Source: Bacillus nitratireducens (GTDB taxonomy: Bacteria > Bacillota > Bacilli > Bacillales > Bacillaceae_G). Taken from it: a stretch of 64,000 nucleotides of DNA. Numbering within the stretch: the first letter of the stretch is position 1; every line of letters begins with the position of its first letter. The notes under the pieces are model-generated. The model made no database searches. It had not been told where the DNA came from and saw only the letters and a list, made by a program, of their open reading frames with translations. Both the position numbers and the translations under genes were made by a program. Shown here one piece after another: positions 1-64,000 of this stretch. The stretch lies in assembly GCF_001884135.1 (NCBI RefSeq), contig NZ_MAOC01000026.1, positions 62,001 to 126,000 of the forward strand. Reading direction: 5' to 3'.

Positions 1-1
1 A

Positions 2-916
2 GTTTGGCATGTGTATGTCGTACAAATTATAATCGGGCTTATTACGCCGCTGTATACACCTGCAAGTCAGGCGATTACACCAAGTATTGTAAGTAAAGAG
101 AACCTACAAGAAGCAAATGGATATATTGATGGAATGACTCGTCTTATGATGTTTCTGGGGCCCGTATTAGGTGGAGTAGTCATTCATTTTATTGGAACAG
201 AACTTACATTATCTTTCGTATGTATTTGTCTATTTATTAGCGGTGCATTATTACTTAATATAAAAGAAAAAAGAACAACACAACCTATTCGGAAAACGTG
301 GCTAGAACAGTTTCTTCACGGGTTTACATACTTTTTCACAAAACCAGTCATCGTTTGGCTCGGGGTATTTCTTACTTTCGTTCAATTTGGAGTAGGGGTA
401 ACGATGGTCACAAACCTTCCGTATATAAAAGACGAGCTGTCAGCGGGATATGCGGAGTATGGCTATTTTATGGCAGGGTTCCCGCTTGGCTATGTAGTTG
501 GCTCCATGTTAGTTGGGAAAGTGAAGAATAGAAGTCGTCGACTACTTATGCTTGGAGGATTATTCGTAGGGGGACTTACTTACATTTCACTAGGTTTAAA
601 TAATAGTATTATTATTGCGATTGTAATCGAAGTAATTGCCGGTATATGTATTGCATTTTTCAATGTTCATAACACAACAATATGCCAACAAACTGTCCCA
701 AATAATATGATAGGAAAAGTATTTTCAGTGCGACTCTTTTTCATACGATCAGCTATGCCATTAGGTGTGTTATTAGGAGGCATACTGAGTGAAATGTGGG
801 GAGTGAGAGCACTATACTTTATCATCGGTACGATTATATGTGTCACTTCTTTAATAGGGATATTGCTACCGTATTTTAAATTTTTAGATGAGTCGATTGA
901 GGAGAAGTCTGCATAA
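2..916 (+). CDS. MFS efflux transporter, 5'-truncated by window edge
   Basis: The reading frame is open back to base 2 without a convincing start, so this is the C-terminal part (about 304 residues) of a gene beginning upstream; a GTG at 11 is probably internal. The protein is a run of hydrophobic membrane segments. It carries an MFS-like loop with an early Ala-Ser-Gln-Ala segment followed by a Gly-rich helix (LGPVLGGVV), as in the MFS_3 / macrolide-efflux and enterobactin-exporter branch. About eight membrane segments are visible, and the tail is charged. It is likely a proton-driven exporter of a drug or siderophore-like molecule in the cytoplasmic membrane. The substrate cannot be told. 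It ends 25 bases before a Fur-type operator that belongs to the next gene. Confidence 0.75.
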   Translation, partial: VWHVYVVQIIIGLITPLYTPASQAITPSIVSKENLQEANGYIDGMTRLMMFLGPVLGGVVIHFIGTELTLSFVCICLFISGALLLNIKEKRTTQPIRKTWLEQFLHGFTYFFTKPVIVWLGVFLTFVQFGVGVTMVTNLPYIKDELSAGYAEYGYFMAGFPLGYVVGSMLVGKVKNRSRRLLMLGGLFVGGLTYISLGLNNSIIIAIVIEVIAGICIAFFNVHNTTICQQTVPNNMIGKVFSVRLFFIRSAMPLGVLLGGILSEMWGVRALYFIIGTIICVTSLIGILLPYFKFLDESIEEKSA

Positions 917-940
917 TTCTAAAAATTTGAAACTTTTTAA

Positions 941-970
941 TTGAAAATAATTATCATAATCAATTATAAT
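941..970 (+). promoter_or_regulatory. sigma-A promoter of hmoA
   Basis: TTGAAA at 941-946 and TATAAT at 965-970 are separated by 18 bases, a good vegetative promoter shape. It lies 44 bases upstream of the chosen hmoA start and its -35 region is covered by a Fur-like operator. Confidence 0.6.
942..956 (+). promoter_or_regulatory. Fur box overlapping the hmoA promoter
   Basis: The 15-mer TGAAAATAATTATCA differs from the 7-1-7 Fur consensus TGATAATnATTATCA at one position. It overlaps the -35 element, which suits iron-dependent repression of the downstream heme monooxygenase. Confidence 0.65.
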
Positions 971-1013
971 AGGAGAATACTAGTATTGGTATTACAAAGA
1001 GGGAGTGGAATAT

Positions 1014-1340
1014 ATGTTTATCGAAACGAAGACATTTACAGTAAAAGAAGGTACATCAAATATAGTTGTGGAACGCTTCACTGGAGAAGGAATTATTGAA
1101 AAATTTGAAGGATTCATCGACTTAAGTGTTCTTGTGAAAAAAGTAAGACGCGGAGACGAAGAAGTTGTAGTTATGATTCGCTGGGAATCGGAAGAAGCAT
1201 GGAAAAACTGGGAAACGAGTGAAGAGCACTTAGCTGGACATAGAGCGGGCCGCGGTAAGCCAAAACCAGATCATATCATTAAGGTTGAGCACGGGGTTTA
1301 TTATGTGAAATCATCGAAATCGGCTTATCAACAGTCGTAA
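1014..1340 (+). CDS. hmoA: Heme-degrading monooxygenase (HmoA/IsdG-like)
   Basis: This is a 108-residue cytoplasmic protein of the antibiotic-biosynthesis-monooxygenase (ferredoxin-like) fold, matching the length of Bacillus HmoA. The family cleaves heme to release iron. Visible features are the early Phe-Thr-Val strand, a central VVVMIRWESEEAWKNW segment typical of the fold, and a conserved His in EEHLAGHRAG. The ATG at 1014 is preferred over a GTG at 1005 because GGGAG (1001-1005) sits 8 bases before it. The gene stands alone, with a promoter and Fur box upstream and a hairpin downstream, so it probably responds to iron starvation. Identification as HmoA rather than a general ABM-domain protein is likely but not proven. 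Confidence 0.8.
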   Translation: MFIETKTFTVKEGTSNIVVERFTGEGIIEKFEGFIDLSVLVKKVRRGDEEVVVMIRWESEEAWKNWETSEEHLAGHRAGRGKPKPDHIIKVEHGVYYVKSSKSAYQQS

Positions 1341-1372
1341 AAATACATTTGTTTAATTATATTCTTTCGAAT

Positions 1373-1410
1373 AAATAACCATCTATCTGCTTACTGATAG
1401 ATGGTTATTT
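1373..1410 (+). terminator. Hairpin after hmoA
   Basis: A perfect 15-bp stem (1373-1387 with 1396-1410) with an 8-base loop. The 3' arm ends in ATTT but has no long T run, so termination may be partial. Confidence 0.6.
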
Positions 1411-1477
1411 ATATTGAATAAAGAGAATGATTCGCATGTGATGTAAGGAGAATTAACGGACAGGTTAAAACTAGAAA

Positions 1478-1486
1478 TGTTATAAT
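1478..1486 (+). promoter_or_regulatory. Extended -10 promoter element
   Basis: TGTTATAAT is an extended -10 (TGn-TATAAT) located 39 bases before the next start codon. No clear -35 is seen, which is common for extended -10 promoters. Confidence 0.45.
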
Positions 1487-1524
1487 ATAAACTCGATCAG
1501 TGAGTAAGATTAGGAGGGACAATA

Positions 1525-1962
1525 ATGGTTCAATCGATAGTTCATATTGCATTAGTAGTAAAAGACTATGATGAGGCAATAGAATATTATACAAAGAAAC
1601 TAAATTTCACATTAGTTGAAGATATTTATCAGCCAGAAGAAAACAAACGTTGGGTAGTGGTATCTCCTCCAGGTTCAGTCGGCACCACAATATTATTAGC
1701 TAGGGCATCTAAACCAGAGCAAGAGCCCTTTATTGGTAATCAATCAGGTGGTAGAGTATTTCTTTTCTTAAATACTGACGATTTTTGGAGAGATTATAAT
1801 GAAATGATTTCAAGAGGAATAGAATTTGTGAGAGAACCGAAAGAGCAATCATATGGAATTGTGGCAGTATTTAAGGATTTATACGGGAATTTATGGGACC
1901 TGTTGCAACTAAAAGATGATCACCCAATTGCACAAAGAATTAATAGAAAGCAATGCGACTAA
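1525..1962 (+). CDS. VOC (glyoxalase/bleomycin-resistance) family protein
   Basis: This 145-residue protein has the vicinal-oxygen-chelate pattern. An N-terminal strand contains a metal-ligand-type His (IVHIALVVKDYDEAIEYY), a mid-protein strand follows, and the C-terminal module has FKDLYGNLWDLLQL, where the usual acidic ligand would lie near the end. Members isomerise or sequester small electrophiles or bind antibiotics; the substrate here is unknown. The start has a strong AGGAGGG Shine-Dalgarno at 1512-1518. It is a single gene with its own promoter and no close partner. Confidence 0.75.
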   Translation: MVQSIVHIALVVKDYDEAIEYYTKKLNFTLVEDIYQPEENKRWVVVSPPGSVGTTILLARASKPEQEPFIGNQSGGRVFLFLNTDDFWRDYNEMISRGIEFVREPKEQSYGIVAVFKDLYGNLWDLLQLKDDHPIAQRINRKQCD

Positions 1963-2127
1963 GCATTTCGCAAGTATGTAAAAATTAGCAGTGTTTATAA
2001 TGGTAATGTATGAGAAAAAATATAATTCAATATCGTTTAAAAGGTGTTTGCGTATTTTAGAAACTGAGAAATATCGATATATTCTTATAGGAATTATATT
2101 ACGTGCTCAATAACTTGGAGGGTAAAA

Positions 2128-2823
2128 ATGATAGAAAATCTTTCATTTATTACATATGAAAACCATAAAGAGTTAGTACATAAAATTCTAAATGAGCATA
2201 TAGATAGGAAAGATGAGAGTGGATTAATGCTCATCGGATCTATCGCAAGAGGTGACGCATACCCCGAATCCGATTTAGATTTATACGTTCTTTTAGGGAA
2301 TGGACAAAAGAAAGATTTTCATTCTGAAAAGAGAGAAGGTATTTTAATTGAATATAAGTATGCAGATTTTAAAAGAATTCAATTAAACTTTAAAAATAAT
2401 CCAATGGAATTATACTCTTTTCTAGAAGGAGAAATTTTATTTGATCGTAACGGTGAGTTGAAAAGGTTAAAGGAAATAGCTCAACATAAATATGAAAACT
2501 ATTCTGTTTCTAGTGATAAAGTAAAAGGCATTTCTCATTGGTTACATAGTTCGCTTATTAAAATTCAGGCTGCTTTAAAAGCAAAAGATGAGTTAAAAGC
2601 TTCATACATAGTTCACACATCAATGTGGACATTGCTAGAGGGAATATGGGCTATTAATAACAGACCAACACCTCCAGCTGGATCTGCTTTAAGGTATATT
2701 CAAGCATTATCTATTAAACCGACTAATTTTGATGATTTACTTAATAAAGTGTTTTTAGGAGATACGACAGAGCGGATCTCTTCAGCAATTTCCTTGATTG
2801 AGTGGATTTTACTTAATTTGTAG
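2128..2823 (+). CDS. Nucleotidyltransferase-domain protein (aminoglycoside adenylyltransferase-like)
   Basis: This 231-residue protein carries the pol-beta nucleotidyltransferase signature GSIARGDAYPESDLDLY (G-S-x5-G-x8-D-x-D), where the two Asp bind metal. The N-terminal catalytic domain covers about residues 1-110 and is followed by a helical region (about 120-231) that resembles the substrate-binding half of ANT-type resistance enzymes. Members transfer NMP to a small molecule or protein; substrate and activity here are unknown. It has a GGAGGG site 7 bases before its ATG. A second, different nucleotidyltransferase lies at 56.7 kb. Confidence 0.7.
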   Translation: MIENLSFITYENHKELVHKILNEHIDRKDESGLMLIGSIARGDAYPESDLDLYVLLGNGQKKDFHSEKREGILIEYKYADFKRIQLNFKNNPMELYSFLEGEILFDRNGELKRLKEIAQHKYENYSVSSDKVKGISHWLHSSLIKIQAALKAKDELKASYIVHTSMWTLLEGIWAINNRPTPPAGSALRYIQALSIKPTNFDDLLNKVFLGDTTERISSAISLIEWILLNL

Positions 2824-3040
2824 ACTAAATAATTTGGCTATAACACTTGTCAACTTATATAGGTAAATCGATACTCCATGTCGAATTGTTCATATGATTG
2901 CATTCCTTTCGAAAAACGTTCTAAGCTATAGGAAAAAGCATAAGACTATAAAAAAGTCTTAGACGGTATATCTTTCTTTACATATGTAAGTGTTATCAAT
3001 ATGAGTATATATTACCCTCTGCTTAAAAGGAGATGAGTAA

Positions 3041-3460
3041 ATGAAGTTAAATCATATGAATCTATGTGTTGATGATTTATCAGAAGCGAGACATTTCTTT
3101 GAAACATTTTTTGATTTTCAATTTTTGGAGCAAAAGGGAAAGGCACTAGTAGTGATGAGTGATGAGAGTGGATTTATACTTGTGCTAAGCGATCCCAAAG
3201 CATTTAAGGGGAATAAGGAAGTTACGTATCCGGAAGCTTTTCATATTGGTTTTTTAGTGGAAACTTCAAGTGAAGTTGATCAAGCATATAATCGATTAGT
3301 AGCTGGTGGCATTGAAATAGACAAGGAACCGTATGCAATGAGAGGTAGTAGTTATGGTTTTTATTTTACAATGTTTAATGGATTGTTAATTGAAGTGTCT
3401 TGCCTTGACTATAAAGATGGTAAGAAAGTTCCAAAGCTTAATGATGCTCATCAAGAGTAG
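3041..3460 (+). CDS. VOC family protein
   Basis: A 139-residue glyoxalase-fold protein. It begins with the typical strand KLNHMNLCVDDLSEARHFFE (His as first ligand), contains a second His in EAFHIGFLV, and a Glu near the end (LLIEVSC) that would be the last metal ligand. All three ligand positions look present, so metal-dependent activity is plausible. Its role is not known. The start ATG follows AAAGGAG at a normal distance. The gene is monocistronic, with a GC-rich hairpin 21 bases after the stop. Confidence 0.75.
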   Translation: MKLNHMNLCVDDLSEARHFFETFFDFQFLEQKGKALVVMSDESGFILVLSDPKAFKGNKEVTYPEAFHIGFLVETSSEVDQAYNRLVAGGIEIDKEPYAMRGSSYGFYFTMFNGLLIEVSCLDYKDGKKVPKLNDAHQE

Positions 3461-3763
3461 TTGTTTGAAGATGTAAATATAGCCCCTATCCAGTTTGGAA
3501 AGGGGCTTGATCATTTTATTTGTATGATAAGTGAAAAACAAACTGTTAATAAACTAGAGGGTATTCATCTTAAAGCCAATATTGTATGTTTAAAATAAAG
3601 TTGTATAAAAAGGTCTATTTTTTAGAGGAATTGCTTATGCATAAAAGAACTCTAATTTTTTTGTGCTGTTGCTAGAAAATTTAGAGAATCAATCTTATTT
3701 TTGATGTGATGAGGTGCGAAACTATTATGAGTAGTACAGTGATATAAGTAGGAGGTTCTCACT
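3461..3763. other. Intergenic region with terminator and possible leader hairpin
   Basis: The first part holds the terminator of the VOC gene. A weak 6-bp inverted repeat (TTAGAG at 3622-3627, CTCTAA at 3650-3655) is followed by a T run and could be a leader hairpin or a weak terminator before the GNAT gene. No coding sequence was seen. Confidence 0.4.
3481..3507 (+). terminator. Terminator after VOC gene
   Basis: A 7-bp GC-rich stem (AGCCCCT 3481-3487 with AGGGGCT 3501-3507) has an inner TCC/GGA extension and is followed by a T-rich stretch. Confidence 0.6.
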
Positions 3764-4267
3764 ATGACAACTTCATATAAAGCTATGGCATTCCAGCTGA
3801 AAACGGAACGACTCGACCTGAATATGTGGGAGGAATCCGATGCAGTCTGGCTGAGAAAATTAATTGGCGAACGTGGTGTGGACATGCCAACCATTGACTC
3901 TGTTCGTAGCTATCTTATTGAGATGCGCAAGAAAGCAGCTGAAAATGGTATTTCTCTTCTCACTATCCGTAGGCGAGACGAAGGCGATTTCATCGGATAC
4001 TGTGGCTTAATTATCGGTCGTTCAACGCTTGAAGAGCCGGAGATTGCATACGAGTTGTTCCGCAGTGCTCATCGCAAGGGTTATGCGACAGAGGCAGCAT
4101 CAGCTGTGCTGGAGGCTGCGATTGCTACGGGGCGCCAAAGACTTTGGTCGACTGTAGGCGCTTGGAATGTTGCGTCCTTCCGGGTATTAGAAAAGATAGG
4201 ATTTAAGCGGCATCACAGTACGTGGGGTGAGCGCGGTGAGATTGTTTGGAACGTACGCGATCTGTAG
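3764..4267 (+). CDS. GNAT acetyltransferase (RimJ/RimL-type), GC-rich
   Basis: A 167-residue GNAT protein of the RimJ/RimL type: LKTERLDLNMW at the start, an acetyl-CoA-binding region around HRKGYATEAASAVLEAAI, and the late motif NVASFRVLEKIGF. The family acetylates amines on proteins, antibiotics or small molecules; the substrate is unknown. Its base composition is striking: spot counts give about 50 percent G+C in this gene against about 30-38 percent in its neighbours, with many CTG, CGC and GCG codons. This suggests recent acquisition from a higher-GC relative. The start follows AGGAGG. A long stem-loop downstream is shared with the convergent lsr operon. Confidence 0.8.
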   Translation: MTTSYKAMAFQLKTERLDLNMWEESDAVWLRKLIGERGVDMPTIDSVRSYLIEMRKKAAENGISLLTIRRRDEGDFIGYCGLIIGRSTLEEPEIAYELFRSAHRKGYATEAASAVLEAAIATGRQRLWSTVGAWNVASFRVLEKIGFKRHHSTWGERGEIVWNVRDL

Positions 4268-4305
4268 AAATCTGACCAAATTCGGAACAATAAAAAATGT
4301 AAAAG

Positions 4306-4350
4306 AAAGCCCATATGTTAGGTTACTCAGTAATCTAACATATGGGCTTT
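4306..4350. terminator. Bidirectional terminator between GNAT and lsrF
   Basis: A 16-bp perfect stem (4306-4321 with 4335-4350), continued inward by a G-T pair and further pairing, has A and T runs on both flanks. It lies between convergent genes, so it probably serves both. Confidence 0.8.
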
Positions 4351-4407
4351 TCCTTATAGTAAATATAGATTTTGTATATATTTAAGTGTAATAGTCTGTC
4401 TTTTACC

Positions 4408-5190
4408 TTAATTTTTCACATCATCATAAAGTTCCAGCGCTTCTTTCACATTCAATCTATTTTTTACAATGCCATGAATTGCTTGAATCATCGCAGCTGG
4501 ATGTTCGGATTGCCATATGTTTCGGCCCATGTCTACTCCGATTGCGCCTTCTTGGAGGGCGTTGTAAGTAATGTTTAATGCGTCTTCGATTGAATCTAGT
4601 TTCGGACCGCCCGCGATTACGACTGGAGCAGGGCAAGTGCTCGTTATTTTTTCGAATCCTTCGCAGTAGTACGTTTTAATAATGTCAGCTCCCATTTCAA
4701 CACATACGCGGGAGGCGAGCGCTAGAAAGCGAGCTTCACGTTTTTGTAGTTCTTTCGCAACGGCGGTAATACCGAGTACTGGCAGGCCATAATCGTGAGC
4801 TTCAGATACTACATTTGCGAGATTTGAAACGGTTTGTGTTTCATAGTCTGATCCAACAAAGACAGAAACGCCGACGCCAATTGCGTTTTGTTTAACTGCT
4901 TCTTTTACAGGTGTAACAATTGCTTCATTCGCTAAATCTTTACCGACGACGGTTGCCCCGCCGGATACACGCATAACCATCGGTGTGTTGCAGTTTTCAG
5001 GTATACAGGAGCTGAGTACACCTCGTGTTAAAAAGAGGGAGTCTGTATAAGGAAGTAAGTTTTTAACTGTTTCTAACGGTTGTTCTAGTCCATGAATTGG
5101 TCCTAAAAAGTAGCCGTGATCTATCGCTAACATAACTGCTCTGCCATCAGGTAAAATTTTGTTTAATCGATTTTTAAATCCCCAAGTCAT
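4408..5190 (-). CDS. lsrF: LsrF-type aldolase/thiolase for phospho-AI-2
   Basis: A 260-residue DhnA/class I aldolase-like protein matching LsrF, which acts last in phospho-AI-2 breakdown by transferring an acetyl group from 3-hydroxy-5-phosphonooxypentane-2,4-dione to CoA. Visible are the N-terminal MLAIDHGYFLGP strand, the Schiff-base Lys region ADIIKTYY (Lys172), and the C-terminal phosphate-binding segment IAGGPK followed by GVDMGRNIWQ. It is about 30 residues shorter at the N-terminus than the enterobacterial protein. The ATG follows AAGGAGTG. It is the last gene of lsrR-lsrK-cupin-lsrF, 6 bases after the cupin gene, and is probably derepressed by phospho-AI-2 through LsrR. Confidence 0.88.
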   Translation of the reverse strand: MTWGFKNRLNKILPDGRAVMLAIDHGYFLGPIHGLEQPLETVKNLLPYTDSLFLTRGVLSSCIPENCNTPMVMRVSGGATVVGKDLANEAIVTPVKEAVKQNAIGVGVSVFVGSDYETQTVSNLANVVSEAHDYGLPVLGITAVAKELQKREARFLALASRVCVEMGADIIKTYYCEGFEKITSTCPAPVVIAGGPKLDSIEDALNITYNALQEGAIGVDMGRNIWQSEHPAAMIQAIHGIVKNRLNVKEALELYDDVKN

Positions 5191-5196
5191 TAGGAA

Positions 5197-5559
5197 TCAC
5201 TCCTTCGTTAATGTTGGATTTTCAGTTTGTACTGTATCTTTATTTGGTAAATGTGGTGATTTTATAAAAACAGCTTTAAAAGGTTTGTCAGAATGGTTAA
5301 TAAGATAGTGAGATTCATGAGGGCGAACTTGCAAGACGTCACCTTGTTTGATTGGAACTCTTTCATTATTTACATAGAAGTCTATTTCTCCTTCTAATGC
5401 ATAAAAGACTTCTTCGCACGTTGTATGATAATGATTTTGAAACTCTTGCCCAGGCTGAATAACAACAAGGCCAAGATCAATATTTGGACCTTGTATTAAA
5501 TATTTCGGCCCGTTATCACCGAAGCGATATGTGAAATCATCTTCATTCACTTTTAGCAT
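5197..5559 (-). CDS. Cupin protein in the LsrG position of the AI-2 operon
   Basis: A 120-residue single-domain cupin. Motif 1 is PGQEFQNHYHTTCEEVFYAL (two His and a Glu as metal ligands) and motif 2 is GDVLQVRPHESHYLIN (third His), so all metal ligands are present. The start at 5559 is preferred because AAGGAGTG precedes it; an upstream in-frame ATG at 5604 has no site. The gene lies between lsrK and lsrF, where enterobacteria carry lsrG (a phospho-AI-2 isomerase of a different fold). No LsrG-like protein is seen in the cluster. I infer that this cupin may carry out the isomerisation before LsrF. That role is not established. Confidence 0.75.
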   Translation of the reverse strand: MLKVNEDDFTYRFGDNGPKYLIQGPNIDLGLVVIQPGQEFQNHYHTTCEEVFYALEGEIDFYVNNERVPIKQGDVLQVRPHESHYLINHSDKPFKAVFIKSPHLPNKDTVQTENPTLTKE

Positions 5560-5584
5560 AGAAATCACTCCTTTATGTAATGTG

Positions 5585-7147
5585 TTACAGTGCACCGGGG
5601 GCAATCCACATATGTGATGTGAAACCTTTATCGGCTAAAGAAAGTTGGCTAGCATACACTGTTTTCCATGTTTCATAGAATCCTTTATAGAGCTCATGAT
5701 TTTCAGCGTTTGGCATAAATGTTTTTTCCCACTGTACAAATTGCTCGGCAGTTTCTGGCATTGATTCATATATGCCTGCACCAACACCAGCGGCAATTGC
5801 TGTACCTAAAGCAGCTGCTTCTTTAACAACTGGTACTTTGACTGGGATTCCAAGAACGTCTGAAAGAATTTGCGGCCAAAGCTTTCCTTTAGCGGCACCG
5901 CCAGCAAAGATTACTTCAGAAGGGAATTTACCAGTGAGAGCTTCAATTAATTTCAAGTTGCCAAGTGTAACGAAGGCCGCATTCTCTTCAATTGCACGAA
6001 ACATCTCTTTCTTCCCACATTTATCAGCATCTAAGCTCAAATTTAAAAAGGATGGTGCAGCATGTCGCCAAGAAATATAATTCATTACATTTGAAAAAGT
6101 AGGAATGATGCCATGTGAACCTACAGGAACTTCTTTCGCTTGTTCTTCTAATAATTCATATGCATCTACACCGAGTTTTTCAGCGAGTCTTTTTTCTTCT
6201 TGGCAAAAGGCATCTCGAAACCATCTCATAACAAGGCCAGGGAAGAAAGCGATTGTTTCGTATTGCCATAGGTTAGGAATGACGTGGCAATTTACACGAA
6301 TCGCCGCATTTGGATCAGTTTCTGATTTTGTTATATTTACTTCTTGTTGCCAAAAACTGCCCCCGCATATAAATGTTTGTTCAGGTTTTACAACTCCAGT
6401 TCCAAGTGATGCCATTTGTGCATCTCCGCCGCCAGCAACGACAGGAATTCCTTCATGTAATCCTGTTAATTCAGCACTTCGTTTTGTGATATTCCCGATA
6501 ACTGTACCAGCTTCATTTACTTTTGGAGCAAAGGCTAGAGTAAGACCGCATTGCTCAGCAACCGATTTATCCCAAACTCTATTTTGTAAATCGAATATAC
6601 CGGACGTACATCCGTTTGAAGGATCAATTTGTAGTACGCCGCACAATTTATATAAAATCCAATCGTTTAACATCGTGAAAGAATGGATGTTCCTGTATAC
6701 GTCTGGTTCATGCTTTTTAATCCAAAGTAAGCGAGGTAAAGCACCTAATGAAAAAGTTTGACCAGATTTTTTATATAAATCCTCTTCAATTTCGGAACGA
6801 ATTTGTTTTAGTTCACTAACTTCCGCTGATGCGCGGCCATCAACATTTGCACAAGCCCATATTTCTTGCCCGTTTTTATCGTATAAAACAAAGCCTTCGC
6901 GCATGCTTGTTGCACTAATACCTTTAATAGAAGAGGAGGACGTATTACTTTTTTGCAGAACATCCTTCGTACACTCTTGAACGAGTTTCCAGTTTTCTTT
7001 TACATCAAAATTCATAGAACCGGGATAACGACTATCTGATTTATGAATCCATTCTTTTTGACTAACAGCAAGCTGATTTCCTTGTAAATCAAAAAGGACT
7101 GCTCGAATACTTCCTGTACCAGCATCGTAAGCTAATAAAGAGGACAT
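5585..7147 (-). CDS. lsrK: Autoinducer-2 kinase LsrK
   Basis: A 520-residue FGGY-family carbohydrate kinase. The N-terminal ATPase-fold signature is LLAYDAGTGSIRAVLFD, the middle contains VVAGGGDAQMASLGTG, and the C-terminal ATP-binding part has VIFAGGAAKGKLWPQILSDV. It phosphorylates imported AI-2 (DPD) in the cytoplasm, which traps it and creates the LsrR inducer. The start overlaps the lsrR stop by one base (TAATG), with AAGGTGA upstream, so translation is probably coupled. The length is normal for LsrK. The operon context with lsrR, lsrF and the divergent transporter makes the call firm. Confidence 0.9.
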   Translation of the reverse strand: MSSLLAYDAGTGSIRAVLFDLQGNQLAVSQKEWIHKSDSRYPGSMNFDVKENWKLVQECTKDVLQKSNTSSSSIKGISATSMREGFVLYDKNGQEIWACANVDGRASAEVSELKQIRSEIEEDLYKKSGQTFSLGALPRLLWIKKHEPDVYRNIHSFTMLNDWILYKLCGVLQIDPSNGCTSGIFDLQNRVWDKSVAEQCGLTLAFAPKVNEAGTVIGNITKRSAELTGLHEGIPVVAGGGDAQMASLGTGVVKPEQTFICGGSFWQQEVNITKSETDPNAAIRVNCHVIPNLWQYETIAFFPGLVMRWFRDAFCQEEKRLAEKLGVDAYELLEEQAKEVPVGSHGIIPTFSNVMNYISWRHAAPSFLNLSLDADKCGKKEMFRAIEENAAFVTLGNLKLIEALTGKFPSEVIFAGGAAKGKLWPQILSDVLGIPVKVPVVKEAAALGTAIAAGVGAGIYESMPETAEQFVQWEKTFMPNAENHELYKGFYETWKTVYASQLSLADKGFTSHMWIAPGAL

Positions 7148-8079
7148 TAAGAGTCACCTTCCTTTCTTAATAAGGAGAGGGCAGTATCTTCATCGGTAAT
7201 TAATGTATGAATGAATGTTCCTTTTAAGGCACCATAAATTGCATCTATCTTTTCCGTGCCGCCAGCTACACCAACGACATGCTTCATATTTTTAAGAACA
7301 GAGAGTGGTGTGCCGATAAGACGATTATGATGGGGAAGTTCTAATTGTTTTCCAGCAGTATTATAAAATTGCCCTAAAATATCTCCGGCCCCGTACTGAC
7401 TACGTATATATGTCATTTCATGTAGCGTTAATTTTTCTTCTTTCACAATAGTGGCGTCTTGAGAGAGGCTGCCAATGCCAACTACTGCTGTATGGGCAAG
7501 TGAAGCAACGTGAAGCATATCTTTCACACTCGGCTCTGATAGAATACTTTGTGCCATTTCGTTAGTGGATGCTAGAAAAGGGGTAGGAATGATGTGAAGA
7601 TCTCCTTGCATGTAGTTCAAGTAGTTTTGTTTTCTCGGAATATAATGGTTAACACCGCCTGTAAGGGTAACGATTGAAAGATTCATAGAAGTTTCAAAAT
7701 GAATATTTTCTAGCATTTTACTTATCGTTTCGCCCCAGCCGATGCCGAGTAAACCTCCTTGTTGCAGATGAGTTTCTAAATATTGTGCAGAGGCTTTTCC
7801 AAGTGATGATGCATAATCTTCAGTTGGTGTTGGAATAACGAAAGCATCTTTTAGATGGAATTTTTTCATAAGGTCACGTTCGATGCTTAAACAGTGTAAA
7901 CCAGTACCTTTGACGTGAAATGTGACGACACCTTCCGCACGTGCTTTATCTAACAACCGAACAACTTTATTTCTTGAAATGTGGAGAAGTGAAGCTATTT
8001 CTTGTTGCGTTAGTTGATCTTTATAGTAATACCATGCCACTTTTGTTAACAAATTTTCTTCAAAGTTCAGCTGTGACAT
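7147..8079 (-). CDS. lsrR: LsrR transcriptional regulator (SorC family)
   Basis: A 310-residue SorC-family regulator. An N-terminal helix-turn-helix at about residues 23-46 (LTQQEIASLLHISRNKVVRL) is followed by a sugar-binding domain with GIGWGETISKML and a late TDEDTALSLL motif. LsrR proteins repress the lsr operons until phospho-AI-2 binds. The start at 8079 is chosen because GAAAGGG lies 9 bases before it; an in-frame ATG at 8100 lacks a site. It heads the minus-strand operon, divergent from lsrA, so one 197-base region controls both arms. Confidence 0.88.
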   Translation of the reverse strand: MSQLNFEENLLTKVAWYYYKDQLTQQEIASLLHISRNKVVRLLDKARAEGVVTFHVKGTGLHCLSIERDLMKKFHLKDAFVIPTPTEDYASSLGKASAQYLETHLQQGGLLGIGWGETISKMLENIHFETSMNLSIVTLTGGVNHYIPRKQNYLNYMQGDLHIIPTPFLASTNEMAQSILSEPSVKDMLHVASLAHTAVVGIGSLSQDATIVKEEKLTLHEMTYIRSQYGAGDILGQFYNTAGKQLELPHHNRLIGTPLSVLKNMKHVVGVAGGTEKIDAIYGALKGTFIHTLITDEDTALSLLRKEGDS

Positions 8080-8121
8080 TCTCTTCATCCCTTTCAACAA
8101 TTGACCACTGCTTAAACATAT

Positions 8122-8254
8122 GTGTTCGTTATTTTGTTTATTCCAGTTGAAACGATAGTTAGTCCAGTGAAAAAAGTGTTCTAGATATGAAAAAAGGAAT
8201 ATACAATGCTACAAAACAAGTAGAACAAAAAATCATTTTCTCAAAAAATGTTCT
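8122..8254. promoter_or_regulatory. lsrR-lsrA control region with repeated TGTTCT/AGAACA half-sites
   Basis: The divergent intergenic region has TGTTCT at 8177-8182 and 8249-8254, AGAACA at 8222-8227, and a near copy (TGTTCG) at 8123-8128. The pair 8222-8227/8249-8254 is a perfect inverted repeat spaced by 21 bases. A possible -10 (TATACA, 8200-8205) lies 17 bases after the first half-site. These are candidate LsrR operators flanking the lsrA promoter; the assignment is inferred from position. Confidence 0.45.
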
Positions 8255-8276
8255 GCATAAAGGCAGGTAATATCAT

Positions 8277-9770
8277 GTGGAGAGCGTGCCCTTATTACAA
8301 GTTACAAAGATGAGTAAATCATTTGCAGATCAACTCGTATTAAAAGAAGTCAATTTACAATTAGAGCGTGGAGACGTATACGCTTTAGTCGGTGGAAATG
8401 GTGCCGGGAAATCAACGTTAATGAAAATATTAACGGGTTTGCATTCATACGATTCAGGTGAGTTGTTTGTAAAAGGGGAAGTACAACAGTTTTCAAACAC
8501 AGCAGAAGCGCATCAACATGGCATTTATTTAATACCACAAGAGCCCCTCATATTTCCTCATATGACAATTGAAGAGAACATTTGTATCGGAATGAAAGCG
8601 AAAAAGCAAGAGCTTCGAAATAAGATTAATAAGTTGCTAGAAGAATTAGGGTGGAACATTCAACTTCATGATCTAGGGTTATCGTTATCCATTGCCCAGC
8701 AACAATTGGTAGAAATATTGAGAGGATTAATAAGGGAAGCTGAGATTCTTATTTTAGATGAGCCAACATCGACATTAACAACTCACGAAATTAAGAGTCT
8801 TTTTGTGTTGATGAAAAGTTTAAGAGAAAAAGGAATTGGCATGATATATATTACGCATCGTTTTCCAGAAATTTTTGAAATTGCGAATAAAGTAGCGATT
8901 TTGCGTGATGGAATAATTGTAAGTCAAGGTAATGTATCGAATTATACATACGACATGCTAATGGAGGGATTACTGCCGAAAGGATATAAACTTGAGGAGA
9001 AGAAAGAAAGTGTGCATGAAGAAATAGAGCCTTCGGAAAAAATATTAGATGTCACGAATGCGTCTAGTTACGCGTTTCAAAATGTATCATTAACTGTACA
9101 TGCTGGAGAAGTTGTTGGGATTGCAGGTATCGTCGGATCAGGTAGGACGGAATTAGCTGAATCAATATTTGGATTAATACCTTTGAAATCAGGTTCCGTC
9201 TTATTAGAGGGGAAATCCATTACGAAGTATTCGGTACATAAGAGAATAAAAGAAGGGATGGTGTATGTGCCGGAGGACCGGGCAGGGAATGGCATATTTT
9301 CAATTGCGTCTGTTAAGGAAAATATAACATCTGCATCTTTAAACAGTATGAGTAGCTTCTTTTTAAATAACAAAAAAGAAAGCGCTTTATCCGAATCGTA
9401 TATAAAACAATTTCGAATTGTTGTCTCTCATATAAATGAAGAGATGACGTCTTTATCAGGTGGAAACCAACAGAAGGTTGTACTGGCGAAATATCTTGCG
9501 TGTAATCCGAAAGTGATTATTCTTGATGAACCGACCCGCGGTATTGATGCGAAAGCAAGACTAGAAGTATACGAAACTATATTAAGTTTGAAGAGAAAAG
9601 GACTGGCGATCATATTAATTTCTTCAGATGTAGAAGAAATTGTTCAATTAGCAAATCGTGTATATGTCATGAGAAACGGAGAATTTGTATCTCATTTAGA
9701 AAAGAAGGAAATTAGTATAGATGAAGTTACACGCCTGGCATATGGAGGAAAGGGAGGTGTAACGGAGTGA
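8277..9770 (+). CDS. lsrA: AI-2 ABC transporter ATP-binding protein LsrA
   Basis: A 497-residue double-domain sugar-type ABC ATPase. Domain 1 has Walker A GGNGAGKST (about residues 39-47), the family's altered signature LSIAQQQLVEI and Walker B LILDEPTST. Domain 2 has the usual sugar-transporter variant GIVGSGRTE with Arg in place of the Walker Lys, an intact LSGGNQQKVVLA signature and LDEPTRGID. It powers AI-2 import with LsrC, LsrD and LsrB. The start is GTG; an ATG two bases upstream is out of frame. It is first in lsrA-lsrC-lsrD-lsrB, and its stop overlaps the lsrC start by 4 bases (GTGA). Confidence 0.9.
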   Translation: MESVPLLQVTKMSKSFADQLVLKEVNLQLERGDVYALVGGNGAGKSTLMKILTGLHSYDSGELFVKGEVQQFSNTAEAHQHGIYLIPQEPLIFPHMTIEENICIGMKAKKQELRNKINKLLEELGWNIQLHDLGLSLSIAQQQLVEILRGLIREAEILILDEPTSTLTTHEIKSLFVLMKSLREKGIGMIYITHRFPEIFEIANKVAILRDGIIVSQGNVSNYTYDMLMEGLLPKGYKLEEKKESVHEEIEPSEKILDVTNASSYAFQNVSLTVHAGEVVGIAGIVGSGRTELAESIFGLIPLKSGSVLLEGKSITKYSVHKRIKEGMVYVPEDRAGNGIFSIASVKENITSASLNSMSSFFLNNKKESALSESYIKQFRIVVSHINEEMTSLSGGNQQKVVLAKYLACNPKVIILDEPTRGIDAKARLEVYETILSLKRKGLAIILISSDVEEIVQLANRVYVMRNGEFVSHLEKKEISIDEVTRLAYGGKGGVTE

Positions 9771-10735
9771 AACGTGTATTTAAGATGCATGAGACGTCTA
9801 TTATTATTTTATTACTTCTTTATATAGCCTTCGTTGGAGTAATGAATCCTAGTTTTATTCAGTTTAGCTCATTATCTTTAATGCTGAAATCAAGCGTTAT
9901 TTTAGTTGTTTTGGCAATTGGTCAATCTTTCGTATTATTTACGAAAAATATTGATGTATCAGTAGGATCTATTATGGGCTTAAGCGCTGCGGTTTGTGGG
10001 ATGTTGTTAACAGATGGATACAGTGCCTTTATTTCAATATTTGCGGCAATTATACTTGGTGCTCTTATTGGTATGGTAAACGGAATTGGCGTTACGAAAT
10101 TTCGAGTGCCAGCTATCATTATGACATTAGGAATGCTCGGGATTATTAGAGGTGCAATGTTACTATTTACGGGCGGAAAGTGGATTGAAGATATTCCGAA
10201 TAAGTATAAACAGATTTCTTCTATTATGATGCTCGGTATTCCGATAACCGTATGGACCGTTCTTATCATATTACTGCTACTATATTTCTTTTTAATGAAA
10301 GTACAAATTGGAAGATATTTTTATGCGGTAGGTGATAATGAAGATGGTGCAAGGCTTATTGGAATACATGTAGATAAAGTGAAAATATACGCGTTTATCA
10401 TATCAGGCATAAGCGCTGGGATCGCTGGATGCATATTCGTAATGAATATTGGGTTCGTTCCAAATCAAACAGGTACAGGGATAGAATTGCAAGTGATCGC
10501 CGCTGCTGTTTTAGGTGGTATTCATTTAAAAGGAGGAACAGGTTCTATATTTGGAGCGGCATTAGGTGCATTCTTTTTAGAAGTTATAAGCAGCTCACTT
10601 GTCTTTTTAAAAATACCTGCATTTTGGAATAGTGCTATTTCAGGATTTTTACTTTTACTCATCATTATATTAGATAGCGTCTTAAAAAAATGGAAGAAAC
10701 TCCAGCAATTAGAAGAAAGGAGGGTGAATCTATGA
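9767..10735 (+). CDS. lsrC: AI-2 ABC transporter permease LsrC
   Basis: A 322-residue integral membrane protein of the ribose-type ABC permease family with 8-10 hydrophobic segments. The family motif [16 protein letters not shown] follows the second or third segment, and GIELQVIAAAVLGG with GGTGSIFGA is the conserved loop near the C-terminus that contacts the ATPase. It forms the AI-2 channel with LsrD. The start is GTG with AGGGAGG 9 bases upstream, overlapping the lsrA stop by 4 bases. Confidence 0.88.
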   Translation: MKRVFKMHETSIIILLLLYIAFVGVMNPSFIQFSSLSLMLKSSVILVVLAIGQSFVLFTKNIDVSVGSIMGLSAAVCGMLLTDGYSAFISIFAAIILGALIGMVNGIGVTKFRVPAIIMTLGMLGIIRGAMLLFTGGKWIEDIPNKYKQISSIMMLGIPITVWTVLIILLLLYFFLMKVQIGRYFYAVGDNEDGARLIGIHVDKVKIYAFIISGISAGIAGCIFVMNIGFVPNQTGTGIELQVIAAAVLGGIHLKGGTGSIFGAALGAFFLEVISSSLVFLKIPAFWNSAISGFLLLLIIILDSVLKKWKKLQQLEERRVNL

Positions 10736-11730
10736 GGGGAATACGTAGTTTGTATAGATGGGAAGGGGTTCTTCTCTTATTGCTTCTCATAGAATTCATT
10801 TTCTTTAGTATCATAAATAGTGATTTCTTAAACATTAGTAACCTCCTTTTTAGCATGAACGATTTCCTCATTATTTCAATTGCGGCTATTCCGATGACAT
10901 TTGTCATTGTAACTGGCGGAATTGATGTATCAGTAGGATCTATTATGGGGCTTACTTCGATTCTTATCGGCGTACTTTGGATGAATGGTATGCCGATACT
11001 GTTGGCAGTTATCATTGCGCTCGTAGTAAGTTGTATAGCCGGCGGATTAAATGGACTTATTATAAAAATGACAGATGTAGAACCTCTTGTCGTTACACTT
11101 GGAACGATGTTTTTATATGCAGGAATCGCCCTTGTTATTTCAGGTGGTTCGGGGGCAGCGGGCTATGAAGGAATTAGTGGTTTACCAGATTCGTATGTGC
11201 AATTGGCAAATGGTAGTTTTATCGGTATACCTAATTTATTATGGCTCCTTGTCATTTTAACGATAGTATTTACGATATTGTTTCACCATACAACATACGG
11301 TCGTCACGCAAAACTAACTGGCGCAAATGAAAGTACGGCGAAATACTCCGGGATTCGAACGAAGAAAGTAGTGATTATTGCATACGTACTTTCTGGGTTA
11401 GGAGGTGGATTAGGAGGAGCTTTCTTAACAGCGTATTTCGGTTCTGCTCGTGCTGATATTGGAAGTGAAACGATTTTGCCAGTTATTACGGCAGTTGTTT
11501 TAGGTGGAACACTTATTACGGGCGGAAAAGGGAGTATTATTGGGACAGTACTAGCGAGTATTTTTATAGGACTTATGCAGTACGGTTTGCAAATGACTGG
11601 CTTAACGAATGAACAATCCAATGTAGTAATTGGTATTATCCTTATTCTTTCAGTTATTATGAGACATTTCAAATTACATCAATTCTTAGCGGGGAAAAGA
11701 CGGAATTTGCATAAGGGGGAAATGTCATGA
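10732..11730 (+). CDS. lsrD: AI-2 ABC transporter permease LsrD
   Basis: A 332-residue permease of the same family as Lsr[17 protein letters not shown] in the first third, [20 protein letters not shown] in the middle, and [20 protein letters not shown] near the end. The start at 10732 (ATG, behind AAAGGAGGG) overlaps the lsrC stop as ATGA; an in-frame ATG at 10690 lies inside lsrC and has no ribosome site. It pairs with LsrC to form the transmembrane channel. Spacing throughout the operon indicates tight translational coupling. Confidence 0.88.
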
Positions 11731-12770
11731 AGAGAAAACTGGGGATTGTTATTATTATGTGTATTTGTTTAATCGGTTTAATCGCTTGTTCTAGTCAAAC
11801 AGCGGATAAGAAAAAAGCAGATGATGTAAAATTTGCGTTCATTCCGAAATTAACAGGAGTTGGCTTCTTCACATCAGGCGGTGAAGGTGCAAAAGAGATG
11901 GGGGATAAGTTAGGTGTACAAGTGAAGTATGATGGACCGTCTGAGGCGAGCGTATCAGGGCAAGTAAAATATATAAACAATTTTATTAACCAAAACTATG
12001 ATGCGATTATGGTTTCATCTACGTCAGTTGATGGTCTCTCGCAATCACTGCAACGTGCTAAGAAAAAAGGGATGACGGTGTTAACATGGGATTCTGATGT
12101 GAATCCGAAAGACCGTTCTTTTTATATAAGCCAAGGAACGCCAGACCAACTTGCAAATTTATTAATTGAAATGACTTCTAAGCAAATAGGGGATAAAGGA
12201 AAAGTAGCATTCTTTTATTCAAGTCCGACTGTAACAGATCAAAATCAATGGGTAACGAAGGCGAAAGAAATTATTAAAGAGAAATATCCGAATTGGGAAA
12301 TTGTAACGACGCAATATGGTGAAAATAATGCACAAAAATCTTTATCAGTAGGGGAGAGTATTTTAAAAACGTATCCGGATATTAACGCAGTAATATGTCC
12401 AGATGCAACAGCACTTCCAGCGATGGCGCAAGCGGCTGAGAACTTAAAAATGGATAAAAAGGTAGTCGTAACTGGGTTTTCAACGCCGAACGTTATGCGT
12501 GATTATGTAAAACGAGGAACAGTAGAGCAATTTGGTTTATGGGATGTTAAACAACAAGGTGCACTTGCAACGTATGTCGCAAATGAAATTGTTGTAAAAG
12601 GGAAAAAGTTAAAAGTAGGGGATAGCTTTGAAGTAAAAGGAATCGGAAAAGTGAAAGTAGAACCAAACTCTATTCAAGGGTATGACTATGAGGCAGAAGG
12701 AAATGGTATTATCGTATTACCTGAACGAGTTGTATTTACGAAGGATAATATTGATAAGTATAATTTCTAG
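11727..12770 (+). CDS. lsrB: AI-2-binding lipoprotein LsrB
   Basis: A 347-residue periplasmic-binding-type lipoprotein with signal peptide 1-20 and lipobox LIAC (lipidated Cys21). By motif alignment from memory, the six AI-2 contact residues of Salmonella LsrB all appear to be present: Lys41 (PKLTGVGFF), Asp122 (TWDSDV), Asp171 and Gln172 (TDQNQW), Pro225 and Ala227 (CPDATALP). This supports true AI-2 binding rather than ribose binding. It is anchored outside the membrane and delivers AI-2 to LsrC/LsrD/LsrA. The ATG overlaps the lsrD stop (ATGA). It is last in the operon and followed by a shared terminator. Confidence 0.92.
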
Positions 12771-12854
12771 TTGAGAGTTAAAATGAATTTGTCGTTTCTT
12801 GTGGGTAAGTCGATATAAATTTATCTACTATTATTTATTCGCAAGACAAAGTAA

Positions 12855-12883
12855 AAAAACGTCCGAATACATCGGACGTTTTT
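12855..12883. terminator. Bidirectional terminator between lsrB and mqo
   Basis: A 12-bp stem (12855-12866 with 12872-12883) with core ACGTCCGA/TCGGACGT, a 5-base loop, and A/T tails on both sides, between convergent genes. Confidence 0.85.
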
Positions 12884-12909
12884 ATTATGTCGTTTTTTTA
12901 ATCTATCCG

Positions 12910-14412
12910 TTAATTGTGAACAGCTTCTTTTTCATTTAACCCAAGTGTGCGTCCTGTTGAAGCGTGAAGTTCTTGGAACAGTCTTGGATTTTCCGTTAGT
13001 GATATGCCATAAGAAGGGATCATCTCTTTTATTTTTGGCTCCCATGCTAGAATGCGTTCTGGGAAGCATTTTTCTAATACTTCAAGCATAACGTGAACTG
13101 CAGTAGAAGCACCTGGAGAAGCACCAAGTAACGCAGCGATTGATCCGTCAGATGCACTAACAACTTCCGTACCAAATTGCAATGTTCCTTTACCACCTGC
13201 ATCAGTATCTTTTATTACTTGCACACGTTGACCAGCAACTACAATATCCCAATCTTCACTTTTCGCGTTCGGAATAAATTCACGCAATTCTTCCATACGC
13301 TTTTCATGTGATAGCATAACTTGTTGGATTAAGTATTTTGTTAAGCCCATTTCTTTTACACCAGCTGCTAACATCGTTAAGACGTTATTCGGTTTTACAG
13401 AACCGATTAAGTCAAGATTTGAACCAGTTTTTAAGAATTTAGGTGAGAATCCAGCGAATGGTCCAAACAGTAAAGCTTTTTTATTGTCTATATATCTCGT
13501 ATCAAGGTGAGGTACAGACATTGGCGGAGCACCAACTTTAGCTTTACCGTAAACTTTAGCATGATGTTGCTCTATAACTTTTTGGTTTTTACATACCATA
13601 AATAGTCCACTTACTGGGAATCCTCCAATATGTTTTGATTCAGGAATACCAGTTTTTTGTAGTAGAGGTAGACTACCGCCACCGCCTCCGATAAAGACGA
13701 ATTTTGCAGTATGGTGTTCGATTTTACCACTATTCATATCATGTACTTTCACTTCCCACAAACCGTTCTTCGTACGTTTAATATTTTCGACACTATGTTT
13801 GTAGTTTAGCTCGACATTTTTAGTTTTTAAGTAATCAAACAACATGCGCGTTAACGCACCAAAGTTAACATCTGTTCCAGAATCAATTTTCGTTGCAGCC
13901 ATCAGTTCATTAGAGTTTCGACCTTCCATAATAAGTGGAAGCCATTTTTTTAATGTGTCAGGAGCATCAGAAAATTCCATTCCTTGGAATAGAGGGTTTT
14001 TTGAAAGCGCTTCAAAACGATTTTTTAGAAACTCGACATTTTTTTCCCCTTGCACCAAACTCATATGAGGTAGTGGCATAATAAAATCTTGTGGATTACG
14101 AATTAAGTTTTTCTTAACAAGATATGCCCAAAATTGTCTTGAAAGTTGAAATTGCTCATTTACTTTTACAGCTTTACCAATATCTATAGACCCGTCAGAT
14201 TTTTCGGATGTATAGTTAAGCTCACATAGCGCAGAATGTCCTGTACCGGCATTATTCCATTCGTTAGAACTTTCTTCTCCGGCATTTGCGAGTTTTTCAA
14301 ATACTTTAATTTCCCATTCAGGTGCCAATTCTTTCAGTAATGATCCTAACGTTGCGCTCATAATTCCAGCGCCAATTAAGATAACGTCTGTTTTTTGCTG
14401 CATGTTGCTCAT
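12910..14412 (-). CDS. mqo: Malate:quinone oxidoreductase
   Basis: A 500-residue FAD-dependent peripheral membrane enzyme that oxidises malate to oxaloacetate and passes electrons to quinone, bypassing NAD-dependent malate dehydrogenase. Visible are the N-terminal dinucleotide fold [17 protein letters not shown], the family segment [31 protein letters not shown] in the middle and [17 protein letters not shown] near the C-terminus, all typical of Mqo. Length is normal. The ATG follows GGAGAG. It is transcribed toward lsrB and has a long leader with a terminator-like hairpin that may control it. Confidence 0.93.
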
Positions 14413-14835
14413 GATAATCTCTCCATCCCCTATATTGGCAAAAAAGAGTAGGTGTTTTTATGTCTAAGCCGTAAGAAGAAAACACCACCTAGGCCCCACC
14501 TAGGTATTTACCTTTTTTGTCTCAATTATATAACCATCTCATACTCTATTATAATAATTAATAGACTAAAATATCTAGTGTTATCTGATAATTTTAAACT
14601 ATTTAACGCTTTATTTTGTAGAATTCTTCTGCCATAAGGGTAAAAAGCATTGTAGTAAAGCGGAATTTGGAGAAGAATTCCAGTTTGATGTTATCTCAAA
14701 AAAACTTACTAATACTTTTATTTTTAAGTTTTAATCTTTGGGAATTTGTAAAAATCTGTTTTTATTACATCTTATTTGAAAAAAATAACAAATAAATGAT
14801 AAGATTATTCTGAAAATAATTAAGGAGGGATACCA
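14413..14835. other. Divergent intergenic region with several repeats
   Basis: This 423-base region separates mqo from a DUF2332 gene. It holds the mqo leader hairpin (14451-14486), a direct repeat of CACCTAGG next to it (about 14484-14500), and a perfect 10-bp inverted repeat (GAATTCTTCT at 14621-14630, AGAAGAATTC at 14671-14680) with a 40-base spacer. The A/T-rich stretch at 14521-14600 probably contains promoters for both sides, but none is clear. No coding sequence was seen. Confidence 0.5.
14451..14486 (-). promoter_or_regulatory. Possible attenuator hairpin in the mqo leader
   Basis: Read in the mqo direction, GGTGTTTT pairs with AAAACACC (14479-14486 with 14451-14458, 20-base loop), followed by TACTCTTTTTTG. 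The stem plus T run looks like an intrinsic terminator 39 bases before the mqo start codon. Two CCTAGG repeats just upstream in the transcript could be part of the switch. Function is inferred only. Confidence 0.4.
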
Positions 14836-15888
14836 ATGCTTACGAAAGAAAAAGTCGCAAACTTATTTCGAAACTTTTCTGTGAATGAATGTAAAGGATC
14901 TAGTGACTTATACGAATATTTATCAATAAAAATTTCTGAAGATGAGGAAGTTCTTACGTTAGCTTCCTACGCACAACCTGGTAAACCAGTCCCAAACTTA
15001 TTATTAGGTGCAGTACACTATTTATTGTTAAAAGGAAAAGAACATACTTTAAAAAGGTATTATCATAGTTTAGTTGATAATGCTGATACAAATTTTGAGA
15101 ATGCCTTTTACCAATTTAAAGATTTTTGCCATGTATATCGAGAAGAAATTATCTCTTTATTACAAACGAAACTTGTTCAAACGAATGAAGTAAGACGATG
15201 TGCCTATTTATATCCAAGTTTCTGTTACATATTTAATAAAGTGAACAAACCGTTAGCGTTAATAGAAATTGGTACAAGTTCAGGATTACAACTATTTTGG
15301 GATCAATATAGTTATTCATATGGAATGGAAGAAGTGTATGGAAATACACAATCGAATGTTCAGTTAACCTCTGAAATAAGAGGGGAGAATATGCCGAATC
15401 TGCTAAAACAAAGTCCACCTGTCGTAGAAAGAATCGGACTAGATTTACACGTGAACGATTTAAATGATGACGAAGACTATTTATGGTTACGAGCGCTTAT
15501 TTGGCCAGAACATAAAGAAAGACTGGTACTATTCGATCAAGCAGCAGAACTTGTAAAAGAACAATCAGTGCAATTAATTGAAGGAGATGGTGTAGTGCTT
15601 CTACCATCCATTGTAGATCAAATAAGAGAAGATGCAGTGATTTGTATTTTCCATACACATGTAGCGAATCAAATATCAGAAGGTGTGAAACATACGCTAG
15701 AAAAACAAATTAAAGAAATTGGTGCAAAACGTGATGTATTCCACCTATATAACAACATGTGGGACCGGGACCTTCATATTGATTATTATATTAATGGAAA
15801 CGAATATTGTGAAACGGTTGGGGAAACGGAAGGGCATGGAAAATGGTTTAGTTGGGGATTGGGGGATAAAAAATTTATGCTAAAGTAA
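14836..15888 (+). CDS. DUF2332 family protein
   Basis: A 350-residue cytoplasmic protein of a family known as DUF2332. It begins with a helical region containing YAQPGKPVPNLLLGAVHYLL, followed by IEIGTSSGLQLFWD (a Gly-rich turn reminiscent of nucleotide- or SAM-binding loops) and DAVICIFHTHVANQ. The second half has a Rossmann-like rhythm, and a methyltransferase-like fold is possible, but no activity is known to me. The ATG follows AAGGAGGG. It stands alone with a strong terminator 45 bases after the stop. Confidence 0.7.
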   Translation: MLTKEKVANLFRNFSVNECKGSSDLYEYLSIKISEDEEVLTLASYAQPGKPVPNLLLGAVHYLLLKGKEHTLKRYYHSLVDNADTNFENAFYQFKDFCHVYREEIISLLQTKLVQTNEVRRCAYLYPSFCYIFNKVNKPLALIEIGTSSGLQLFWDQYSYSYGMEEVYGNTQSNVQLTSEIRGENMPNLLKQSPPVVERIGLDLHVNDLNDDEDYLWLRALIWPEHKERLVLFDQAAELVKEQSVQLIEGDGVVLLPSIVDQIREDAVICIFHTHVANQISEGVKHTLEKQIKEIGAKRDVFHLYNNMWDRDLHIDYYINGNEYCETVGETEGHGKWFSWGLGDKKFMLK

Positions 15889-16245
15889 ACCTAATAATTA
15901 TGGGTTTCATCACCAAAATTCGTAATAAAAATAGTTGATGGAAGACACTCCATCAACTGTTTTTTACTTTTCATAAAACTCATTAGGTATCTAAGGTAAG
16001 CGTCAAATATTCCTCACCTACAAGTTGTAAATAGCCCATGAGATTCATCTTCTTACATCTAAGGATTTAAAGAAATTGGATTATTAAAACCTGACAGGTG
16101 TCAAAAAAGAACATACCGGTTAATCAGCTATATTACTGGTTCAAGAAATTATTACTTCAAACGGAAGAGCCGAAGGGAAGTAAATATTTAAAATGAATAT
16201 ATAATACATGCGAGAAAGAGCACAATTTGATAGGGAGGCTTCCAA
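15889..16245. other. Intergenic region before the sigma-54 activator gene
   Basis: Besides the terminator at 15933-15966, the region contains an imperfect palindrome (TGACA-gg-TGTCA, 16092-16103) and a TATAAT (16200-16205) without a good -35. It probably holds the promoter of the activator gene. No coding sequence was seen. Confidence 0.4.
15933..15966 (+). terminator. Terminator after DUF2332 gene
   Basis: A 9-bp stem (AGTTGATGG 15933-15941 with CCATCAACT 15950-15958), an 8-base loop, then a T run at 15960-15965. Confidence 0.85.
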
Positions 16246-17985
16246 ATGCATATGGATGAAAAAATGAATTTGCAGTTAACAAGCCAGGCTCTTCAGGTAA
16301 TGAATAACGGAATTGCTGTCATAAGTCATGATGGAATCATCACATTCAGCAACCAACTATTCTGCAGCATGTTACATAAAAAAGAAAATGAAATAATAGG
16401 TAAGCATATATCAACGATTATTCCTGATCGTAAAAAGCTAGTAGTGAATCAAATTGATAGTTTGTACAAGTACGAGTGTAAGGTGGGCAACCAAGTATTG
16501 ATTATGAATGAATCCCGTGTATATCAGAGCGGAAAAGAAGATGGATCAATTGCCATTTTGGAAAACAAGGAAAAAAGTATACAGTCCTTGGAAAGTATCA
16601 TCAGTCGATATGAAAATGCCTTAAATTTACTGTCGGAGTGTATTCTAGGGGTAAATGAACAAGGGATTGTCAATTTTTTAAGTGGTTCTTATGCACAATT
16701 TTTAGGGATTGATAATCCAAAGGAAGCGATAGGTAAGCATTGTACGGAGGTTGTTGAGAATACGAGGATGCATATTATCGTGAAGACGGGACAGGTGGAA
16801 ATTGGGCATATACAGCGCATAAATAACCGGAATATTATCGCAACTCGCATACCTATTGTTAAGGACGGTGAGGTTATTGGTGCGATTGGTAAAATTATGT
16901 TTCATGATATACAGCAGTTTAAAGCTTTGGGGGATCAGATTAGTGCAATGGAATCAAAGTTATCTTACTATCAAACTGAATTACAGCGGTTGCAAGAAGG
17001 TAGGTTGTCCTTTCAAAGTATTATAGGAGAGAGTGCGAAAATGAAAGAAGTTAAAACGATGGCCTTGAAGGTTTCTAAAAGTCGGTCGACTGTTTTGATA
17101 AGAGGAGAGAGCGGTACAGGGAAGGAGCTCTTTGCGCATGCGGTACATCGTGCAAGTCCGCGTGCTAGGGGTTCATTTATTCGTTTGAATTGTGCTGCGA
17201 TTCCGAGGGATCTTTTGGAGGCTGAATTATTTGGGTACGAAGAGGGGGCTTTTACAGGAGCGAAAAAAGGTGGTAAGCCTGGGAAGATTGAGTTGGCCCA
17301 TAAGGGAACTTTGTTTTTAGATGAGATCGGTGACATGTCTTTGGACATGCAGGTGAAGTTGCTGCGTGTGTTGCAAGAGAAAGAAATTGAAAGAATTGGT
17401 GGTACGAAAATTCAAAAGATTGATGTCCGTTTCATTGCGGCGACACATCGAAATCTTCGTGAAATGGTGCAAAGAGGGGAATTTAGGGAGGATTTATATT
17501 ATAGGTTGAATGTGTTTGCGATCGATATTCCTCCGTTACGAGAGAGAAAGGAAGATATGATACATATAATGGAATTTTTAATTCAGAAATTGAATGGGGA
17601 GCTGGGTAGTAGCGTTCTTTCATTGGATGAGAGAGTAAGGGATATATTCATGGAGCATGATTGGCCAGGGAATATTAGGGAGCTAGAGAATGTGTTAGAA
17701 CGAGCGATGAATGTTATAGAAGGAATAATTATTCAAGTGCATCATCTTCCTGTCTATTTGCGGAAAACAGATTTGGAAGATGAGTTATATCATGAAATAT
17801 TTGCGGTGGATCAAGAGAAGAATGAGATGAGTTATTCACTGCAGGAGGAAGTGGAATCGGCTGAAAAACGGGCGATTACAAGGGCTTTGGAAAAGACAGC
17901 TGGAAATATAAAAGAGGCAGCCAAGCTTTTAGGGATTCATCGGGCTAGCTTATATCGAAAAATAGAAAAATATGGAATGTTATGA
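16246..17985 (+). CDS. Sigma-54-dependent transcriptional activator (PAS-PAS-AAA+-Fis HTH)
   Basis: A 579-residue bacterial enhancer-binding protein. Two PAS-like sensor domains (about residues 10-110 and 120-225) precede a short helical linker, then the AAA+ sigma-54 activator domain (about 258-485) with Walker A GESGTGKE (287-294), the sigma-54 contact loop GAFTGA (334-339) and Walker B LFLDEIGDM. The C-terminal Fis-type HTH is about 535-579 (NIKEAAKLLGIHRASLYRKI). It hydrolyses ATP to open promoters held by RNA polymerase with SigL. The PAS domains suggest a small-molecule or redox ligand. It lies just upstream of a -24/-12 promoter and a catabolic operon, which it most likely controls. 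Confidence 0.92.
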   Translation: MHMDEKMNLQLTSQALQVMNNGIAVISHDGIITFSNQLFCSMLHKKENEIIGKHISTIIPDRKKLVVNQIDSLYKYECKVGNQVLIMNESRVYQSGKEDGSIAILENKEKSIQSLESIISRYENALNLLSECILGVNEQGIVNFLSGSYAQFLGIDNPKEAIGKHCTEVVENTRMHIIVKTGQVEIGHIQRINNRNIIATRIPIVKDGEVIGAIGKIMFHDIQQFKALGDQISAMESKLSYYQTELQRLQEGRLSFQSIIGESAKMKEVKTMALKVSKSRSTVLIRGESGTGKELFAHAVHRASPRARGSFIRLNCAAIPRDLLEAELFGYEEGAFTGAKKGGKPGKIELAHKGTLFLDEIGDMSLDMQVKLLRVLQEKEIERIGGTKIQKIDVRFIAATHRNLREMVQRGEFREDLYYRLNVFAIDIPPLRERKEDMIHIMEFLIQKLNGELGSSVLSLDERVRDIFMEHDWPGNIRELENVLERAMNVIEGIIIQVHHLPVYLRKTDLEDELYHEIFAVDQEKNEMSYSLQEEVESAEKRAITRALEKTAGNIKEAAKLLGIHRASLYRKIEKYGML

Positions 17986-17993
17986 AGGCAAGT

Positions 17994-18017
17994 AAAGGGC
18001 AAACAGGCCCTTTTTTT
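17994..18017 (+). terminator. Terminator after the sigma-54 activator gene
   Basis: A 7-bp stem (AAAGGGC with GCCCTTT), a 6-base loop and a run of seven T. It separates the activator gene from the operon it probably controls. Confidence 0.85.
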
Positions 18018-18051
18018 ATTTGGTTTGCAGTAATATAAACTGTCTCTTTTT

Positions 18052-18109
18052 TGCGACACTTTCTTATAGATGCGACATGATCGTAATCATTTGTAGCGCA
18101 AATGCGACA
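18052..18109 (+). promoter_or_regulatory. Candidate upstream activating sequence with three TGCGACA repeats
   Basis: TGCGACA occurs at 18052-18058, 18071-18077 and 18103-18109 (start-to-start 19 and 32 bases); an imperfect inverted partner, TGTAGCGCA, precedes the last copy. The block lies about 75-135 bases upstream of the -24 element, the usual place for enhancer-binding-protein sites. Confidence 0.6.
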
Positions 18110-18184
18110 TGTGAAGGTGGACATGTAAGGGAGACTTGGGGTATGTCCCTGAAGGAATAAGAGAATAGGGAATGAGTCGATTTT

Positions 18185-18200
18185 TGGCATGTTTCTTGCT
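18185..18200 (+). promoter_or_regulatory. Sigma-54 (-24/-12) promoter
   Basis: TGGCATGTTTCTTGCT matches the consensus TGGCACRnnnnTTGCW except T for C at one position, with the required GG-N10-GC spacing (GG 18186-18187, GC 18198-18199). It lies 42 bases before the acyl-CoA ligase start codon. Confidence 0.85.
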
Positions 18201-18241
18201 ATATAAATAAAAAAGATTATAGCCAGAAGGGATGGAATTCA

Positions 18242-19846
18242 ATGCTGGAAAATCACAGTTTGCCGCATTTTATTATGCAAAGTATTGAAAAAACACCAAG
18301 TAAGGTGTATTTACAATTTGAAGAACAAAAAGTTACGTATGAGGAGCTCTATCATCGAATTACAAAAGCTGCAGCGGGATTTTGTGAGCTCGGTATTCAA
18401 AAAGGGGACAAGGTTTGTATTATGCTTAATAATACTCCTGAATATCTGGATGTATGGTTTGCTTTATCTTTTATGGGAGCAATTGCAGTGCCTCTGAATG
18501 TGCATTTAAAAGGAGAGGGCCTACAGTATATTTTATCTCACTCTGATTGTAAGCTAATTATCGTTGAGAAGGAATTTGTTCCTCAAATTGATTCTTGTTT
18601 GTCTTTTATGCAAAGGGACATTCAAATTGTTGCTTACGGAAATAATGAAAGCGTAATCATTACGAACGATGGTAAAGAACGGCTCGTAATCGAATTGAAA
18701 GATGTACTGAATACAAATAACCATCACCTTCCAACTGAATTTGTTTCCTCCTCTGCTATTAACAGTATCCTTTATACCTCTGGAACGACTGGATTACCTA
18801 AAGGGGTCATGTTAAGTCATTCTGCCTATGTAAATTCTGCGCAGTCATTTGCCGCCTATATGGTTGGCGCAAGTTCAAAAGATGTTTTATTTACAGCGCT
18901 TCCGTTATTTCATATTAACGCCCAGGCTCATACAGTACTCGGAGCTATTTCTTCCAATGCGACGATTGCTCTTGGCAAGCGGTTTAGTGCTTCTAGATTT
19001 TGGGATGAAATTCGTGGTCATGGAGCGACCATTTTTAATTCTTTAGGATCTATGATTCCTATTCTCTGCAAGCAACCAGAAAAGGAAAATGATAATGAAA
19101 ATTTTGTAAGGGTGACGGCTTGTGCTGCTACGCCTAAGGAATTTTGGAAGCCGTTTGAGGAAAGGTTTGGCGTCCAGATTGTAGAAGGTTACGGATTAAC
19201 GGAAACGACGGGTTTTTGTGTAACGAATCCATTGAATGCCAATAAGCCGCCTTCTATTGGAAAGCCTTATTCTTATGTAGAGACGAAGATTGTCAATGAG
19301 GATGGAAATGAAGCTCGGACTGGTGAAATTGGAGAGATTTTTATACGTTCCTTACAGGGACAAGCATTCATGGAAGGCTACTATAAAATGCGGGATAAAA
19401 CAGAAGAGGCGATGAAGGAGGGATGGTTCCATACAGGAGATCGTGGTTATCTAGACGAGGAAGGTTACTTATATTTTTGCGATCGAATCAAACAGTGTAT
19501 CCGGAGGCGTGGAGAAAATATCTCCTCTTGGGAAATCGAAAAGGTATTGAATAATCACCCGAAAGTACTTGAATCAGCGGCCATCGGTGTTCCATCGGAA
19601 GTGGGAGAAGAGGATGTCAAATTATATGTGATTGTAAAGAAAGGAGAAACGATGTCCCATGAAGAGATTATAGATTGGTGTCAAGAACGTATGGCTTACT
19701 TCATGGTGCCGCGATATGTTCAGTTCAGTGAAACTTTTCCAAAAACCGCGACGGAACGGATTCAGAAGTTCAAGCTGAAGGAGGAAGGGATCGGTACTGC
19801 TTGGGATAGTGAAAAGGTCGGCTATGTAATTAAAAGAACGAATTGA
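18242..19846 (+). CDS. AMP-forming acyl-CoA ligase (CaiC-like)
   Basis: A 534-residue adenylate-forming ligase. The AMP-binding signature TSGTTGLPKG is at residues 179-188, followed by GYGLTETTGF, the hinge region TGDRGYLDEEGYLYFCDR and a C-terminal FPKTATERIQKFKL where the Lys of the thioester-forming half would lie. It should convert a carboxylic acid to its CoA thioester. By eye it most resembles crotonobetaine/carnitine-CoA ligase (CaiC) type enzymes, but the true substrate is unknown. It is the first gene after the sigma-54 promoter, 53 bases before an enoyl-CoA hydratase gene. G+C is visibly higher (about 43 percent in sampled lines) than in flanking genes. Confidence 0.85.
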   Translation: MLENHSLPHFIMQSIEKTPSKVYLQFEEQKVTYEELYHRITKAAAGFCELGIQKGDKVCIMLNNTPEYLDVWFALSFMGAIAVPLNVHLKGEGLQYILSHSDCKLIIVEKEFVPQIDSCLSFMQRDIQIVAYGNNESVIITNDGKERLVIELKDVLNTNNHHLPTEFVSSSAINSILYTSGTTGLPKGVMLSHSAYVNSAQSFAAYMVGASSKDVLFTALPLFHINAQAHTVLGAISSNATIALGKRFSASRFWDEIRGHGATIFNSLGSMIPILCKQPEKENDNENFVRVTACAATPKEFWKPFEERFGVQIVEGYGLTETTGFCVTNPLNANKPPSIGKPYSYVETKIVNEDGNEARTGEIGEIFIRSLQGQAFMEGYYKMRDKTEEAMKEGWFHTGDRGYLDEEGYLYFCDRIKQCIRRRGENISSWEIEKVLNNHPKVLESAAIGVPSEVGEEDVKLYVIVKKGETMSHEEIIDWCQERMAYFMVPRYVQFSETFPKTATERIQKFKLKEEGIGTAWDSEKVGYVIKRTN

Positions 19847-19899
19847 TGTGCTGACGGTAGTAAAAGTATCTCATTACATATTGGAAAGAAGGGATTGAA

Positions 19900-20691
19900 T
19901 TGGAAAATAAGCGGGTTGTTACATGGTCCAAAGAAAAAGGAATCGCGACAATCATCATTGATAATCCTCCTGTGAATGTATTGAGCGGTGCTGTGGTGGA
20001 GCAACTGACGGTAGTGGTCGATGAAATTGAACGGGATGATGAAGTGATTGCTGTACTTTTAACTGGAGTTGGAGAAAAGGCCTTTGTTGCAGGAGGGGAT
20101 ATCAAGTCATTTCCGGACTGGATTGGGAAAGGGAGTGAATATGCAGAGGGAAAATCATTGTGGCTTCAGAATCCATTAAATAAAATAGAAAGATTGCCTA
20201 AGCCTGTAATCGCTGCTATTAACGGTTTAGCGCTTGGGGGCGGGTGTGAATTAGCTTTATCATGTGATTTACGGATTATAGAAGAACATGCTCAAATCGG
20301 GCTTCCGGAAGTGAAGTTAGGCTTGTTTCCAGGTGCGGGAGGAACGCAACGTTTGCCTCGATTAATAGGAACTGCAAGTGCGAAAGAAATGATGTTCACT
20401 GGTGAACCACTCACTGCCGAAGTAGCTTGGCGAGTTGGTTTGGTGAATCATGTTGTCCCGCGTGGCGAATCGCTGAATAAGGCGAAGGAACTAGCCGTGA
20501 AGATGGCTCGATTTTCCCTTCCTGCTTTATCTTTGATGAAGCAATCTATCAATAAGGGATTATCTTCTTCTCTTGAGGAAGGACTAAAAATAGAAGCTGA
20601 GAATTTCGGACATGTATTTCAAACGAGTGATGTAAGAGAGGGAGTGGAGGCTTTTATAGAAAAAAGGGTACCACTTTTTCATCATAAATAA
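19900..20691 (+). CDS. Enoyl-CoA hydratase/isomerase family protein
   Basis: A 263-residue crotonase. The oxyanion-hole segments are AFVAGGDIKS (about 61-70) and NGLALGGGCELAL (108-120). Both catalytic Glu of true hydratases appear present (Glu117 in GGGCELA and Glu137 in LPEVKLGLFPGAGGTQ), so hydration of a trans-2-enoyl-CoA is likely rather than a pure isomerase role. It would act on the CoA ester made by the preceding ligase. The start is TTG with AGAAGGGA upstream. Together with the CaiC-like ligase it recalls CaiD, but no CaiA/CaiB partner is present. Confidence 0.85.
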   Translation: MENKRVVTWSKEKGIATIIIDNPPVNVLSGAVVEQLTVVVDEIERDDEVIAVLLTGVGEKAFVAGGDIKSFPDWIGKGSEYAEGKSLWLQNPLNKIERLPKPVIAAINGLALGGGCELALSCDLRIIEEHAQIGLPEVKLGLFPGAGGTQRLPRLIGTASAKEMMFTGEPLTAEVAWRVGLVNHVVPRGESLNKAKELAVKMARFSLPALSLMKQSINKGLSSSLEEGLKIEAENFGHVFQTSDVREGVEAFIEKRVPLFHHK

Positions 20692-20717
20692 AAAGCTATG
20701 AAATAATATGCAAAAAG

Positions 20718-20742
20718 CAATGCCTGCCTTTGGCAGGCATTG
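20718..20742 (+). terminator. Strong hairpin between hydratase and permease genes
   Basis: An 11-bp GC-rich stem (20718-20728 with 20732-20742) with a three-T loop but no T run after it. It may give partial termination or protect the 3' end of the upstream mRNA, lowering permease expression relative to the enzymes. Confidence 0.5.
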
Positions 20743-20811
20743 TAACAATATATACAAACATAAAAGAATGTAAAGTTAAGAGAATCCATTTTATTGAGGG
20801 GGATTACGGTT

Positions 20812-22248
20812 ATGGATTTATTGATTGTATTGCTATCGCTTGGCTTGCTTATATTTGTGGCTTACCGAGGATTCTCAGTCATTTTATTCGCTCCGTTATG
20901 TGCATTGCTAGCTGTGTTTTTAACAGAGCCGGAGTACGTTTTACCGTTCTTTTCCAATGTTTTTATGGCGAAGATGGTCGGATTCATAAAATTATATTTT
21001 CCTGTGTTTTTGCTTGGAGCGATATTTGGTAAAGTGGTAGAAATTACTGGAATAGCAGAAAAAATCGCGAAAATTATCATACGTTTTATAGGTGTGAAAA
21101 GAGCGATTCTTTCCATCGTGTTAATGGGGGCGATTCTTACATACAGTGGTGTCAGTTTATTTGTCGCAGTATTTGCGATTTATCCATTTGCGGCGCAATT
21201 ATTTCGTGAGGCGGATATTCCGAAACGTCTCATTCCAGCGACAATTGCATTCAGTGCTTTTACGTTTTCGATGGATTCGCTTCCTGGATCGCCTCAAATC
21301 CAAAATGTTATTCCAACTACGTTCTTTAAAACAGATATTTATGCGGCTCCTACATTAGGAATTATAGGAGCATTGTTTATCTTTATATGTGGCATGCTGT
21401 ATTTGGAAAGCTGTAGGAAAAAAGCTGCTGCTAAAGGAGAGGGGTACTTTGGTAAAGGCGGTGCCACTTCTGAACTTGCTGCCACAACTAGCGCACAATC
21501 GGTGCAAGCGCCGATTGCTTCCAGCGATGTTATTCCAGCTAGTTACTGGGTAGCTTTTCTTCCGCTTGTACTGGTTGGAGTGATGAATAAAGTCTTTACA
21601 GAATTCATCCCCGTTTGGTATACAAAGGGATTTGATTTTGCATCCATTGGTTTGAAGGAGTACGGAACGATTGATATGGGACAAGTCGTGGGTATTTGGT
21701 CAGTGGAAATGGCACTTCTTATCGGAATATTGGCTGCTATATTATTAAACTTCCAAGCGGTAAAAGAACATTTTCAATCTATTACAAGCGTAGGCGTAAG
21801 TGGTTCAATCTTAGCTGCCATGAACACTGCAGCCGAGTATGGATTTGGTGCCGTTATAGCAGCTTTACCCGGATTTGTCATGATTCAAAATTCTTTGACA
21901 GGGACATTTTCAAACCCTTTAATTAGCGGAGCGGTCATGACGAATATTTTGTGCGGTCTGACGGGATCAGGTTCGGGTGGAATGAGTATTACATTAGGTT
22001 TAATGGCAGAAAAATATATTGAAGCGGCAGCGAACTTTGATATTCCGTTAGATGTGCTGCATCGTGTAATTGCAATGGCAGCAGGAGGTATGGATACTTT
22101 ACCTCATAACGGAGCAGTTATAACCTTACTTGCTGTTACAGGATTAACGCACCGGGAAGCTTATAAAGAGATTTTTGGTATTACGATAATTAAGACGCTT
22201 GCCGTTTTCTTCGTTGTTGGAGTGTATATGATGTTTTCTATTGTATAG
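20812..22248 (+). CDS. GntP-family permease
   Basis: A 478-residue polytopic membrane protein with about 12-14 hydrophobic segments, of the GntP (gluconate/hydroxy acid:H+ symporter) type. Family-like features are PVFLLGAIFGKVVEITG near residue 60, MDSLPGSPQIQNVIPTTFF in the middle, and GLTGSGSGGMSITL with MDTLPHNGAVITLL near the end. The ATG at 20812 follows GAGGGGG; a TTG at 20794 is in frame but has no site. It presumably imports the acid activated by the upstream ligase. The substrate is unknown; B. subtilis uses a related permease with ketone-body genes. Confidence 0.8.
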   Translation: MDLLIVLLSLGLLIFVAYRGFSVILFAPLCALLAVFLTEPEYVLPFFSNVFMAKMVGFIKLYFPVFLLGAIFGKVVEITGIAEKIAKIIIRFIGVKRAILSIVLMGAILTYSGVSLFVAVFAIYPFAAQLFREADIPKRLIPATIAFSAFTFSMDSLPGSPQIQNVIPTTFFKTDIYAAPTLGIIGALFIFICGMLYLESCRKKAAAKGEGYFGKGGATSELAATTSAQSVQAPIASSDVIPASYWVAFLPLVLVGVMNKVFTEFIPVWYTKGFDFASIGLKEYGTIDMGQVVGIWSVEMALLIGILAAILLNFQAVKEHFQSITSVGVSGSILAAMNTAAEYGFGAVIAALPGFVMIQNSLTGTFSNPLISGAVMTNILCGLTGSGSGGMSITLGLMAEKYIEAAANFDIPLDVLHRVIAMAAGGMDTLPHNGAVITLLAVTGLTHREAYKEIFGITIIKTLAVFFVVGVYMMFSIV

Positions 22249-22316
22249 GAGGGAGGTTGATTGGCTGTTATAAATAACGCAGCCATCAAGTTAAGATTAT
22301 GTATAATGGTAAACAG

Positions 22317-22350
22317 AAACAGCCATCATTTCATGGAATGATGGCTGTTT
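22317..22350 (+). terminator. Terminator of the sigma-54 operon
   Basis: A 14-bp perfect stem (22317-22330 with 22337-22350), 6-base loop, then a T-rich tail. A second, weaker TGGCTG/CAGCCA pair (22262-22267/22280-22285) lies just upstream and repeats part of the same sequence. Confidence 0.75.
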
Positions 22351-22400
22351 GTATGTTTTCAATGAATTTCACAAAAAACTTCAAGTGTAGATTGGAATTG

Positions 22401-22603
22401 AACTATCCACTTGGTTTAGAGGAGGGGGATAAAGCCCATGAATCTTTATTACTTACACTAGGTATGCTAGATACAATTGTCGTTCAAAAGGATCCCATCT
22501 GTACGTACTAAATTTAGTGATGATGCAAAAGTTACAGATCGGGATACAAAGCAAGCTCTTACCTCTTTAGTTCAAAGTGTAGTAGACGAAATAAAAGGAT
22601 AAT
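22401..22603 (+). pseudogene. Remnant of an NAD(P)H-dependent FMN reductase-like gene
   Basis: Two adjacent frames together give a plausible protein end. One reads LLLTLGMLDTIVVQKDPICTY and then stops at 22509-22511. The next frame continues VRTKFSDDAKVTD and ends with ALTSLVQSVVDEIKG and TAA at 22601-22603. This C-terminal pattern resembles flavodoxin-fold NADPH-dependent FMN reductases. The N-terminal two thirds are missing. The frames join at a GTACGTAC repeat; adding one GTAC unit would restore one frame, so a slip in a 4-bp repeat is a likely cause. The family call is tentative. Confidence 0.45.
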
Positions 22604-22655
22604 AATTTAATTTGTATAAAAACGATAATGGGATCTTTAAAATTATAAAGAGGGA

Positions 22656-22687
22656 AAAAGGCAATACTACCGATAGTATTGCCTTTT
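22656..22687. terminator. Bidirectional terminator
   Basis: A 14-bp stem (22656-22669 with 22674-22687), CCGA loop, with A run and T run on either side, between the decayed gene and the minus-strand GNAT gene. Confidence 0.8.
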
Positions 22688-22693
22688 ATATAG

Positions 22694-23179
22694 TTAAATA
22701 TATTTACTCAATATCTCTCCAGGTAATCCATCAATCTCACAAACTACATCTGATGTAAAACCAACGTTAATTAATATTTTTCGAGAGGGGATATTATTTG
22801 GATCGATAATTGCCTTTAGTACGTTTACATCTGTCTGCTTCGCTATTTCAATTAATTCTCTTGCAATATAACTACCATATCTTTTTCCCCAGTGCTCTGG
22901 CAAAATCATATACCCAATTTCAGCTTCTTTTACATGATCTTCATGCACTGTTACATGTCCAAGGCCGATAAATTCATTTGTTGCACTGTCATAAACTGTA
23001 TAAGACCCAACCAGTTTATGTTTTTCATTGCGCCTTAACAATTTTTCATAGTCGTTTTGTGCCTCTTCTAGCAGAATAGCACGCTCTGTAATTTGTGCCA
23101 TCACTCTTTCATTTGATACGAGCTGAAAGTATAGATTAAAATCTGTTGCTTCAAATTTTTTGAAATGTAGTTTATGCAT
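22694..23179 (-). CDS. GNAT family acetyltransferase
   Basis: A 161-residue RimJ/RimL-like GNAT. The acetyl-CoA binding region is ILPEHWGKRYGSYIARELIEIA (about 95-115, with the Arg/Gln-x-x-Gly-x-Gly/Ala-like turn GKRYGS), followed by PNNIPSRKILINVGF, the usual late motif. The substrate is unknown. The ATG follows GGAGG. It is separated by 53 bases from the upstream minus-strand VOC gene, so the two may be co-transcribed. Confidence 0.75.
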   Translation of the reverse strand: MHKLHFKKFEATDFNLYFQLVSNERVMAQITERAILLEEAQNDYEKLLRRNEKHKLVGSYTVYDSATNEFIGLGHVTVHEDHVKEAEIGYMILPEHWGKRYGSYIARELIEIAKQTDVNVLKAIIDPNNIPSRKILINVGFTSDVVCEIDGLPGEILSKYI

Positions 23180-23232
23180 CGGATTCCTCCAAACGAATTT
23201 TTAATTGTTCTTCAGAAAAGATAAAACGACAG

Positions 23233-23613
23233 TTAAATAGTAATCTCTATTTGATTACCTCCCGGATCGCTTATTACACTTTCATAATAGCCATCTCCAG
23301 TGAAACGTGGTCCATTTAATAAAGGATAACCTGCTTCTTTTAACGTTTTTGTTAGTTCATTTACACGTTCTTCACTACCAACAGAGAAAGCCATATGTGC
23401 ATAGCCAGTTATATTTAGGTTAGGCTCGTTTTCTATGCCTTTCTTACGCATAATTTCAAGACGCGCTCCAGATTCGAACGTAATAAAATATGATTCAAAT
23501 TGTTTTGCTTCGTTATGATATAAAGAGTTTGTTTTGCCGTTGAAATACTTTGTATAAAAAGTACGCATTAATTCTAAATCATTTACCCAAATTGCTATAT
23601 GTTCGATTTTCAT
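23233..23613 (-). CDS. VOC family protein (glyoxalase-like)
   Basis: A 126-residue glyoxalase-fold protein that starts [20 protein letters not shown] (His as first ligand), has [18 protein letters not shown] in the middle (second ligand His) and ends [12 protein letters not shown] (Glu ligand), the classic VOC ending. The start at 23613 is chosen because GGTGA precedes it; a GTG at 23625 is in frame. Compact size and complete ligand set suggest a metal-dependent lyase or resistance-type binding protein. The substrate is not known. Confidence 0.78.
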
Positions 23614-23675
23614 TCGTTTCACCAATCCTATCTTTATGTAAATTTTAAAAAGTATACTCTGTAGTAATTAGCGGA

Positions 23676-23701
23676 GGTGAACAACACTAATTAGATGTTC
23701 A
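23676..23701. promoter_or_regulatory. Inverted repeat GTGAACA-N12-TGTTCAC
   Basis: A perfect 7-bp inverted repeat spaced by 12 bases, in the region between the divergent VOC and membrane protein genes. The shape suits a TetR- or MarR-type operator. No regulator gene is adjacent. Confidence 0.35.
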
Positions 23702-23861
23702 CTTTATTAAATTTGCAATCATATTTCAAGAAATAGGAAAAAGCGGATTGTAATAAAAAAGTTTTATTAATGGTATTAGATAATTTTTAAGTCATAACAT
23801 GCATACAATGTCTAATTAAGTGAATTACGTACGTCAAAATTTCAAATAAGGAGGGGCATTT

Positions 23862-24353
23862 GTGGGGCAATTTGAACAAATGATGATTGTCGGTATTTCC
23901 ATGTCTTTTATACTATCTATTATGATATTAGGGTCTACATATTATAACCCTCGCCTTTGGTTAAATGATTATCCGAAAGATATTCAAAAAGTAGTTTTGC
24001 CAAAATCGATAAATGAAAAAAAACAAACGTTTTATTTCGGAATTATTTACAATATTATTCTCTTCGGAACACCTTTCATTTCTACATATATACTACATCA
24101 CCATGTGAAATTATTGTATATTGAGGCTTATTTACATACTTTTGGGATTGTAATGATTTTTAATTTAGTAGATTTATTAATAATCGATTGGCTTATATTT
24201 TGCTGGATTACTCCGAGGTTTGTTGTTATTCCTAGTACTGAGGGAATGAAAGGATATAAAGACTATAAGTTTCACTTAAGAGGTGCAATAGCTGGAACGC
24301 CATTTTTAGCAATTGTAAGTTTATTTTTGGCAGGAATTGCGACAACTATTTAG
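23862..24353 (+). CDS. Four-helix membrane protein of unknown function
   Basis: A 163-residue protein with about four hydrophobic segments (about 7-27, 55-75, 85-115 and 140-160) and a short soluble stretch with PRLWLNDYPKDIQ. I do not recognise a characterised family; similar small membrane proteins occur in Bacillus. The start is GTG with AAGGAGGGG upstream. It precedes satA by 52 bases and may share its transcript. Confidence 0.6.
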   Translation: MGQFEQMMIVGISMSFILSIMILGSTYYNPRLWLNDYPKDIQKVVLPKSINEKKQTFYFGIIYNIILFGTPFISTYILHHHVKLLYIEAYLHTFGIVMIFNLVDLLIIDWLIFCWITPRFVVIPSTEGMKGYKDYKFHLRGAIAGTPFLAIVSLFLAGIATTI

Positions 24354-24405
24354 TATAAGGAAGAGAGGGACGAAACGTTAATACTTATACTTAAAGGAGT
24401 AAATA

Positions 24406-24972
24406 ATGAGCCTTGTGATTAGAAAACTAGAAATAAATGATTTAGACCATTTACCTGAAATTGATGATAGTTTTACAGTGAATGCTCGGTTAGTGCTTTC
24501 TGTTTCAAAAATAAATAACCGAATAGAATATACAGTAGAAAACGTACCTAGTTATGAAAAAAGTTATTCAGAAAATCAGTATGATGACGATGAAGAAGAA
24601 CTAGCTTACAATGAATATATAAATAATTCTAATCAAGTAATTTACATAGCGCTTTTACATAACCAAATCGTAGGAGTTATCATATTGAAAAAGAATTGGA
24701 ATCGCTATGCATATATAGAAGATATAAAAGTGGATAAAGAATGTCGAGAACTCGGAATTGGTAGAAGGTTAATAGAACAAGCAAAGAAGTGGGCAAAAGA
24801 AGGTAATATGCCAGGTATTATGCTTGAAACACAAAATAATAATGTTGCAGCGTGTAAGTTTTATGAGAAGTGTGGATTTGTAATTGGGGGATTAGATTTT
24901 CTCGTATATAAAGGGATAAATGAGAAAAATGATGAAGTTGCGATTTATTGGTATTTAAAATTTGCAGCGTAA
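24406..24972 (+). CDS. satA: Streptothricin N-acetyltransferase SatA
   Basis: A 188-residue GNAT closely resembling Bacillus SatA (YyaR), which acetylates a lysine amine of streptothricin in the cytoplasm and so detoxifies it. Seen are LVIRKLEINDLDHLPEIDDSF at the start, the conserved VSKINNRIEYTVENVP segment, acetyl-CoA motif VDKECRELGIGRRLIEQAKK (about 107-126) and the ending NNVAACKFYEKCGF. Length matches the family. The ATG follows AAAGGAG. Neighbours are a membrane protein upstream and an SMI1/KNR4 gene downstream, neither obviously linked. Confidence 0.85.
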   Translation: MSLVIRKLEINDLDHLPEIDDSFTVNARLVLSVSKINNRIEYTVENVPSYEKSYSENQYDDDEEELAYNEYINNSNQVIYIALLHNQIVGVIILKKNWNRYAYIEDIKVDKECRELGIGRRLIEQAKKWAKEGNMPGIMLETQNNNVAACKFYEKCGFVIGGLDFLVYKGINEKNDEVAIYWYLKFAA

Positions 24973-25006
24973 TTATGTTAGTAAAGTTAAAGGCTAGGTG
25001 TACCTT

Positions 25007-25420
25007 ATGAGAGAAGTAAGAGAGATCATTCAAACAAGGAAAACAGGAGTAGACGAAATAGATATAAAGGAAACGGAAGAAAAGTTAGGTGCTATTTTCC
25101 CAGAGCAATATAGAGACCTTTTCAAATTAGTTAATAACGCTGAAATAGGGGAATGGATACTATATCCTATTAAAGATAGTAGAAATCTAAAAAAAACATG
25201 GGATGATATTATTAGACAAAATATTGAAATGAGAGAAGAAGATATACCTGAAAACCTTATTATAATTGGTGATGATGGTTCAGGGGATAAGTTGTGCTTC
25301 AAAATAAATAATGGAGTAATGAGTGATGTAATATATCTTTGGTATCATGAAGATGCAGAGATTGAAGAATATGCCCAGGATTTAAAAGGTTTTATCACAG
25401 CAACTACTCAGGAAAATTGA
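25007..25420 (+). CDS. SMI1/KNR4 (SUKH) family protein
   Basis: A 137-residue SUKH-type protein: EIDIKETEEKLGAIFPEQYRDLF is the classic SMI1/KNR4 opening, followed by IIGDDGSGDKLCFK and a VIYLWYHED segment near the end. In bacteria many such proteins are immunity proteins of contact-dependent or polymorphic toxins, but no toxin gene is near. ATG 25007 is chosen behind AGGTG; a GTG 9 bases earlier is in frame. It is followed after 37 bases by a Cys-pair protein and probably forms a two-gene unit with it. Confidence 0.8.
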   Translation: MREVREIIQTRKTGVDEIDIKETEEKLGAIFPEQYRDLFKLVNNAEIGEWILYPIKDSRNLKKTWDDIIRQNIEMREEDIPENLIIIGDDGSGDKLCFKINNGVMSDVIYLWYHEDAEIEEYAQDLKGFITATTQEN

Positions 25421-25457
25421 AAAGATTTTATTGATTTAAATGAAGCGAGGATTAAAA

Positions 25458-26132
25458 ATGACAATGGAATTATATGGCGAACATTGGGATGGAATAAAAG
25501 GGTATAGAGTAATGGAAGGGAAAGATTCATATAATCATTATTTCGGTGGTCAAGATTGTGAATTACCATTGTGTAAGTTATGCGGTGAGAAAATGCATCA
25601 AATTTTTTGTTTTGATTTGAAAGATGAGAGACTTGCTGAACTTAAAAATGATGAAATGAATGTGTTACCATTCGTCTCTTGCTTAAATTGTGCGATGGTG
25701 TGGGAGCCGCAATATTTTCAATTAAGTAATGGGGGCAAAACGGTACAAATAATAAAACAAGACAATACGGAAGAGTGGATTATGGAAGCTGAGGATAAGC
25801 TACCGGCCAATCTTCCAAAAACTAATGTAAAGCTAACGAATATGAAAAATGAAGATATACCTACTGATGAAGATAGTTACTGGGAAGCTTTTGACTTATT
25901 CGGTTCGGAATATGTATGTAGATTGTTAGGACCGCCTTTATATGGTGATGTTCCAGAAGATTTAGGATGTCCAACTTGTTCGAAAGAGATGAAATATGTT
26001 GCTACAATTACACAAGATCTTGAGGGACGGGAACTTATTTCAGTAGTTGATTTTCAGTTTGGGGAAATGAATATATATTATTACTTATGTAAAGATTGCT
26101 CCTTAATGAAAACCGAAATACAAGGTACATAA
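25458..26132 (+). CDS. Protein with four CxxC pairs, DUF1963-like
   Basis: A 224-residue cytoplasmic protein with four Cys-x2-Cys pairs (CKLC, CLNC, CPTC, CKDC), which suggests two zinc sites. The opening HYFGGQDCELPLCKLCGEKM and two repeated zinc-knuckle-like halves recall YwqG/DUF1963-type proteins, often found beside SUKH immunity genes; this likeness is tentative. The ATG at 25458 follows GAGG, and an in-frame ATG at 25440 lacks a site. It follows the SMI1/KNR4 gene closely, and a terminator lies just after it. Function unknown. Confidence 0.55.
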   Translation: MTMELYGEHWDGIKGYRVMEGKDSYNHYFGGQDCELPLCKLCGEKMHQIFCFDLKDERLAELKNDEMNVLPFVSCLNCAMVWEPQYFQLSNGGKTVQIIKQDNTEEWIMEAEDKLPANLPKTNVKLTNMKNEDIPTDEDSYWEAFDLFGSEYVCRLLGPPLYGDVPEDLGCPTCSKEMKYVATITQDLEGRELISVVDFQFGEMNIYYYLCKDCSLMKTEIQGT

Positions 26133-26137
26133 TAAAG

Positions 26138-26169
26138 TAAGACTGACATAATGAGTCAGTCTTATTTTT
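26138..26169 (+). terminator. Terminator at the convergent gene ends
   Basis: A 10-bp stem (26138-26147 with 26155-26164), 7-base loop and five T. The 3' arm overlaps the stop codon of the opposite-strand kinase gene. Confidence 0.8.
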
Positions 26170-26665
26170 GTTGCGTCACATCATTAACAATCGCATGAAA
26201 TATGTCTTTTTGCGTGAAATCATCTGTAAAAATAGTTTCTCTATCAACTTCAATTGAATCGTGCGGGTTATACCATTTACTTAATAAATCTTCTCCAAAT
26301 TCAAGTCTTTTTTCTCTCGTATTATGCCGTCTAATTGTTTCTTCAAGTGATAAATCAAAATAATATGTATAAGCGTTTCCTTCAAAATAATGTATTAATT
26401 CTTTTAACATATCACCGTATCTACGACTGTTTAGTATACCTTCTAAAATAACAAATTCACATTTTCCTTTTCCGTACTTCGTAATTTCAAAAATTAAATC
26501 GTGAGACAGATTTCCCATTGTGTCGTGAACTTTTAACATATCTCTACGAACTACATCTTGAGAGACTAGTAGTGTTCCTTGCCCGAAATGTTCTTGCAGT
26601 TCTTTTGCGATCGTTGTCTTGCCACTTGCGGAGTTTCCTCGAAGAATGATTAATGTTGATTTCAA
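26162..26665 (-). CDS. P-loop kinase-like protein (AAA family/zeta-like)
   Basis: A 167-residue P-loop protein. Walker A GNSASGKT is at residues 10-17, followed by SQDVVRRDML (acidic substrate-binding strand, as in zeta-toxin and chloramphenicol phosphotransferase kinases), FVILEGIL (Walker B-like) and an arginine-rich lid RRHNTREKRLEFG. It probably phosphorylates a small molecule; B. cereus relatives are usually only called kinases. The start is TTG with GGAG 8 bases upstream. No antitoxin partner is adjacent, so a toxin role is unlikely. Confidence 0.65.
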   Translation of the reverse strand: MKSTLIILRGNSASGKTTIAKELQEHFGQGTLLVSQDVVRRDMLKVHDTMGNLSHDLIFEITKYGKGKCEFVILEGILNSRRYGDMLKELIHYFEGNAYTYYFDLSLEETIRRHNTREKRLEFGEDLLSKWYNPHDSIEVDRETIFTDDFTQKDIFHAIVNDVTQQK

Positions 26666-27041
26666 AGTCTCATCTCCAAATTGTAAGTGTTTTTTAGCGC
26701 TTTATGTGGGAAAATCTCTTAGTTGGATAAGTAATAGTTTATGGCATTTGTTCTAGGTTGAACAGTTTAAATTTTATTTGTAAAGATACAGCGAATAGCG
26801 AATAGGTAAACTCATCGTAAGTTAAAAGATTGTAATCGACAAATCTTATTTTGCTATAAAACTTTTGTACAGATATGTTGTCAGGGTGAACTGTTAAACG
26901 AATTCGCTGACAACATATAAATTATAAAAGTAGAAGTAGTTTTCAATTGTAATGTTTTGTGTATTATTTAGAATTTTTTTACAATTTAACAAAATAAAGT
27001 GTATAATCAATGTGATGAAAAATAAAGAGGGGATAAAGTAG
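26666..27041. other. Intergenic region with a hairpin and a promoter
   Basis: The 376-base region holds a perfect 12-bp inverted repeat (26873-26884 with 26907-26918, 22-base spacer) without a T run, and a promoter for the downstream decayed gene (TTTACA 26978-26983, 18 bases, TATAAT 27002-27007). Nothing else was recognised. Confidence 0.5.
26978..27007 (+). promoter_or_regulatory. Promoter of the decayed YfzA-like gene
   Basis: TTTACA (one mismatch to TTGACA), an 18-base spacer and a perfect TATAAT. It lies 35 bases before the GTG start, so transcription probably continues although the gene is broken. Confidence 0.6.
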
Positions 27042-27347
27042 GTGGGAGATATAATTACAAAAGGACAGCCTGTATGGAAACGGACATGGTTTGGCTATTT
27101 AGAGGCAGTTTTACGTATTTAATTACTATTTATTATTTGTGAAGTCACTACATGGGCACCACACTTTAGAACGGGTGGAGAATTTTTTAATACAATATTA
27201 AACTCTCAATTTTTCACGGAATGGTTCGTACCATATCAAATCCCACAATTTAATGTATTTACAGCGTTTTTTGCGATAACATTACTACCAAATGCGTTAA
27301 TAGGTGCAATTAAAGATTTAATCTTGAGAAAAAATATAAATAATTAA
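27042..27347 (+). pseudogene. YfzA-like small membrane protein gene broken by a nonsense codon
   Basis: From a GTG at 27042 (AGAGGGG upstream) the frame reads MGDIITKGQPVWKRTWFG and then meets TAA at 27120-27122. The same frame resumes as LLFIICEVTTWAPHFRTGG and runs open to TAA at 27345-27347, ending in a second membrane segment (ITLLPNALIGAI). Frame continuity on both sides of a single stop shows a point nonsense mutation (for example TTA or CAA to TAA). The two membrane segments and central soluble part resemble YfzA-like proteins. The intact protein would be 101 residues. Confidence 0.65.
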
Positions 27348-27360
27348 TAAGAGGTACTAC

Positions 27361-27900
27361 ATGCTATTTCAAAAAGAAAATTTATCGGTTAGGTACGTAA
27401 TAAAAAAAGATGCACCTATCATTTCCACATGGTTAACAAACCCAGAAGTTTTACAGTATTACGAAGGACGAGATAATCCGCAATCTGTAGAAAAGGTACT
27501 TGCTCATTTTATACATAATCCAAACAGTAATGAAAAAAGATGCTTAGTAGAATTCGACGAAATGCCGATCGGTTACATTCAAATGTATCCAGTTGATTTT
27601 GAATGGAAAGCGTTATATGGATATGAAGAATCACAAAATGTATGGGGAATGGACCAATTTATCGGTGAACCACCCTTTTGGGGAAAGGGAATTGGAACAA
27701 AACTCGTTCAAGCAGCAATTACATACATTATGAAAGAAGAGGGGGCAGAAACAATTGCAATGGACCCTAAAGTAAATAACGAACGTGCGATAAAGTGTTA
27801 TGAAAAATGCGGATTTAAAAAAGTGAAGATTTTAAAGGAACATGAACTGCATGAGGGGAAATTAGAAGATTGTTGGATGATGGAATATAAACAATTATAA
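27361..27900 (+). CDS. GNAT acetyltransferase resembling aminoglycoside 6'-N-acetyltransferases
   Basis: A 179-residue GNAT of the AAC(6')-like group. It has ISTWLTNPEVLQYYEGRD in the N-terminal third, GMDQFIGEPPFWGKGIGTKL (acetyl-CoA motif, about residues 99-118), ETIAMDPKVNNERAIKCYEKCGF and a trailing charged beta strand. The G-M-D-Q-F-I-G-E segment is characteristic of AAC(6') and IucB-type acylases. Aminoglycoside activity is possible but unproven. The ATG follows AAGAGG. It is downstream of the broken YfzA-like gene by 13 bases and upstream of an isochorismatase gene by 43 bases. Confidence 0.7.
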   Translation: MLFQKENLSVRYVIKKDAPIISTWLTNPEVLQYYEGRDNPQSVEKVLAHFIHNPNSNEKRCLVEFDEMPIGYIQMYPVDFEWKALYGYEESQNVWGMDQFIGEPPFWGKGIGTKLVQAAITYIMKEEGAETIAMDPKVNNERAIKCYEKCGFKKVKILKEHELHEGKLEDCWMMEYKQL

Positions 27901-27943
27901 TGATTTATGAAAGGGCTTATACAAACAAAGGGAGCTGTGTAAA

Positions 27944-28468
27944 ATGAAAAAAGCATTAATAGTAATTGATGTGCAAGCGGGTATGTATACAGCAGGAATC
28001 CCAGTACATAATGGGGAAAAGTTTTTAGAAACATTACAAGAACTTATTGGGGAATGTCGTTCAAATGGTATTCCGGTTATTTACGTCCAACATAACGGGC
28101 CAAAAGATCATCCATTAGAAAAAGGGACAGATGGTTGGAAAGTACATGCGGCAATTGCTCCGCAAGAGGATGATAGTATCGTTGAAAAGACGACACCCGA
28201 TTCATTTAATAAGACGAAATTGAACAAAGTTTTACAAGAAAAAGGCATAGAGCATGTTATTATTTCAGGAATGCAAACCGAGTACTGTGTTGATACAACA
28301 ACGCGTAGAGCGTTTAGTGAAGGATATAAAGTAACATTAGTAAGTGATGCCCATAGCACGTTTGATACAGATGTATCACGTGCTGAAGATATTGTGAAGC
28401 ATCATAACGTCGTGTTGGGATCATTTGCAGATGTTATTGCGTTAAAAAATTTAAAAGTAGAAGCGTAA
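27944..28468 (+). CDS. Isochorismatase-family cysteine hydrolase
   Basis: A 174-residue cysteine hydrolase. The catalytic triad is visible: Asp9 (VIDVQ), Lys82 (VEKTTPDSF) and Cys115 (TEYCVDTT), with the usual cis-peptide region before the Cys (ISGMQTEYC). Family members hydrolyse isochorismate, nicotinamide or related amides. Without the isochorismate lyase operon this is more likely an amidase of unknown substrate. The ATG follows AAAGGGAG. A good terminator follows. Confidence 0.85.
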   Translation: MKKALIVIDVQAGMYTAGIPVHNGEKFLETLQELIGECRSNGIPVIYVQHNGPKDHPLEKGTDGWKVHAAIAPQEDDSIVEKTTPDSFNKTKLNKVLQEKGIEHVIISGMQTEYCVDTTTRRAFSEGYKVTLVSDAHSTFDTDVSRAEDIVKHHNVVLGSFADVIALKNLKVEA

Positions 28469-28482
28469 GTAAGTGTTGAAGG

Positions 28483-28526
28483 AGAAGCTATTCTAAATGG
28501 AAATTTGGAACAGCTTCTTTTTATTT
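28483..28526 (+). terminator. Terminator after isochorismatase gene
   Basis: A 7-bp stem (AGAAGCT 28483-28489 with AGCTTCT 28512-28518), extended inward past one mismatch, followed by a T-rich tail. Confidence 0.75.
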
Positions 28527-28573
28527 TTATCGATAAATCGCAAATATAATTTCATTCACCGTAAAGATAATGT

Positions 28574-28611
28574 AAAAAAGGAGCACCAGATTATCAACAA
28601 GGGTACTCCTT
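28574..28611 (-). terminator. Terminator of the DUF2512 gene
   Basis: On the minus strand AAGGAGTACC pairs with GGTGCTCCTT (one G-T pair), followed by a run of T (the A run at 28574-28579). Confidence 0.7.
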
Positions 28612-28621
28612 CACCAAAACG

Positions 28622-29062
28622 TTATTTCTTCTTATCTTTATCCAACACATTCTGTTCCTCAGCAAACTCCGTACCATATGCAAATCTGCGATTAATACGA
28701 ATATTATCGTTGTTATGACGAGTACGTGAATGAGAAAAGCGATGAACAATTACTTCAGATAATGTAAAGACGATGGCAGAAAGGATACTGCCCCAAGCAA
28801 TTTGCATGTAGTTGTCTAATAAAATATTTCCGAAGATCCAAACGCTTAAATACGTAAGTAAAAAGTTTGTCATAATGGCAGCAGAATCGCCAATTCGATT
28901 TAAAATGATTTTATCAACAAACATATAAGAAACGATTGTGACAAATAGACTAAAAGAAATAATTTGGACGAACGTAGCAGGGAAAAATAAAGCTAATCCG
29001 ATACTAAAAGCGATGATACACGATATAAATTTAATTACTATTACAGTAAAATCATTCAACAT
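28622..29062 (-). CDS. DUF2512 (YndM-like) membrane protein
   Basis: A 146-residue protein with four membrane segments (about 5-25, 30-50, 60-82 and 87-107) and a polar C-terminal tail rich in Arg, Asn and Lys. The arrangement and the MFVDKIILNRIGDSAA segment match DUF2512/YndM proteins of Bacillus. Function is unknown. The ATG follows GGAGGTG. It is transcribed away from the SIR2 gene. Confidence 0.7.
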   Translation of the reverse strand: MLNDFTVIVIKFISCIIAFSIGLALFFPATFVQIISFSLFVTIVSYMFVDKIILNRIGDSAAIMTNFLLTYLSVWIFGNILLDNYMQIAWGSILSAIVFTLSEVIVHRFSHSRTRHNNDNIRINRRFAYGTEFAEEQNVLDKDKKK

Positions 29063-29191
29063 TTACACCTCCGATTTATACATAGTTTTACAATAAATTC
29101 AGGAGTTCATACATTGGAACTGATTTATTTAGATAAAACTTTTTCATGTTTGAATTTTTGTCTAAATATTAAAAAAACAGAAGAAAAATGT

Positions 29192-29197
29192 TATAGT
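29192..29197 (+). promoter_or_regulatory. -10 element upstream of the SIR2 gene
   Basis: TATAGT lies about 44 bases before the chosen start codon. A transcript starting near 29204 would leave the first in-frame ATG (29211) almost leaderless, which supports the later ATG at 29241. No clear -35 is visible. Confidence 0.4.
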
Positions 29198-29240
29198 AAA
29201 ATGAGAGCGTATGACATTTTTAGGTAAGGGGGAATCCGGG

Positions 29241-32200
29241 ATGTGGATAACTTCAGAAGTAGAAATTCCAGATGAGTTAATCGATCACCTTGAACAAGGG
29301 AAGTTAGTATTATTCGTTGGAGCAGGAGTTTCTATGAAGGGGAAATCAAACTTACCGAATTTCGATGATTTAGTTGATGAAATTTCGAAAGCTTTATATG
29401 TCGAAAAGCGTGAGATGACAGAACCCCACGATTATTATCTTGGTAAAATTGCGAAAACGAAAGATGTGCATCAAGTTGCAAGAGATCTCGTTAATATAGA
29501 TAAATCAAAACCAAACCCATTACACTATGCTATTCCAAGGCTGTTCCCAGTAGATACGGATGTTCGTATTGTAACGACAAACTTTGATCAACATTTTACA
29601 TCTGTAATCGCTGAAATGAAAAGAGAGCTGAATATTTATTATGCGCCAGCTTTACCGACAGGGAGAGCGTTTAAAGGATTGGCTTACATACATGGAAATA
29701 TAGAACAGGAGAAAGAAGCTTTAATTTTAACAGATGGTGATTTTGGAAGGGCTTACTTAACAGAAGGTTGGGCGAGACGATTTTTAGTTGATTTATTTTC
29801 TAATTACACCGTTTTATTCGTTGGTTATAGTCATAATGACCCAGTAATGAAATATTTAGCAACAGGTTTACCACCGAGTACAAGGCGTTATGCTTTCGTC
29901 GCACAAGGTGATAATACATACCACTGGGAACATTTAGGAATAAGACCGATTGTGTATCCGAATAAAGCTAATAATCACCAGTCACTTGTGAAAGCGGTGA
30001 AACGATGGGCGGAATTAATGGGTGATAATTATATTACGAAAAGAATGCGTATTCGTGATATTGTAACCGTTCCTCCATCAGTAGAACAGGAGCAATTATC
30101 ATATATAAAACAATCAATAAAAAAAATCGAAACAGTTCGGTACTTTGTTGAATTTGCTCGTGATTACGAGTGGGTGGAATGGCTTGAAGCAGAGGGGAAA
30201 CTAAGAAATTTATTTCAGCTTACAGCAAATTATGATGAAGTAGATGAATTACTTGCAGAATGGTTAGTGGAGCAATTCCTTTTTACTCATCAAAAAGAAC
30301 TATTTCAATTGATTTTTAAAAATCATTCTAAAATATCCCCGTTATTGTGGCGAATAATTTGTACTTACTTGAACGAAACGAAAGAAACGATGGATCCTTT
30401 GTTGTTTGCAAAATGGACATTGCTTATATTAGAAACGGCAGAAAAAGATAGTAGCTCTATTGAAATGATTTCATACTTACTGCAAAAATGTTCTTTCCCA
30501 GAGCATAAAGAAATTGCTTTATTGTTACTAACGTTTATTTTAGATGGAAAACTTAAATTGAAGCGTGTAAGAAAATGGGGAAATGATACGCAAGAATCAA
30601 TTGAACTAGAGGAATCGAGTCGTTTACCGGTGTCTAAATTTTCTCATGTGGAGCTAATTTGGAATGATAAGATGAGACCGCATATTACTTATTATGCTGT
30701 TCCCATCATGATGATGGGATTAGAAAAGATTCGCCTGTTGTCATTAAGACAAACAGCACTGAAAAAAAGAAATAAGGATAATGTGGAGAGAGAGTTTTAT
30801 CAAAATGACCTCGCATTTTTAATTCAAATTGTAAAAGAGTGTCTTACATATTTATGTGAAAACAATGAGAAAAAAGCGGATTATTATATTACAGAAATGA
30901 TAGGAACAGATAGTATACTTCAAAAGCGAATCGCGATTGAAGCGATGAATAAAAATGTGTTCGTTACTGCGGATGTCAAATTGAAGTGGTTACTACATGA
31001 AGGCCTTCTGTTAGATTTCACATATAAACATGAAGTGTTTCAACTGTTAAAGAATTATTATGCAGATGCTTTAGAAGAAACAAAAGAAGAAGTGATTCAA
31101 ACTGTATTAGAACATCTTGCAGAAGAGAGGGCGTTTGATGCTTGTCTCGTATTAGATTCATTATTTGCATGCGATGCGAATAGTCGAAGCACGATAGAAG
31201 GATATGAATTAATGAAACAGAAGCACCCTCATTTTTCTTCTGATCGATACAGTGTTCCGAAGAAAGAATCTATTGAACAAAGCATTACTTGTAATGTAAC
31301 AGCTGATGGATTACTACAGCTGAAAGACGATGAAATAATGAAGCAAGTTCTGCAGTTTTCTCAAGATGGTGTTTTTGAGCAACGCCATTTTTTAGAGATG
31401 TTATCAAAAGCATGTAAATTGAATGTAGAGTGGAGTATTTCGTTTGCTTATCAACTAGTAGGCGTACATGAAATTAGTAATGAAGTTTGGTTTGTTTGTA
31501 TTAGAGAATGGCGAAATAATAGGAATTTAACGAGTGAGCAAATTCAAAGGATTATTCCGTTATTGCAGAAGTTTTCTCGAAATACTACTTTTCATTGGCT
31601 AATTAGTAGTTTTCTATATGAAATTAGCAATCGATTAGAAGAGCTAGAAGAAAATAGTATACGGGTTGTAAAGCGCTTTGCTTTTTCAGTATTTCCACAA
31701 GTTATGAGAGGGGAAACAGATTTTAAAATTGGAAAACAAGAGTTTTACAATGAGTCTATACAGCATCCTGTTGGGAAGATGACAGCTGTATTACTAAAAC
31801 TGTTAGCGTATGATCACTTATATGATCGCAATGTGTATGAATATTTATTTTTATTTGAGGAACAGGTAAGGGTTACTTCGGAAAGAACGAACTTTATGTT
31901 AACTCGTTTAACAGCAGATATTACGTTTTTATACCATATTGAGAAGCAATGGTGTCGAAAATATTTATTACCTTACTTAGATTTAAAGAAAGAAAATGAG
32001 CTGACCAAATATGCGTGGGCGGGATTATGTTATACGCAAATTAATTTACCTCTATTTACAGAAATAAAGAGATATATTAAATATGCGGTAGAACATTTAG
32101 AGGTGCTGCACCCGTATACGAGAGAAGCGTTTTTAAAATGGCTTAGCTTTGTATTTATTAAATGTGTACTGTATTGGGAGCAAAAAACAGATTGGTTATA

Positions 32201-32723
32201 CCCACTCTTAATGCAAGTAAACGAAAATAATAAAATTAAATTTATGCAGTATGTATGCTACTACGTAAAAACGTTAAGCGGAAAAGAACAACAAAAATTT
32301 TGGACAGCATGGCTAAGTGTATTTTTAAGAGAACGTCCGAAAATGGGTGTAATAACTACGAGAGAATATATGATGCTTTTACGTATTGTATTATGTATGG
32401 ATGAAATTTTAGAAAAAGGACTTTGTATTATATCAAGTAAATTTCTAGGTGTAGAAGGGCAATGCAATCAAGAGGAAATGAAACAGTTATTTACTGAGAT
32501 GCTTGAAAAGAAGAATGGCATGAAAGAATATAAAGGGCTTTATGCAAATGTCTTTTTTATTTTACTTCAAACACGTCAAGAAGCTGATTTACTTGAGAAG
32601 GAAATCATACAAATAAAAGAACAATTAACCCAGTATGGAGTAGAAAAACACGTATTAAAATTAATTGAAAATGAGATGATTCGTATCGGAATAGTAATGG
32701 AGAATTTGCACGAAGAATTCTAG
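29241..32723 (+). CDS. Large SIR2-domain protein, candidate antiphage NADase
   Basis: A 1160-residue cytoplasmic protein. Residues about 10-280 form a SIR2 domain of the bacterial defence type: VGAGVS at 26-31, TTNFDQ at 112-117, catalytic-type His151 in YIHGN and VGYSHND at 194-200, all NAD-binding or catalytic motifs. The remaining about 880 residues contain no motif I recognise; they look largely alpha-helical and rich in Leu, Glu and Lys, and may be a sensor made of helical repeats. This layout is like the Dsr1/Dsr2 antiphage sirtuins, where phage protein binding triggers NAD depletion. ATG 29241 is preferred (AAGGGGG 8 bases before). It is a single gene with no partner. Confidence 0.8.
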   Translation: MWITSEVEIPDELIDHLEQGKLVLFVGAGVSMKGKSNLPNFDDLVDEISKALYVEKREMTEPHDYYLGKIAKTKDVHQVARDLVNIDKSKPNPLHYAIPRLFPVDTDVRIVTTNFDQHFTSVIAEMKRELNIYYAPALPTGRAFKGLAYIHGNIEQEKEALILTDGDFGRAYLTEGWARRFLVDLFSNYTVLFVGYSHNDPVMKYLATGLPPSTRRYAFVAQGDNTYHWEHLGIRPIVYPNKANNHQSLVKAVKRWAELMGDNYITKRMRIRDIVTVPPSVEQEQLSYIKQSIKKIETVRYFVEFARDYEWVEWLEAEGKLRNLFQLTANYDEVDELLAEWLVEQFLFTHQKELFQLIFKNHSKISPLLWRIICTYLNETKETMDPLLFAKWTLLILETAEKDSSSIEMISYLLQKCSFPEHKEIALLLLTFILDGKLKLKRVRKWGNDTQESIELEESSRLPVSKFSHVELIWNDKMRPHITYYAVPIMMMGLEKIRLLSLRQTALKKRNKDNVEREFYQNDLAFLIQIVKECLTYLCENNEKKADYYITEMIGTDSILQKRIAIEAMNKNVFVTADVKLKWLLHEGLLLDFTYKHEVFQLLKNYYADALEETKEEVIQTVLEHLAEERAFDACLVLDSLFACDANSRSTIEGYELMKQKHPHFSSDRYSVPKKESIEQSITCNVTADGLLQLKDDEIMKQVLQFSQDGVFEQRHFLEMLSKACKLNVEWSISFAYQLVGVHEISNEVWFVCIREWRNNRNLTSEQIQRIIPLLQKFSRNTTFHWLISSFLYEISNRLEELEENSIRVVKRFAFSVFPQVMRGETDFKIGKQEFYNESIQHPVGKMTAVLLKLLAYDHLYDRNVYEYLFLFEEQVRVTSERTNFMLTRLTADITFLYHIEKQWCRKYLLPYLDLKKENELTKYAWAGLCYTQINLPLFTEIKRYIKYAVEHLEVLHPYTREAFLKWLSFVFIKCVLYWEQKTDWLYPLLMQVNENNKIKFMQYVCYYVKTLSGKEQQKFWTAWLSVFLRERPKMGVITTREYMMLLRIVLCMDEILEKGLCIISSKFLGVEGQCNQEEMKQLFTEMLEKKNGMKEYKGLYANVFFILLQTRQEADLLEKEIIQIKEQLTQYGVEKHVLKLIENEMIRIGIVMENLHEEF

Positions 32724-32761
32724 GGTGAAAGCGGAATTTTAAAAAAATAAATAAAAAGTTG

Positions 32762-32791
32762 TTGACAGTGTTTTAAAAAGCGTTCTATAAT
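32762..32791 (+). promoter_or_regulatory. Promoter of the aro operon
   Basis: A perfect TTGACA (32762-32767) and a perfect TATAAT (32786-32791) with an 18-base spacer. The first T-box leader starts about 45 bases further on. Confidence 0.8.
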
Positions 32792-32836
32792 ACGAATCAT
32801 ACTTATTCAATTTCAAAAACATTTGAATAAACAAAG

Positions 32837-33091
32837 TGCAATGAAGAGATCACAGTAGTGGTTAGTCTTACTGTAACAGAGAGCTGGTGGTTGGTGTGAA
32901 CCAGTACAGGGATAATCATGAATTACAGTCTTGGAGCATCTTTTTCGTAGTAAAGATACAATTGTCTTTATGAAGAAAGAGCGGTCAAATGATCGTTAAC
33001 AGTGAAGAGAGGTAGACGGAAATTTAGTCTACAACTAGGGTGGTACCGCGATAAATATCGTCCCTACTGATTTATTCAGTAGGGACTTTTT
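32837..33091 (+). promoter_or_regulatory. T-box leader 1 (tyrosine-type)
   Basis: A full T-box riboswitch: AGAGAGCTGGTGG and GGTGTGAACC of stem I, the specifier-loop segment GAATTACAG (TAC at 32924-32926), GGAGCATC, and the invariant AGGGTGGTACCGCG at 33037-33050. The terminator is an 11-bp stem (33060-33070 with 33076-33086) followed by TTTTTG. TAC as specifier would read uncharged tRNA-Tyr, which suits the pathway; exact framing of the specifier is from pattern knowledge. Confidence 0.9.
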
Positions 33092-33126
33092 GTATTTTGA
33101 CGGTCCAACTTGAAAATATAATAAAC

Positions 33127-33382
33127 ATGCGTTGAAAGGAAAAGCAGTAGTTGTTGTTTCCCTGTAACAGAGAGCTGGTGGTTGGTGCGAACCAGTACAA
33201 AAACAAGAGCGAATTACAGTCCTGGAGCATCTTTTTCGTAGTAAAGATATGTATCTTTATGAAGGGAAAGACGGTCACATTGATCGTTAACAATGAAGAG
33301 AGGTAGACGACAGTTGTCTACAACTAGGGTGGTACCGCGATAAATATCGTCCCTACTGATTGAATCAGTAGGGCTTTTTTGT
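33127..33382 (+). promoter_or_regulatory. T-box leader 2 (tandem copy)
   Basis: A second complete T-box directly after the first, with the same GAATTACAG specifier segment (TAC 33215-33217), AGGGTGGTACCGCG at 33326-33339 and a terminator (CCCTACTGAT 33351-33360 with ATCAGTAGGG 33364-33373) plus T run. Transcripts must pass both switches before reaching aroF. Confidence 0.9.
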
Positions 33383-33551
33383 ACAAAAAAGTGGCTTATT
33401 AACTAGTAGTTAGTGTCTTTATGGTAATTATTAGTTTAAAATAAGAAGAGGTATCGATTCCACTTTAAATTTGTATAATTAACCAGTTCTGAAAATAGAG
33501 AATTTTTCATTCTCTTACTATACTTTTAAAACATTAGAGGAGGATTTCCAA

Positions 33552-34628
33552 ATGGCAAATCATGAATTAGATCAATTACGTAAACAGGTAGATGAAATTA
33601 ACTTACAACTATTACACCTATTAAACAAACGCGGTGAAATCGTTCAAAAAATCGGGGAACAAAAACAAGTACAAGGTACGAAACGTTTTGACCCAGTACG
33701 TGAGCGTGAAGTGCTTGATATGATCGCAGAGCATAACGAAGGACCATTCGAAACGTCAACGGTTCAACATATTTTCAAAACGATTTTCAAAGCAAGCTTA
33801 GAATTACAAGAAGATGATAACCGTAAAGCGTTACTAGTATCACGTAAAAAGAAAAAAGAAAATACAATCGTTAATGTGAAAGGCGAATTGATTGGAAACG
33901 GAACACAAACGTTCATTATGGGACCTTGTGCAGTAGAAAGCTTAGAGCAAGTTCGCCAAGTAGGGCAAGCGATGAAAGATCAAGGGCTAAAATTAATGCG
34001 CGGTGGTGCTTTCAAACCGAGAACATCTCCATACGATTTCCAAGGTTTAGGAGTAGAAGGATTACAAATTTTACGCCAAGTAGCAGATGAGTTCGACTTA
34101 GCGATTATTAGTGAAATTTTAAATCCGAACGATGTTGAAATGGCGCTAGACTACGTTGATGTAATTCAAGTTGGAGCACGTAACATGCAAAACTTCGATT
34201 TACTACGAGCTGTAGGTAAAGTTAACAAGCCAGTATTACTAAAACGTGGATTAGCAGCAACAATTGATGAGTTCATTAACGCAGCGGAATACATTATTGC
34301 GCAAGGTAATGACCAAATTATTCTTTGTGAGCGCGGTATCCGCACATACGAAAGAGCGACACGTAACACATTAGATATTTCAGCAGTTCCGATTTTAAAG
34401 AAAGAAACACATTTACCAGTTATCGTTGACGTAACACATTCAACTGGACGTAGAGATTTACTATTACCAACAGCGAAAGCAGCACTTGCTATTGGAGCAG
34501 ATGCAGTAATGGCGGAAGTACATCCAGACCCAGCAGTTGCTTTATCAGATTCTGCGCAACAAATGGATATTCCGGAATTCCATAGATTCATGGATGAATT
34601 AAAAGGTTTCAAAAATAAATTATCTTAA
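33552..34628 (+). CDS. aroF: Bifunctional chorismate mutase / DAHP synthase
   Basis: A 358-residue cytoplasmic fusion. Residues about 1-90 are an AroQ-type chorismate mutase ([20 protein letters not shown], then [14 protein letters not shown]), and residues about 105-358 are a type I-beta DAHP synthase ([46 protein letters not shown]). It condenses PEP with erythrose 4-phosphate, the first step of aromatic synthesis; the mutase domain is usually the feedback-sensing part. In B. subtilis the protein is AroA(G). The ATG follows AGAGGAGG. It is controlled by two T-boxes upstream, and a third lies between it and aroC. Confidence 0.95.
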
Positions 34629-34640
34629 TTCCATATCATA

Positions 34641-34881
34641 TATGCGCTGAAGAGGAAACAGTAGTGCTTATCTCACTGTTAAAGAGAGCTGATGGCCGGT
34701 GTGAATCAGTACAAAGGTAAGCATGAATTACAGCCTTGGAGCATCTTTCCCGCCAATTTGTGGAGGGGAAGACGGTCAAACGATCGTTAAAGAAGAAGAG
34801 AGGTAGACGATAGTTGTCTACAACTAGGGTGGTACCGCGATAAACATCGTCCCTACTGAGCGCTCAGTAGGGACTTTTTTG
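34641..34881 (+). promoter_or_regulatory. T-box leader 3, between aroF and aroC
   Basis: A third T-box with the same GAATTACAG segment (TAC 34729-34731), AGGGTGGTACCGCG at 34826-34839 and a terminator (CCCTACTGAG 34851-34860 with CTCAGTAGGG 34863-34872) followed by six T. No clear promoter lies before it, so it probably gates read-through from aroF into the rest of the operon. Confidence 0.9.
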
Positions 34882-34910
34882 TACAAAAAAATAGTAAAGG
34901 GGCAAGAGAA

Positions 34911-36083
34911 ATGAGATACATTACAGCTGGAGAATCACATGGTCCGCAGTTAACGGTTATTTTAGAAGGTGTACCGGCAGGTTTAACATTAACAGCGGAA
35001 CATATTAATAAAGAATTATTAAGAAGACAAAAAGGACATGGGCGCGGAAGACGCATGCAAATTGAAACAGATACTGTTGAAATTGTAAGTGGTGTTCGTC
35101 ACGGGATGACACTTGGCTCACCAATTACGTTAATCGTAAAAAATGATGATTTCAAACATTGGACGAAAGTAATGGGTGCAGACCCGATTTCAGAGCAAGA
35201 AAGTAAAGAAATGAAACGTACAATTACAAAACCACGTCCAGGACATGCAGATTTAAACGGAGCTATTAAATACGGTCATCGTGATATAAGAAACGTATTA
35301 GAGCGCTCATCTGCAAGAGAAACGACAGTTCGTGTAGCTGCTGGTGCAGTTGCAAAACAAATTTTGAAAGAGTTAGGTGTGGAAATTGCAGGGCATGTGC
35401 TTGAAATTGGTGGAGTGCAAGCGAAGCATATTTCAAACTTACCAATTGAAGAAATTAAAACGATAACTGAAAATTCACCTGTTCGATGTTTAGATAAAGA
35501 AGTAGAACAAGAAATGATGGATGCAATCGATAATGCGAAAAGCAGCGGAGATTCAATCGGTGGTATTGTTGAGGTAATTGCAGAAGGTATGCCAATTGGC
35601 GTTGGTAGCTACGTTCATTACGATCGTAAATTAGATGCAAAACTTGCTGGTGCTATTATGAGTATTAATGCATTTAAAGGTGCTGAAATTGGTGTTGGTT
35701 TTGAAGCGGCAAGACAACCAGGAAGTAAAGTGCACGATGAAATCCTTTGGGATGAAGAAAAAGGATACACGAGAAAAACGAACAATGCCGGCGGTTTAGA
35801 AGGCGGTATGACAACGGGAATGCCAATTGTCATAAGAGGCGTAATGAAGCCAATTCCTACATTATATAAACCGTTAGCAAGCGTAGATATTGATACGAAA
35901 GAAGCATTCCAAGCGAGTATTGAGAGATCTGATAGTTGCGCAGTACCAGCAGCAGGTGTAGTAGCTGAATCTGTTGTGGCATGGGAACTTGCAGATGCAC
36001 TAGTCGAACAATTCGGAAAAGATCGTATGGAATTATTAAAGCAAAACATTACACAACATAACAAATACGCAAAAGAATTTTAA
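34911..36083 (+). CDS. aroC: Chorismate synthase
   Basis: A 390-residue FMN-dependent enzyme making chorismate from EPSP. It starts [19 protein letters not shown], has [33 protein letters not shown] and [18 protein letters not shown], and ends with [18 protein letters not shown], all chorismate synthase signatures, including the FMN-binding His and Arg regions. The ATG follows AAAGGGGC. It is the first gene after T-box 3 and precedes hisC by 17 bases. Confidence 0.96.
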
Positions 36084-36100
36084 AAAAAGGTGGGTTTAAC

Positions 36101-37201
36101 ATGCAAGTAAAAGATCAACTATCATCATTACAACCATATAAACCAGGTAAATCCCCAGAGCAAATGAAAGAAGTATACGGAGATCATTCGTTTGTGAAAT
36201 TAGCATCGAATGAAAATCCATTCGGTTGTTCACCACGAGTTTTAGAAGAGTTGCAAAAATCGTGGTTGGAACATGCTTTATATCCTGACGGAGGTGCGAC
36301 AACGCTCCGTCAAACAATCGCAGACAAATTAAATGTTCAAATGGAACAAATACTTTGCGGCAGTGGTTTAGATGAGGTCATTCAAATAATAAGTCGCGCA
36401 GCATTACGAGCTGGAGATAACATCGTAACGGCTGGCGCGACATTCCCACAGTACCGTCATCATGCAATTATTGAAGGCTGTGAAGTGAAAGAAGTTGCTT
36501 TAAATAACGGTGTATACGACTTAGACGAAATCTCGTCAGCCGTTGATAACAATACAAAAATAGTTTGGATTTGTAATCCGAACAACCCGACAGGCACATA
36601 TGTGAATGAGCGAAAATTGACTCAATTCATTGAAAGCATTAGTGAAAATACGTTAATTGTCATTGATGAAGCGTACTATGAATACGTAACAGCAAAAGAT
36701 TTCCCTGAGACATTACCGCTTCTAGAAAAACATAACAACATTCTTGTACTTAGAACGTTTTCTAAAGCGTACGGATTAGCTTCTTTCCGAGTTGGTTATG
36801 CGATTGGACAGGAAGAGTTAATCGAGAAATTAAATGTCGTACGTTTGCCATTTAACGTATCTTCATTAGCGCAAAAAGCAGCGACGATTGCTTTTAACGA
36901 TGAAGAGTTTATTGAAGAAATTGTACGTGTTAATACAGAGGGATTACAACAATACGAAAGTTTTTGTAAGGAAAACGAAATTCCATTTTATCCGTCGCAA
37001 ACAAACTTCATCTTCTTACCAGTGGATAATGGGGGAGAGATTTATGAAGCTTGTGCACACGCAGGATTTATTATTCGTCCGTTCCCAAATGGTGTCCGTA
37101 TTACAATCGGAACTAGGGAACAAAATGAAGGAGTGATTTCAGTGTTAAAACAACACTTTGAAAATAAAAAAGGTAAGTCTCGAGATGAGGCAAATGTGTA
37201 A
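36101..37201 (+). CDS. hisC: Histidinol-phosphate/aromatic aminotransferase
   Basis: A 366-residue PLP aminotransferase of fold type I. SNENPFGCSPRVLEEL opens the protein, IVWICNPNNPTGTYV is the substrate/PLP loop and RTFSKAYGLASFRVGYA carries the PLP-binding Lys. In this operon, away from other his genes, it most likely serves the tyrosine and phenylalanine transamination step, as HisC does in B. subtilis, and may also act on histidinol phosphate. It overlaps the chosen tyrA start by 17 bases. Confidence 0.9.
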   Translation: MQVKDQLSSLQPYKPGKSPEQMKEVYGDHSFVKLASNENPFGCSPRVLEELQKSWLEHALYPDGGATTLRQTIADKLNVQMEQILCGSGLDEVIQIISRAALRAGDNIVTAGATFPQYRHHAIIEGCEVKEVALNNGVYDLDEISSAVDNNTKIVWICNPNNPTGTYVNERKLTQFIESISENTLIVIDEAYYEYVTAKDFPETLPLLEKHNNILVLRTFSKAYGLASFRVGYAIGQEELIEKLNVVRLPFNVSSLAQKAATIAFNDEEFIEEIVRVNTEGLQQYESFCKENEIPFYPSQTNFIFLPVDNGGEIYEACAHAGFIIRPFPNGVRITIGTREQNEGVISVLKQHFENKKGKSRDEANV

Positions 37202-38294
37202 AAAGGTAGTATTAATTGGAACAGGTTTAATAGGAGGTTCTCTCGCATTAGCAATTAAAAAAGAACACGACGTAACGATAACAGGCTATGACATATTTAA
37301 AGAGCAAGTAGAGCGTGCGAAAGAATTACATGTAGTAGATGAAGTAGCAGTAGATTTACAGCGTGCATGTGAAGAGGCACATTTAATCGTCTTTGCCTCT
37401 CCAGTTGAAGAAACGAAAAAGTTATTACACAAACTTGCATCATTTCATTTACGAGAAGATGTTATTGTTACCGATGTAGGAAGTACGAAAGGGACAATCA
37501 TGAATGAAGCGGAAGCTTTATTATCAAAGAAAGTTGCTTTTATCGGTGGACATCCAATGGCAGGTTCTCACAAAACAGGAGTTGAAAGTGCGAAGGCGCA
37601 TTTATTTGAAAATGCATTTTACATTTTAACACCGATGAATCATGTATTAGATGAGCGAGTAGAAGAGTTGAAAGAATGGTTAAAAGGAACAGGATCACAT
37701 TTTCTCGTTTTAAATACAGAAGAACACGATTATGTAACAGGGATCGTTAGTCATTTTCCGCATCTTATCGCAGCAGGATTAGTAAAACAAGTTGAGAAGC
37801 ATGCTGGTGATAATCCGCTTATTCATCAACTAGCGGCTGGTGGTTTTAAAGACATTACACGCATTGCATCAAGTAGCCCGAAAATGTGGAGTGATATTGT
37901 AAAGCAAAATCGCGGGCATTTATTGGAACTATTAGAAGAATGGATCTCAGAAATGGAAGAGTTATATAAGACTGTTTCTAAAGGAGATGCAGGTGAAATA
38001 CAAAACTATTTCGCTGACGCAAAAGAATACCGTGATTCTTTACCAGTGCGAAAGAGAGGTGCAATTCCTGCCTATCATGACTTATACGTCGATGTTTTAG
38101 ATAAAGTAGGGGCCTTAGCTCATATTACGAGTATTTTAGCAGAAGAGGAAATTAGCATTACAAACTTGCAAATTTTAGAAGCACGCGAAGGATTGCTCGG
38201 GGTACTTAGAATTAGCTTCCAAAGAGAAGAAGATCGCATGAAGGCAAAGCTGGCGCTAGGAAAAGAAGAATACCAAACGTATGAAACAATTTAA
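37185..38294 (+). CDS. tyrA: Prephenate dehydrogenase
   Basis: A 369-residue NAD-dependent enzyme converting prephenate to 4-hydroxyphenylpyruvate. The N-terminal nucleotide-binding fold is VLIGTGLIGGSLALAI, followed by VTDVGSTKGTI and FIGGHPMAGSHKTGVESA (catalytic His region). A C-terminal ACT domain (about residues 295-369, LYVDVLDKVGALAHITSILA) probably binds tyrosine for feedback control. ATG 37185 is chosen for its distance from AAAAAAGG; an in-frame ATG at 37158 lies further inside hisC. Overlap with hisC suggests translational coupling. Confidence 0.93.
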   Translation: MRQMCKKVVLIGTGLIGGSLALAIKKEHDVTITGYDIFKEQVERAKELHVVDEVAVDLQRACEEAHLIVFASPVEETKKLLHKLASFHLREDVIVTDVGSTKGTIMNEAEALLSKKVAFIGGHPMAGSHKTGVESAKAHLFENAFYILTPMNHVLDERVEELKEWLKGTGSHFLVLNTEEHDYVTGIVSHFPHLIAAGLVKQVEKHAGDNPLIHQLAAGGFKDITRIASSSPKMWSDIVKQNRGHLLELLEEWISEMEELYKTVSKGDAGEIQNYFADAKEYRDSLPVRKRGAIPAYHDLYVDVLDKVGALAHITSILAEEEISITNLQILEAREGLLGVLRISFQREEDRMKAKLALGKEEYQTYETI

Positions 38295-38309
38295 AAAGAG
38301 GGTGATAAC

Positions 38310-39599
38310 GTGAAAGAAACTACAATACAAACAGTAACTAACGGATTGAATGGCACAATTACAATCCCTGGAGATAAATCAATTTCCCATCGCGCTGTCA
38401 TGTTTGGCGCAATTGCAGAGGGAAAAACAACAATTAAAGGATTTCTTCCTGGTGCGGATTGTTTAAGTACTATTTCCTGTTTTAAAGAAATGGGAGTAGA
38501 GATAACGCAAAATGGAGAAGAAGTTACGGTAATTGGAAAAGGATTAGAAGGTTTGCAAGAGCCAAAAGCTGTATTAGATGTTGGTAATTCTGGTACAACG
38601 ATCCGATTAATGTCAGGGATTTTGGCTAACACACCATTTTTCTCTTGCGTACAAGGTGATGCGTCCATCGCAAAAAGACCGATGAAACGTGTAACAAATC
38701 CATTAAAGCAAATGGGTGCAAAAATTGATGGCCGAGAAGAAGGAACGTTTACACCGCTAACAATACGTGGCGGAGATTTACAAGCAATTGAATACACTTC
38801 ACCTGTAGCAAGTGCACAAGTAAAGTCAGCTATTTTACTTGCAGGCCTTCGCGCAGAAGGTGTAACAGCAGTTACAGAACCACATATTTCACGCGACCAT
38901 ACGGAAAGAATGCTTGAAGCATTTGGAGTTAAAGTAACTCGCGAAGGAAAAACAGTGAAACTTGCAGGTGGGCAAAAGTTAACAGCAACAGACGTTCAAG
39001 TGCCAGGTGACGTATCATCAGCAGCCTTTTTCTTAGTAGCAGGCGCAATCATTCCAAATAGTAAACTAGTATTACAAAATGTAGGGATGAACCCAACACG
39101 TACAGGTATTATTGATGTTTTAGAGAAAATGGGTGCTATGTTCACTGTAGTGCCAATTAACGAAGGATCATCAGAACCAGCTGCAAACATTACGATCGAA
39201 ACATCTTCATTAAAAGGAATTGAAATTGGCGGAGATATTATCCCAAGATTAATCGATGAAATTCCTGTTATCGCTTTAGCGGCAACACAAGCAGAAGGCA
39301 TTACAGTTATTAAAGATGCACACGAGTTAAAAGTAAAAGAAACGAACCGTATTGATACAGTCGTTGCGGAATTAACGAAACTCGGAGCCCGCATTGAAGC
39401 AACTGATGACGGAATGATTATATACGGCAAATCAGCTTTAAAAGGTAGTGCAGTAAATAGTCACGGAGATCATCGCATTGGCATGATGCTTGCGATTGCC
39501 GGCTGTATTGCTGAGGGAGAAACAACAATTGAAGATGCAGAAGCGGTAGGTGTATCATATCCTACATTTTTTGAAGAACTACAAACGTTAGCTAAATAA
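38310..39599 (+). CDS. aroA: 3-phosphoshikimate 1-carboxyvinyltransferase (EPSP synthase)
   Basis: A 429-residue enzyme joining PEP to shikimate 3-phosphate. [19 protein letters not shown] at the start, [34 protein letters not shown] and [13 protein letters not shown] near the end are the conserved active-site regions. In B. subtilis the same gene is named aroE. The start is GTG behind AGAGGGTG. It is last in the operon, 15 bases after tyrA, and is followed by a strong terminator. Confidence 0.96.
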
Positions 39600-39608
39600 A
39601 GTGATGAG

Positions 39609-39637
39609 AAGCAGATATGTAATGTATCTGCTTTTTT
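39609..39637 (+). terminator. Terminator of the aro operon
   Basis: A 9-bp stem (39609-39617 with 39625-39633), 7-base loop and six T. Confidence 0.85.
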
Positions 39638-39745
39638 ATGTTGGCTTTTTTCGTAAATAATGTTGCTTTATTGCGTAAGAATTTTATCCTTATTGATTTT
39701 ATGAGATTTTTACGCATAATTGTAACTAAGGGAGATGATTCCAAG

Positions 39746-40123
39746 TTGAGTAAACAGAATATCAGCACAACAGTTTCAGGGGATTTAATTGTTACCCATC
39801 TAATTGGTAAGATTAATACAGCTGATGTTTATGAATGGTTTAATGGCTTCGAGCAGGTTTGTCAGCAATTCATTTCCGAGGGTCGGAAATACAAATTGTT
39901 GGTGGATAGAAAAGGATACACGCCAGATCATTTTTCTGTTCAAAAAGCATGGAAAGATAAGTTCTTCAATGAAACCATTTTGAATCACAGTAAGGCAATT
40001 GCGTTTCTCCTTGAAGAAGGGGAAATAATGAATTATTTACAACAATCCAATACAAAAGAATCCGTAAAATTTTTCGATGATTATGAACAAGCCTTAATTT
40101 GGTTGAATGAATATCCAATATAA
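39746..40123 (+). CDS. Hypothetical STAS-like protein
   Basis: A 125-residue soluble protein if started at TTG 39746 (GGAG 11 bases upstream); the frame is open further upstream but without a credible site. SGDLIVTHLIGKINTADVYE, a KLLVDRKGYTP strand-turn, and KAIAFLLEEGE then KFFDDYEQALIWLNE follow the alternating pattern of SpoIIAA/STAS-like domains, where the last helix often ends in ALxWL. No known function; the family call is tentative. It is flanked by two terminators, so it is a monocistronic gene. Confidence 0.55.
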   Translation: MSKQNISTTVSGDLIVTHLIGKINTADVYEWFNGFEQVCQQFISEGRKYKLLVDRKGYTPDHFSVQKAWKDKFFNETILNHSKAIAFLLEEGEIMNYLQQSNTKESVKFFDDYEQALIWLNEYPI

Positions 40124-40134
40124 AACCTTTATTG

Positions 40135-40165
40135 AACCAGTTTCTCTCAATCAACTGGTTTTTTT
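40135..40165 (+). terminator. Terminator after the STAS-like gene
   Basis: An 8-bp stem AACCAGTT/AACTGGTT (40135-40142 with 40153-40160), 10-base loop and a run of seven T. Confidence 0.85.
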
Positions 40166-40355
40166 ATGCCCGTAATGTTGCCGTTGTCATAAGTTTCATC
40201 ACTTTCAAGGGTACCTCTTAGCTTCGCAAACCCAAGAGAACGCAAGGCGTTTAATATTCAGAAAGCAGTTGAAAAGAGCCTTTATGTTAGATTGTTTCTA
40301 AATCGATGTCTTTTGTTGAAACATCCTCGTAATTTCACTTACCGAACTTTAATAG

Positions 40356-40378
40356 TTTGAATTATGATATAATTCAAA
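40356..40378 (+). promoter_or_regulatory. Palindromic operator containing an extended -10 promoter
   Basis: Arms TTTGAATTAT (40356-40365) and ATAATTCAAA (40369-40378) flank a GAT centre. The sequence TGATATAAT inside it is an extended -10. The next start codon is 22 bases downstream, so a protein binding here would block the promoter. The shape is that of a MarR-type operator, but no regulator gene is adjacent. Confidence 0.55.
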
Positions 40379-40399
40379 CGAGGAATGGAGGAGAAATAT

Positions 40400-41560
40400 A
40401 TGAACGTTATACAATTAAAAGAAGAAAAGTTTAGAGAAGCATTACGTTTATCAGAATATGCTTTTCAATATAAAGCAAATGAAGAATGGATAGAGCAGAA
40501 AATTGCAAGAATGAAGGAAAGCCATCAAATATACGGTATTATGGAAGGAGAAGAGTTAGCTGCAAAGTTGCACTTAATTCCTTTTCATATTTACATAGGA
40601 AAAGAAAAGTTTAAAATGGGTGGCGTTGCAGGGGTAGCAACGTATCCTGAGTATAGAAGAAGCGGTTATGTAAAAGAGCTACTTCAGCATTCACTTCAAA
40701 CGATGAAAAAAGATGGATATACAGTATCGATGTTACATCCATTTGCAGTGTCATTTTACCGTAAATATGGATGGGAACTTTGTGCGAATCGCCTCGTAAG
40801 CCATATGACAAAGAGCGATTTAATTATGAAAAAACAAGTGAATGGAACTATAAAACGATTCAACAAAGAAAACCATATAGAAGAAGTAGAGAAAATATAT
40901 GAATCATTTGCTGAACGTTTTTCAGGCATGTTAGTTCGCAGCGAAAAATGGTGGCTACAATCAGTCTATGATGATTTAACGTTAGCAGTTTACTATGATG
41001 AAAATAAAAATGCAGCTGGTTACATGCTATATAAAATAGAAAATAATAAAATGACAGTAGAAGAATTTGTTCCGTTACATAATGAAGCAAGAATTGGTCT
41101 TTGGAACTTCATCTGCCAACATGATTCTATGATTAAAGATCTAGAAATGATACTAAGTGAGACAGAACCACTTCTTTACACATTACAAGAACCACGAGTA
41201 AAAGCAGAAGTAACTCCATATTTCATGGGAAGAATTGTAGATGTAGAACAGTTTTTCAAACAATATGAATGGAACTGGAACAACGAAGAGCAAGAAGTAA
41301 TTTTACATATTACAGATTCATTTGCACCGTGGAATAACCTATCAGTGAGGCTTGCAAATCATGAAATAACAATTATAAAGGAAGAAACAAAAGACAGAGG
41401 AATTGAGCTGGATATAAACGCACTATCTACAATAATGTTTGGCTACAAACGTCCGTTAGAACTAAATGAATTAGAATTAATTAGCGGAAGTGATGAGGAG
41501 ATACGTGCATTTGAGAATTTAGTTCCAGTGCGTAAGCCGTTTATTTATGATTTCTTTTAA
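40400..41560 (+). CDS. Eis-like GNAT acetyltransferase
   Basis: A 386-residue protein of the Eis (enhanced intracellular survival) type. The N-terminal GNAT part has GGVAGVATYPEYRRSGYVKE (acetyl-CoA loop, about residues 74-93) and MLHPFAVSFYRKYGWE. A second, degenerate GNAT-like region and a C-terminal SCP2-like segment (about 270-386) follow, as in Eis. Such proteins acetylate lysines or aminoglycosides at several positions. The ATG at 40400 follows GGAGGAG; an ATG at 40385 overlaps that site. The promoter lies inside a perfect palindrome. Confidence 0.78.
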   Translation: MNVIQLKEEKFREALRLSEYAFQYKANEEWIEQKIARMKESHQIYGIMEGEELAAKLHLIPFHIYIGKEKFKMGGVAGVATYPEYRRSGYVKELLQHSLQTMKKDGYTVSMLHPFAVSFYRKYGWELCANRLVSHMTKSDLIMKKQVNGTIKRFNKENHIEEVEKIYESFAERFSGMLVRSEKWWLQSVYDDLTLAVYYDENKNAAGYMLYKIENNKMTVEEFVPLHNEARIGLWNFICQHDSMIKDLEMILSETEPLLYTLQEPRVKAEVTPYFMGRIVDVEQFFKQYEWNWNNEEQEVILHITDSFAPWNNLSVRLANHEITIIKEETKDRGIELDINALSTIMFGYKRPLELNELELISGSDEEIRAFENLVPVRKPFIYDFF

Positions 41561-41669
41561 TTAATGTCATGTGCTATGTATGAGTAACAAAGTACTATAA
41601 TGATAAACTTTATATTATAGTACTTTTCTATTAATAGAGTGAAATCATTATTTTAGGAGGAAAAATAGA

Positions 41670-42125
41670 ATGATTAGGCAAGCTGTAGGTGCGGTCGTAT
41701 TCCAACACAGTGAATTTTTATTGGTACATAAGGTGAAAATTAGCGACATAGATGGAGAAAATGCTATGTCAAAGGGGGAATGGGATTTTCCTAAAGGTGG
41801 AGTGAAACATACAGATAATGATTTAGAGAGTGCTATTTTGAGAGAGCTAGAAGAAGAAACTGGATCTACAAAGTTTAAAGTTATTAAGCAATTTGAAGAT
41901 AAAATTTGCTTTGGCTTTCCTGAAGAACTCAAAATGAAAATTGGCTATGAAGAGCAAGAAACTACTATGTTTTATGTAGAATATATAGGTGACAGAATAG
42001 ATTTACATCCAAAAGATAATGAAATAAGTCAAGTTCAATTTTTTAAGATACAAGATGTATTGAGGGTTTTAAGTCATGATGATACAAAGAAATTTTTTGA
42101 AGGGATAACGCAAAAAATGTATTAA
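41670..42125 (+). CDS. NUDIX hydrolase
   Basis: A 151-residue NUDIX protein. The Nudix box is GGVKHTDNDLESAILRELEE followed by ETG, with the metal-binding REL-EE core intact. It opens with IRQAVGAVVFQHSEFLLVHK. It likely hydrolyses a nucleoside diphosphate derivative or other pyrophosphate; the substrate is unknown. The ATG follows AGGAGG. It stands alone between the Eis-like and TetR genes. Confidence 0.83.
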   Translation: MIRQAVGAVVFQHSEFLLVHKVKISDIDGENAMSKGEWDFPKGGVKHTDNDLESAILRELEEETGSTKFKVIKQFEDKICFGFPEELKMKIGYEEQETTMFYVEYIGDRIDLHPKDNEISQVQFFKIQDVLRVLSHDDTKKFFEGITQKMY

Positions 42126-42214
42126 TAACCTAATTGAGTGTATTTTTTGGATAAATGCCATATGAGCTTATTCACACACTTGACTTTTAATCCATGTAAT
42201 TTATAATTAAAAAC

Positions 42215-42232
42215 GGAATGAATTTTCATTCC
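42215..42232 (+). promoter_or_regulatory. TetR operator, copy 0, upstream of tetR
   Basis: GGAATGAATTTTCATTCC, a palindrome with 8-bp arms, 20 bases before the regulator's start. It shares the arms of four copies downstream, which suggests autoregulation. Confidence 0.75.
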
Positions 42233-42252
42233 TGAAAATTGAGGTGAGAAAA

Positions 42253-42819
42253 ATGGCTAAAAATAAGCAAGAGGATATTTTTGATGCTGCTATAAAACTT
42301 TTCGCAGAGCGTGGTTACGATGGTACGACAATTCCGATGATCGCTGAAAAAGCAAATGTCGGCGCTGGTACTATTTATCGCTATTTTGAAAATAAAGAGG
42401 CACTCGTTAACTCACTATTTTCAAAAAGCATGTTGCAATTATCTGAAATACTAAAAACTGATTTTCCTGTTGAAGCAAATATTCGTGAACAGTTTAGTCA
42501 TATTTATAACCGTTTATTTGAATTTGCGAGAAACAATGTGGATGCTTTTCTTTTTACAAATTCTCACTGTGATAGTTATTTTCTTGATGAACAGAGTAAC
42601 AAAATATTTGACGATTTTATAGGCTTCTTTATGAATATTATAGAAGATGGAATCGCAAAAGGTTTTCTCCGTCCATTGCCTCCAGTTGCTTTAATTATTA
42701 TTGTATATCAACCGTTAGAAAAATTAACTAAAGTAATGGCGACAGGGCAATTAGAATACTCAAAAGAATTAGTAAAAGAATTGGAAGAAAGCTCTTGGAA
42801 TGCTATTAGAATCATTTGA
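42253..42819 (+). CDS. TetR-family repressor of the MMPL transporter gene
   Basis: A 188-residue TetR-type regulator. The DNA-binding domain (about 1-50) reads DIFDAAIKLFAERGYDGTTI then NVGAGTIYRYFENKEALVN, the canonical helix-turn-helix. The C-terminal ligand domain is helical. ATG 42253 follows GAGGTGA; a GTG at 42244 is in frame. It lies between one copy and four copies of the same palindrome and directly before an MMPL exporter gene, so it most likely represses both itself and the exporter. The inducer is unknown. Confidence 0.88.
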   Translation: MAKNKQEDIFDAAIKLFAERGYDGTTIPMIAEKANVGAGTIYRYFENKEALVNSLFSKSMLQLSEILKTDFPVEANIREQFSHIYNRLFEFARNNVDAFLFTNSHCDSYFLDEQSNKIFDDFIGFFMNIIEDGIAKGFLRPLPPVALIIIVYQPLEKLTKVMATGQLEYSKELVKELEESSWNAIRII

Positions 42820-42840
42820 TTCTATAGCTTTATAAGGACA

Positions 42841-42858
42841 GGAATGAACATTCATTCC
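42841..42858 (+). promoter_or_regulatory. TetR operator, copy 1
   Basis: GGAATGAACATTCATTCC, perfect palindrome, flanked by A and T that extend the arms by one pair. Confidence 0.78.
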
Positions 42859-42908
42859 TAAATAAATATAAAAATGATTACAGGAGATGATATATCTGCA
42901 CAATTAAA

Positions 42909-42926
42909 GGAATGAATATTCATTCC
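42909..42926 (+). promoter_or_regulatory. TetR operator, copy 2
   Basis: GGAATGAATATTCATTCC, perfect palindrome, 68 bases after copy 1. Confidence 0.78.
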
Positions 42927-42973
42927 GTAGGTAGTGGTTTGATAGAATTGAAAAATAATTTAATAGGATAATA

Positions 42974-42991
42974 GGAATGAACGTTCATTCC
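42974..42991 (+). promoter_or_regulatory. TetR operator, copy 3
   Basis: GGAATGAACGTTCATTCC, perfect palindrome, 65 bases after copy 2. Confidence 0.78.
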
Positions 42992-43013
42992 TAAATGATA
43001 TTTTCAAAAATAA

Positions 43014-43031
43014 GGAATGAATATTCATTCT
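43014..43031 (+). promoter_or_regulatory. TetR operator, copy 4
   Basis: GGAATGAATATTCATTCT, one mismatch in the last base, 40 bases after copy 3 and 39 bases before the MMPL start codon. Confidence 0.75.
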
Positions 43032-43070
43032 CTATGCACCATGAAACTCTAATAACAGGAGATGATTCAA

Positions 43071-46000
43071 ATGAGCAAGCTAAAAAGTTGGAGAAGTTTA
43101 TCTTTCCTATTATGGATAGTTATTACTATTGCAATGGTCGTAACGATGCCTAATATGGATCAGTTAGTGAAGGAAAAAGGGCAAATCACAATCCCTAGTA
43201 CAGAACAAAGCAGTATTGCTGACAAGATGATAAAAGAGATGGATAAAGAAGGGGCTGAAAAGTATGAAATTATAGCTGTCTTTAATAGTGGAAGTAAGAA
43301 GGCTTTAACAAATGAGCAAAAAGCGGAAATAACGAAAACGATCAATGCCCTGCAAAATGAAAAAGAGCAATTAGGAATTAAAGAAGTAGTTTCACATTTA
43401 GATAATAAAGACCTGGAAAAACAATTAATTTCGAAAGATAATACGACTGTTTTAACGCAAATATCGGTAGATAAAAAACATGGTAAAATATCAAAAGTTG
43501 CAAATAATCTTCATAAAAAAGTACAAACGAAAGGAGTTACAACGTACTTAACAGGAAGTGATTTAATAGCGGGTGATTTTCTTACATCCTCTCAAGAGGG
43601 CGTGAAAAAGACAGAAGTTATTTCAATCATTTTCATTCTTGTAGTATTAATCATTGTATTCCGTTCACCAGTTGTTCCGATTATTTCTCTTCTTACAGTT
43701 GGTGTTTCGTATTTAATTTCAATGGGGATTATTGCCCATCTTGTAGATCAATTTAATTTTCCGTTTTCAAACTTTACGCAAGTGTTTGTAGTAGTCGTCC
43801 TGTTTGGAGTGGGAACAGACTATAACATTTTATTATATACAAGATTTAAAGAAGAATTAAGTAAACAAGAAAATGCATTTTTGGCTACGAAAGAAACGTT
43901 TAAATCGGCAGGTAAAACCGTTTTATATAGCGGGATAGCAGTACTAATTGGCTTTGCATCTCTTGCTTTAGCGAGTTTTAAATTATATCAATCTACTTCA
44001 GCAGTAGCAATTGGTGTCGCAGTATTACTACTCGTATTAACTACGTTAAATCCATTTTTTATGGTGCTTTTAGGAAAAGGAATGTTTTATCCAGTTAAAA
44101 CATTTAAAGGTCATGAGGATAGTCGCTTATGGGGATTTCTTGCGAAAAATTCAGTAGCAAGGCCATTTGTCGCTTTAATCATTGTATTCGTGATATCGAT
44201 TCCTTTCGTATTAAAATACTCTAACATACTTAATTACAATGATTTATTTGAAGTAGATAATAAGTATGAATCAAAGATGGGGATTAACGTAATAGAAGAT
44301 CATTTTCCTCCTGGTTTTTCTTCACCAAGTACGTTAGTCATTCAATCGAATAACAAGTTAGATGAGGCGACTTCTCTACAAACTTTAGATGAACTAACTG
44401 ATAAAATTTCGAAAGTTAAAGGAGTTTCAGAGGTATATTCACCGACGCGTCCAACCGGTGATAAGATAAAAGAATTATATATAAATAAACAAGCGGGAGA
44501 ACTGAATACAGGATTAGGAGATGCCAATGGTGGCATAAAAGAAATCAATGATGGATTAACGGATGCGAAAGATAAAATGGGTAGTAATGATTCAAATAGT
44601 CTCGCAAATGTTCAAAAGTTAATTGATGGAACGAACGAGGCGAAAAACGGTGTATCAGCATTAGGAACTGCTTTAAATCAATTATCGAATGGCATAAACG
44701 ACGGTGCAAAAGGAGCGCAGCAAATCGAGAGTGGTTTAGCTTCAGTAAACGAAAATATAAGTGTATTATCAAATGCAACTTCACAGCTTCATGCTGGTTA
44801 TGCACAGTTAGAAAAAGGTTTAAGTTCTTACGATCAATATTTCGGAAGTATTTCTCAAGCGATTGATGGCGCGAAAAAAGGTTATGAACAAATTGAAATG
44901 TTAATGACTAATTTCATTCAAACGAAACCAGAATTAGCAAATGATCCGAACATACAGCAAACGTTAGGAATTGCTAAAGAAGCTCAAAAACAATTAACTG
45001 GATTTTCAAAAGAATTAAATCAATTGGCGGTGCAGCATAAAGCAGCGATGAATTCATTTAAAGAAGCGAATCAATCGTTATTGAAAGTCGATAATGGTTT
45101 AAAAGAAATGAATAATGGCGTTAACGAGTTACAAAAAGGAACTACTGGACTGAAAAACGGATTAAACGAAGGGGCTACAGGTTCAAAACAAATTGCGAAC
45201 AAATCAGCTGAGTTACAATCCGGATTAACGAAAATAAACGAGGGGCAAGGACAGTTATTAACTGGACTGAAAGACCTGCAAGAACAGATGGGGCAATTAC
45301 AATCAGGATTATCTAAAAGTACAGAAGGGCTTGGAAAAGTAAGTAACGGCCTAGGGGATGCTCAGAAATATTTAGGCGAACTTAATGAATCAAAAAGCTC
45401 TGAGAAATTTTATATTCCAAAAGAAGTTTTAGAGGGAGAAGATTTCCAAAAAGCATTGAATACGTACATGTCACATGATAGAAAGATTGCTAAAATGACA
45501 ATCATTTTAGACGTAAATCCGTATTCAAAAGAAGCGATGCCAATCATTCAAGAAATTAATAAAACGATAGACGGTACGTTAAATGGTACAGAATTAAAAT
45601 CAGCAAAAAAAGCGATCGGCGGGACAACAGCTAGAAACGTTGATTTAAAAGAAGTAACCGGGCAGGATTTCTTACGTACTGCTACAATTATGTTAATTGG
45701 AATTGCGATTGTATTAATCGTTATTACTCGTTCATTCTTAAACACAATCTTTATTATTGGATCATTAATATTAGCGTACTTTGCATCACTTGGTATTAGT
45801 GAACAAATTAGTGCACACTTATTAAACGTAGGGTCATTAAGCTGGAATGTTCCATTCTTTAGCTTTATTATGATTGTCGCTTTAGGAGTGGATTATAGTA
45901 TTTTTGTAATGATGCGATACAATGAGCTAGAAGGGGATTCAGTAACGAAAATTGTAAATGCATCTCGTCACATAGGAGGAGTCGTATTATCAGCAGCACT

Positions 46001-46187
46001 TATTTTAGGTGGAACATTTGCAGCATTAGTCCCTTCAGGAGTATTGACACTTATACAAGTAGCATCCGTTGTTGGTGTTGCACTTTTACTATTAGCTTTA
46101 ATCGTGATGCCAATATTGTTACCTGCTTTAATAGGGTTAACGAGTAAAATGAAGAATTATACAAAGAAATTAAGTAATAGAAAATAA
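43071..46187 (+). CDS. MMPL/RND-superfamily exporter
   Basis: A 1038-residue membrane protein of the MMPL type. Each half has a long extracytoplasmic loop followed by membrane helices (about 12 in total), including FGVGTDYNILLYTRFKEEL in the first half and ALGVDYSIFVMMRYNELEG in the second, the paired G-x-D-Y motifs used in proton coupling. The second outer loop (about 470-790) is very long and rich in heptad-like GLxxG repeats, suggesting a coiled-coil stalk as in YhgE/Pip-like proteins. It may export lipids or hydrophobic drugs. ATG 43071 lies 9 bases after AGGAG. It is controlled by the neighbouring TetR. Confidence 0.88.
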   Translation: MSKLKSWRSLSFLLWIVITIAMVVTMPNMDQLVKEKGQITIPSTEQSSIADKMIKEMDKEGAEKYEIIAVFNSGSKKALTNEQKAEITKTINALQNEKEQLGIKEVVSHLDNKDLEKQLISKDNTTVLTQISVDKKHGKISKVANNLHKKVQTKGVTTYLTGSDLIAGDFLTSSQEGVKKTEVISIIFILVVLIIVFRSPVVPIISLLTVGVSYLISMGIIAHLVDQFNFPFSNFTQVFVVVVLFGVGTDYNILLYTRFKEELSKQENAFLATKETFKSAGKTVLYSGIAVLIGFASLALASFKLYQSTSAVAIGVAVLLLVLTTLNPFFMVLLGKGMFYPVKTFKGHEDSRLWGFLAKNSVARPFVALIIVFVISIPFVLKYSNILNYNDLFEVDNKYESKMGINVIEDHFPPGFSSPSTLVIQSNNKLDEATSLQTLDELTDKISKVKGVSEVYSPTRPTGDKIKELYINKQAGELNTGLGDANGGIKEINDGLTDAKDKMGSNDSNSLANVQKLIDGTNEAKNGVSALGTALNQLSNGINDGAKGAQQIESGLASVNENISVLSNATSQLHAGYAQLEKGLSSYDQYFGSISQAIDGAKKGYEQIEMLMTNFIQTKPELANDPNIQQTLGIAKEAQKQLTGFSKELNQLAVQHKAAMNSFKEANQSLLKVDNGLKEMNNGVNELQKGTTGLKNGLNEGATGSKQIANKSAELQSGLTKINEGQGQLLTGLKDLQEQMGQLQSGLSKSTEGLGKVSNGLGDAQKYLGELNESKSSEKFYIPKEVLEGEDFQKALNTYMSHDRKIAKMTIILDVNPYSKEAMPIIQEINKTIDGTLNGTELKSAKKAIGGTTARNVDLKEVTGQDFLRTATIMLIGIAIVLIVITRSFLNTIFIIGSLILAYFASLGISEQISAHLLNVGSLSWNVPFFSFIMIVALGVDYSIFVMMRYNELEGDSVTKIVNASRHIGGVVLSAALILGGTFAALVPSGVLTLIQVASVVGVALLLLALIVMPILLPALIGLTSKMKNYTKKLSNRK

Positions 46188-46218
46188 AAGAATCCCCCTT
46201 TAAAGAGGGGGATTCTTT
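46187..46218. terminator. Bidirectional terminator after the MMPL gene
   Basis: A 13-bp stem (46187-46199 with 46206-46218) with a CCCCC/GGGGG core, between the MMPL gene and the convergent lipoprotein gene. Confidence 0.85.
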
Positions 46219-46674
46219 ATTTAATAAACTTGTCCAGCACATCTTTATATTTTGCAAATTCTTCGTCTTTCATATCGCCATTCATCTGTAAAAGGACGTT
46301 ACCTTTTTCGTATGTATGAGAGAAGAACAGAGGAGATGAGTTTCCTAATTCATCGTAATCTTTCTTAACTTTCTCTAAGTCGTCTTTCTTTGTAATTTCG
46401 AATAATCTATCGCCTTTATCTTCACCGAGCGCAGGCACGATAATACGTTTTCCTTCTTTTCGAAGATTACCAAATTCTTTTTCTGGAAGTCCAGTTGGAT
46501 TTTCTGTTTGTAGACCAGCACTCTTAAATTCAGAGATGATTGAATTTACTGTTACTTTCGTTTCTTTTTTTCTTGTTTTGATTCAGTAGGTGTTTTTGCA
46601 TTGTTATTACCACCGCAGGCAGTTAAAGAAGCTAAAGATATACATAACGCACCAATTATTAATGTTTTCTTCAA
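46217..46674 (-). pseudogene. Lipoprotein gene with a frameshift in an A7 run
   Basis: On the minus strand a TTG at 46674 (AAGAAGG 6 bases upstream) starts MKKTLIIGALCISLASLTAC, a good signal peptide with lipobox LTAC. That frame stops soon after EKKKRK. The next frame continues KVTVNSIISEFKSAGLQTEN and runs to IVPALGEDKGDRLFEI and the end at 46217. The frames would join if the A7 run (T7 at 46565-46571 on the plus strand) were A8. The intact product would be about 152 residues, function unknown. It may be a real pseudogene, a phase-variable tract or a sequencing slip. Confidence 0.7.
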
Positions 46675-46755
46675 AAAAATCCTTCTTAAAGTTTATTTTA
46701 TTTCTGTACAATCTTGTTTCGTTAAAAATAAGGATTTTATTCATGGATGAAAAGA

Positions 46756-46786
46756 GATGAATAGCAATCAACCGTTGCTATTCATC
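46756..46786. promoter_or_regulatory. 12-bp inverted repeat upstream of the ABC-F gene
   Basis: GATGAATAGCAA (46756-46767) pairs perfectly with TTGCTATTCATC (46775-46786), 7-base loop. A possible promoter (TTGCTA 46775-46780, 18 bases, TATAAT 46799-46804) overlaps the second arm, so the repeat could be an operator or a hairpin. Confidence 0.4.
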
Positions 46787-46899
46787 CATCTTCTACTATA
46801 TAATAGCTATAGTCTACAATAATTGAGTCGTAATATGCGATTTTTTAAGACAATCGGTGAGAAAACGCTGAAATAAGCGGTATTAGTAGGAGGACACAA

Positions 46900-48525
46900 A
46901 TGATTACAGTAAGTAACGTTAGTTTGCGTTTCGCGGATCGCAAATTGTTTGAAGATGTTAACATAAAATTCACGCCAGGTAACTGCTACGGTTTAATCGG
47001 AGCAAACGGTGCGGGTAAATCAACATTTCTAAAGATTTTATCTGGAGAAATCGAACAATCAACAGGTGATATACATATTACGCCAGGTGAGCGTCTAGCA
47101 GTATTAAAACAGAACCACTTCGAATATGAAGAGTTCCCAGTATTAGAAACAGTAATTATGGGTCACACGCAACTTTATAAAGTAATGCAAGAGAAAAATG
47201 CCATTTACATGAAAGAAGACTTTAGTGATGAAGATGGTATGCGTGCTGCTGAACTTGAAGGTGAGTTCGCTGAGCTTAACGGTTGGGAAGCAGAATCAGA
47301 AGCTGCAATCCTTCTTAAAGGTTTAGGTATTGGTGAAGATGTTCATGATAAGAAATTGTCAGAATTAACTGGGGCAGAGAAAGTAAAAGTATTACTTGCT
47401 CAAGCATTATTTGGTAAACCTGACATTCTATTACTAGATGAGCCTACCAACCACTTGGACTTAAAAGCGATTCAATGGTTAGAAAACTTCTTAATGAACT
47501 TTGAAAATACAGTAATCGTTGTATCCCATGACCGTCACTTCTTAAATAAAGTTTGTACGCACATGGCTGATCTTGATTTCGGTAAAATTCAACTTTATGT
47601 TGGTAACTATGACTTCTGGTATGAGTCAAGCCAATTAGCTTTAAAATTAACACAAGATGCTAATAAGAAAAAAGAAGAGAAAGTAAAAGAGTTACAAAAC
47701 TTCATTGCACGCTTTAGCTCAAACGCATCTAAAGCGAAACAAGCAACTTCTCGTAAAAAATTATTAGATAAAATTACATTAGATGATATTAGACCATCAT
47801 CACGTCGTTATCCATTCGTTGGCTTTACACCTGAGCGAGAAATAGGAAATGACTTGTTAACTGTTGAAGGTCTTTCTAAAACAATTGATGGTGAAAAAGT
47901 GTTAGATAATGTGTACTTCACTTTAAATAAAGGTGATAAAGTTGCATTTATCGGTCGTAACGATATTGCGATGACAACATTATTTAAAATCCTTATGGGT
48001 GAAATGGAGCCAGATAGCGGTTCATTTAAATGGGGCGTTACAACATCTCAATCTTACTTCCCAAGAGATAACTCTAAATACTTTGAGAACAGTGACTCCA
48101 ACTTAGTTGATTGGTTACGCCAATTCTCTCCACAAGATGAGTCAGAAAGCTTCTTACGTGGTTTCTTAGGCCGTATGTTATTCTCAGGTGAAGAAGTTAA
48201 GAAGAACGTTTCTGTATTATCTGGAGGCGAAAAAGTTCGTTGTATGCTATCTAAAATGATGTTAAGTGGTGCGAACGTAATCACACTTGACGATCCAACG
48301 AACCATTTAGATCTTGAGTCTATCACTGCATTAAACAACGGTCTAATCGCATTTAAAGGTACAATGTTATTCACATCTCATGACCATCAGTTCGTACAAA
48401 CAATTGCAAACCGCATTATCGAAGTAACGCCAAACGGTGTAATCGATAAAGAGGCTACTTACGATGAGTTCTTAGAAAATGAAGAACTTCAAAAACAAGT
48501 AGATGCAATGTACAAAGGTCAATAA
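46900..48525 (+). CDS. ABC-F ATPase (YkpA-like) with degenerate second site
   Basis: A 541-residue soluble ABC-F protein with two ATPase domains and no membrane segments, close to B. subtilis YkpA; the family acts on ribosomes. Domain 1 has Walker A GANGAGKST and LLLDEPTNHLD, but its signature reads LTGAEK rather than L(S/T)GGE. In domain 2 the Walker A position reads GRNDIAMTT, with Met where Lys is expected; the signature LSGGEK is intact, and Walker B is LDDPTNHLD with Asp in place of the catalytic Glu. Whether these changes are typical of this subfamily needs an alignment. The ATG follows AGGAGG. A terminator follows. Confidence 0.88.
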   Translation: MITVSNVSLRFADRKLFEDVNIKFTPGNCYGLIGANGAGKSTFLKILSGEIEQSTGDIHITPGERLAVLKQNHFEYEEFPVLETVIMGHTQLYKVMQEKNAIYMKEDFSDEDGMRAAELEGEFAELNGWEAESEAAILLKGLGIGEDVHDKKLSELTGAEKVKVLLAQALFGKPDILLLDEPTNHLDLKAIQWLENFLMNFENTVIVVSHDRHFLNKVCTHMADLDFGKIQLYVGNYDFWYESSQLALKLTQDANKKKEEKVKELQNFIARFSSNASKAKQATSRKKLLDKITLDDIRPSSRRYPFVGFTPEREIGNDLLTVEGLSKTIDGEKVLDNVYFTLNKGDKVAFIGRNDIAMTTLFKILMGEMEPDSGSFKWGVTTSQSYFPRDNSKYFENSDSNLVDWLRQFSPQDESESFLRGFLGRMLFSGEEVKKNVSVLSGGEKVRCMLSKMMLSGANVITLDDPTNHLDLESITALNNGLIAFKGTMLFTSHDHQFVQTIANRIIEVTPNGVIDKEATYDEFLENEELQKQVDAMYKGQ

Positions 48526-48534
48526 TAAATAGTG

Positions 48535-48570
48535 AAAACCCTCGCTTTCTTTATGAGAGCGGGGGTTTTG
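48535..48570 (+). terminator. Terminator after the ABC-F gene
   Basis: A 12-bp stem (48535-48546 with 48558-48569, one G-T pair), with the 3' arm ending in four T. Confidence 0.8.
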
Positions 48571-48615
48571 TTGAAAAGAAATACAATCTTCGCATTTAAA
48601 TAAAGGTGGGCTAAA

Positions 48616-49113
48616 ATGAATAATTATTCAAAAATAACATTAACGATGGTAAGGGATTTTGATGTTGCACCAGAAGAAATTTTTGAAGCATGTATAAACC
48701 CTGATATGATGAAGAAATGGTTTTTTACGTTGGAAGGGACGAATAAAATAACAAAAAATACTCCTGAGGTAGGCGGAAGCTGGGAAATTGTCGACCATCG
48801 TAATGGAAAAGATTATCGAGCAATTGGGGAATATATTGAAATGAATCGTCCTAAAAAATTAGCATTTACATTTAAAATGCCACAGTTTGGTGAATTAGAA
48901 GATACAATTACAGTTGAAATAATGGAGAAACAACAAGGATCTGAAATGATATTTTCACAAAATATTATCGTTCCGCATGAGGAGAATTGGACAAAATCCG
49001 ATGTTGAAAAAGCACTTAAAGACTATCATGATGGTTCTGAGCATGGATGGAATTTAATGTTTATGGGGCTAAAGGAATTAGTTGAAACTGGAGAAATTAG
49101 TTATAAAGGATAA
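48616..49113 (+). CDS. SRPBCC-domain protein (AHSA1-like)
   Basis: A 165-residue START/Bet v1-like protein of the AHSA1 group: LTMVRDFDVAPEEIFEACIN at the start, PDMMKKWFFT, GGSWEIVDHRNGKDY and a C-terminal helix HGWNLMFMGLKELVE, which is the usual ending. The fold encloses a hydrophobic cavity for a small ligand. The role is unknown. The ATG follows AAAGGTGG. It is monocistronic, with a very strong hairpin after it. Confidence 0.8.
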   Translation: MNNYSKITLTMVRDFDVAPEEIFEACINPDMMKKWFFTLEGTNKITKNTPEVGGSWEIVDHRNGKDYRAIGEYIEMNRPKKLAFTFKMPQFGELEDTITVEIMEKQQGSEMIFSQNIIVPHEENWTKSDVEKALKDYHDGSEHGWNLMFMGLKELVETGEISYKG

Positions 49114-49119
49114 GTTTGT

Positions 49120-49164
49120 AGAAAAAGTGTAGTTTGAGCAATTATTTCAAACTACACTTTTTCT
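49120..49164 (+). terminator. Terminator after the SRPBCC gene
   Basis: A perfect 18-bp stem (49120-49137 with 49147-49164), 9-base loop; the 3' arm ends in TTTTTCTT. Confidence 0.85.
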
Positions 49165-49475
49165 TATGTGAAATATGTTCCAAAATTGGAGATAGATTAG
49201 TTTGCAAATGAGGAAATAAAGGATTATAGTTTGTGGAGTCATAATTAGTGGATGAGCCTTGGGAGAAAACAGGAAATGTTACAAATTTATTTTGTTAAAT
49301 AGAAACCAAGGTCAAAATGTTTAGAAAGAAATAGTTGAATAAATAAAAGTTACAAATTATAATTACTAATATTCTTCATATAGTTAAACAAATAAAATCT
49401 ATTTGAAGAAGAAAAATTGAATAGAGAGACAGACTTATACAAAATAAGCCTTGGATGATCAAAAGAGGTGGAGAG
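49165..49475. other. Intergenic region upstream of the LtaS-type gene
   Basis: A/T-rich region of 311 bases that should carry the promoter of the following gene. I could not identify a convincing promoter, sigma-factor-specific site or RNA structure. Confidence 0.4.
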
Positions 49476-51449
49476 ATGCAACAATTTTTATTAAAGAGTA
49501 AACGAGTATTAAGTAATCATTTTGGATTTTTCGTATTTGCCGTTATTTTACTTTGGTTAAAAACATATGCAGCATATGTGACAGAATTTAATTTAGGGAT
49601 ATCGAACACAATCCAAAAATTCTTACTGTTTTTCAACCCGTTAAGCTCAGCAGTTCTATTTTTAGGTCTAGCATTATTTGCAAAAGGGAAACGAGCTTAC
49701 ATTTGGTTAATTGTTATTAATTTGTTAATGTCTATACTTTTATACGCAAACGTAGTATATTATCGCTTTTTCAGTGACTTTATTACGTTCCCGACATTAA
49801 CACAAACGAATAACTTTGGGGATTTAGGTGGTAGTATTTTTGCATTGCTACACTTATATGATCCACTATATTTCTTAGATACGATCATTCTAATTGTTTT
49901 AGTCGCAACGAAATTTGTAAATCCTAAACCAATCCGTGTTGCGAAGCATAAATTATCTCTAGTATTCGTAGCAGGTATTTTATTCTTTAGCGTTAACTTA
50001 GGTCTTGCAGAATCTGACCGTCCTGAATTGCTAACTAGAACGTTTGACCGCAATTATATCGTGAAATATTTAGGGGCGTACAACTTTACGATTTATGACG
50101 GTATTCAAAGTGCGAAAGCATCAACCGAACGAGCATTAGCTGATGGAGATAATATGACAGAAGTTAGAAACTATCTTTCATCAACGTATGCAAGTCCAAA
50201 TCCTGAGTATTTTGGTAAAGGAAAAGGAATGAACGTAATTTATATTCATTTAGAGTCATTCCAAAACTTTTTACTAAACTACAAATTAAATGGTCAAGAA
50301 GTTACACCGTTCTTAAACTCATTTACAAAAGATGCGAATACGTTATACTTTGATAACTTCTTCCATCAAACAGGACAGGGTAAAACATCTGATGCTGAGT
50401 TCATGTTAGAGAACTCAATGTTTGGATTACCGCAAGGATCTGTTTTTACAAATAAAGCTAATAACACATATCAATCAGCACCAGCTATTTTAGGTCAACA
50501 AGGATATACATCAGCAGTGTTCCACGGGAACTACAAAACGTTTTGGAACCGTGATGAAATTTATAAATCATTTGGTTTTAATAAATTCTTTGATGCGTCA
50601 TACTATGACATGAACGAAAAAGATGTAGTAAACTATGGTTTAAAAGATAAACCGTTCTTTAATGAATCGATTCCGTTATTACAAACGTTAAAACAACCGT
50701 TCTATACGAAGTTCATTACGTTATCGAACCATTTCCCTTATCCTATTGATAAAGCGGAAGCAACGATTGAACCAGCTAAAACAGGTGATTCATCAGTAGA
50801 TACGTACTTCCAAACAGCACGCTATTTAGATGAGTCTGTGAAAGGATTCATTGATTACTTGAAACAATCTGGTTTATACGATAACTCAATTATCGTTATG
50901 TACGGTGACCATTACGGTATTTCAGATAATCATAGCGCAGCAATGTCTCAAATAATGGGTAAAGAAATGAACTCATTTGAAAATGCTCAATTACAACGTG
51001 TACCTTTAATCATTCGCGTACCAGGAATGGAAGGCGGCGTACAACATCAGTACGGCGGAGAAATTGACGTTCTTCCAACGTTATTACACTTACTAGGTAC
51101 AGATACGAAAAATTATGTCCAATTCGGATCAGATTTATTATCACCAGAGCATAAACAAGTCGTTCCGTTCCGTAACGGTAACTACGTAAGCCCAACAGTT
51201 ACTGCACTTAACGGCAAATACTATGATACAGCGACTGGGAAACCTGTAGAATTTACAGATGAAATAAAACAAAATGAACAAATGGTTCAAAAATCACTAA
51301 AATACTCCGATCAAGTTGTTAACGGTGACTTATTACGATTCTACACACCAGAAGGATTTACACCAGTAGATCGTTCTAAATATAACTATAACAATCGTGA
51401 TAAAAGTAAAGCGAAGGTGAAGACGACTGAAGTCGAGGAAACGAAATAA
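49476..51449 (+). CDS. Lipoteichoic acid synthase (LtaS family)
   Basis: A 657-residue membrane enzyme with five N-terminal membrane segments (about 1-215) and an extracellular sulfatase-fold domain (about 245-600). The LtaS active-site residues are present: Glu260 (IYIHLESF), Thr304 (QTGQGKTSD) and Asp478/His479 (YGDHYG). It polymerises glycerol phosphate from phosphatidylglycerol onto a glycolipid anchor. A short charged C-terminal tail follows. The ATG at 49476 sits behind AGAGGTGGAG; an in-frame ATG at 49455 precedes that site. Bacillus carries several LtaS paralogues, so the exact one is not named. Confidence 0.92.
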   Translation: MQQFLLKSKRVLSNHFGFFVFAVILLWLKTYAAYVTEFNLGISNTIQKFLLFFNPLSSAVLFLGLALFAKGKRAYIWLIVINLLMSILLYANVVYYRFFSDFITFPTLTQTNNFGDLGGSIFALLHLYDPLYFLDTIILIVLVATKFVNPKPIRVAKHKLSLVFVAGILFFSVNLGLAESDRPELLTRTFDRNYIVKYLGAYNFTIYDGIQSAKASTERALADGDNMTEVRNYLSSTYASPNPEYFGKGKGMNVIYIHLESFQNFLLNYKLNGQEVTPFLNSFTKDANTLYFDNFFHQTGQGKTSDAEFMLENSMFGLPQGSVFTNKANNTYQSAPAILGQQGYTSAVFHGNYKTFWNRDEIYKSFGFNKFFDASYYDMNEKDVVNYGLKDKPFFNESIPLLQTLKQPFYTKFITLSNHFPYPIDKAEATIEPAKTGDSSVDTYFQTARYLDESVKGFIDYLKQSGLYDNSIIVMYGDHYGISDNHSAAMSQIMGKEMNSFENAQLQRVPLIIRVPGMEGGVQHQYGGEIDVLPTLLHLLGTDTKNYVQFGSDLLSPEHKQVVPFRNGNYVSPTVTALNGKYYDTATGKPVEFTDEIKQNEQMVQKSLKYSDQVVNGDLLRFYTPEGFTPVDRSKYNYNNRDKSKAKVKTTEVEETK

Positions 51450-51454
51450 ATAAT

Positions 51455-51493
51455 AAAAAACCCTACTCGTATAGAAAACGAGTAGGGTTTTTT
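51455..51493. terminator. Bidirectional terminator between ltaS-type and MFS genes
   Basis: A 16-bp stem (51455-51470 with 51478-51493), 7-base loop, with A6 and T6 at its base. Confidence 0.9.
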
Positions 51494-51496
51494 GTT

Positions 51497-52945
51497 TTAA
51501 GATATACTTTCGGATTTTTGGATTGCTACTTTTTTAGGCATAAAACATGCAATAATCAAAGCTATAAAGGATAAGACTAACATAAATACGTAGGCATCAC
51601 TTGAGCTGAAGATAGAAGCTAATTTCGTTACTTGCATAGCTGATACGCTTCCGTTCTCACTAGATAACTGCAAAGTATGTGCAGTGGATTGAATAGTATA
51701 CACAGTGATAATGACTGCTGTTCCAATAGCACCTGCTAATTGGCGAATTGTATTATTTACTGCTGAACCATGTGAACCCAGTTCTCTTGGTAAAGCATTT
51801 AAGCCTGCTGTATTTAAAGGCATCGAAATGAAACTTAATCCAATTCGTAGAATAATGGTACGAACCATTAAATACATATAAGCTGTGGATTCGGTCAAAC
51901 CAATTACACCCCACATCGAAATAATGATACATATTAATCCAGTAATGAATAGTGGTTTTGCGCCGTACTTATCAAACATTTTCCCTGTGATAGGTGATAA
52001 GAAGGCATTAATCACAGCTCCAGGTAATAGAAGTAAACCTGATTCAAATGCAGTAAAACCTCGTCCATTTTGCAAGTAAATCGGTAAAAGAATTAAATCT
52101 GCATACATAATCATCGTAATGAGTACGTTAATGACTGATGTAAGGGTGAAAATTTTATATTTAAATACGGATAAATTTAATAGTGGATCGCTAGACTTTA
52201 TTTGACGTAAACAGAATAGAGTTGTAACGATTATTCCGATGATAATTGTAGTAATAACAACTGGATGATCCCATCCTTTGCTTCCTGCACTACTAAATCC
52301 GAATATAACACAACCAAAGCCAATCGTTGATAAAATGACACTTATGATATCTAATTTTGCATTTGTTGTCTCAGCAACATTCATCAAATATTTAAGTGCG
52401 AGAATAATAACAATGCATACAAATGGAGCTAATCCAATAAATAGCCATCTCCATGATACATATTCAATGATAAAGCCAGATAATGTTGGAGCGATGGCTG
52501 GCGCAAAAATTATGGCGAAACCGATGGTTCCCATAATGCTTCCACGCTTTTCACTAGGGTACAAATATAAAATAACAGTCATCATTAGTGGCATAATAAT
52601 TCCTGCTCCAACTGCTTGAATCATTCTTCCTGTTAACAGAGTGCCAAAATTCATGGCACATGCACAAAGAACAGTACCAATAAACAAAGAGAGCATCGAG
52701 CTAATAAATAGCTGCCTTGTTGTAAATCGTTTCATTAAAAATGCAGTAATTGGCACGAGAACACCATTTATGAGCATAAATCCTGTCGATAGCCATTGCA
52801 CTGTAGCAGCCGTAACATCAAATACTTCCATTAAATTACTCATTGCCACATTTAATAGAGTCTGATTTAATGTTGATAAAAAACAGCCGGATATGAGGAC
52901 AACTAATATAATTTTTTTATTTCTTTCAGATATTTCCTTTTGCAT
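51497..52945 (-). CDS. MFS drug exporter, DHA2 (14-TM) family
   Basis: A 482-residue polytopic membrane protein with about 14 hydrophobic segments. The DHA2 motifs are visible: LNQTLLNVAMSNLMEVFDVT near the N-terminus, the loop-2/3 motif region TTRQLFISSMLSLFIGTVL, and motif C-like GTIGFAIIFAPAIAPTLSGF (alternating Gly and Pro). These exporters expel cationic or amphipathic drugs using the proton gradient. The ATG follows AAGGAG. It is divergent from a TetR gene, and the region between them carries matching inverted repeats, so that regulator probably represses it. Confidence 0.88.
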   Translation of the reverse strand: MQKEISERNKKIILVVLISGCFLSTLNQTLLNVAMSNLMEVFDVTAATVQWLSTGFMLINGVLVPITAFLMKRFTTRQLFISSMLSLFIGTVLCACAMNFGTLLTGRMIQAVGAGIIMPLMMTVILYLYPSEKRGSIMGTIGFAIIFAPAIAPTLSGFIIEYVSWRWLFIGLAPFVCIVIILALKYLMNVAETTNAKLDIISVILSTIGFGCVIFGFSSAGSKGWDHPVVITTIIIGIIVTTLFCLRQIKSSDPLLNLSVFKYKIFTLTSVINVLITMIMYADLILLPIYLQNGRGFTAFESGLLLLPGAVINAFLSPITGKMFDKYGAKPLFITGLICIIISMWGVIGLTESTAYMYLMVRTIILRIGLSFISMPLNTAGLNALPRELGSHGSAVNNTIRQLAGAIGTAVIITVYTIQSTAHTLQLSSENGSVSAMQVTKLASIFSSSDAYVFMLVLSFIALIIACFMPKKVAIQKSESIS

Positions 52946-52972
52946 TCGTAAACTCCTTCGTTGTCACCTTGA

Positions 52973-52995
52973 TTTATCGACAATGTGTCGATAAA
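52973..52995. promoter_or_regulatory. Inverted repeat near the MFS gene (TetR operator candidate)
   Basis: TTTATCGACA and TGTCGATAAA form a perfect 10-bp palindrome around ATG. It lies 28 bases upstream of the MFS start codon. Confidence 0.65.
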
Positions 52996-53054
52996 ATTAA
53001 TGGTAACAAAATAAATTTTCTTTGACCATGAACAGTTTTGTTGAAAATGTTCAC

Positions 53055-53086
53055 TACTCGACATAGAAGATGTGCACTGTCGAGTA
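53055..53086. promoter_or_regulatory. Inverted repeat near the TetR gene (operator candidate)
   Basis: TACTCGACA (53055-53063) and TGTCGAGTA (53078-53086) are perfect inverted arms with a 14-base spacer. They share the TCGACA half-site with the repeat at 52973-52995. Confidence 0.6.
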
Positions 53087-53118
53087 AGTAAAGAGAAAAT
53101 CTATAAAGGAGTTCCAAA

Positions 53119-53661
53119 ATGTCTACAACTAAAAAAGAAGATCCTCGTACAGTACGTTCAAGAGAAATGTTTAAAAATGCTGTTTTTTCTCTCCTATGTG
53201 AGAATCCTAGTATTTCAAGCTTAACAGTTCAGAAAGTAGCAACAACGGCAGGATTAAATCGAACAACATTTTACTTACATTATCAAGACATTCAAGATTT
53301 ACTAGACCAAATCACTAATGAGATTTTAAATGAGCTTTCTAATAAAATTGTTGATTTAATACATGCAAAAGATTTATCAGAAAAACAAAAGCTAATACAA
53401 TTGCTTGATTATTTATATAACCACCGAAATTATTTATTTATATTATTTAAAATGAATCAATTTGAGGAGCAACTATTTTTATTTTTAAAGCAATTAATAG
53501 AAACGAGAAGAGAGAATACGAAAAAGGATTTACCAGACGAATATGTTGCAGTTGATATTAAAACAGCTTCATTAGTAGGTATCATCATGTGGTGGATAAG
53601 GAATGGACTTCACTTTAGTTCAGATTATATCGCAAATCAAATTTATTTCATGTATAAATAA
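53119..53661 (+). CDS. TetR/AcrR-family repressor of the divergent MFS gene
   Basis: A 180-residue TetR-type regulator with HTH at about residues 10-55 (LTVQKVATTAGLNRTTFYLH) and a helical C-terminal domain. The K-E-D-P-R-T-V-R-S-R-E-M-F opening is typical of the TetR_C_7-like group. The ATG follows AAAGGAG. Two inverted repeats with shared TCGACA half-sites lie between it and the MFS exporter, consistent with local repression and induction by an exported drug. Confidence 0.87.
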   Translation: MSTTKKEDPRTVRSREMFKNAVFSLLCENPSISSLTVQKVATTAGLNRTTFYLHYQDIQDLLDQITNEILNELSNKIVDLIHAKDLSEKQKLIQLLDYLYNHRNYLFILFKMNQFEEQLFLFLKQLIETRRENTKKDLPDEYVAVDIKTASLVGIIMWWIRNGLHFSSDYIANQIYFMYK

Positions 53662-53728
53662 TGATTTTAAGTATCGCAATTAATAAAACTTTATAAAACA
53701 AAAGGTTCCGAGAAAGAAGGGGATAGTC

Positions 53729-54154
53729 ATGAATTTTCAAAACGAAAAAATATCATTACATTTAGAGGTTGTAAATTACCAATATAAAGATGCAAAAGAA
53801 GAGTGTGATAGAAATTGGTTAAGAGTAAAAGCGAAACTATCAGAAGAAAATAAAGTTTTTGAAACGATGGATCCTTTTTTACAAACATCCGACTTACAGT
53901 ACATGATAAAATGGTTTCAATCATTACCAAACCCTACATATAACGAACTAGATTTCATCGAGCCGAATTTAGCGTTTGAATTTATGGGGGAAAAATCAGG
54001 GGAGTTTAACATTGTTATTCGCTTATCGCTGGAACTTAACCCCGCATGGTGTAAGGAAGAAGAGTACGAATTTTCTATCGGTATAACTCAAGATGATAGG
54101 GAGAATATTATTCGTTCTATTGAAGAGCAACAAAGGAAATTCCCAAAACGATAA
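53729..54154 (+). CDS. WapI-like immunity family protein
   Basis: A 141-residue soluble protein with the pattern I associate with the WapI immunity family: CDRNWLRVKAKLS, then FETMDPFLQTSDLQYMIKWF, and DFIEPNLAFEFMGE in the second half. WapI protects B. subtilis from its own WapA toxin; no wapA-like toxin gene lies in this window, so it could be an orphan immunity gene or have another role. The ATG follows AGAAGGGG. It is followed by a strong terminator. Confidence 0.55.
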   Translation: MNFQNEKISLHLEVVNYQYKDAKEECDRNWLRVKAKLSEENKVFETMDPFLQTSDLQYMIKWFQSLPNPTYNELDFIEPNLAFEFMGEKSGEFNIVIRLSLELNPAWCKEEEYEFSIGITQDDRENIIRSIEEQQRKFPKR

Positions 54155-54155
54155 T

Positions 54156-54196
54156 AAAAAGACTTGATAACCTACTAGAGGAAATCAAGTCTTTTT
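54156..54196. terminator. Bidirectional terminator
   Basis: A 13-bp stem (54156-54168 with 54184-54196), 15-base loop, A5 and T6 at its base, between the WapI-like gene and the convergent deacetylase gene. Confidence 0.85.
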
Positions 54197-54198
54197 TA

Positions 54199-55026
54199 TT
54201 AAATACGATTATCATGCCAGAAGTTTAATGGGAAGTGTTCGTTCTCATGGTAGGCTTCTAATTCATATCCTCTTTCTTTCAGTCCTTTAATAATTCCAGG
54301 TACTGCTTTAACTGATTGTGGATGAATATCGTGCATAAGGATAACTTCTGTTGGATTTGTAGCACCAGCTAGAACGTTTTCTACGATTTTAGCTGAAGCA
54401 GCGTCAACTGGCATTTTGTTGTATTTCCAGTCTAATGAATCAATTGTCCAATCCCATACTTTTAAACCATTCTCAACAACTTTGTTTCGAAGAGCTTCAT
54501 TTAACCCTGGCATTGAGCCGTAAGATGGACGAGTTAATACTGGTGATTTGCCTAGAACTCCAGCGATTAAGCCTTGGTCTTCTTTCATTTCATCAACGTA
54601 ATGACCTTCTGTGTAAAGTTTCTTGTAGTTATGAGTCATACTGTGCATCCCAACATAGTGGCCTTCAGCATCTTCACGTTTTACAAGATCAGGGAAAGCT
54701 TTTACGTTTGAACCAATTAGGAAGAATGTTGCTTTTGCATTTTCACTCTTTAACATATCTAAAAGTTCAGCTGTGTATTTTCCAGGACCATCGTCAAATG
54801 TTAAGTAAGCGACTTTTCTAACTTGCCCGTTATATTGCTTTGGAGCTTCTTTTGGTGCAAGGGACGTTTGAATTTCACTTACAAGTTGAACAGATTTCGC
54901 TTCATTCTCTGTACTTGCTAGAGCGATATGTGTTGATCCGTAAGCAGCTTCGTATGTAAATAATACCCCAGCGCAAATCAACAGAGCCCTTTTCACTAAA
55001 GTTGTCATCCGAATTCCATTGTGCAT
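54199..55026 (-). CDS. Peptidoglycan/polysaccharide deacetylase (NodB domain)
   Basis: A 275-residue exported enzyme with an N-terminal hydrophobic signal segment (about 12-30) and a NodB deacetylase domain (about 70-265). The motifs are TFDDGP (76-81, catalytic and metal Asp), MHSMTH with His128 and His132 as zinc ligands, RPSYG (166-170), WTIDSLDW (193-200) and ILMHD with His232. The size and motifs match B. cereus peptidoglycan N-acetylglucosamine deacetylases that give lysozyme resistance. The ATG at 55026 follows TAGGA. It is monocistronic. Confidence 0.9.
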   Translation of the reverse strand: MHNGIRMTTLVKRALLICAGVLFTYEAAYGSTHIALASTENEAKSVQLVSEIQTSLAPKEAPKQYNGQVRKVAYLTFDDGPGKYTAELLDMLKSENAKATFFLIGSNVKAFPDLVKREDAEGHYVGMHSMTHNYKKLYTEGHYVDEMKEDQGLIAGVLGKSPVLTRPSYGSMPGLNEALRNKVVENGLKVWDWTIDSLDWKYNKMPVDAASAKIVENVLAGATNPTEVILMHDIHPQSVKAVPGIIKGLKERGYELEAYHENEHFPLNFWHDNRI

Positions 55027-55244
55027 AATTTTCCTACTCTCTATAAAAGTTCTACTCTACTATATTAGCAATTTTAGAGGGGGAAATGCAAAAAAACTTT
55101 TTTACAAGCGCAAAAAAGTTTGTTAAAAAGTATGCAAGATTTTACTGTTTTGCAGGTTTGAAAAAATGAAACAAGAATTAAGTGAATGGAACTGCATGTA
55201 AAATGGTTCATTCATGTTTTTTGTTTTAGAAAGGGAGGATAAGT

Positions 55245-55901
55245 ATGAAAAAATTAGCTTGTTTACATGCTCATCATTCAAATATTGAATACATTGACCG
55301 AGTGTTGCAATCTTTTGAAATAGAAATACTCCATTTTGTAGATCCAATCTTATCACACAGACTAAAAATAGAACGAGAACAAGCACGAAATAATTTAAAA
55401 GATATTATAAAGTATATAGCTGAAAGTGATATAGATACACTTTTAATAACTTGTACAGATTATATCACGTTATTAGATGAGAATTTTAAAATAGACATAC
55501 CTATATTGAAAATTGATGAGCCATTCTTTAAAATGATTTGTCAGGTTGAAGAGTCACAGACCATACTATTTACAAATAACCGTACTGTTTCAGGAACGAT
55601 GGAACGTTTAAAACTATACGCTCAGCAGAATAATAAATCCATACAGGTAAAAGTAGAAGTGATAGAGGGGATATTTGAGTTAATTATGCAAGGTCGTAAA
55701 GAAGAGCATGATGCTAAATTAGAACAGTATTTATATGAAATTATGAAAGATAGAAACGAAATGCTTTCAGTAGCACAATTATCAATGGTAGACGCTGCTA
55801 CAAGGGTAGAAAATATAATAGGAAGGAACATAATAAATCCGTTGCATGCGCTAGTGGAATATTGTATACAAAGTGTCAATGAACAACCGTGTGAAAAATA
55901 A
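55245..55901 (+). CDS. Asp/Glu racemase-like protein
   Basis: A 218-residue cytoplasmic protein with weak likeness to the aspartate/glutamate/hydantoin racemase fold: LLITCTDYITLLDENF carries a Cys where the first catalytic Cys would be, and SVAQLSMVDAATRV resembles the second half-site but has Ser or Ala instead of Cys. If it is of this family, racemase activity is doubtful because the second Cys is missing. The ATG follows AAAGGGAGG. No partner gene is evident. Confidence 0.45.
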   Translation: MKKLACLHAHHSNIEYIDRVLQSFEIEILHFVDPILSHRLKIEREQARNNLKDIIKYIAESDIDTLLITCTDYITLLDENFKIDIPILKIDEPFFKMICQVEESQTILFTNNRTVSGTMERLKLYAQQNNKSIQVKVEVIEGIFELIMQGRKEEHDAKLEQYLYEIMKDRNEMLSVAQLSMVDAATRVENIIGRNIINPLHALVEYCIQSVNEQPCEK

Positions 55902-56049
55902 AGAAGAGGATGTTTTTTGTTTTAAAGAACATCAATAAAAATTTCACATACCGTATTTAAAAAATAAATATAGGAAAACCAAAAAATAATGTAGAATATA
56001 TCGTACATACATATATGACGTCAACATAAAACATAAAAGAGGTGGGCAT

Positions 56050-56733
56050 ATGTTACTTGAAGAAGTAATGCAGCAACTAGAAGAGTATGGGACAGAACAA
56101 ACTCGTAAGACGTATAGAAACCACGGAGCGAAAGAGCCGTTATTTGGAGTTAGTTTTGCGAATTTAAAATTGTTAAAAAAGAAGATAAAAAAAGATCATG
56201 ATTTAGCAATTTCATTATGGGAAACAAAAAATATGGATGCAATGACTTTAGCGACAATGATTTTAGATCCGAAGAAACTAACATCAGAACAGCTAAATAG
56301 GTGGGTTCAGGATGTTGATTATTATTGTTTAATGGACGTTCTTATGACAGCTATATGTACGTCGCCAATCGCGATAGAAAGAATGGAAGAATGGACAAAG
56401 TCTGATGATGAATGGATTGGAAGAGCTGGTTGGTCATTATTAGCGAATATTGCAATAAAAAATAAAACGTTAGACAATGACTTCTTCTTACCGTATTTAG
56501 AGGGGATTAAAGTTCATATACATAATGAAAAAAACAGAAAAAGAGAAGCAATGAATAGTGCATTAATTGCAATAGGGATTCGAAATGAAGCTTTAGAGCA
56601 ACAAGCAATTGAAAGTGCACGTGAAATTGGAAAAGTAGAAGTTGATCATGGTGCAACGTCATGCAAAACTCCAGATGCAGAACCATATATTAAAAAGGCA
56701 CGAGAAAGAGCTGAAAAAAGGAAAGTAAAATAA
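56050..56733 (+). CDS. DNA alkylation repair (AlkD-like) HEAT-repeat protein
   Basis: A 227-residue all-helical protein of the DNA alkylation repair family. RKTYRNHGAKEPLFGVSFAN is the typical opening, WETKNMDAMTLATMIL follows, and ADDEWIGRAGWSLLA-type segment (seen here as DDEWIGRAGWSLLANIA) is the family core, followed by a GKVEVDHGATSCKTP region. Members flip or bind damaged bases or branched DNA. It differs from the well-studied B. cereus AlkC and AlkD, so its specific activity is uncertain. The ATG follows AGAGGTGGG. It forms a co-directional run with the next two genes. Confidence 0.75.
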   Translation: MLLEEVMQQLEEYGTEQTRKTYRNHGAKEPLFGVSFANLKLLKKKIKKDHDLAISLWETKNMDAMTLATMILDPKKLTSEQLNRWVQDVDYYCLMDVLMTAICTSPIAIERMEEWTKSDDEWIGRAGWSLLANIAIKNKTLDNDFFLPYLEGIKVHIHNEKNRKREAMNSALIAIGIRNEALEQQAIESAREIGKVEVDHGATSCKTPDAEPYIKKARERAEKRKVK

Positions 56734-56747
56734 GAAGGGGTAAGATT

Positions 56748-57449
56748 ATGAAACCAATTGAAGCGGCACAAAGCATAATTACATCACAATTTTCGAATTG
56801 TGATGTTGCTTTACTAGGGGGAAGTAATGCTAGAGGAGAGGCTACGAAAACATCTGACCTTGATATTGTAATATTCGATCAAAGTTTGTCATCTTGTTAT
56901 AGAGAATCTTTCTATAGTTATGGTTGGCCTGTTGAAGTATTCGTACATAATTTTGAAACGTATAAAACCTTTTTTAAAATGGATTGTGATCGCGGGAGAC
57001 CTTCGTTACCACAATTAGTTTCAGAGGGGATTGCATTAAAAGGTAAAGATGAAATTATAGCAGAACTAAAAAGAGAAGCGAATGAACTATTAAATAAAGG
57101 TCCGGAAAAATGGTCAGAAGAAACGATGAAGCAGAAGCGATATTTTATTACGGATACTTTGGATGATTTCATTGGTGCAACAAAGAGAGAAGAAGAATTA
57201 TTTATCGCCAATTTATTAGCTGATTTAATACATGAATATGTATTAAGGGTAAATGGACAATGGCTTGGAAATTCAAAATGGTTTATTAGAGTGTTAAAAA
57301 GATATGACGAACAATATGCAGACCAATTTGTAGCAGCTTTTGATCATTTTTATAAAACAGGAGATAAAAATGAATTAATTAGTTTTATAGAAAAAACGCT
57401 AGATCAGTATGGAGGAAGAGTGTTCGAAGGGTTTTCTATCGGGAAATGA
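56748..57449 (+). CDS. Nucleotidyltransferase-domain protein
   Basis: A 233-residue protein with the pol-beta nucleotidyltransferase signature GGSNARGEATKTSDLDIVIF (G-S and D-x-D) at about residues 24-43, then PVEVFVHNFETY carrying the third acidic residue, and a helical C-terminal half (about 130-233). It is a MNT/ANT-like protein of unknown substrate, distinct from the one at 2.1 kb. It starts 14 bases after the alkylation repair gene behind AAGGGG and is followed after 15 bases by a GNAT gene, so the three are probably one operon. Confidence 0.72.
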   Translation: MKPIEAAQSIITSQFSNCDVALLGGSNARGEATKTSDLDIVIFDQSLSSCYRESFYSYGWPVEVFVHNFETYKTFFKMDCDRGRPSLPQLVSEGIALKGKDEIIAELKREANELLNKGPEKWSEETMKQKRYFITDTLDDFIGATKREEELFIANLLADLIHEYVLRVNGQWLGNSKWFIRVLKRYDEQYADQFVAAFDHFYKTGDKNELISFIEKTLDQYGGRVFEGFSIGK

Positions 57450-57464
57450 AAAGGGGATAGCAAA

Positions 57465-58010
57465 ATGAATGTACCATTCGTTCAATTAAGAGAATTGACA
57501 CTAGACGATGTAGAAGACAGATATCAATGGTCATTAGATAAAGAAGTAACAAAACATTTAGTTGTACCAGATCAATATCCACCGTTCACTCGTGAAGATA
57601 CGAGAAGATGGATTGAAGTATGCATAAGTCGAGAGAATGGTTATGAACAACGAGCTATCGTTACAAAGGAAGGTTTACACATTGGATGGATAGACCTGAA
57701 AAACTTTGATCAAACAAATAAAAATGCTGAACTAGGGATTGCCATTGGAAATAAAGAATACTGGGGTAAAGGATATGGAATGGCAGCACTATACAGTATG
57801 TTACAAATTGGCTTTTCTGTATTCGAATTAGAAAAAATATGGCTACGAGTAGACGAAGATAATTTACAAGCTAAAAAGAGTTATGAAAAAGCAGGATTTG
57901 TTTGTGAAGGAATAATGAGAAATGATAGATTACGTCATGGTAAATTCATTCATCGCTATCGTTATAGTATGTTAAAAGAAGAATATCAATCTTCATTTAA
58001 TAGTCTATAA
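57465..58010 (+). CDS. GNAT acetyltransferase (RimJ/RimL-type)
   Basis: A 181-residue GNAT. VQLRELTLDDVEDRYQWSLD opens the protein, LGIAIGNKEYWGKGYGMAAL is the acetyl-CoA segment (about residues 87-106), and LRVDEDNLQAKKSYEKAGF the late motif. The pattern is that of protein N-terminal or diamine acetyltransferases (SpeG-like), but the substrate is unknown. The ATG follows AAAGGGG. It is part of a tightly spaced run (15 bases after the previous gene). Confidence 0.8.
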   Translation: MNVPFVQLRELTLDDVEDRYQWSLDKEVTKHLVVPDQYPPFTREDTRRWIEVCISRENGYEQRAIVTKEGLHIGWIDLKNFDQTNKNAELGIAIGNKEYWGKGYGMAALYSMLQIGFSVFELEKIWLRVDEDNLQAKKSYEKAGFVCEGIMRNDRLRHGKFIHRYRYSMLKEEYQSSFNSL

Positions 58011-58043
58011 AAATATTATGTAAACTTAAAGGGGATGGGAAAA

Positions 58044-58544
58044 ATGATTCGATTACTTACGAAAGAAGATGCAGAAAAATATTGGGGCTTACGTTTACAA
58101 GCATTACAAGTAAATCCAGAGGCATTTGTAACAACTTATGAAGAGGCGATTCGCCAGGAAAATCCTATTAAGCGAGTGGAAAGTAATTTAACAGCTACTA
58201 CTAGTTGTACATTTGGTGCATTTAATGAAGAAAATCATTTAGTTGGAGTTGTCACTTTACTAACAGAAGAGAGAGCGGCGTATAAACATAAAGGTCATAT
58301 CGTTGCGATGTATGTAGATGCACAAAATAGACGTAATGGACTGGCACGTGAGTTAATTGCAAATGCAATTCAAAGAGCGAGAGAAATAAAACTTGAGCAA
58401 TTGAACTTAGGTGTTGTATCTACAAACGAACCAGCAAAAAGATTATATGGATCAATGGGCTTTAAAACTTACGGAATTGAAAAGAGAGCTTTAAAGATAA
58501 ATGGTGTGTATAGTGATGACGAATATATGGTGTTGTTCCTTTAA
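58044..58544 (+). CDS. GNAT acetyltransferase
   Basis: A 166-residue GNAT: IRLLTKEDAEKYWGLRLQAL at the start, IVAMYVDAQNRRNGLARELI as the acetyl-CoA motif (Arg-Arg-x-Gly-x-Ala) and TNEPAKRLYGSMGFKTYGIE at the end. The start at 58044 follows AAAGGGG by 9 bases; an ATG at 58035 sits on that site. It begins 33 bases after the preceding GNAT gene and is probably co-transcribed. The substrate is unknown. Confidence 0.78.
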   Translation: MIRLLTKEDAEKYWGLRLQALQVNPEAFVTTYEEAIRQENPIKRVESNLTATTSCTFGAFNEENHLVGVVTLLTEERAAYKHKGHIVAMYVDAQNRRNGLARELIANAIQRAREIKLEQLNLGVVSTNEPAKRLYGSMGFKTYGIEKRALKINGVYSDDEYMVLFL

Positions 58545-58631
58545 AGAATACATATATAATAAAAATTTTGAATTTTAATTATATTTATTTTGTTGTATAG
58601 TATAACAAGAAACTAAACAAGGGGTTTTATA

Positions 58632-59570
58632 ATGAAAGCTATTGCAGTAGGGATATTGGCATCGTTTTTCTTTGCCTTTACCTTTGTGTTAAACCGGTCG
58701 ATGGACTTAGGAGGCGGGAGTTGGATTTGGAGTGCATCATTACGGTATTACTTTATGGTTCCAATGCTACTAATTATTGTTCTGTATAGAGGGAACTTAA
58801 AACAACTCTTTCAATATATGAAAAGTAATCCGAAAGAATGGTTGTTATGGAGTATTGTTGGATTTGGTCTCTTTTATGCACCGCTTAGTTTCGCGGGTGC
58901 GTTTGGACCGGGGTGGCTTGTCGCTTCGACTTGGCAAATTACAATAGTTGCAGGGATTTTGTTAACACCATTTTTTGCGGTAGACCCATTACATAAAAAA
59001 CTACCAATGAAGGAATTAGTAATGTCAGGCATTATTTTATTCGGTGTTGTTCTTATGCAAGTAGAACACGCTTCTTCTTTAGGGATTCGTGAAACCATTT
59101 TATGTGTAGTTCCTGTACTCATTGCTGCGTTTGCATATCCACTTGGAAATAGAAAAATGATGCAAGTATGTAAGGGCGAATTAGATGTCTTCCAACGAGT
59201 TCTCGGTATGACATTAGCAAGTTTACCATTTTGGTTTTTACTTTCGGGTTATGAAGCATCTACAAGCGGTTTACCGTCAAGTAGTCAAGTTTTTCAATGT
59301 TTTATTGTAGCGATTAGTTCAGGTTTAATTGCTACAGTATTATTCTTCTTTGCGACAGATCTTGTAAAAGATGATCCGCAAAAATTAGCAACAGTCGAGG
59401 CGACACAGTCTGGTGAAGTTTTATTTGCATTAGTAGGAGAGCTGATCTGGTTATCGGCTCCAATTCCGTCTTCTTTATCGTGGGTTGGAATGAGTCTTGT
59501 AATTGTCGGAATGATACTTCATAGTTATGTAGCTGTAGTTGTGAAAAAAGAAGAGAAAATAACGGCGTAA
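58632..59570 (+). CDS. EmrE-type (DMT superfamily) multidrug exporter
   Basis: A 312-residue membrane protein with 10 hydrophobic segments of the drug/metabolite transporter type, in the group called putative multidrug resistance efflux transporter. It shows LASFFFAFTFVLNRSMDLGGG near the N-terminus and FFFATDLVKDDPQKLATVEA then TQSGEVLFALVGE in the last third. It probably exports a small molecule; the substrate is unknown. The ATG follows AAGGGG. A strong terminator follows 1 base before the stop region. Confidence 0.78.
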   Translation: MKAIAVGILASFFFAFTFVLNRSMDLGGGSWIWSASLRYYFMVPMLLIIVLYRGNLKQLFQYMKSNPKEWLLWSIVGFGLFYAPLSFAGAFGPGWLVASTWQITIVAGILLTPFFAVDPLHKKLPMKELVMSGIILFGVVLMQVEHASSLGIRETILCVVPVLIAAFAYPLGNRKMMQVCKGELDVFQRVLGMTLASLPFWFLLSGYEASTSGLPSSSQVFQCFIVAISSGLIATVLFFFATDLVKDDPQKLATVEATQSGEVLFALVGELIWLSAPIPSSLSWVGMSLVIVGMILHSYVAVVVKKEEKITA

Positions 59571-59608
59571 AAAGATTAGCTCTTTTTCAATAAAGAGCTA
59601 ATCTTTTT
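59569..59608 (+). terminator. Terminator after the EmrE-type gene
   Basis: A perfect 17-bp stem (59569-59585 with 59592-59608), 6-base loop and a T6 tail; the stem begins at the stop codon. Confidence 0.88.
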
Positions 59609-59631
59609 TCATGAGAAAGGATGGAGATAGG

Positions 59632-60033
59632 ATGTTACAACGTGTTGAGCATTTAGAAATAGATCCCATTAAAAAAGTATTAAAGCATGCAATCGGTCCG
59701 AGTGAAGCAAGCTTATTTAAAGCAGTTTCAATGTATAAAAATGATCAGGCGGTGCTATATAAATATGGGAATAAGGGTTGCATAGGTATAGTGCTAATTC
59801 ATACAAATAGAGCGAGAGTGTGTCACATAGCTGTTGATGAAAAATATCGCAATCAAGGAATTGCACTTCAAATGATTAAAGAAATAATTAAGGAATATGA
59901 GTTAACATATATTGAGGCTGAGACAGATACAGAGGCAGTCGAATTTTACAAGAAATGTAACTTTAAGATTGAAAGCTTGGGAGAGAAATACCTAGGAGTA
60001 GAGAGGTTTTATTGTTATTTAGAGAATGAATAA
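59632..60033 (+). CDS. Small GNAT acetyltransferase
   Basis: A 133-residue GNAT. The acetyl-CoA region is CHIAVDEKYRNQGIALQMIK (about residues 64-83), with EAETDTEAVEFYKKCNFKIE at the end, which is the standard GNAT finish. ATG 59632 has GGAG 6 bases upstream; an earlier in-frame ATG at 59611 precedes that site. Short length suggests a minimal domain. The substrate is unknown. Confidence 0.75.
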   Translation: MLQRVEHLEIDPIKKVLKHAIGPSEASLFKAVSMYKNDQAVLYKYGNKGCIGIVLIHTNRARVCHIAVDEKYRNQGIALQMIKEIIKEYELTYIEAETDTEAVEFYKKCNFKIESLGEKYLGVERFYCYLENE

Positions 60034-60275
60034 AATAAATAGCTCATCATTTGTGATGGGATATTTCGTATTAGTATAAATTAAGATTGCTAGATTGAAA
60101 GTTTTTCATTGCGTTTACCTTACTATATTTATTTCGAATTAATATACCATAATTTAACTGTTTCCGATATGATAAAAACGATAGACGTATAGTAATCGAA
60201 ATGATTAAGTTAAAAATTAAGAAAAATATGATAATATATGTATGTATTAGTTTAAAGCAAAATGGGGGAACAATC

Positions 60276-61082
60276 GTGAAAATGAATGAAATAGTGGCGA
60301 GTACACAACTTCCAAATACAATCGAAACAATTACAAATGATTTAAACGCATTAGGGATAGAAAAAGGAATGACAGTTATTGTTCATTCATCATTAAGTTC
60401 GATCGGTTGGATATCTGGTGGGGCAGTTGCCGTAGTAGAAGCGTTAATGAAAGTTGTTACAGAAGAAGGAACGATAATTATGCCAACCCAATCTTCGGAT
60501 TTATCCGATCCAAAACATTGGTCAAGACCACCTGTACCAGAAGAATGGTGGCAAATTATCCGGGATAATGTCCCCGCATTTGACCCACGTATAACACCAA
60601 CAAGGGCAATGGGAAAAGTAGTTGAATGTTTTCGTACATATCCAAATGTATTGCGCAGTAATCATCCGCTCAGTAGTTTTGCAGCATGGGGGAAACATGC
60701 AGAGGAAATTATAGCGAATCATTCACTTTCCATAAGTTTTGGGGAAGAATCGCCCTTACGAAAAATATATGATTTAGATGGATACATATTATTACTTGGT
60801 GTCGGATATGACTCCAATACGTCCATACATTTATCTGAGGTACGTACAGGTGCACGGGAGTTAATAAAGGTAGGAGCGCCTATTATAGAAGAAGGTGTAA
60901 GAGTATGGAAAGAGTTCGTTGAAATGGATTACGATTCTGACACGTTTGTAGAAATTGGAGTTGAATACGAACGGAAAGGAACAGTTACGCGTGGGAAGAT
61001 AGGGAATGCGACGTGCCGCTTTATGAGGCAACGTGATGCAGTTGACTTTGGAACAGAGTGGTTTCGTGCGAAAAATCAGTAA
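60276..61082 (+). CDS. AAC(3)-family aminoglycoside N-acetyltransferase
   Basis: A 268-residue antibiotic N-acetyltransferase of the AAC(3) fold (not GNAT). Family regions are [20 protein letters not shown] near residue 35, [20 protein letters not shown] and [19 protein letters not shown] in the middle, and [17 protein letters not shown] in the second half. It resembles closely the B. anthracis AAC(3) whose structure is known (BA2930). It would acetylate the 3-amino group of aminoglycosides. The start is GTG 60276 behind GGGGGA. It is followed after only 9 bases by a CoaB-like gene. Confidence 0.9.
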
Positions 61083-61091
61083 GGGATGGTT

Positions 61092-61784
61092 ATGATGAAG
61101 GGGAAAAAAGTATTAATTACGAGCGGCGGTTGCCTAGAAAAATGGGATCAAGTACGTGGACATACAAATTTAGCAAAAGGTACGATTGGAAGAATTATTG
61201 CAGAAGAGCTAATGACAAAAGGAGCAAATGTAATATATTTGCATGGCTATTTCGCTGAGAAGCCAATGGATGTAAATAACCAATTAGAATTGCATCCATT
61301 TGAGGGGATTATTGATTTACAAGATAAGATGAAAAGTATTATTACACATGAAAAAGTTGATGCGGTTATTATGGCTGCTGCTGGCTCAGATTGGGTTGTC
61401 GAAAAAATTTGCGATCAAGATGGAAATATTCTTAATATGAACGGAAAGATTTCCAGTGACATCGCTCCAATTATTCATTTTCAAAAAGCACCAAAAGTAT
61501 TAAAACAAATAAAGAGTTGGGATCCAGAAACGACACTCGTTGGCTTTAAACTGGAAAGTGACGTAAATGAAGCAGAACTCATTGAAAGAGCGAGCAAAAG
61601 GATGGAAGATGCGAAAGCGAGTGTAATGGTAGCAAATTCACCACATTCATTATATTCTCGCGGCGCTGTGCACCATGTTATTGGACAAGACGGTAATGTG
61701 AAATTATGTAATGGGAAAGATGAAACTGCAAAAGAAATTGTCATTATGTTAGAGCATTTATGTAATCGTATCACTTCTATGTAA
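61092..61784 (+). CDS. CoaB-like (DNA/pantothenate metabolism flavoprotein) protein
   Basis: A 230-residue protein with the DFP/CoaB fold: KKVLITSGGCLEKWDQVRGH at the start (compare the CoaB nucleotide-binding SGGTxExIDxVR), GRIIAEELMTKGANVIYLHG, then AVIMAAAGSDWVV (as the AAVSDW motif of CoaB), and KLESD and ANSPHSLYS regions later. It lacks the N-terminal flavoprotein CoaC half, so it is a stand-alone phosphopantothenoylcysteine synthetase-like protein. ATG 61092 follows AAGGG. Its 9-base spacing from the AAC(3) gene suggests one transcript. The actual substrate is unknown. Confidence 0.72.
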   Translation: MMKGKKVLITSGGCLEKWDQVRGHTNLAKGTIGRIIAEELMTKGANVIYLHGYFAEKPMDVNNQLELHPFEGIIDLQDKMKSIITHEKVDAVIMAAAGSDWVVEKICDQDGNILNMNGKISSDIAPIIHFQKAPKVLKQIKSWDPETTLVGFKLESDVNEAELIERASKRMEDAKASVMVANSPHSLYSRGAVHHVIGQDGNVKLCNGKDETAKEIVIMLEHLCNRITSM

Positions 61785-61963
61785 ATTTAAGCTTTTAGAA
61801 AGAGATCCAGTCGCATAGTATGTAATGGAGTTAATATTAAATTAGTGAGGGAACTTCTCCCTTACTGATTATTAAATCGAATCAATGGAATAGGCCATTA
61901 GCTGCTCGTAAATGTGTAATACATGTTATATGCATAATGAACATTTTGTGAGGAGTGGATTTT

Positions 61964-62437
61964 ATGGAACATTTATTGAAGCAAGCTATTAAACTTAGAA
62001 ATGAAAAGAAATATGCACAGTCTAAAGAGATACTTATAGGATTAACAAATTTTACGAGGGATGCAGAAGTACTATATCAATGCGCTTGGATACATGATGT
62101 AATGGGTCTTGAAACGGAGGCAGTTCCGTATTATGAACAGGCAATTGCGAACGGACTTGATGGTGAATCCCTTTGCGGTGCATATATCGGTCTTGGCAGT
62201 ACGTATCGTTGTATAGGAGAATATGATAAAGCGATTACTGTATTAGAAGCAGGGATAAAGAAGTTCCCGGAACATGACGTGATGAAAGTGTTTTTATCAC
62301 TAGCAAAATATAACGTAAACGATCATGAATCCGCGATGAAATTATTGCTGGAAACGGTCGTAAAAGTAGAGGGAGTAAAAGAATTTGAACGTGCCATTTT
62401 ATTTTATAAAGACCGTTTAAATGAGGTTTTTGAATAG
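61964..62437 (+). CDS. TPR-repeat protein
   Basis: A 157-residue soluble protein made of tetratricopeptide-like helix pairs (LKQAIKLRNEKKYAQSKEIL, VLYQCAWIHDVMGLETEAVP, CGAYIGLGSTYRCIGEYDKA, MKVFLSLAKYNVNDHESAMK), each with the W/L-G-Y-A spacing of TPRs. It probably mediates protein binding. The start at 61964 follows AGGAG. It is 12 bases before a membrane protein gene and probably shares a transcript with it and a NUDIX gene. Confidence 0.75.
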   Translation: MEHLLKQAIKLRNEKKYAQSKEILIGLTNFTRDAEVLYQCAWIHDVMGLETEAVPYYEQAIANGLDGESLCGAYIGLGSTYRCIGEYDKAITVLEAGIKKFPEHDVMKVFLSLAKYNVNDHESAMKLLLETVVKVEGVKEFERAILFYKDRLNEVFE

Positions 62438-62449
62438 AGGAGTGAACGT

Positions 62450-63505
62450 ATGAATGTCACCATACCCCGGAAGAGAATAGGTGTTTGGTTTGGGCTTGTA
62501 TCTCTAATTATGTTGTCAAACTATTTATTGTATACCCTTCCAATTGTAGCAGCTGCTCCGAAAGAAGTAGTGCTTGGTTCGTTATTAGATTTTATGTTTG
62601 TAATTCCAGTCATCACATATTTCTTTATTATACGGAAAAGGTATTCATTAACGTATATGTTTCCTGTAGTTATAGCAGGATACGTGTTCGCAAGATTTAT
62701 AATTCCTAGTGATTATTTACAAGCTTTTTCATTTGTTTCGTATGTAATAGTTGCTGGAGAAATTTTGTTCGTATGCTTTGAACTGTTTCTGATATATAAA
62801 ATTATTAGAGTTCTACCTAAAATAATAAAACGATATAAAGAATATAGAAGTGAGTATTCTTCATTTTCTTATGCGATTGATCAAGCATTTGATGATACTA
62901 TGAAAAGAAGTAGGTCAGTAAATATCATTCTTACAGAGTGTAAATTATTATATTATGCTTTTTTATCGTGGCGTGTAAAAGTATCAGAAAGTGAATTCAC
63001 ATACTCATATCATAAAAAGACCGGTGCAATAGGTGTTTATATCATGATTATTCATGCAACTGTAATTGAAAGTATCGGTTTTCATTATTTACTTCATCAA
63101 TGGAATCCAGTGATAGCTTGGATTTTACTTATCTTAAACATATATGCGATGTTTTATTTTTTAGCTGAAATACAAGCGATGCGTAAAAATCCAATTATCG
63201 TTTCAGAAGAAAAAGTAATTATTCAAATTGGATTAGGAAAGAAAATCGTTATACCATTTACACAAATTGATAACATTGCGTTTTATAAAGGCGAACCTTT
63301 AAAGAAAGAAGAAGAGAAAGAGGTTCTTGACGCAACTGTTATGGAATTTATAAAGGAACCTCCAACTTTTGAAATAAAGTTAAAGGAGCCAATTAAAGCG
63401 CAGTTGTTATATGGATTTTCTAAAACAGTAAGTCGTGTTCACTTAAATGTAGATGATGAACGGAATTTTTATGATGTAGTTAAGGAAAAGTTAAAACATG
63501 AGTAA
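62450..63505 (+). CDS. Membrane protein of unknown function
   Basis: A 351-residue protein with hydrophobic segments at about 12-32, 40-60, 67-87, 95-120, 195-215 and 220-240, and a soluble C-terminal region (about 250-351) rich in Lys and Glu, which looks like a small beta-rich domain starting NPIIVSEEKVIIQIGLGKKI. I do not recognise the family. The stop overlaps the following NUDIX gene start by 8 bases, showing translational coupling. Confidence 0.65.
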   Translation: MNVTIPRKRIGVWFGLVSLIMLSNYLLYTLPIVAAAPKEVVLGSLLDFMFVIPVITYFFIIRKRYSLTYMFPVVIAGYVFARFIIPSDYLQAFSFVSYVIVAGEILFVCFELFLIYKIIRVLPKIIKRYKEYRSEYSSFSYAIDQAFDDTMKRSRSVNIILTECKLLYYAFLSWRVKVSESEFTYSYHKKTGAIGVYIMIIHATVIESIGFHYLLHQWNPVIAWILLILNIYAMFYFLAEIQAMRKNPIIVSEEKVIIQIGLGKKIVIPFTQIDNIAFYKGEPLKKEEEKEVLDATVMEFIKEPPTFEIKLKEPIKAQLLYGFSKTVSRVHLNVDDERNFYDVVKEKLKHE

Positions 63506-63983
63506 AGCTCTTAAATATCATCGTGTGTTTGGTGTATACGGTATTTGTATCGAAAATAATAGCATATTAGTAATCAATAAAATTAAAGGGCCATACAAAA
63601 ACCGATATGATTTACCTGGTGGTAGTTTAGAAGATGGGGATTCATTATTATCCGGACTTCATAGAGAAATTGAAGAAGAGACTGGGCTGAAAGTGAAAGT
63701 AGTAAAACAAATAGGCACAATTGACTTTCAATTTCCATCAAAATTCAAGGGATACACACATGTACATCATATCGCAGTACTTTACGGCGTTGAAAAATGC
63801 GAAAGTGAATTCATAGCACCTGAACAATTTGAAGGACAAGATTCATTAGAAGCGAGATGGTTCCCTATAGAAAGCGTTACAGAAGAGAATTCATCCCCAC
63901 TTGTGTGTAGTGCTGTTGAGTGGTTAAAAGAACGGGAGTTTTGTTTAGAAGTAAAGACTTATCCATCGTGGGTTATAAAATAA
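63498..63983 (+). CDS. NUDIX hydrolase
   Basis: A 161-residue NUDIX protein: VYGICIENNSILVINKIKGP at the start and the Nudix box GGSLEDGDSLLSGLHREIEE then ETGLKV, with the metal-binding Glu residues present. It starts inside the upstream membrane protein gene (ATGAGTAA overlap of 8 bases), so the two are co-translated. The substrate is not known. It is complete, and the window ends 17 bases later. Confidence 0.82.
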   Translation: MSKALKYHRVFGVYGICIENNSILVINKIKGPYKNRYDLPGGSLEDGDSLLSGLHREIEEETGLKVKVVKQIGTIDFQFPSKFKGYTHVHHIAVLYGVEKCESEFIAPEQFEGQDSLEARWFPIESVTEENSSPLVCSAVEWLKEREFCLEVKTYPSWVIK

Positions 63984-64000
63984 TAATGGTATTGGAGTTC

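What the first reader, a model, noticed from the sequence alone, without database searches (positions are those of the whole stretch)
29241..32723. Large SIR2-domain protein as a candidate undescribed antiphage NADase
The sequence shows a defence-type SIR2 domain (VGAGVS, TTNFDQ, His151 in YIHGN, VGYSHND) fused to about 880 residues with no motif I recognise. Known bacterial SIR2 defence proteins (Dsr1/Dsr2, ThsA, the SIR2-HerA type) deplete NAD after sensing phage. Single-gene form with a very long sensor tail recalls Dsr1/Dsr2, but I cannot tell whether the tail is homologous. It sits alone between DUF2512 and the T-box-controlled aro operon, so it is easy to overlook.
Basis: partly seen in the sequence, partly recalled or inferred. 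Interest (0 to 1): 0.82.

Follow-up and report, generated by a model that had tools for sequence, protein, structure and literature searches.

The report
Divergent Dsr1-like antiphage SIR2 protein
A single large bacterial gene joins an enzyme domain that probably destroys the cell fuel NAD to a long coiled sensor arm; it belongs to a distinct, mostly unstudied branch of the Dsr1 family of phage-defence proteins.

The parts
29241..32723 (+). SIR2-DUF4020 gene, 1160 aa, Dsr1-related
   Evidence: ORF; Pfam SIR2_2 and DUF4020; PADLOC Dsr1 models and NCBIfam Dsr1 below its equivalog cut-off
29241..30026 (+). SIR2 domain, residues 1-262, predicted NADase
29319..29333 (+). GAGVS nucleotide-binding motif, residues 27-31
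   Evidence: G27, G29 and S31 in 21 of 21 rows, A28 in 20 of 21, window included
29574..29588 (+). TTNFD motif with predicted catalytic Asn114, residues 112-116
   Evidence: T112, T113, N114 and D116 in 21 of 21 rows, window included
29691..29693 (+). predicted catalytic His151
   Evidence: 21 of 21 rows, window included
30081..32720 (+). predicted alpha-solenoid sensor tail, residues 281-1160
   Evidence: almost wholly helical in both models; homologous to Dsr1 tails
32151..32678 (+). DUF4020, residues 971-1146
   Evidence: Pfam PF13212, E 3.7e-70
29226..29234 (+). ribosome-binding-like AAGGGGGAA before the 29241 start
   Evidence: sequence; by eye
29169..29197 (+). promoter-like site TTAAAA-17-TATAGT; weak evidence
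   Evidence: 25 promoter-like sites in the region against a mean of 22.3 in shuffles, so not above chance as a class

Best explanation
The gene encodes a stand-alone antiphage protein of a Dsr1 sister subfamily. Inferred working: at rest the long ARM/HEAT-like solenoid tail and the assembly keep the SIR2 lid closed. A phage product made during infection binds the tail. This opens the SIR2 pocket, and the enzyme, using Asn114 and His151, hydrolyses NAD, so the phage cannot complete its cycle. Shown here: an intact gene, conserved catalytic residues, a predicted SIR2 fold matching DSR2, homology of the tail to Dsr1, a tail that diverges much faster than the enzyme domain, and defence or mobile surroundings of several relatives. 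Inferred: NADase activity, oligomerisation, the trigger and phage protection.
Against: No activity has been measured. None of the 13 window neighbours scanned with Pfam is a defence or mobile gene (2 of them without any match; PADLOC was not run on them). The closest relative, L045, also stands alone between chromosomal genes (by eye). The score lies far under the Dsr1 equivalog cut-off, and PADLOC models do not see the last 860 residues alone at E up to 10. The tail-only structure search brings up general ARM/HEAT solenoids and lists no DSR2. Of 20 neighbour proteins of five relatives scanned with PADLOC, 13 had no match or only a weak one or a general domain match; neighbours of L045 and L010 were not scanned, and there is no background rate.
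Confidence: 0.8

Rival explanations
1. It is a defence protein of the same build, but the SIR2 domain makes a signal or depletes NAD only locally, stopping the phage without killing the cell, as reported for DSR1.
For: A review states that DSR1 inhibits phage replication without cell death (PMC10952713, passages). The tail is homologous to Dsr1 tails.
Against: No partner effector gene seen among the scanned neighbours that could read a signal. The SIR2 fold matches the NAD-hydrolysing DSR2 and ThsA.
Confidence: 0.25
2. It has a non-defence role, such as a regulatory or stress NAD enzyme or a protein deacylase.
For: The gene stands alone beside housekeeping genes, and so does L045 (by eye).
Against: No cysteine in the 262-residue SIR2 domain, so no zinc ribbon of canonical deacylases (that criterion is recalled). 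Scattered occurrence: 6 of 398 sampled Bacillota genomes. BREX, PDC-M11 and prophage surroundings of relatives.
Confidence: 0.12
3. It is a decaying or inactive relic.
For: Two relatives lie in two reading frames (L064, L065), and in the viral contig L067 the open frame of 483 aa is shorter than the match, so the gene may often be lost.
Against: The window copy is one open frame with all catalytic residues.
Confidence: 0.05

Closest known systems
Dsr1, NCBIfam NF041818 and PADLOC Dsr1 models (defense-associated sirtuin 1)
   Same: N-terminal SIR2_2 with the same catalytic residues; tail homologous over 787 profile columns; single-gene design
   Different: 242 bits against the cut-off of 1400, where the E. 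coli plasmid Dsr1 scores 1674; separate clade, 100/100; 1160 against 1263 aa; DUF4020 recognisable at the end, not seen in E. coli Dsr1 at E up to 1. DUF4020 does not define the clade: 5 of 8 members match it at E 0.001, and the Rhodococcus member shows none at E up to 1
DSR2 (Bacillus subtilis, cryo-EM structures)
   Different: No Dsr2 model among the five PADLOC matches at E up to 1; the tail-only searches list no DSR2
ThsA (Thoeris)
   Same: SIR2 domain matches
   Different: ThsA model matches end at residue 216-217 of the 1170-aa form, and Pfam finds no SLOG domain
Pfam DUF4020 (PF13212)
   Same: Residues 971-1146 match the full model
   Different: Only a name for the C-terminal piece; no paper in the held open-licence library has the word

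Membership tests
Dsr1 (NF041818 equivalog) | N-terminal SIR2_2 domain with catalytic Asn and His | tested here: met
Dsr1 (NF041818 equivalog) | tail homologous to Dsr1 tails | tested here: met
   controls 74, 75, 132, 133; but no PADLOC match of the tail alone
Dsr1 (NF041818 equivalog) | score over the curated equivalog cut-off (1400 bits) | tested here: not met
   242 bits
Dsr1 (NF041818 equivalog) | groups with known Dsr1 in a tree | tested here: not met
   one branch with 100/100 support splits 8 rows (window included) from 13 that include E. coli Dsr1; the root is only the midpoint
Dsr1 (NF041818 equivalog) | phage protection through its NADase | not testable with these tools
   needs experiment
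DSR2 | SIR2 domain of the DSR2 fold | tested here: met
DSR2 | DSR2-type C-terminal solenoid | tested here: inconclusive
   whole-model alignments reach into the DSR2 tail only at 12-16 A rmsd; tail-only searches list no DSR2
DSR2 | activation by phage tail tube protein | not testable with these tools
   needs experiment
ThsA (Thoeris) | C-terminal SLOG domain | tested here: not met
   Pfam finds only SIR2_2 and DUF4020 at E up to 1
SIR2-HerA | HerA helicase partner gene | tested here: not met
   adjacent genes are DUF2512 and a DAHP synthase-type gene (by eye); no helicase in the 13 neighbours scanned
Avs5 (SIR2-STAND) | central STAND NTPase | tested here: not met
   no NTPase domain at E up to 1
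Canonical sirtuin deacylase | four-cysteine zinc ribbon (criterion recalled) | tested here: not met
   0 Cys in residues 1-262

The most novel reading that the evidence does not exclude
The clade is a third defence-sirtuin system beside Dsr1 and Dsr2: same NADase, but a solenoid tail that senses a different phage product, possibly a family of triggers matched to each host's phages, since the tails diverge to 10-22% identity beyond residue 400 while the enzyme stays at 44-51%.
Probability: 0.3. Interest if true: 0.6.

Novelty: new variant of a known kind. Interest (0 to 1): 0.36.

Why it matters
PDB sequence searches brought up no solved Dsr1-type structure, and the passages I saw mention Dsr1 only briefly. 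A defined sister clade with full-length members in Bacillota genomes, an actinobacterial plasmid and an enterobacterial prophage gives a comparison set: a conserved enzyme and fast-changing tails that could be used to find what Dsr1-type proteins sense. For annotation, proteins now called only 'SIR2 family protein' (as L010 is) could be named Dsr1-related.

Tried and rejected
An empty-site test failed. In 13 loci around relatives of the upstream neighbour DUF2512 (best 64% identity; 5 of the 13 loci are only about 3.4 kb, and one, L013, repeats the L001 genome), none of the other 13 window genes tested was found, so an insertion could not be shown. GC of the gene (0.336) lies within the range of its upstream neighbours (0.30-0.37) and below the downstream ones (0.38-0.40); it says nothing about transfer.

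Searches that found no relative: genome contigs with the protein (5 pattern stretches, none a relative), phages, viral contigs with the single protein (1 stretch, none a relative), 19 genomes of the family of the Ectobacillus genome. The window regions 23000-37000 and 1-25000 have no megablast match on plasmids. The DUF4020 model matched 0 of 3 genomes and 1 of 398 of the class; the 14 control genomes gave none, so these absences are weak. The Dsr1 model matched 22 of 397 genomes of the order, 0 over the cut-off and only one (G747) with a tail match. With the clade alignment 6 of 398 Bacillota genomes matched at E 1e-10: two full-length in one frame, two in two frames, two as fragments. On plasmids 58 records matched; 4 of these were fetched (L009, L010, L047, L048), and two of the four (L047, L048) fell outside the clade beside Dsr1-type rows.

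The viral structure library gave nothing telling. Foldseek's long alignments of the tail, mostly at rmsd above 20 A, are taken as general helical-repeat similarity only; DSR2 is absent from the tail-only VIA-align list, which proves nothing. PADLOC on neighbours of relatives: L062 4 of 6 proteins match BREX or methyltransferase models and 2 none; L064 0 of 3; L065 1 of 2, a weak PglW hit; L063 4 of 7, being PDC-M11A, PDC-M11B, an HD-type dGTPase/Cas3b-like hit and a general peptidase-type hit; L058 0 of 1; L012 0 of 1. L064 also shows a DUF499 hit below the Pfam cut-off. Rejected readings: ThsA, SIR2-HerA, Avs5, canonical deacylase (membership test).

Rows dropped: L064 was left out of alignments and tree because it is in two frames; L065 entered A3 and the tree only with its longer open piece (1029 aa). 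Of the 24 viral loci, ten are in the tree (L068, L071, L077-L084); L066 is the same contig as L058; L070 was used only in A4 and A8 and L074 only in A8; L069, L072, L073, L075, L076 and L087 were left out as apparent near-duplicates (same match length and identity class, not checked further); L067, L085, L086, L088 and L089 were left out as broken, short or distant. L059-L061 (25% identity over 8-200) were not used either.

Full report
Observation. The longest ORF is 29211-32723 on the plus strand; the start at 29241 has a strong ribosome-binding-like sequence just before it (by eye), giving 1160 residues.

Family. PADLOC Dsr1 models match with E down to 1.2e-54, one of them over residues 18-1023 of the 1170-aa form. 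NCBIfam Dsr1 scores 242 bits against a cut-off of 1400. The last 860 residues alone still match that Dsr1 model at E 1.1e-18, best stretch at profile positions 847-1191; PADLOC models do not see them alone at E up to 10. BLAST against an E. coli plasmid protein annotated as Dsr1 (L009) aligns residues 656-956 with its 781-1079 at E 7e-9, an E-value for one comparison. A profile of 7 tails of this clade (A5) against a profile of 11 other Dsr1-type tails (A6) gives probability 100%, E 5.3e-41, 787 columns, 14% identity; the window tail alone against A6 gives 96.9%, E 1.8e-10. Matched controls with single sequences: A5 against the L009 tail gives 99.8%, E 6.8e-29, while A5 against the tail of a SIR2 protein of another build (L046) and against a large neighbouring protein (L065:8805-11999) gives 0.13% and 0.25%, and A6 against the same two gives 0.04% and 2.6%.

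Clade. Relatives in one open frame: L045 (30% identity), L012 (27%), L062, L058, L063 and the plasmid protein L010; L065 by its longer piece. A maximum-likelihood tree of 21 rows has one branch of 100/100 support that splits these seven and the window from 13 Dsr1-type rows; L045 is the closest (100/98). L063 and L010 are long branches, ten rows have unusual composition, and the root is only the midpoint. Pfam DUF4020 is found in 5 of 8 members, SIR2_2 in 8 of 8; PADLOC Dsr1 models in 8 of 8. Asn114 and His151 are invariant in 21 of 21 rows. DSR2 N133 and H171 were reported to be needed for NAD cleavage and to be conserved in DSR1 (PMC11087589, passages); GAGXS and TTNXD are named as shared motifs (PMC12931631, passages). 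The window SIR2 domain has no cysteine; other members have 0 to 4.

Divergence. Identity of the window to the seven other members is 44-51% in residues 1-262, 16-40% in 263-400 and 10-22% beyond 400. A conserved enzyme with a fast-changing tail fits a sensor tail, but weaker constraint on a scaffold would look the same.

Surroundings. The window gene lies between a minus-strand DUF2512 gene and tandem T-box leaders of an aromatic-pathway cluster. A 12-of-12 promoter match at 32762-32791, after its stop codon, would let the T-box transcript start separately. None of the 13 window neighbours scanned with Pfam is a defence or mobile gene. Among clade members: L062 lies directly behind PglXI-BrxHI-PglZ-BrxA on the same strand. 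L063 lies next to PDC-M11B and PDC-M11A. L058 is in a lambdoid prophage with antitermination protein Q; the first 7.8 kb of the locus match 28 phage records, mostly Klebsiella and other enterobacterial phages, with at most 28% of the query covered in the rows listed. The best E. coli match of the locus (32% covered) holds a restriction endonuclease, a HEPN-domain protein and a SEC-C protein between a DUF1367/DinI pair and replication protein P; that this is the same slot as the SIR2 gene of L058 is inferred from gene order by eye. L012 lies next to a protein that I read as a large serine recombinase (by eye; no PADLOC match). L010 is on a plasmid. L045 stands alone between chromosomal genes (by eye). 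L064 and L065 show no convincing defence neighbour. These are examples, not a test against a background rate.

Mechanism. In DSR2 the C-terminal domain binds the phage tail tube protein and the SIR2 lid opens (PMC10973363, passages and sections 7 and 14). By homology and analogy the same logic is proposed here, with an unknown trigger. A review says that DSR1 stops phage without killing the cell (PMC10952713, passages), so lethality is left open.

Novelty. The held library has no paper with the word DUF4020. Listings for DSR1, sirtuin and SIR2 terms show papers on DSR2, reviews and other subjects; no listed title is on this clade, but only passages of six papers were opened and only open-licence papers are held. 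The original Gao 2020 and Garb 2022 papers were not seen; they are known to me by recall and through citations in the passages. Because current Dsr1 models already detect the protein, I rate it a new variant of a known kind.

Limits. No genome is held for the window. I take it for a Bacillus of the cereus group, by recall of gene content only; no close relative turned up in the collections searched. Distribution among strains is therefore untested.

Noticed in passing
window 32832-33068, 33123-33357, 34638-34857 (+): Three T-box leaders (RF00230): two in tandem before the DAHP synthase-type gene and a third before chorismate synthase; the three align at 87% mean column identity.
   Followed up: partly
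window 32762-32791 (+): Perfect sigma-70-type promoter match (12 of 12) right after the SIR2 stop codon, likely start of the T-box transcript.
   Followed up: no
L091 (E. coli NZ_CP015912.1 493856-510856) and L058:7842-12670: A prophage place before replication protein P seems to carry changing cargo: SIR2 gene plus a peptidase-like gene (by eye) in L058; restriction endonuclease, HEPN and SEC-C genes in E. coli.
   Followed up: partly
L063:9344-10457 (-): A clade member lies directly beside the PADLOC candidate defence pair PDC-M11A/M11B.
   Followed up: partly
L064, L065, L067: Three relatives seem split over more than one reading frame, either real decay or sequencing errors.
   Followed up: no
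L046:2032-5589 (+): A 1185-aa SIR2 protein that by eye carries an ATPase-like middle and a repeat tail, a different kind of SIR2 protein.
   Followed up: no
window 24998-25417 (+): SUKH-family protein, an immunity-type domain, a few kilobases upstream.
   Followed up: no
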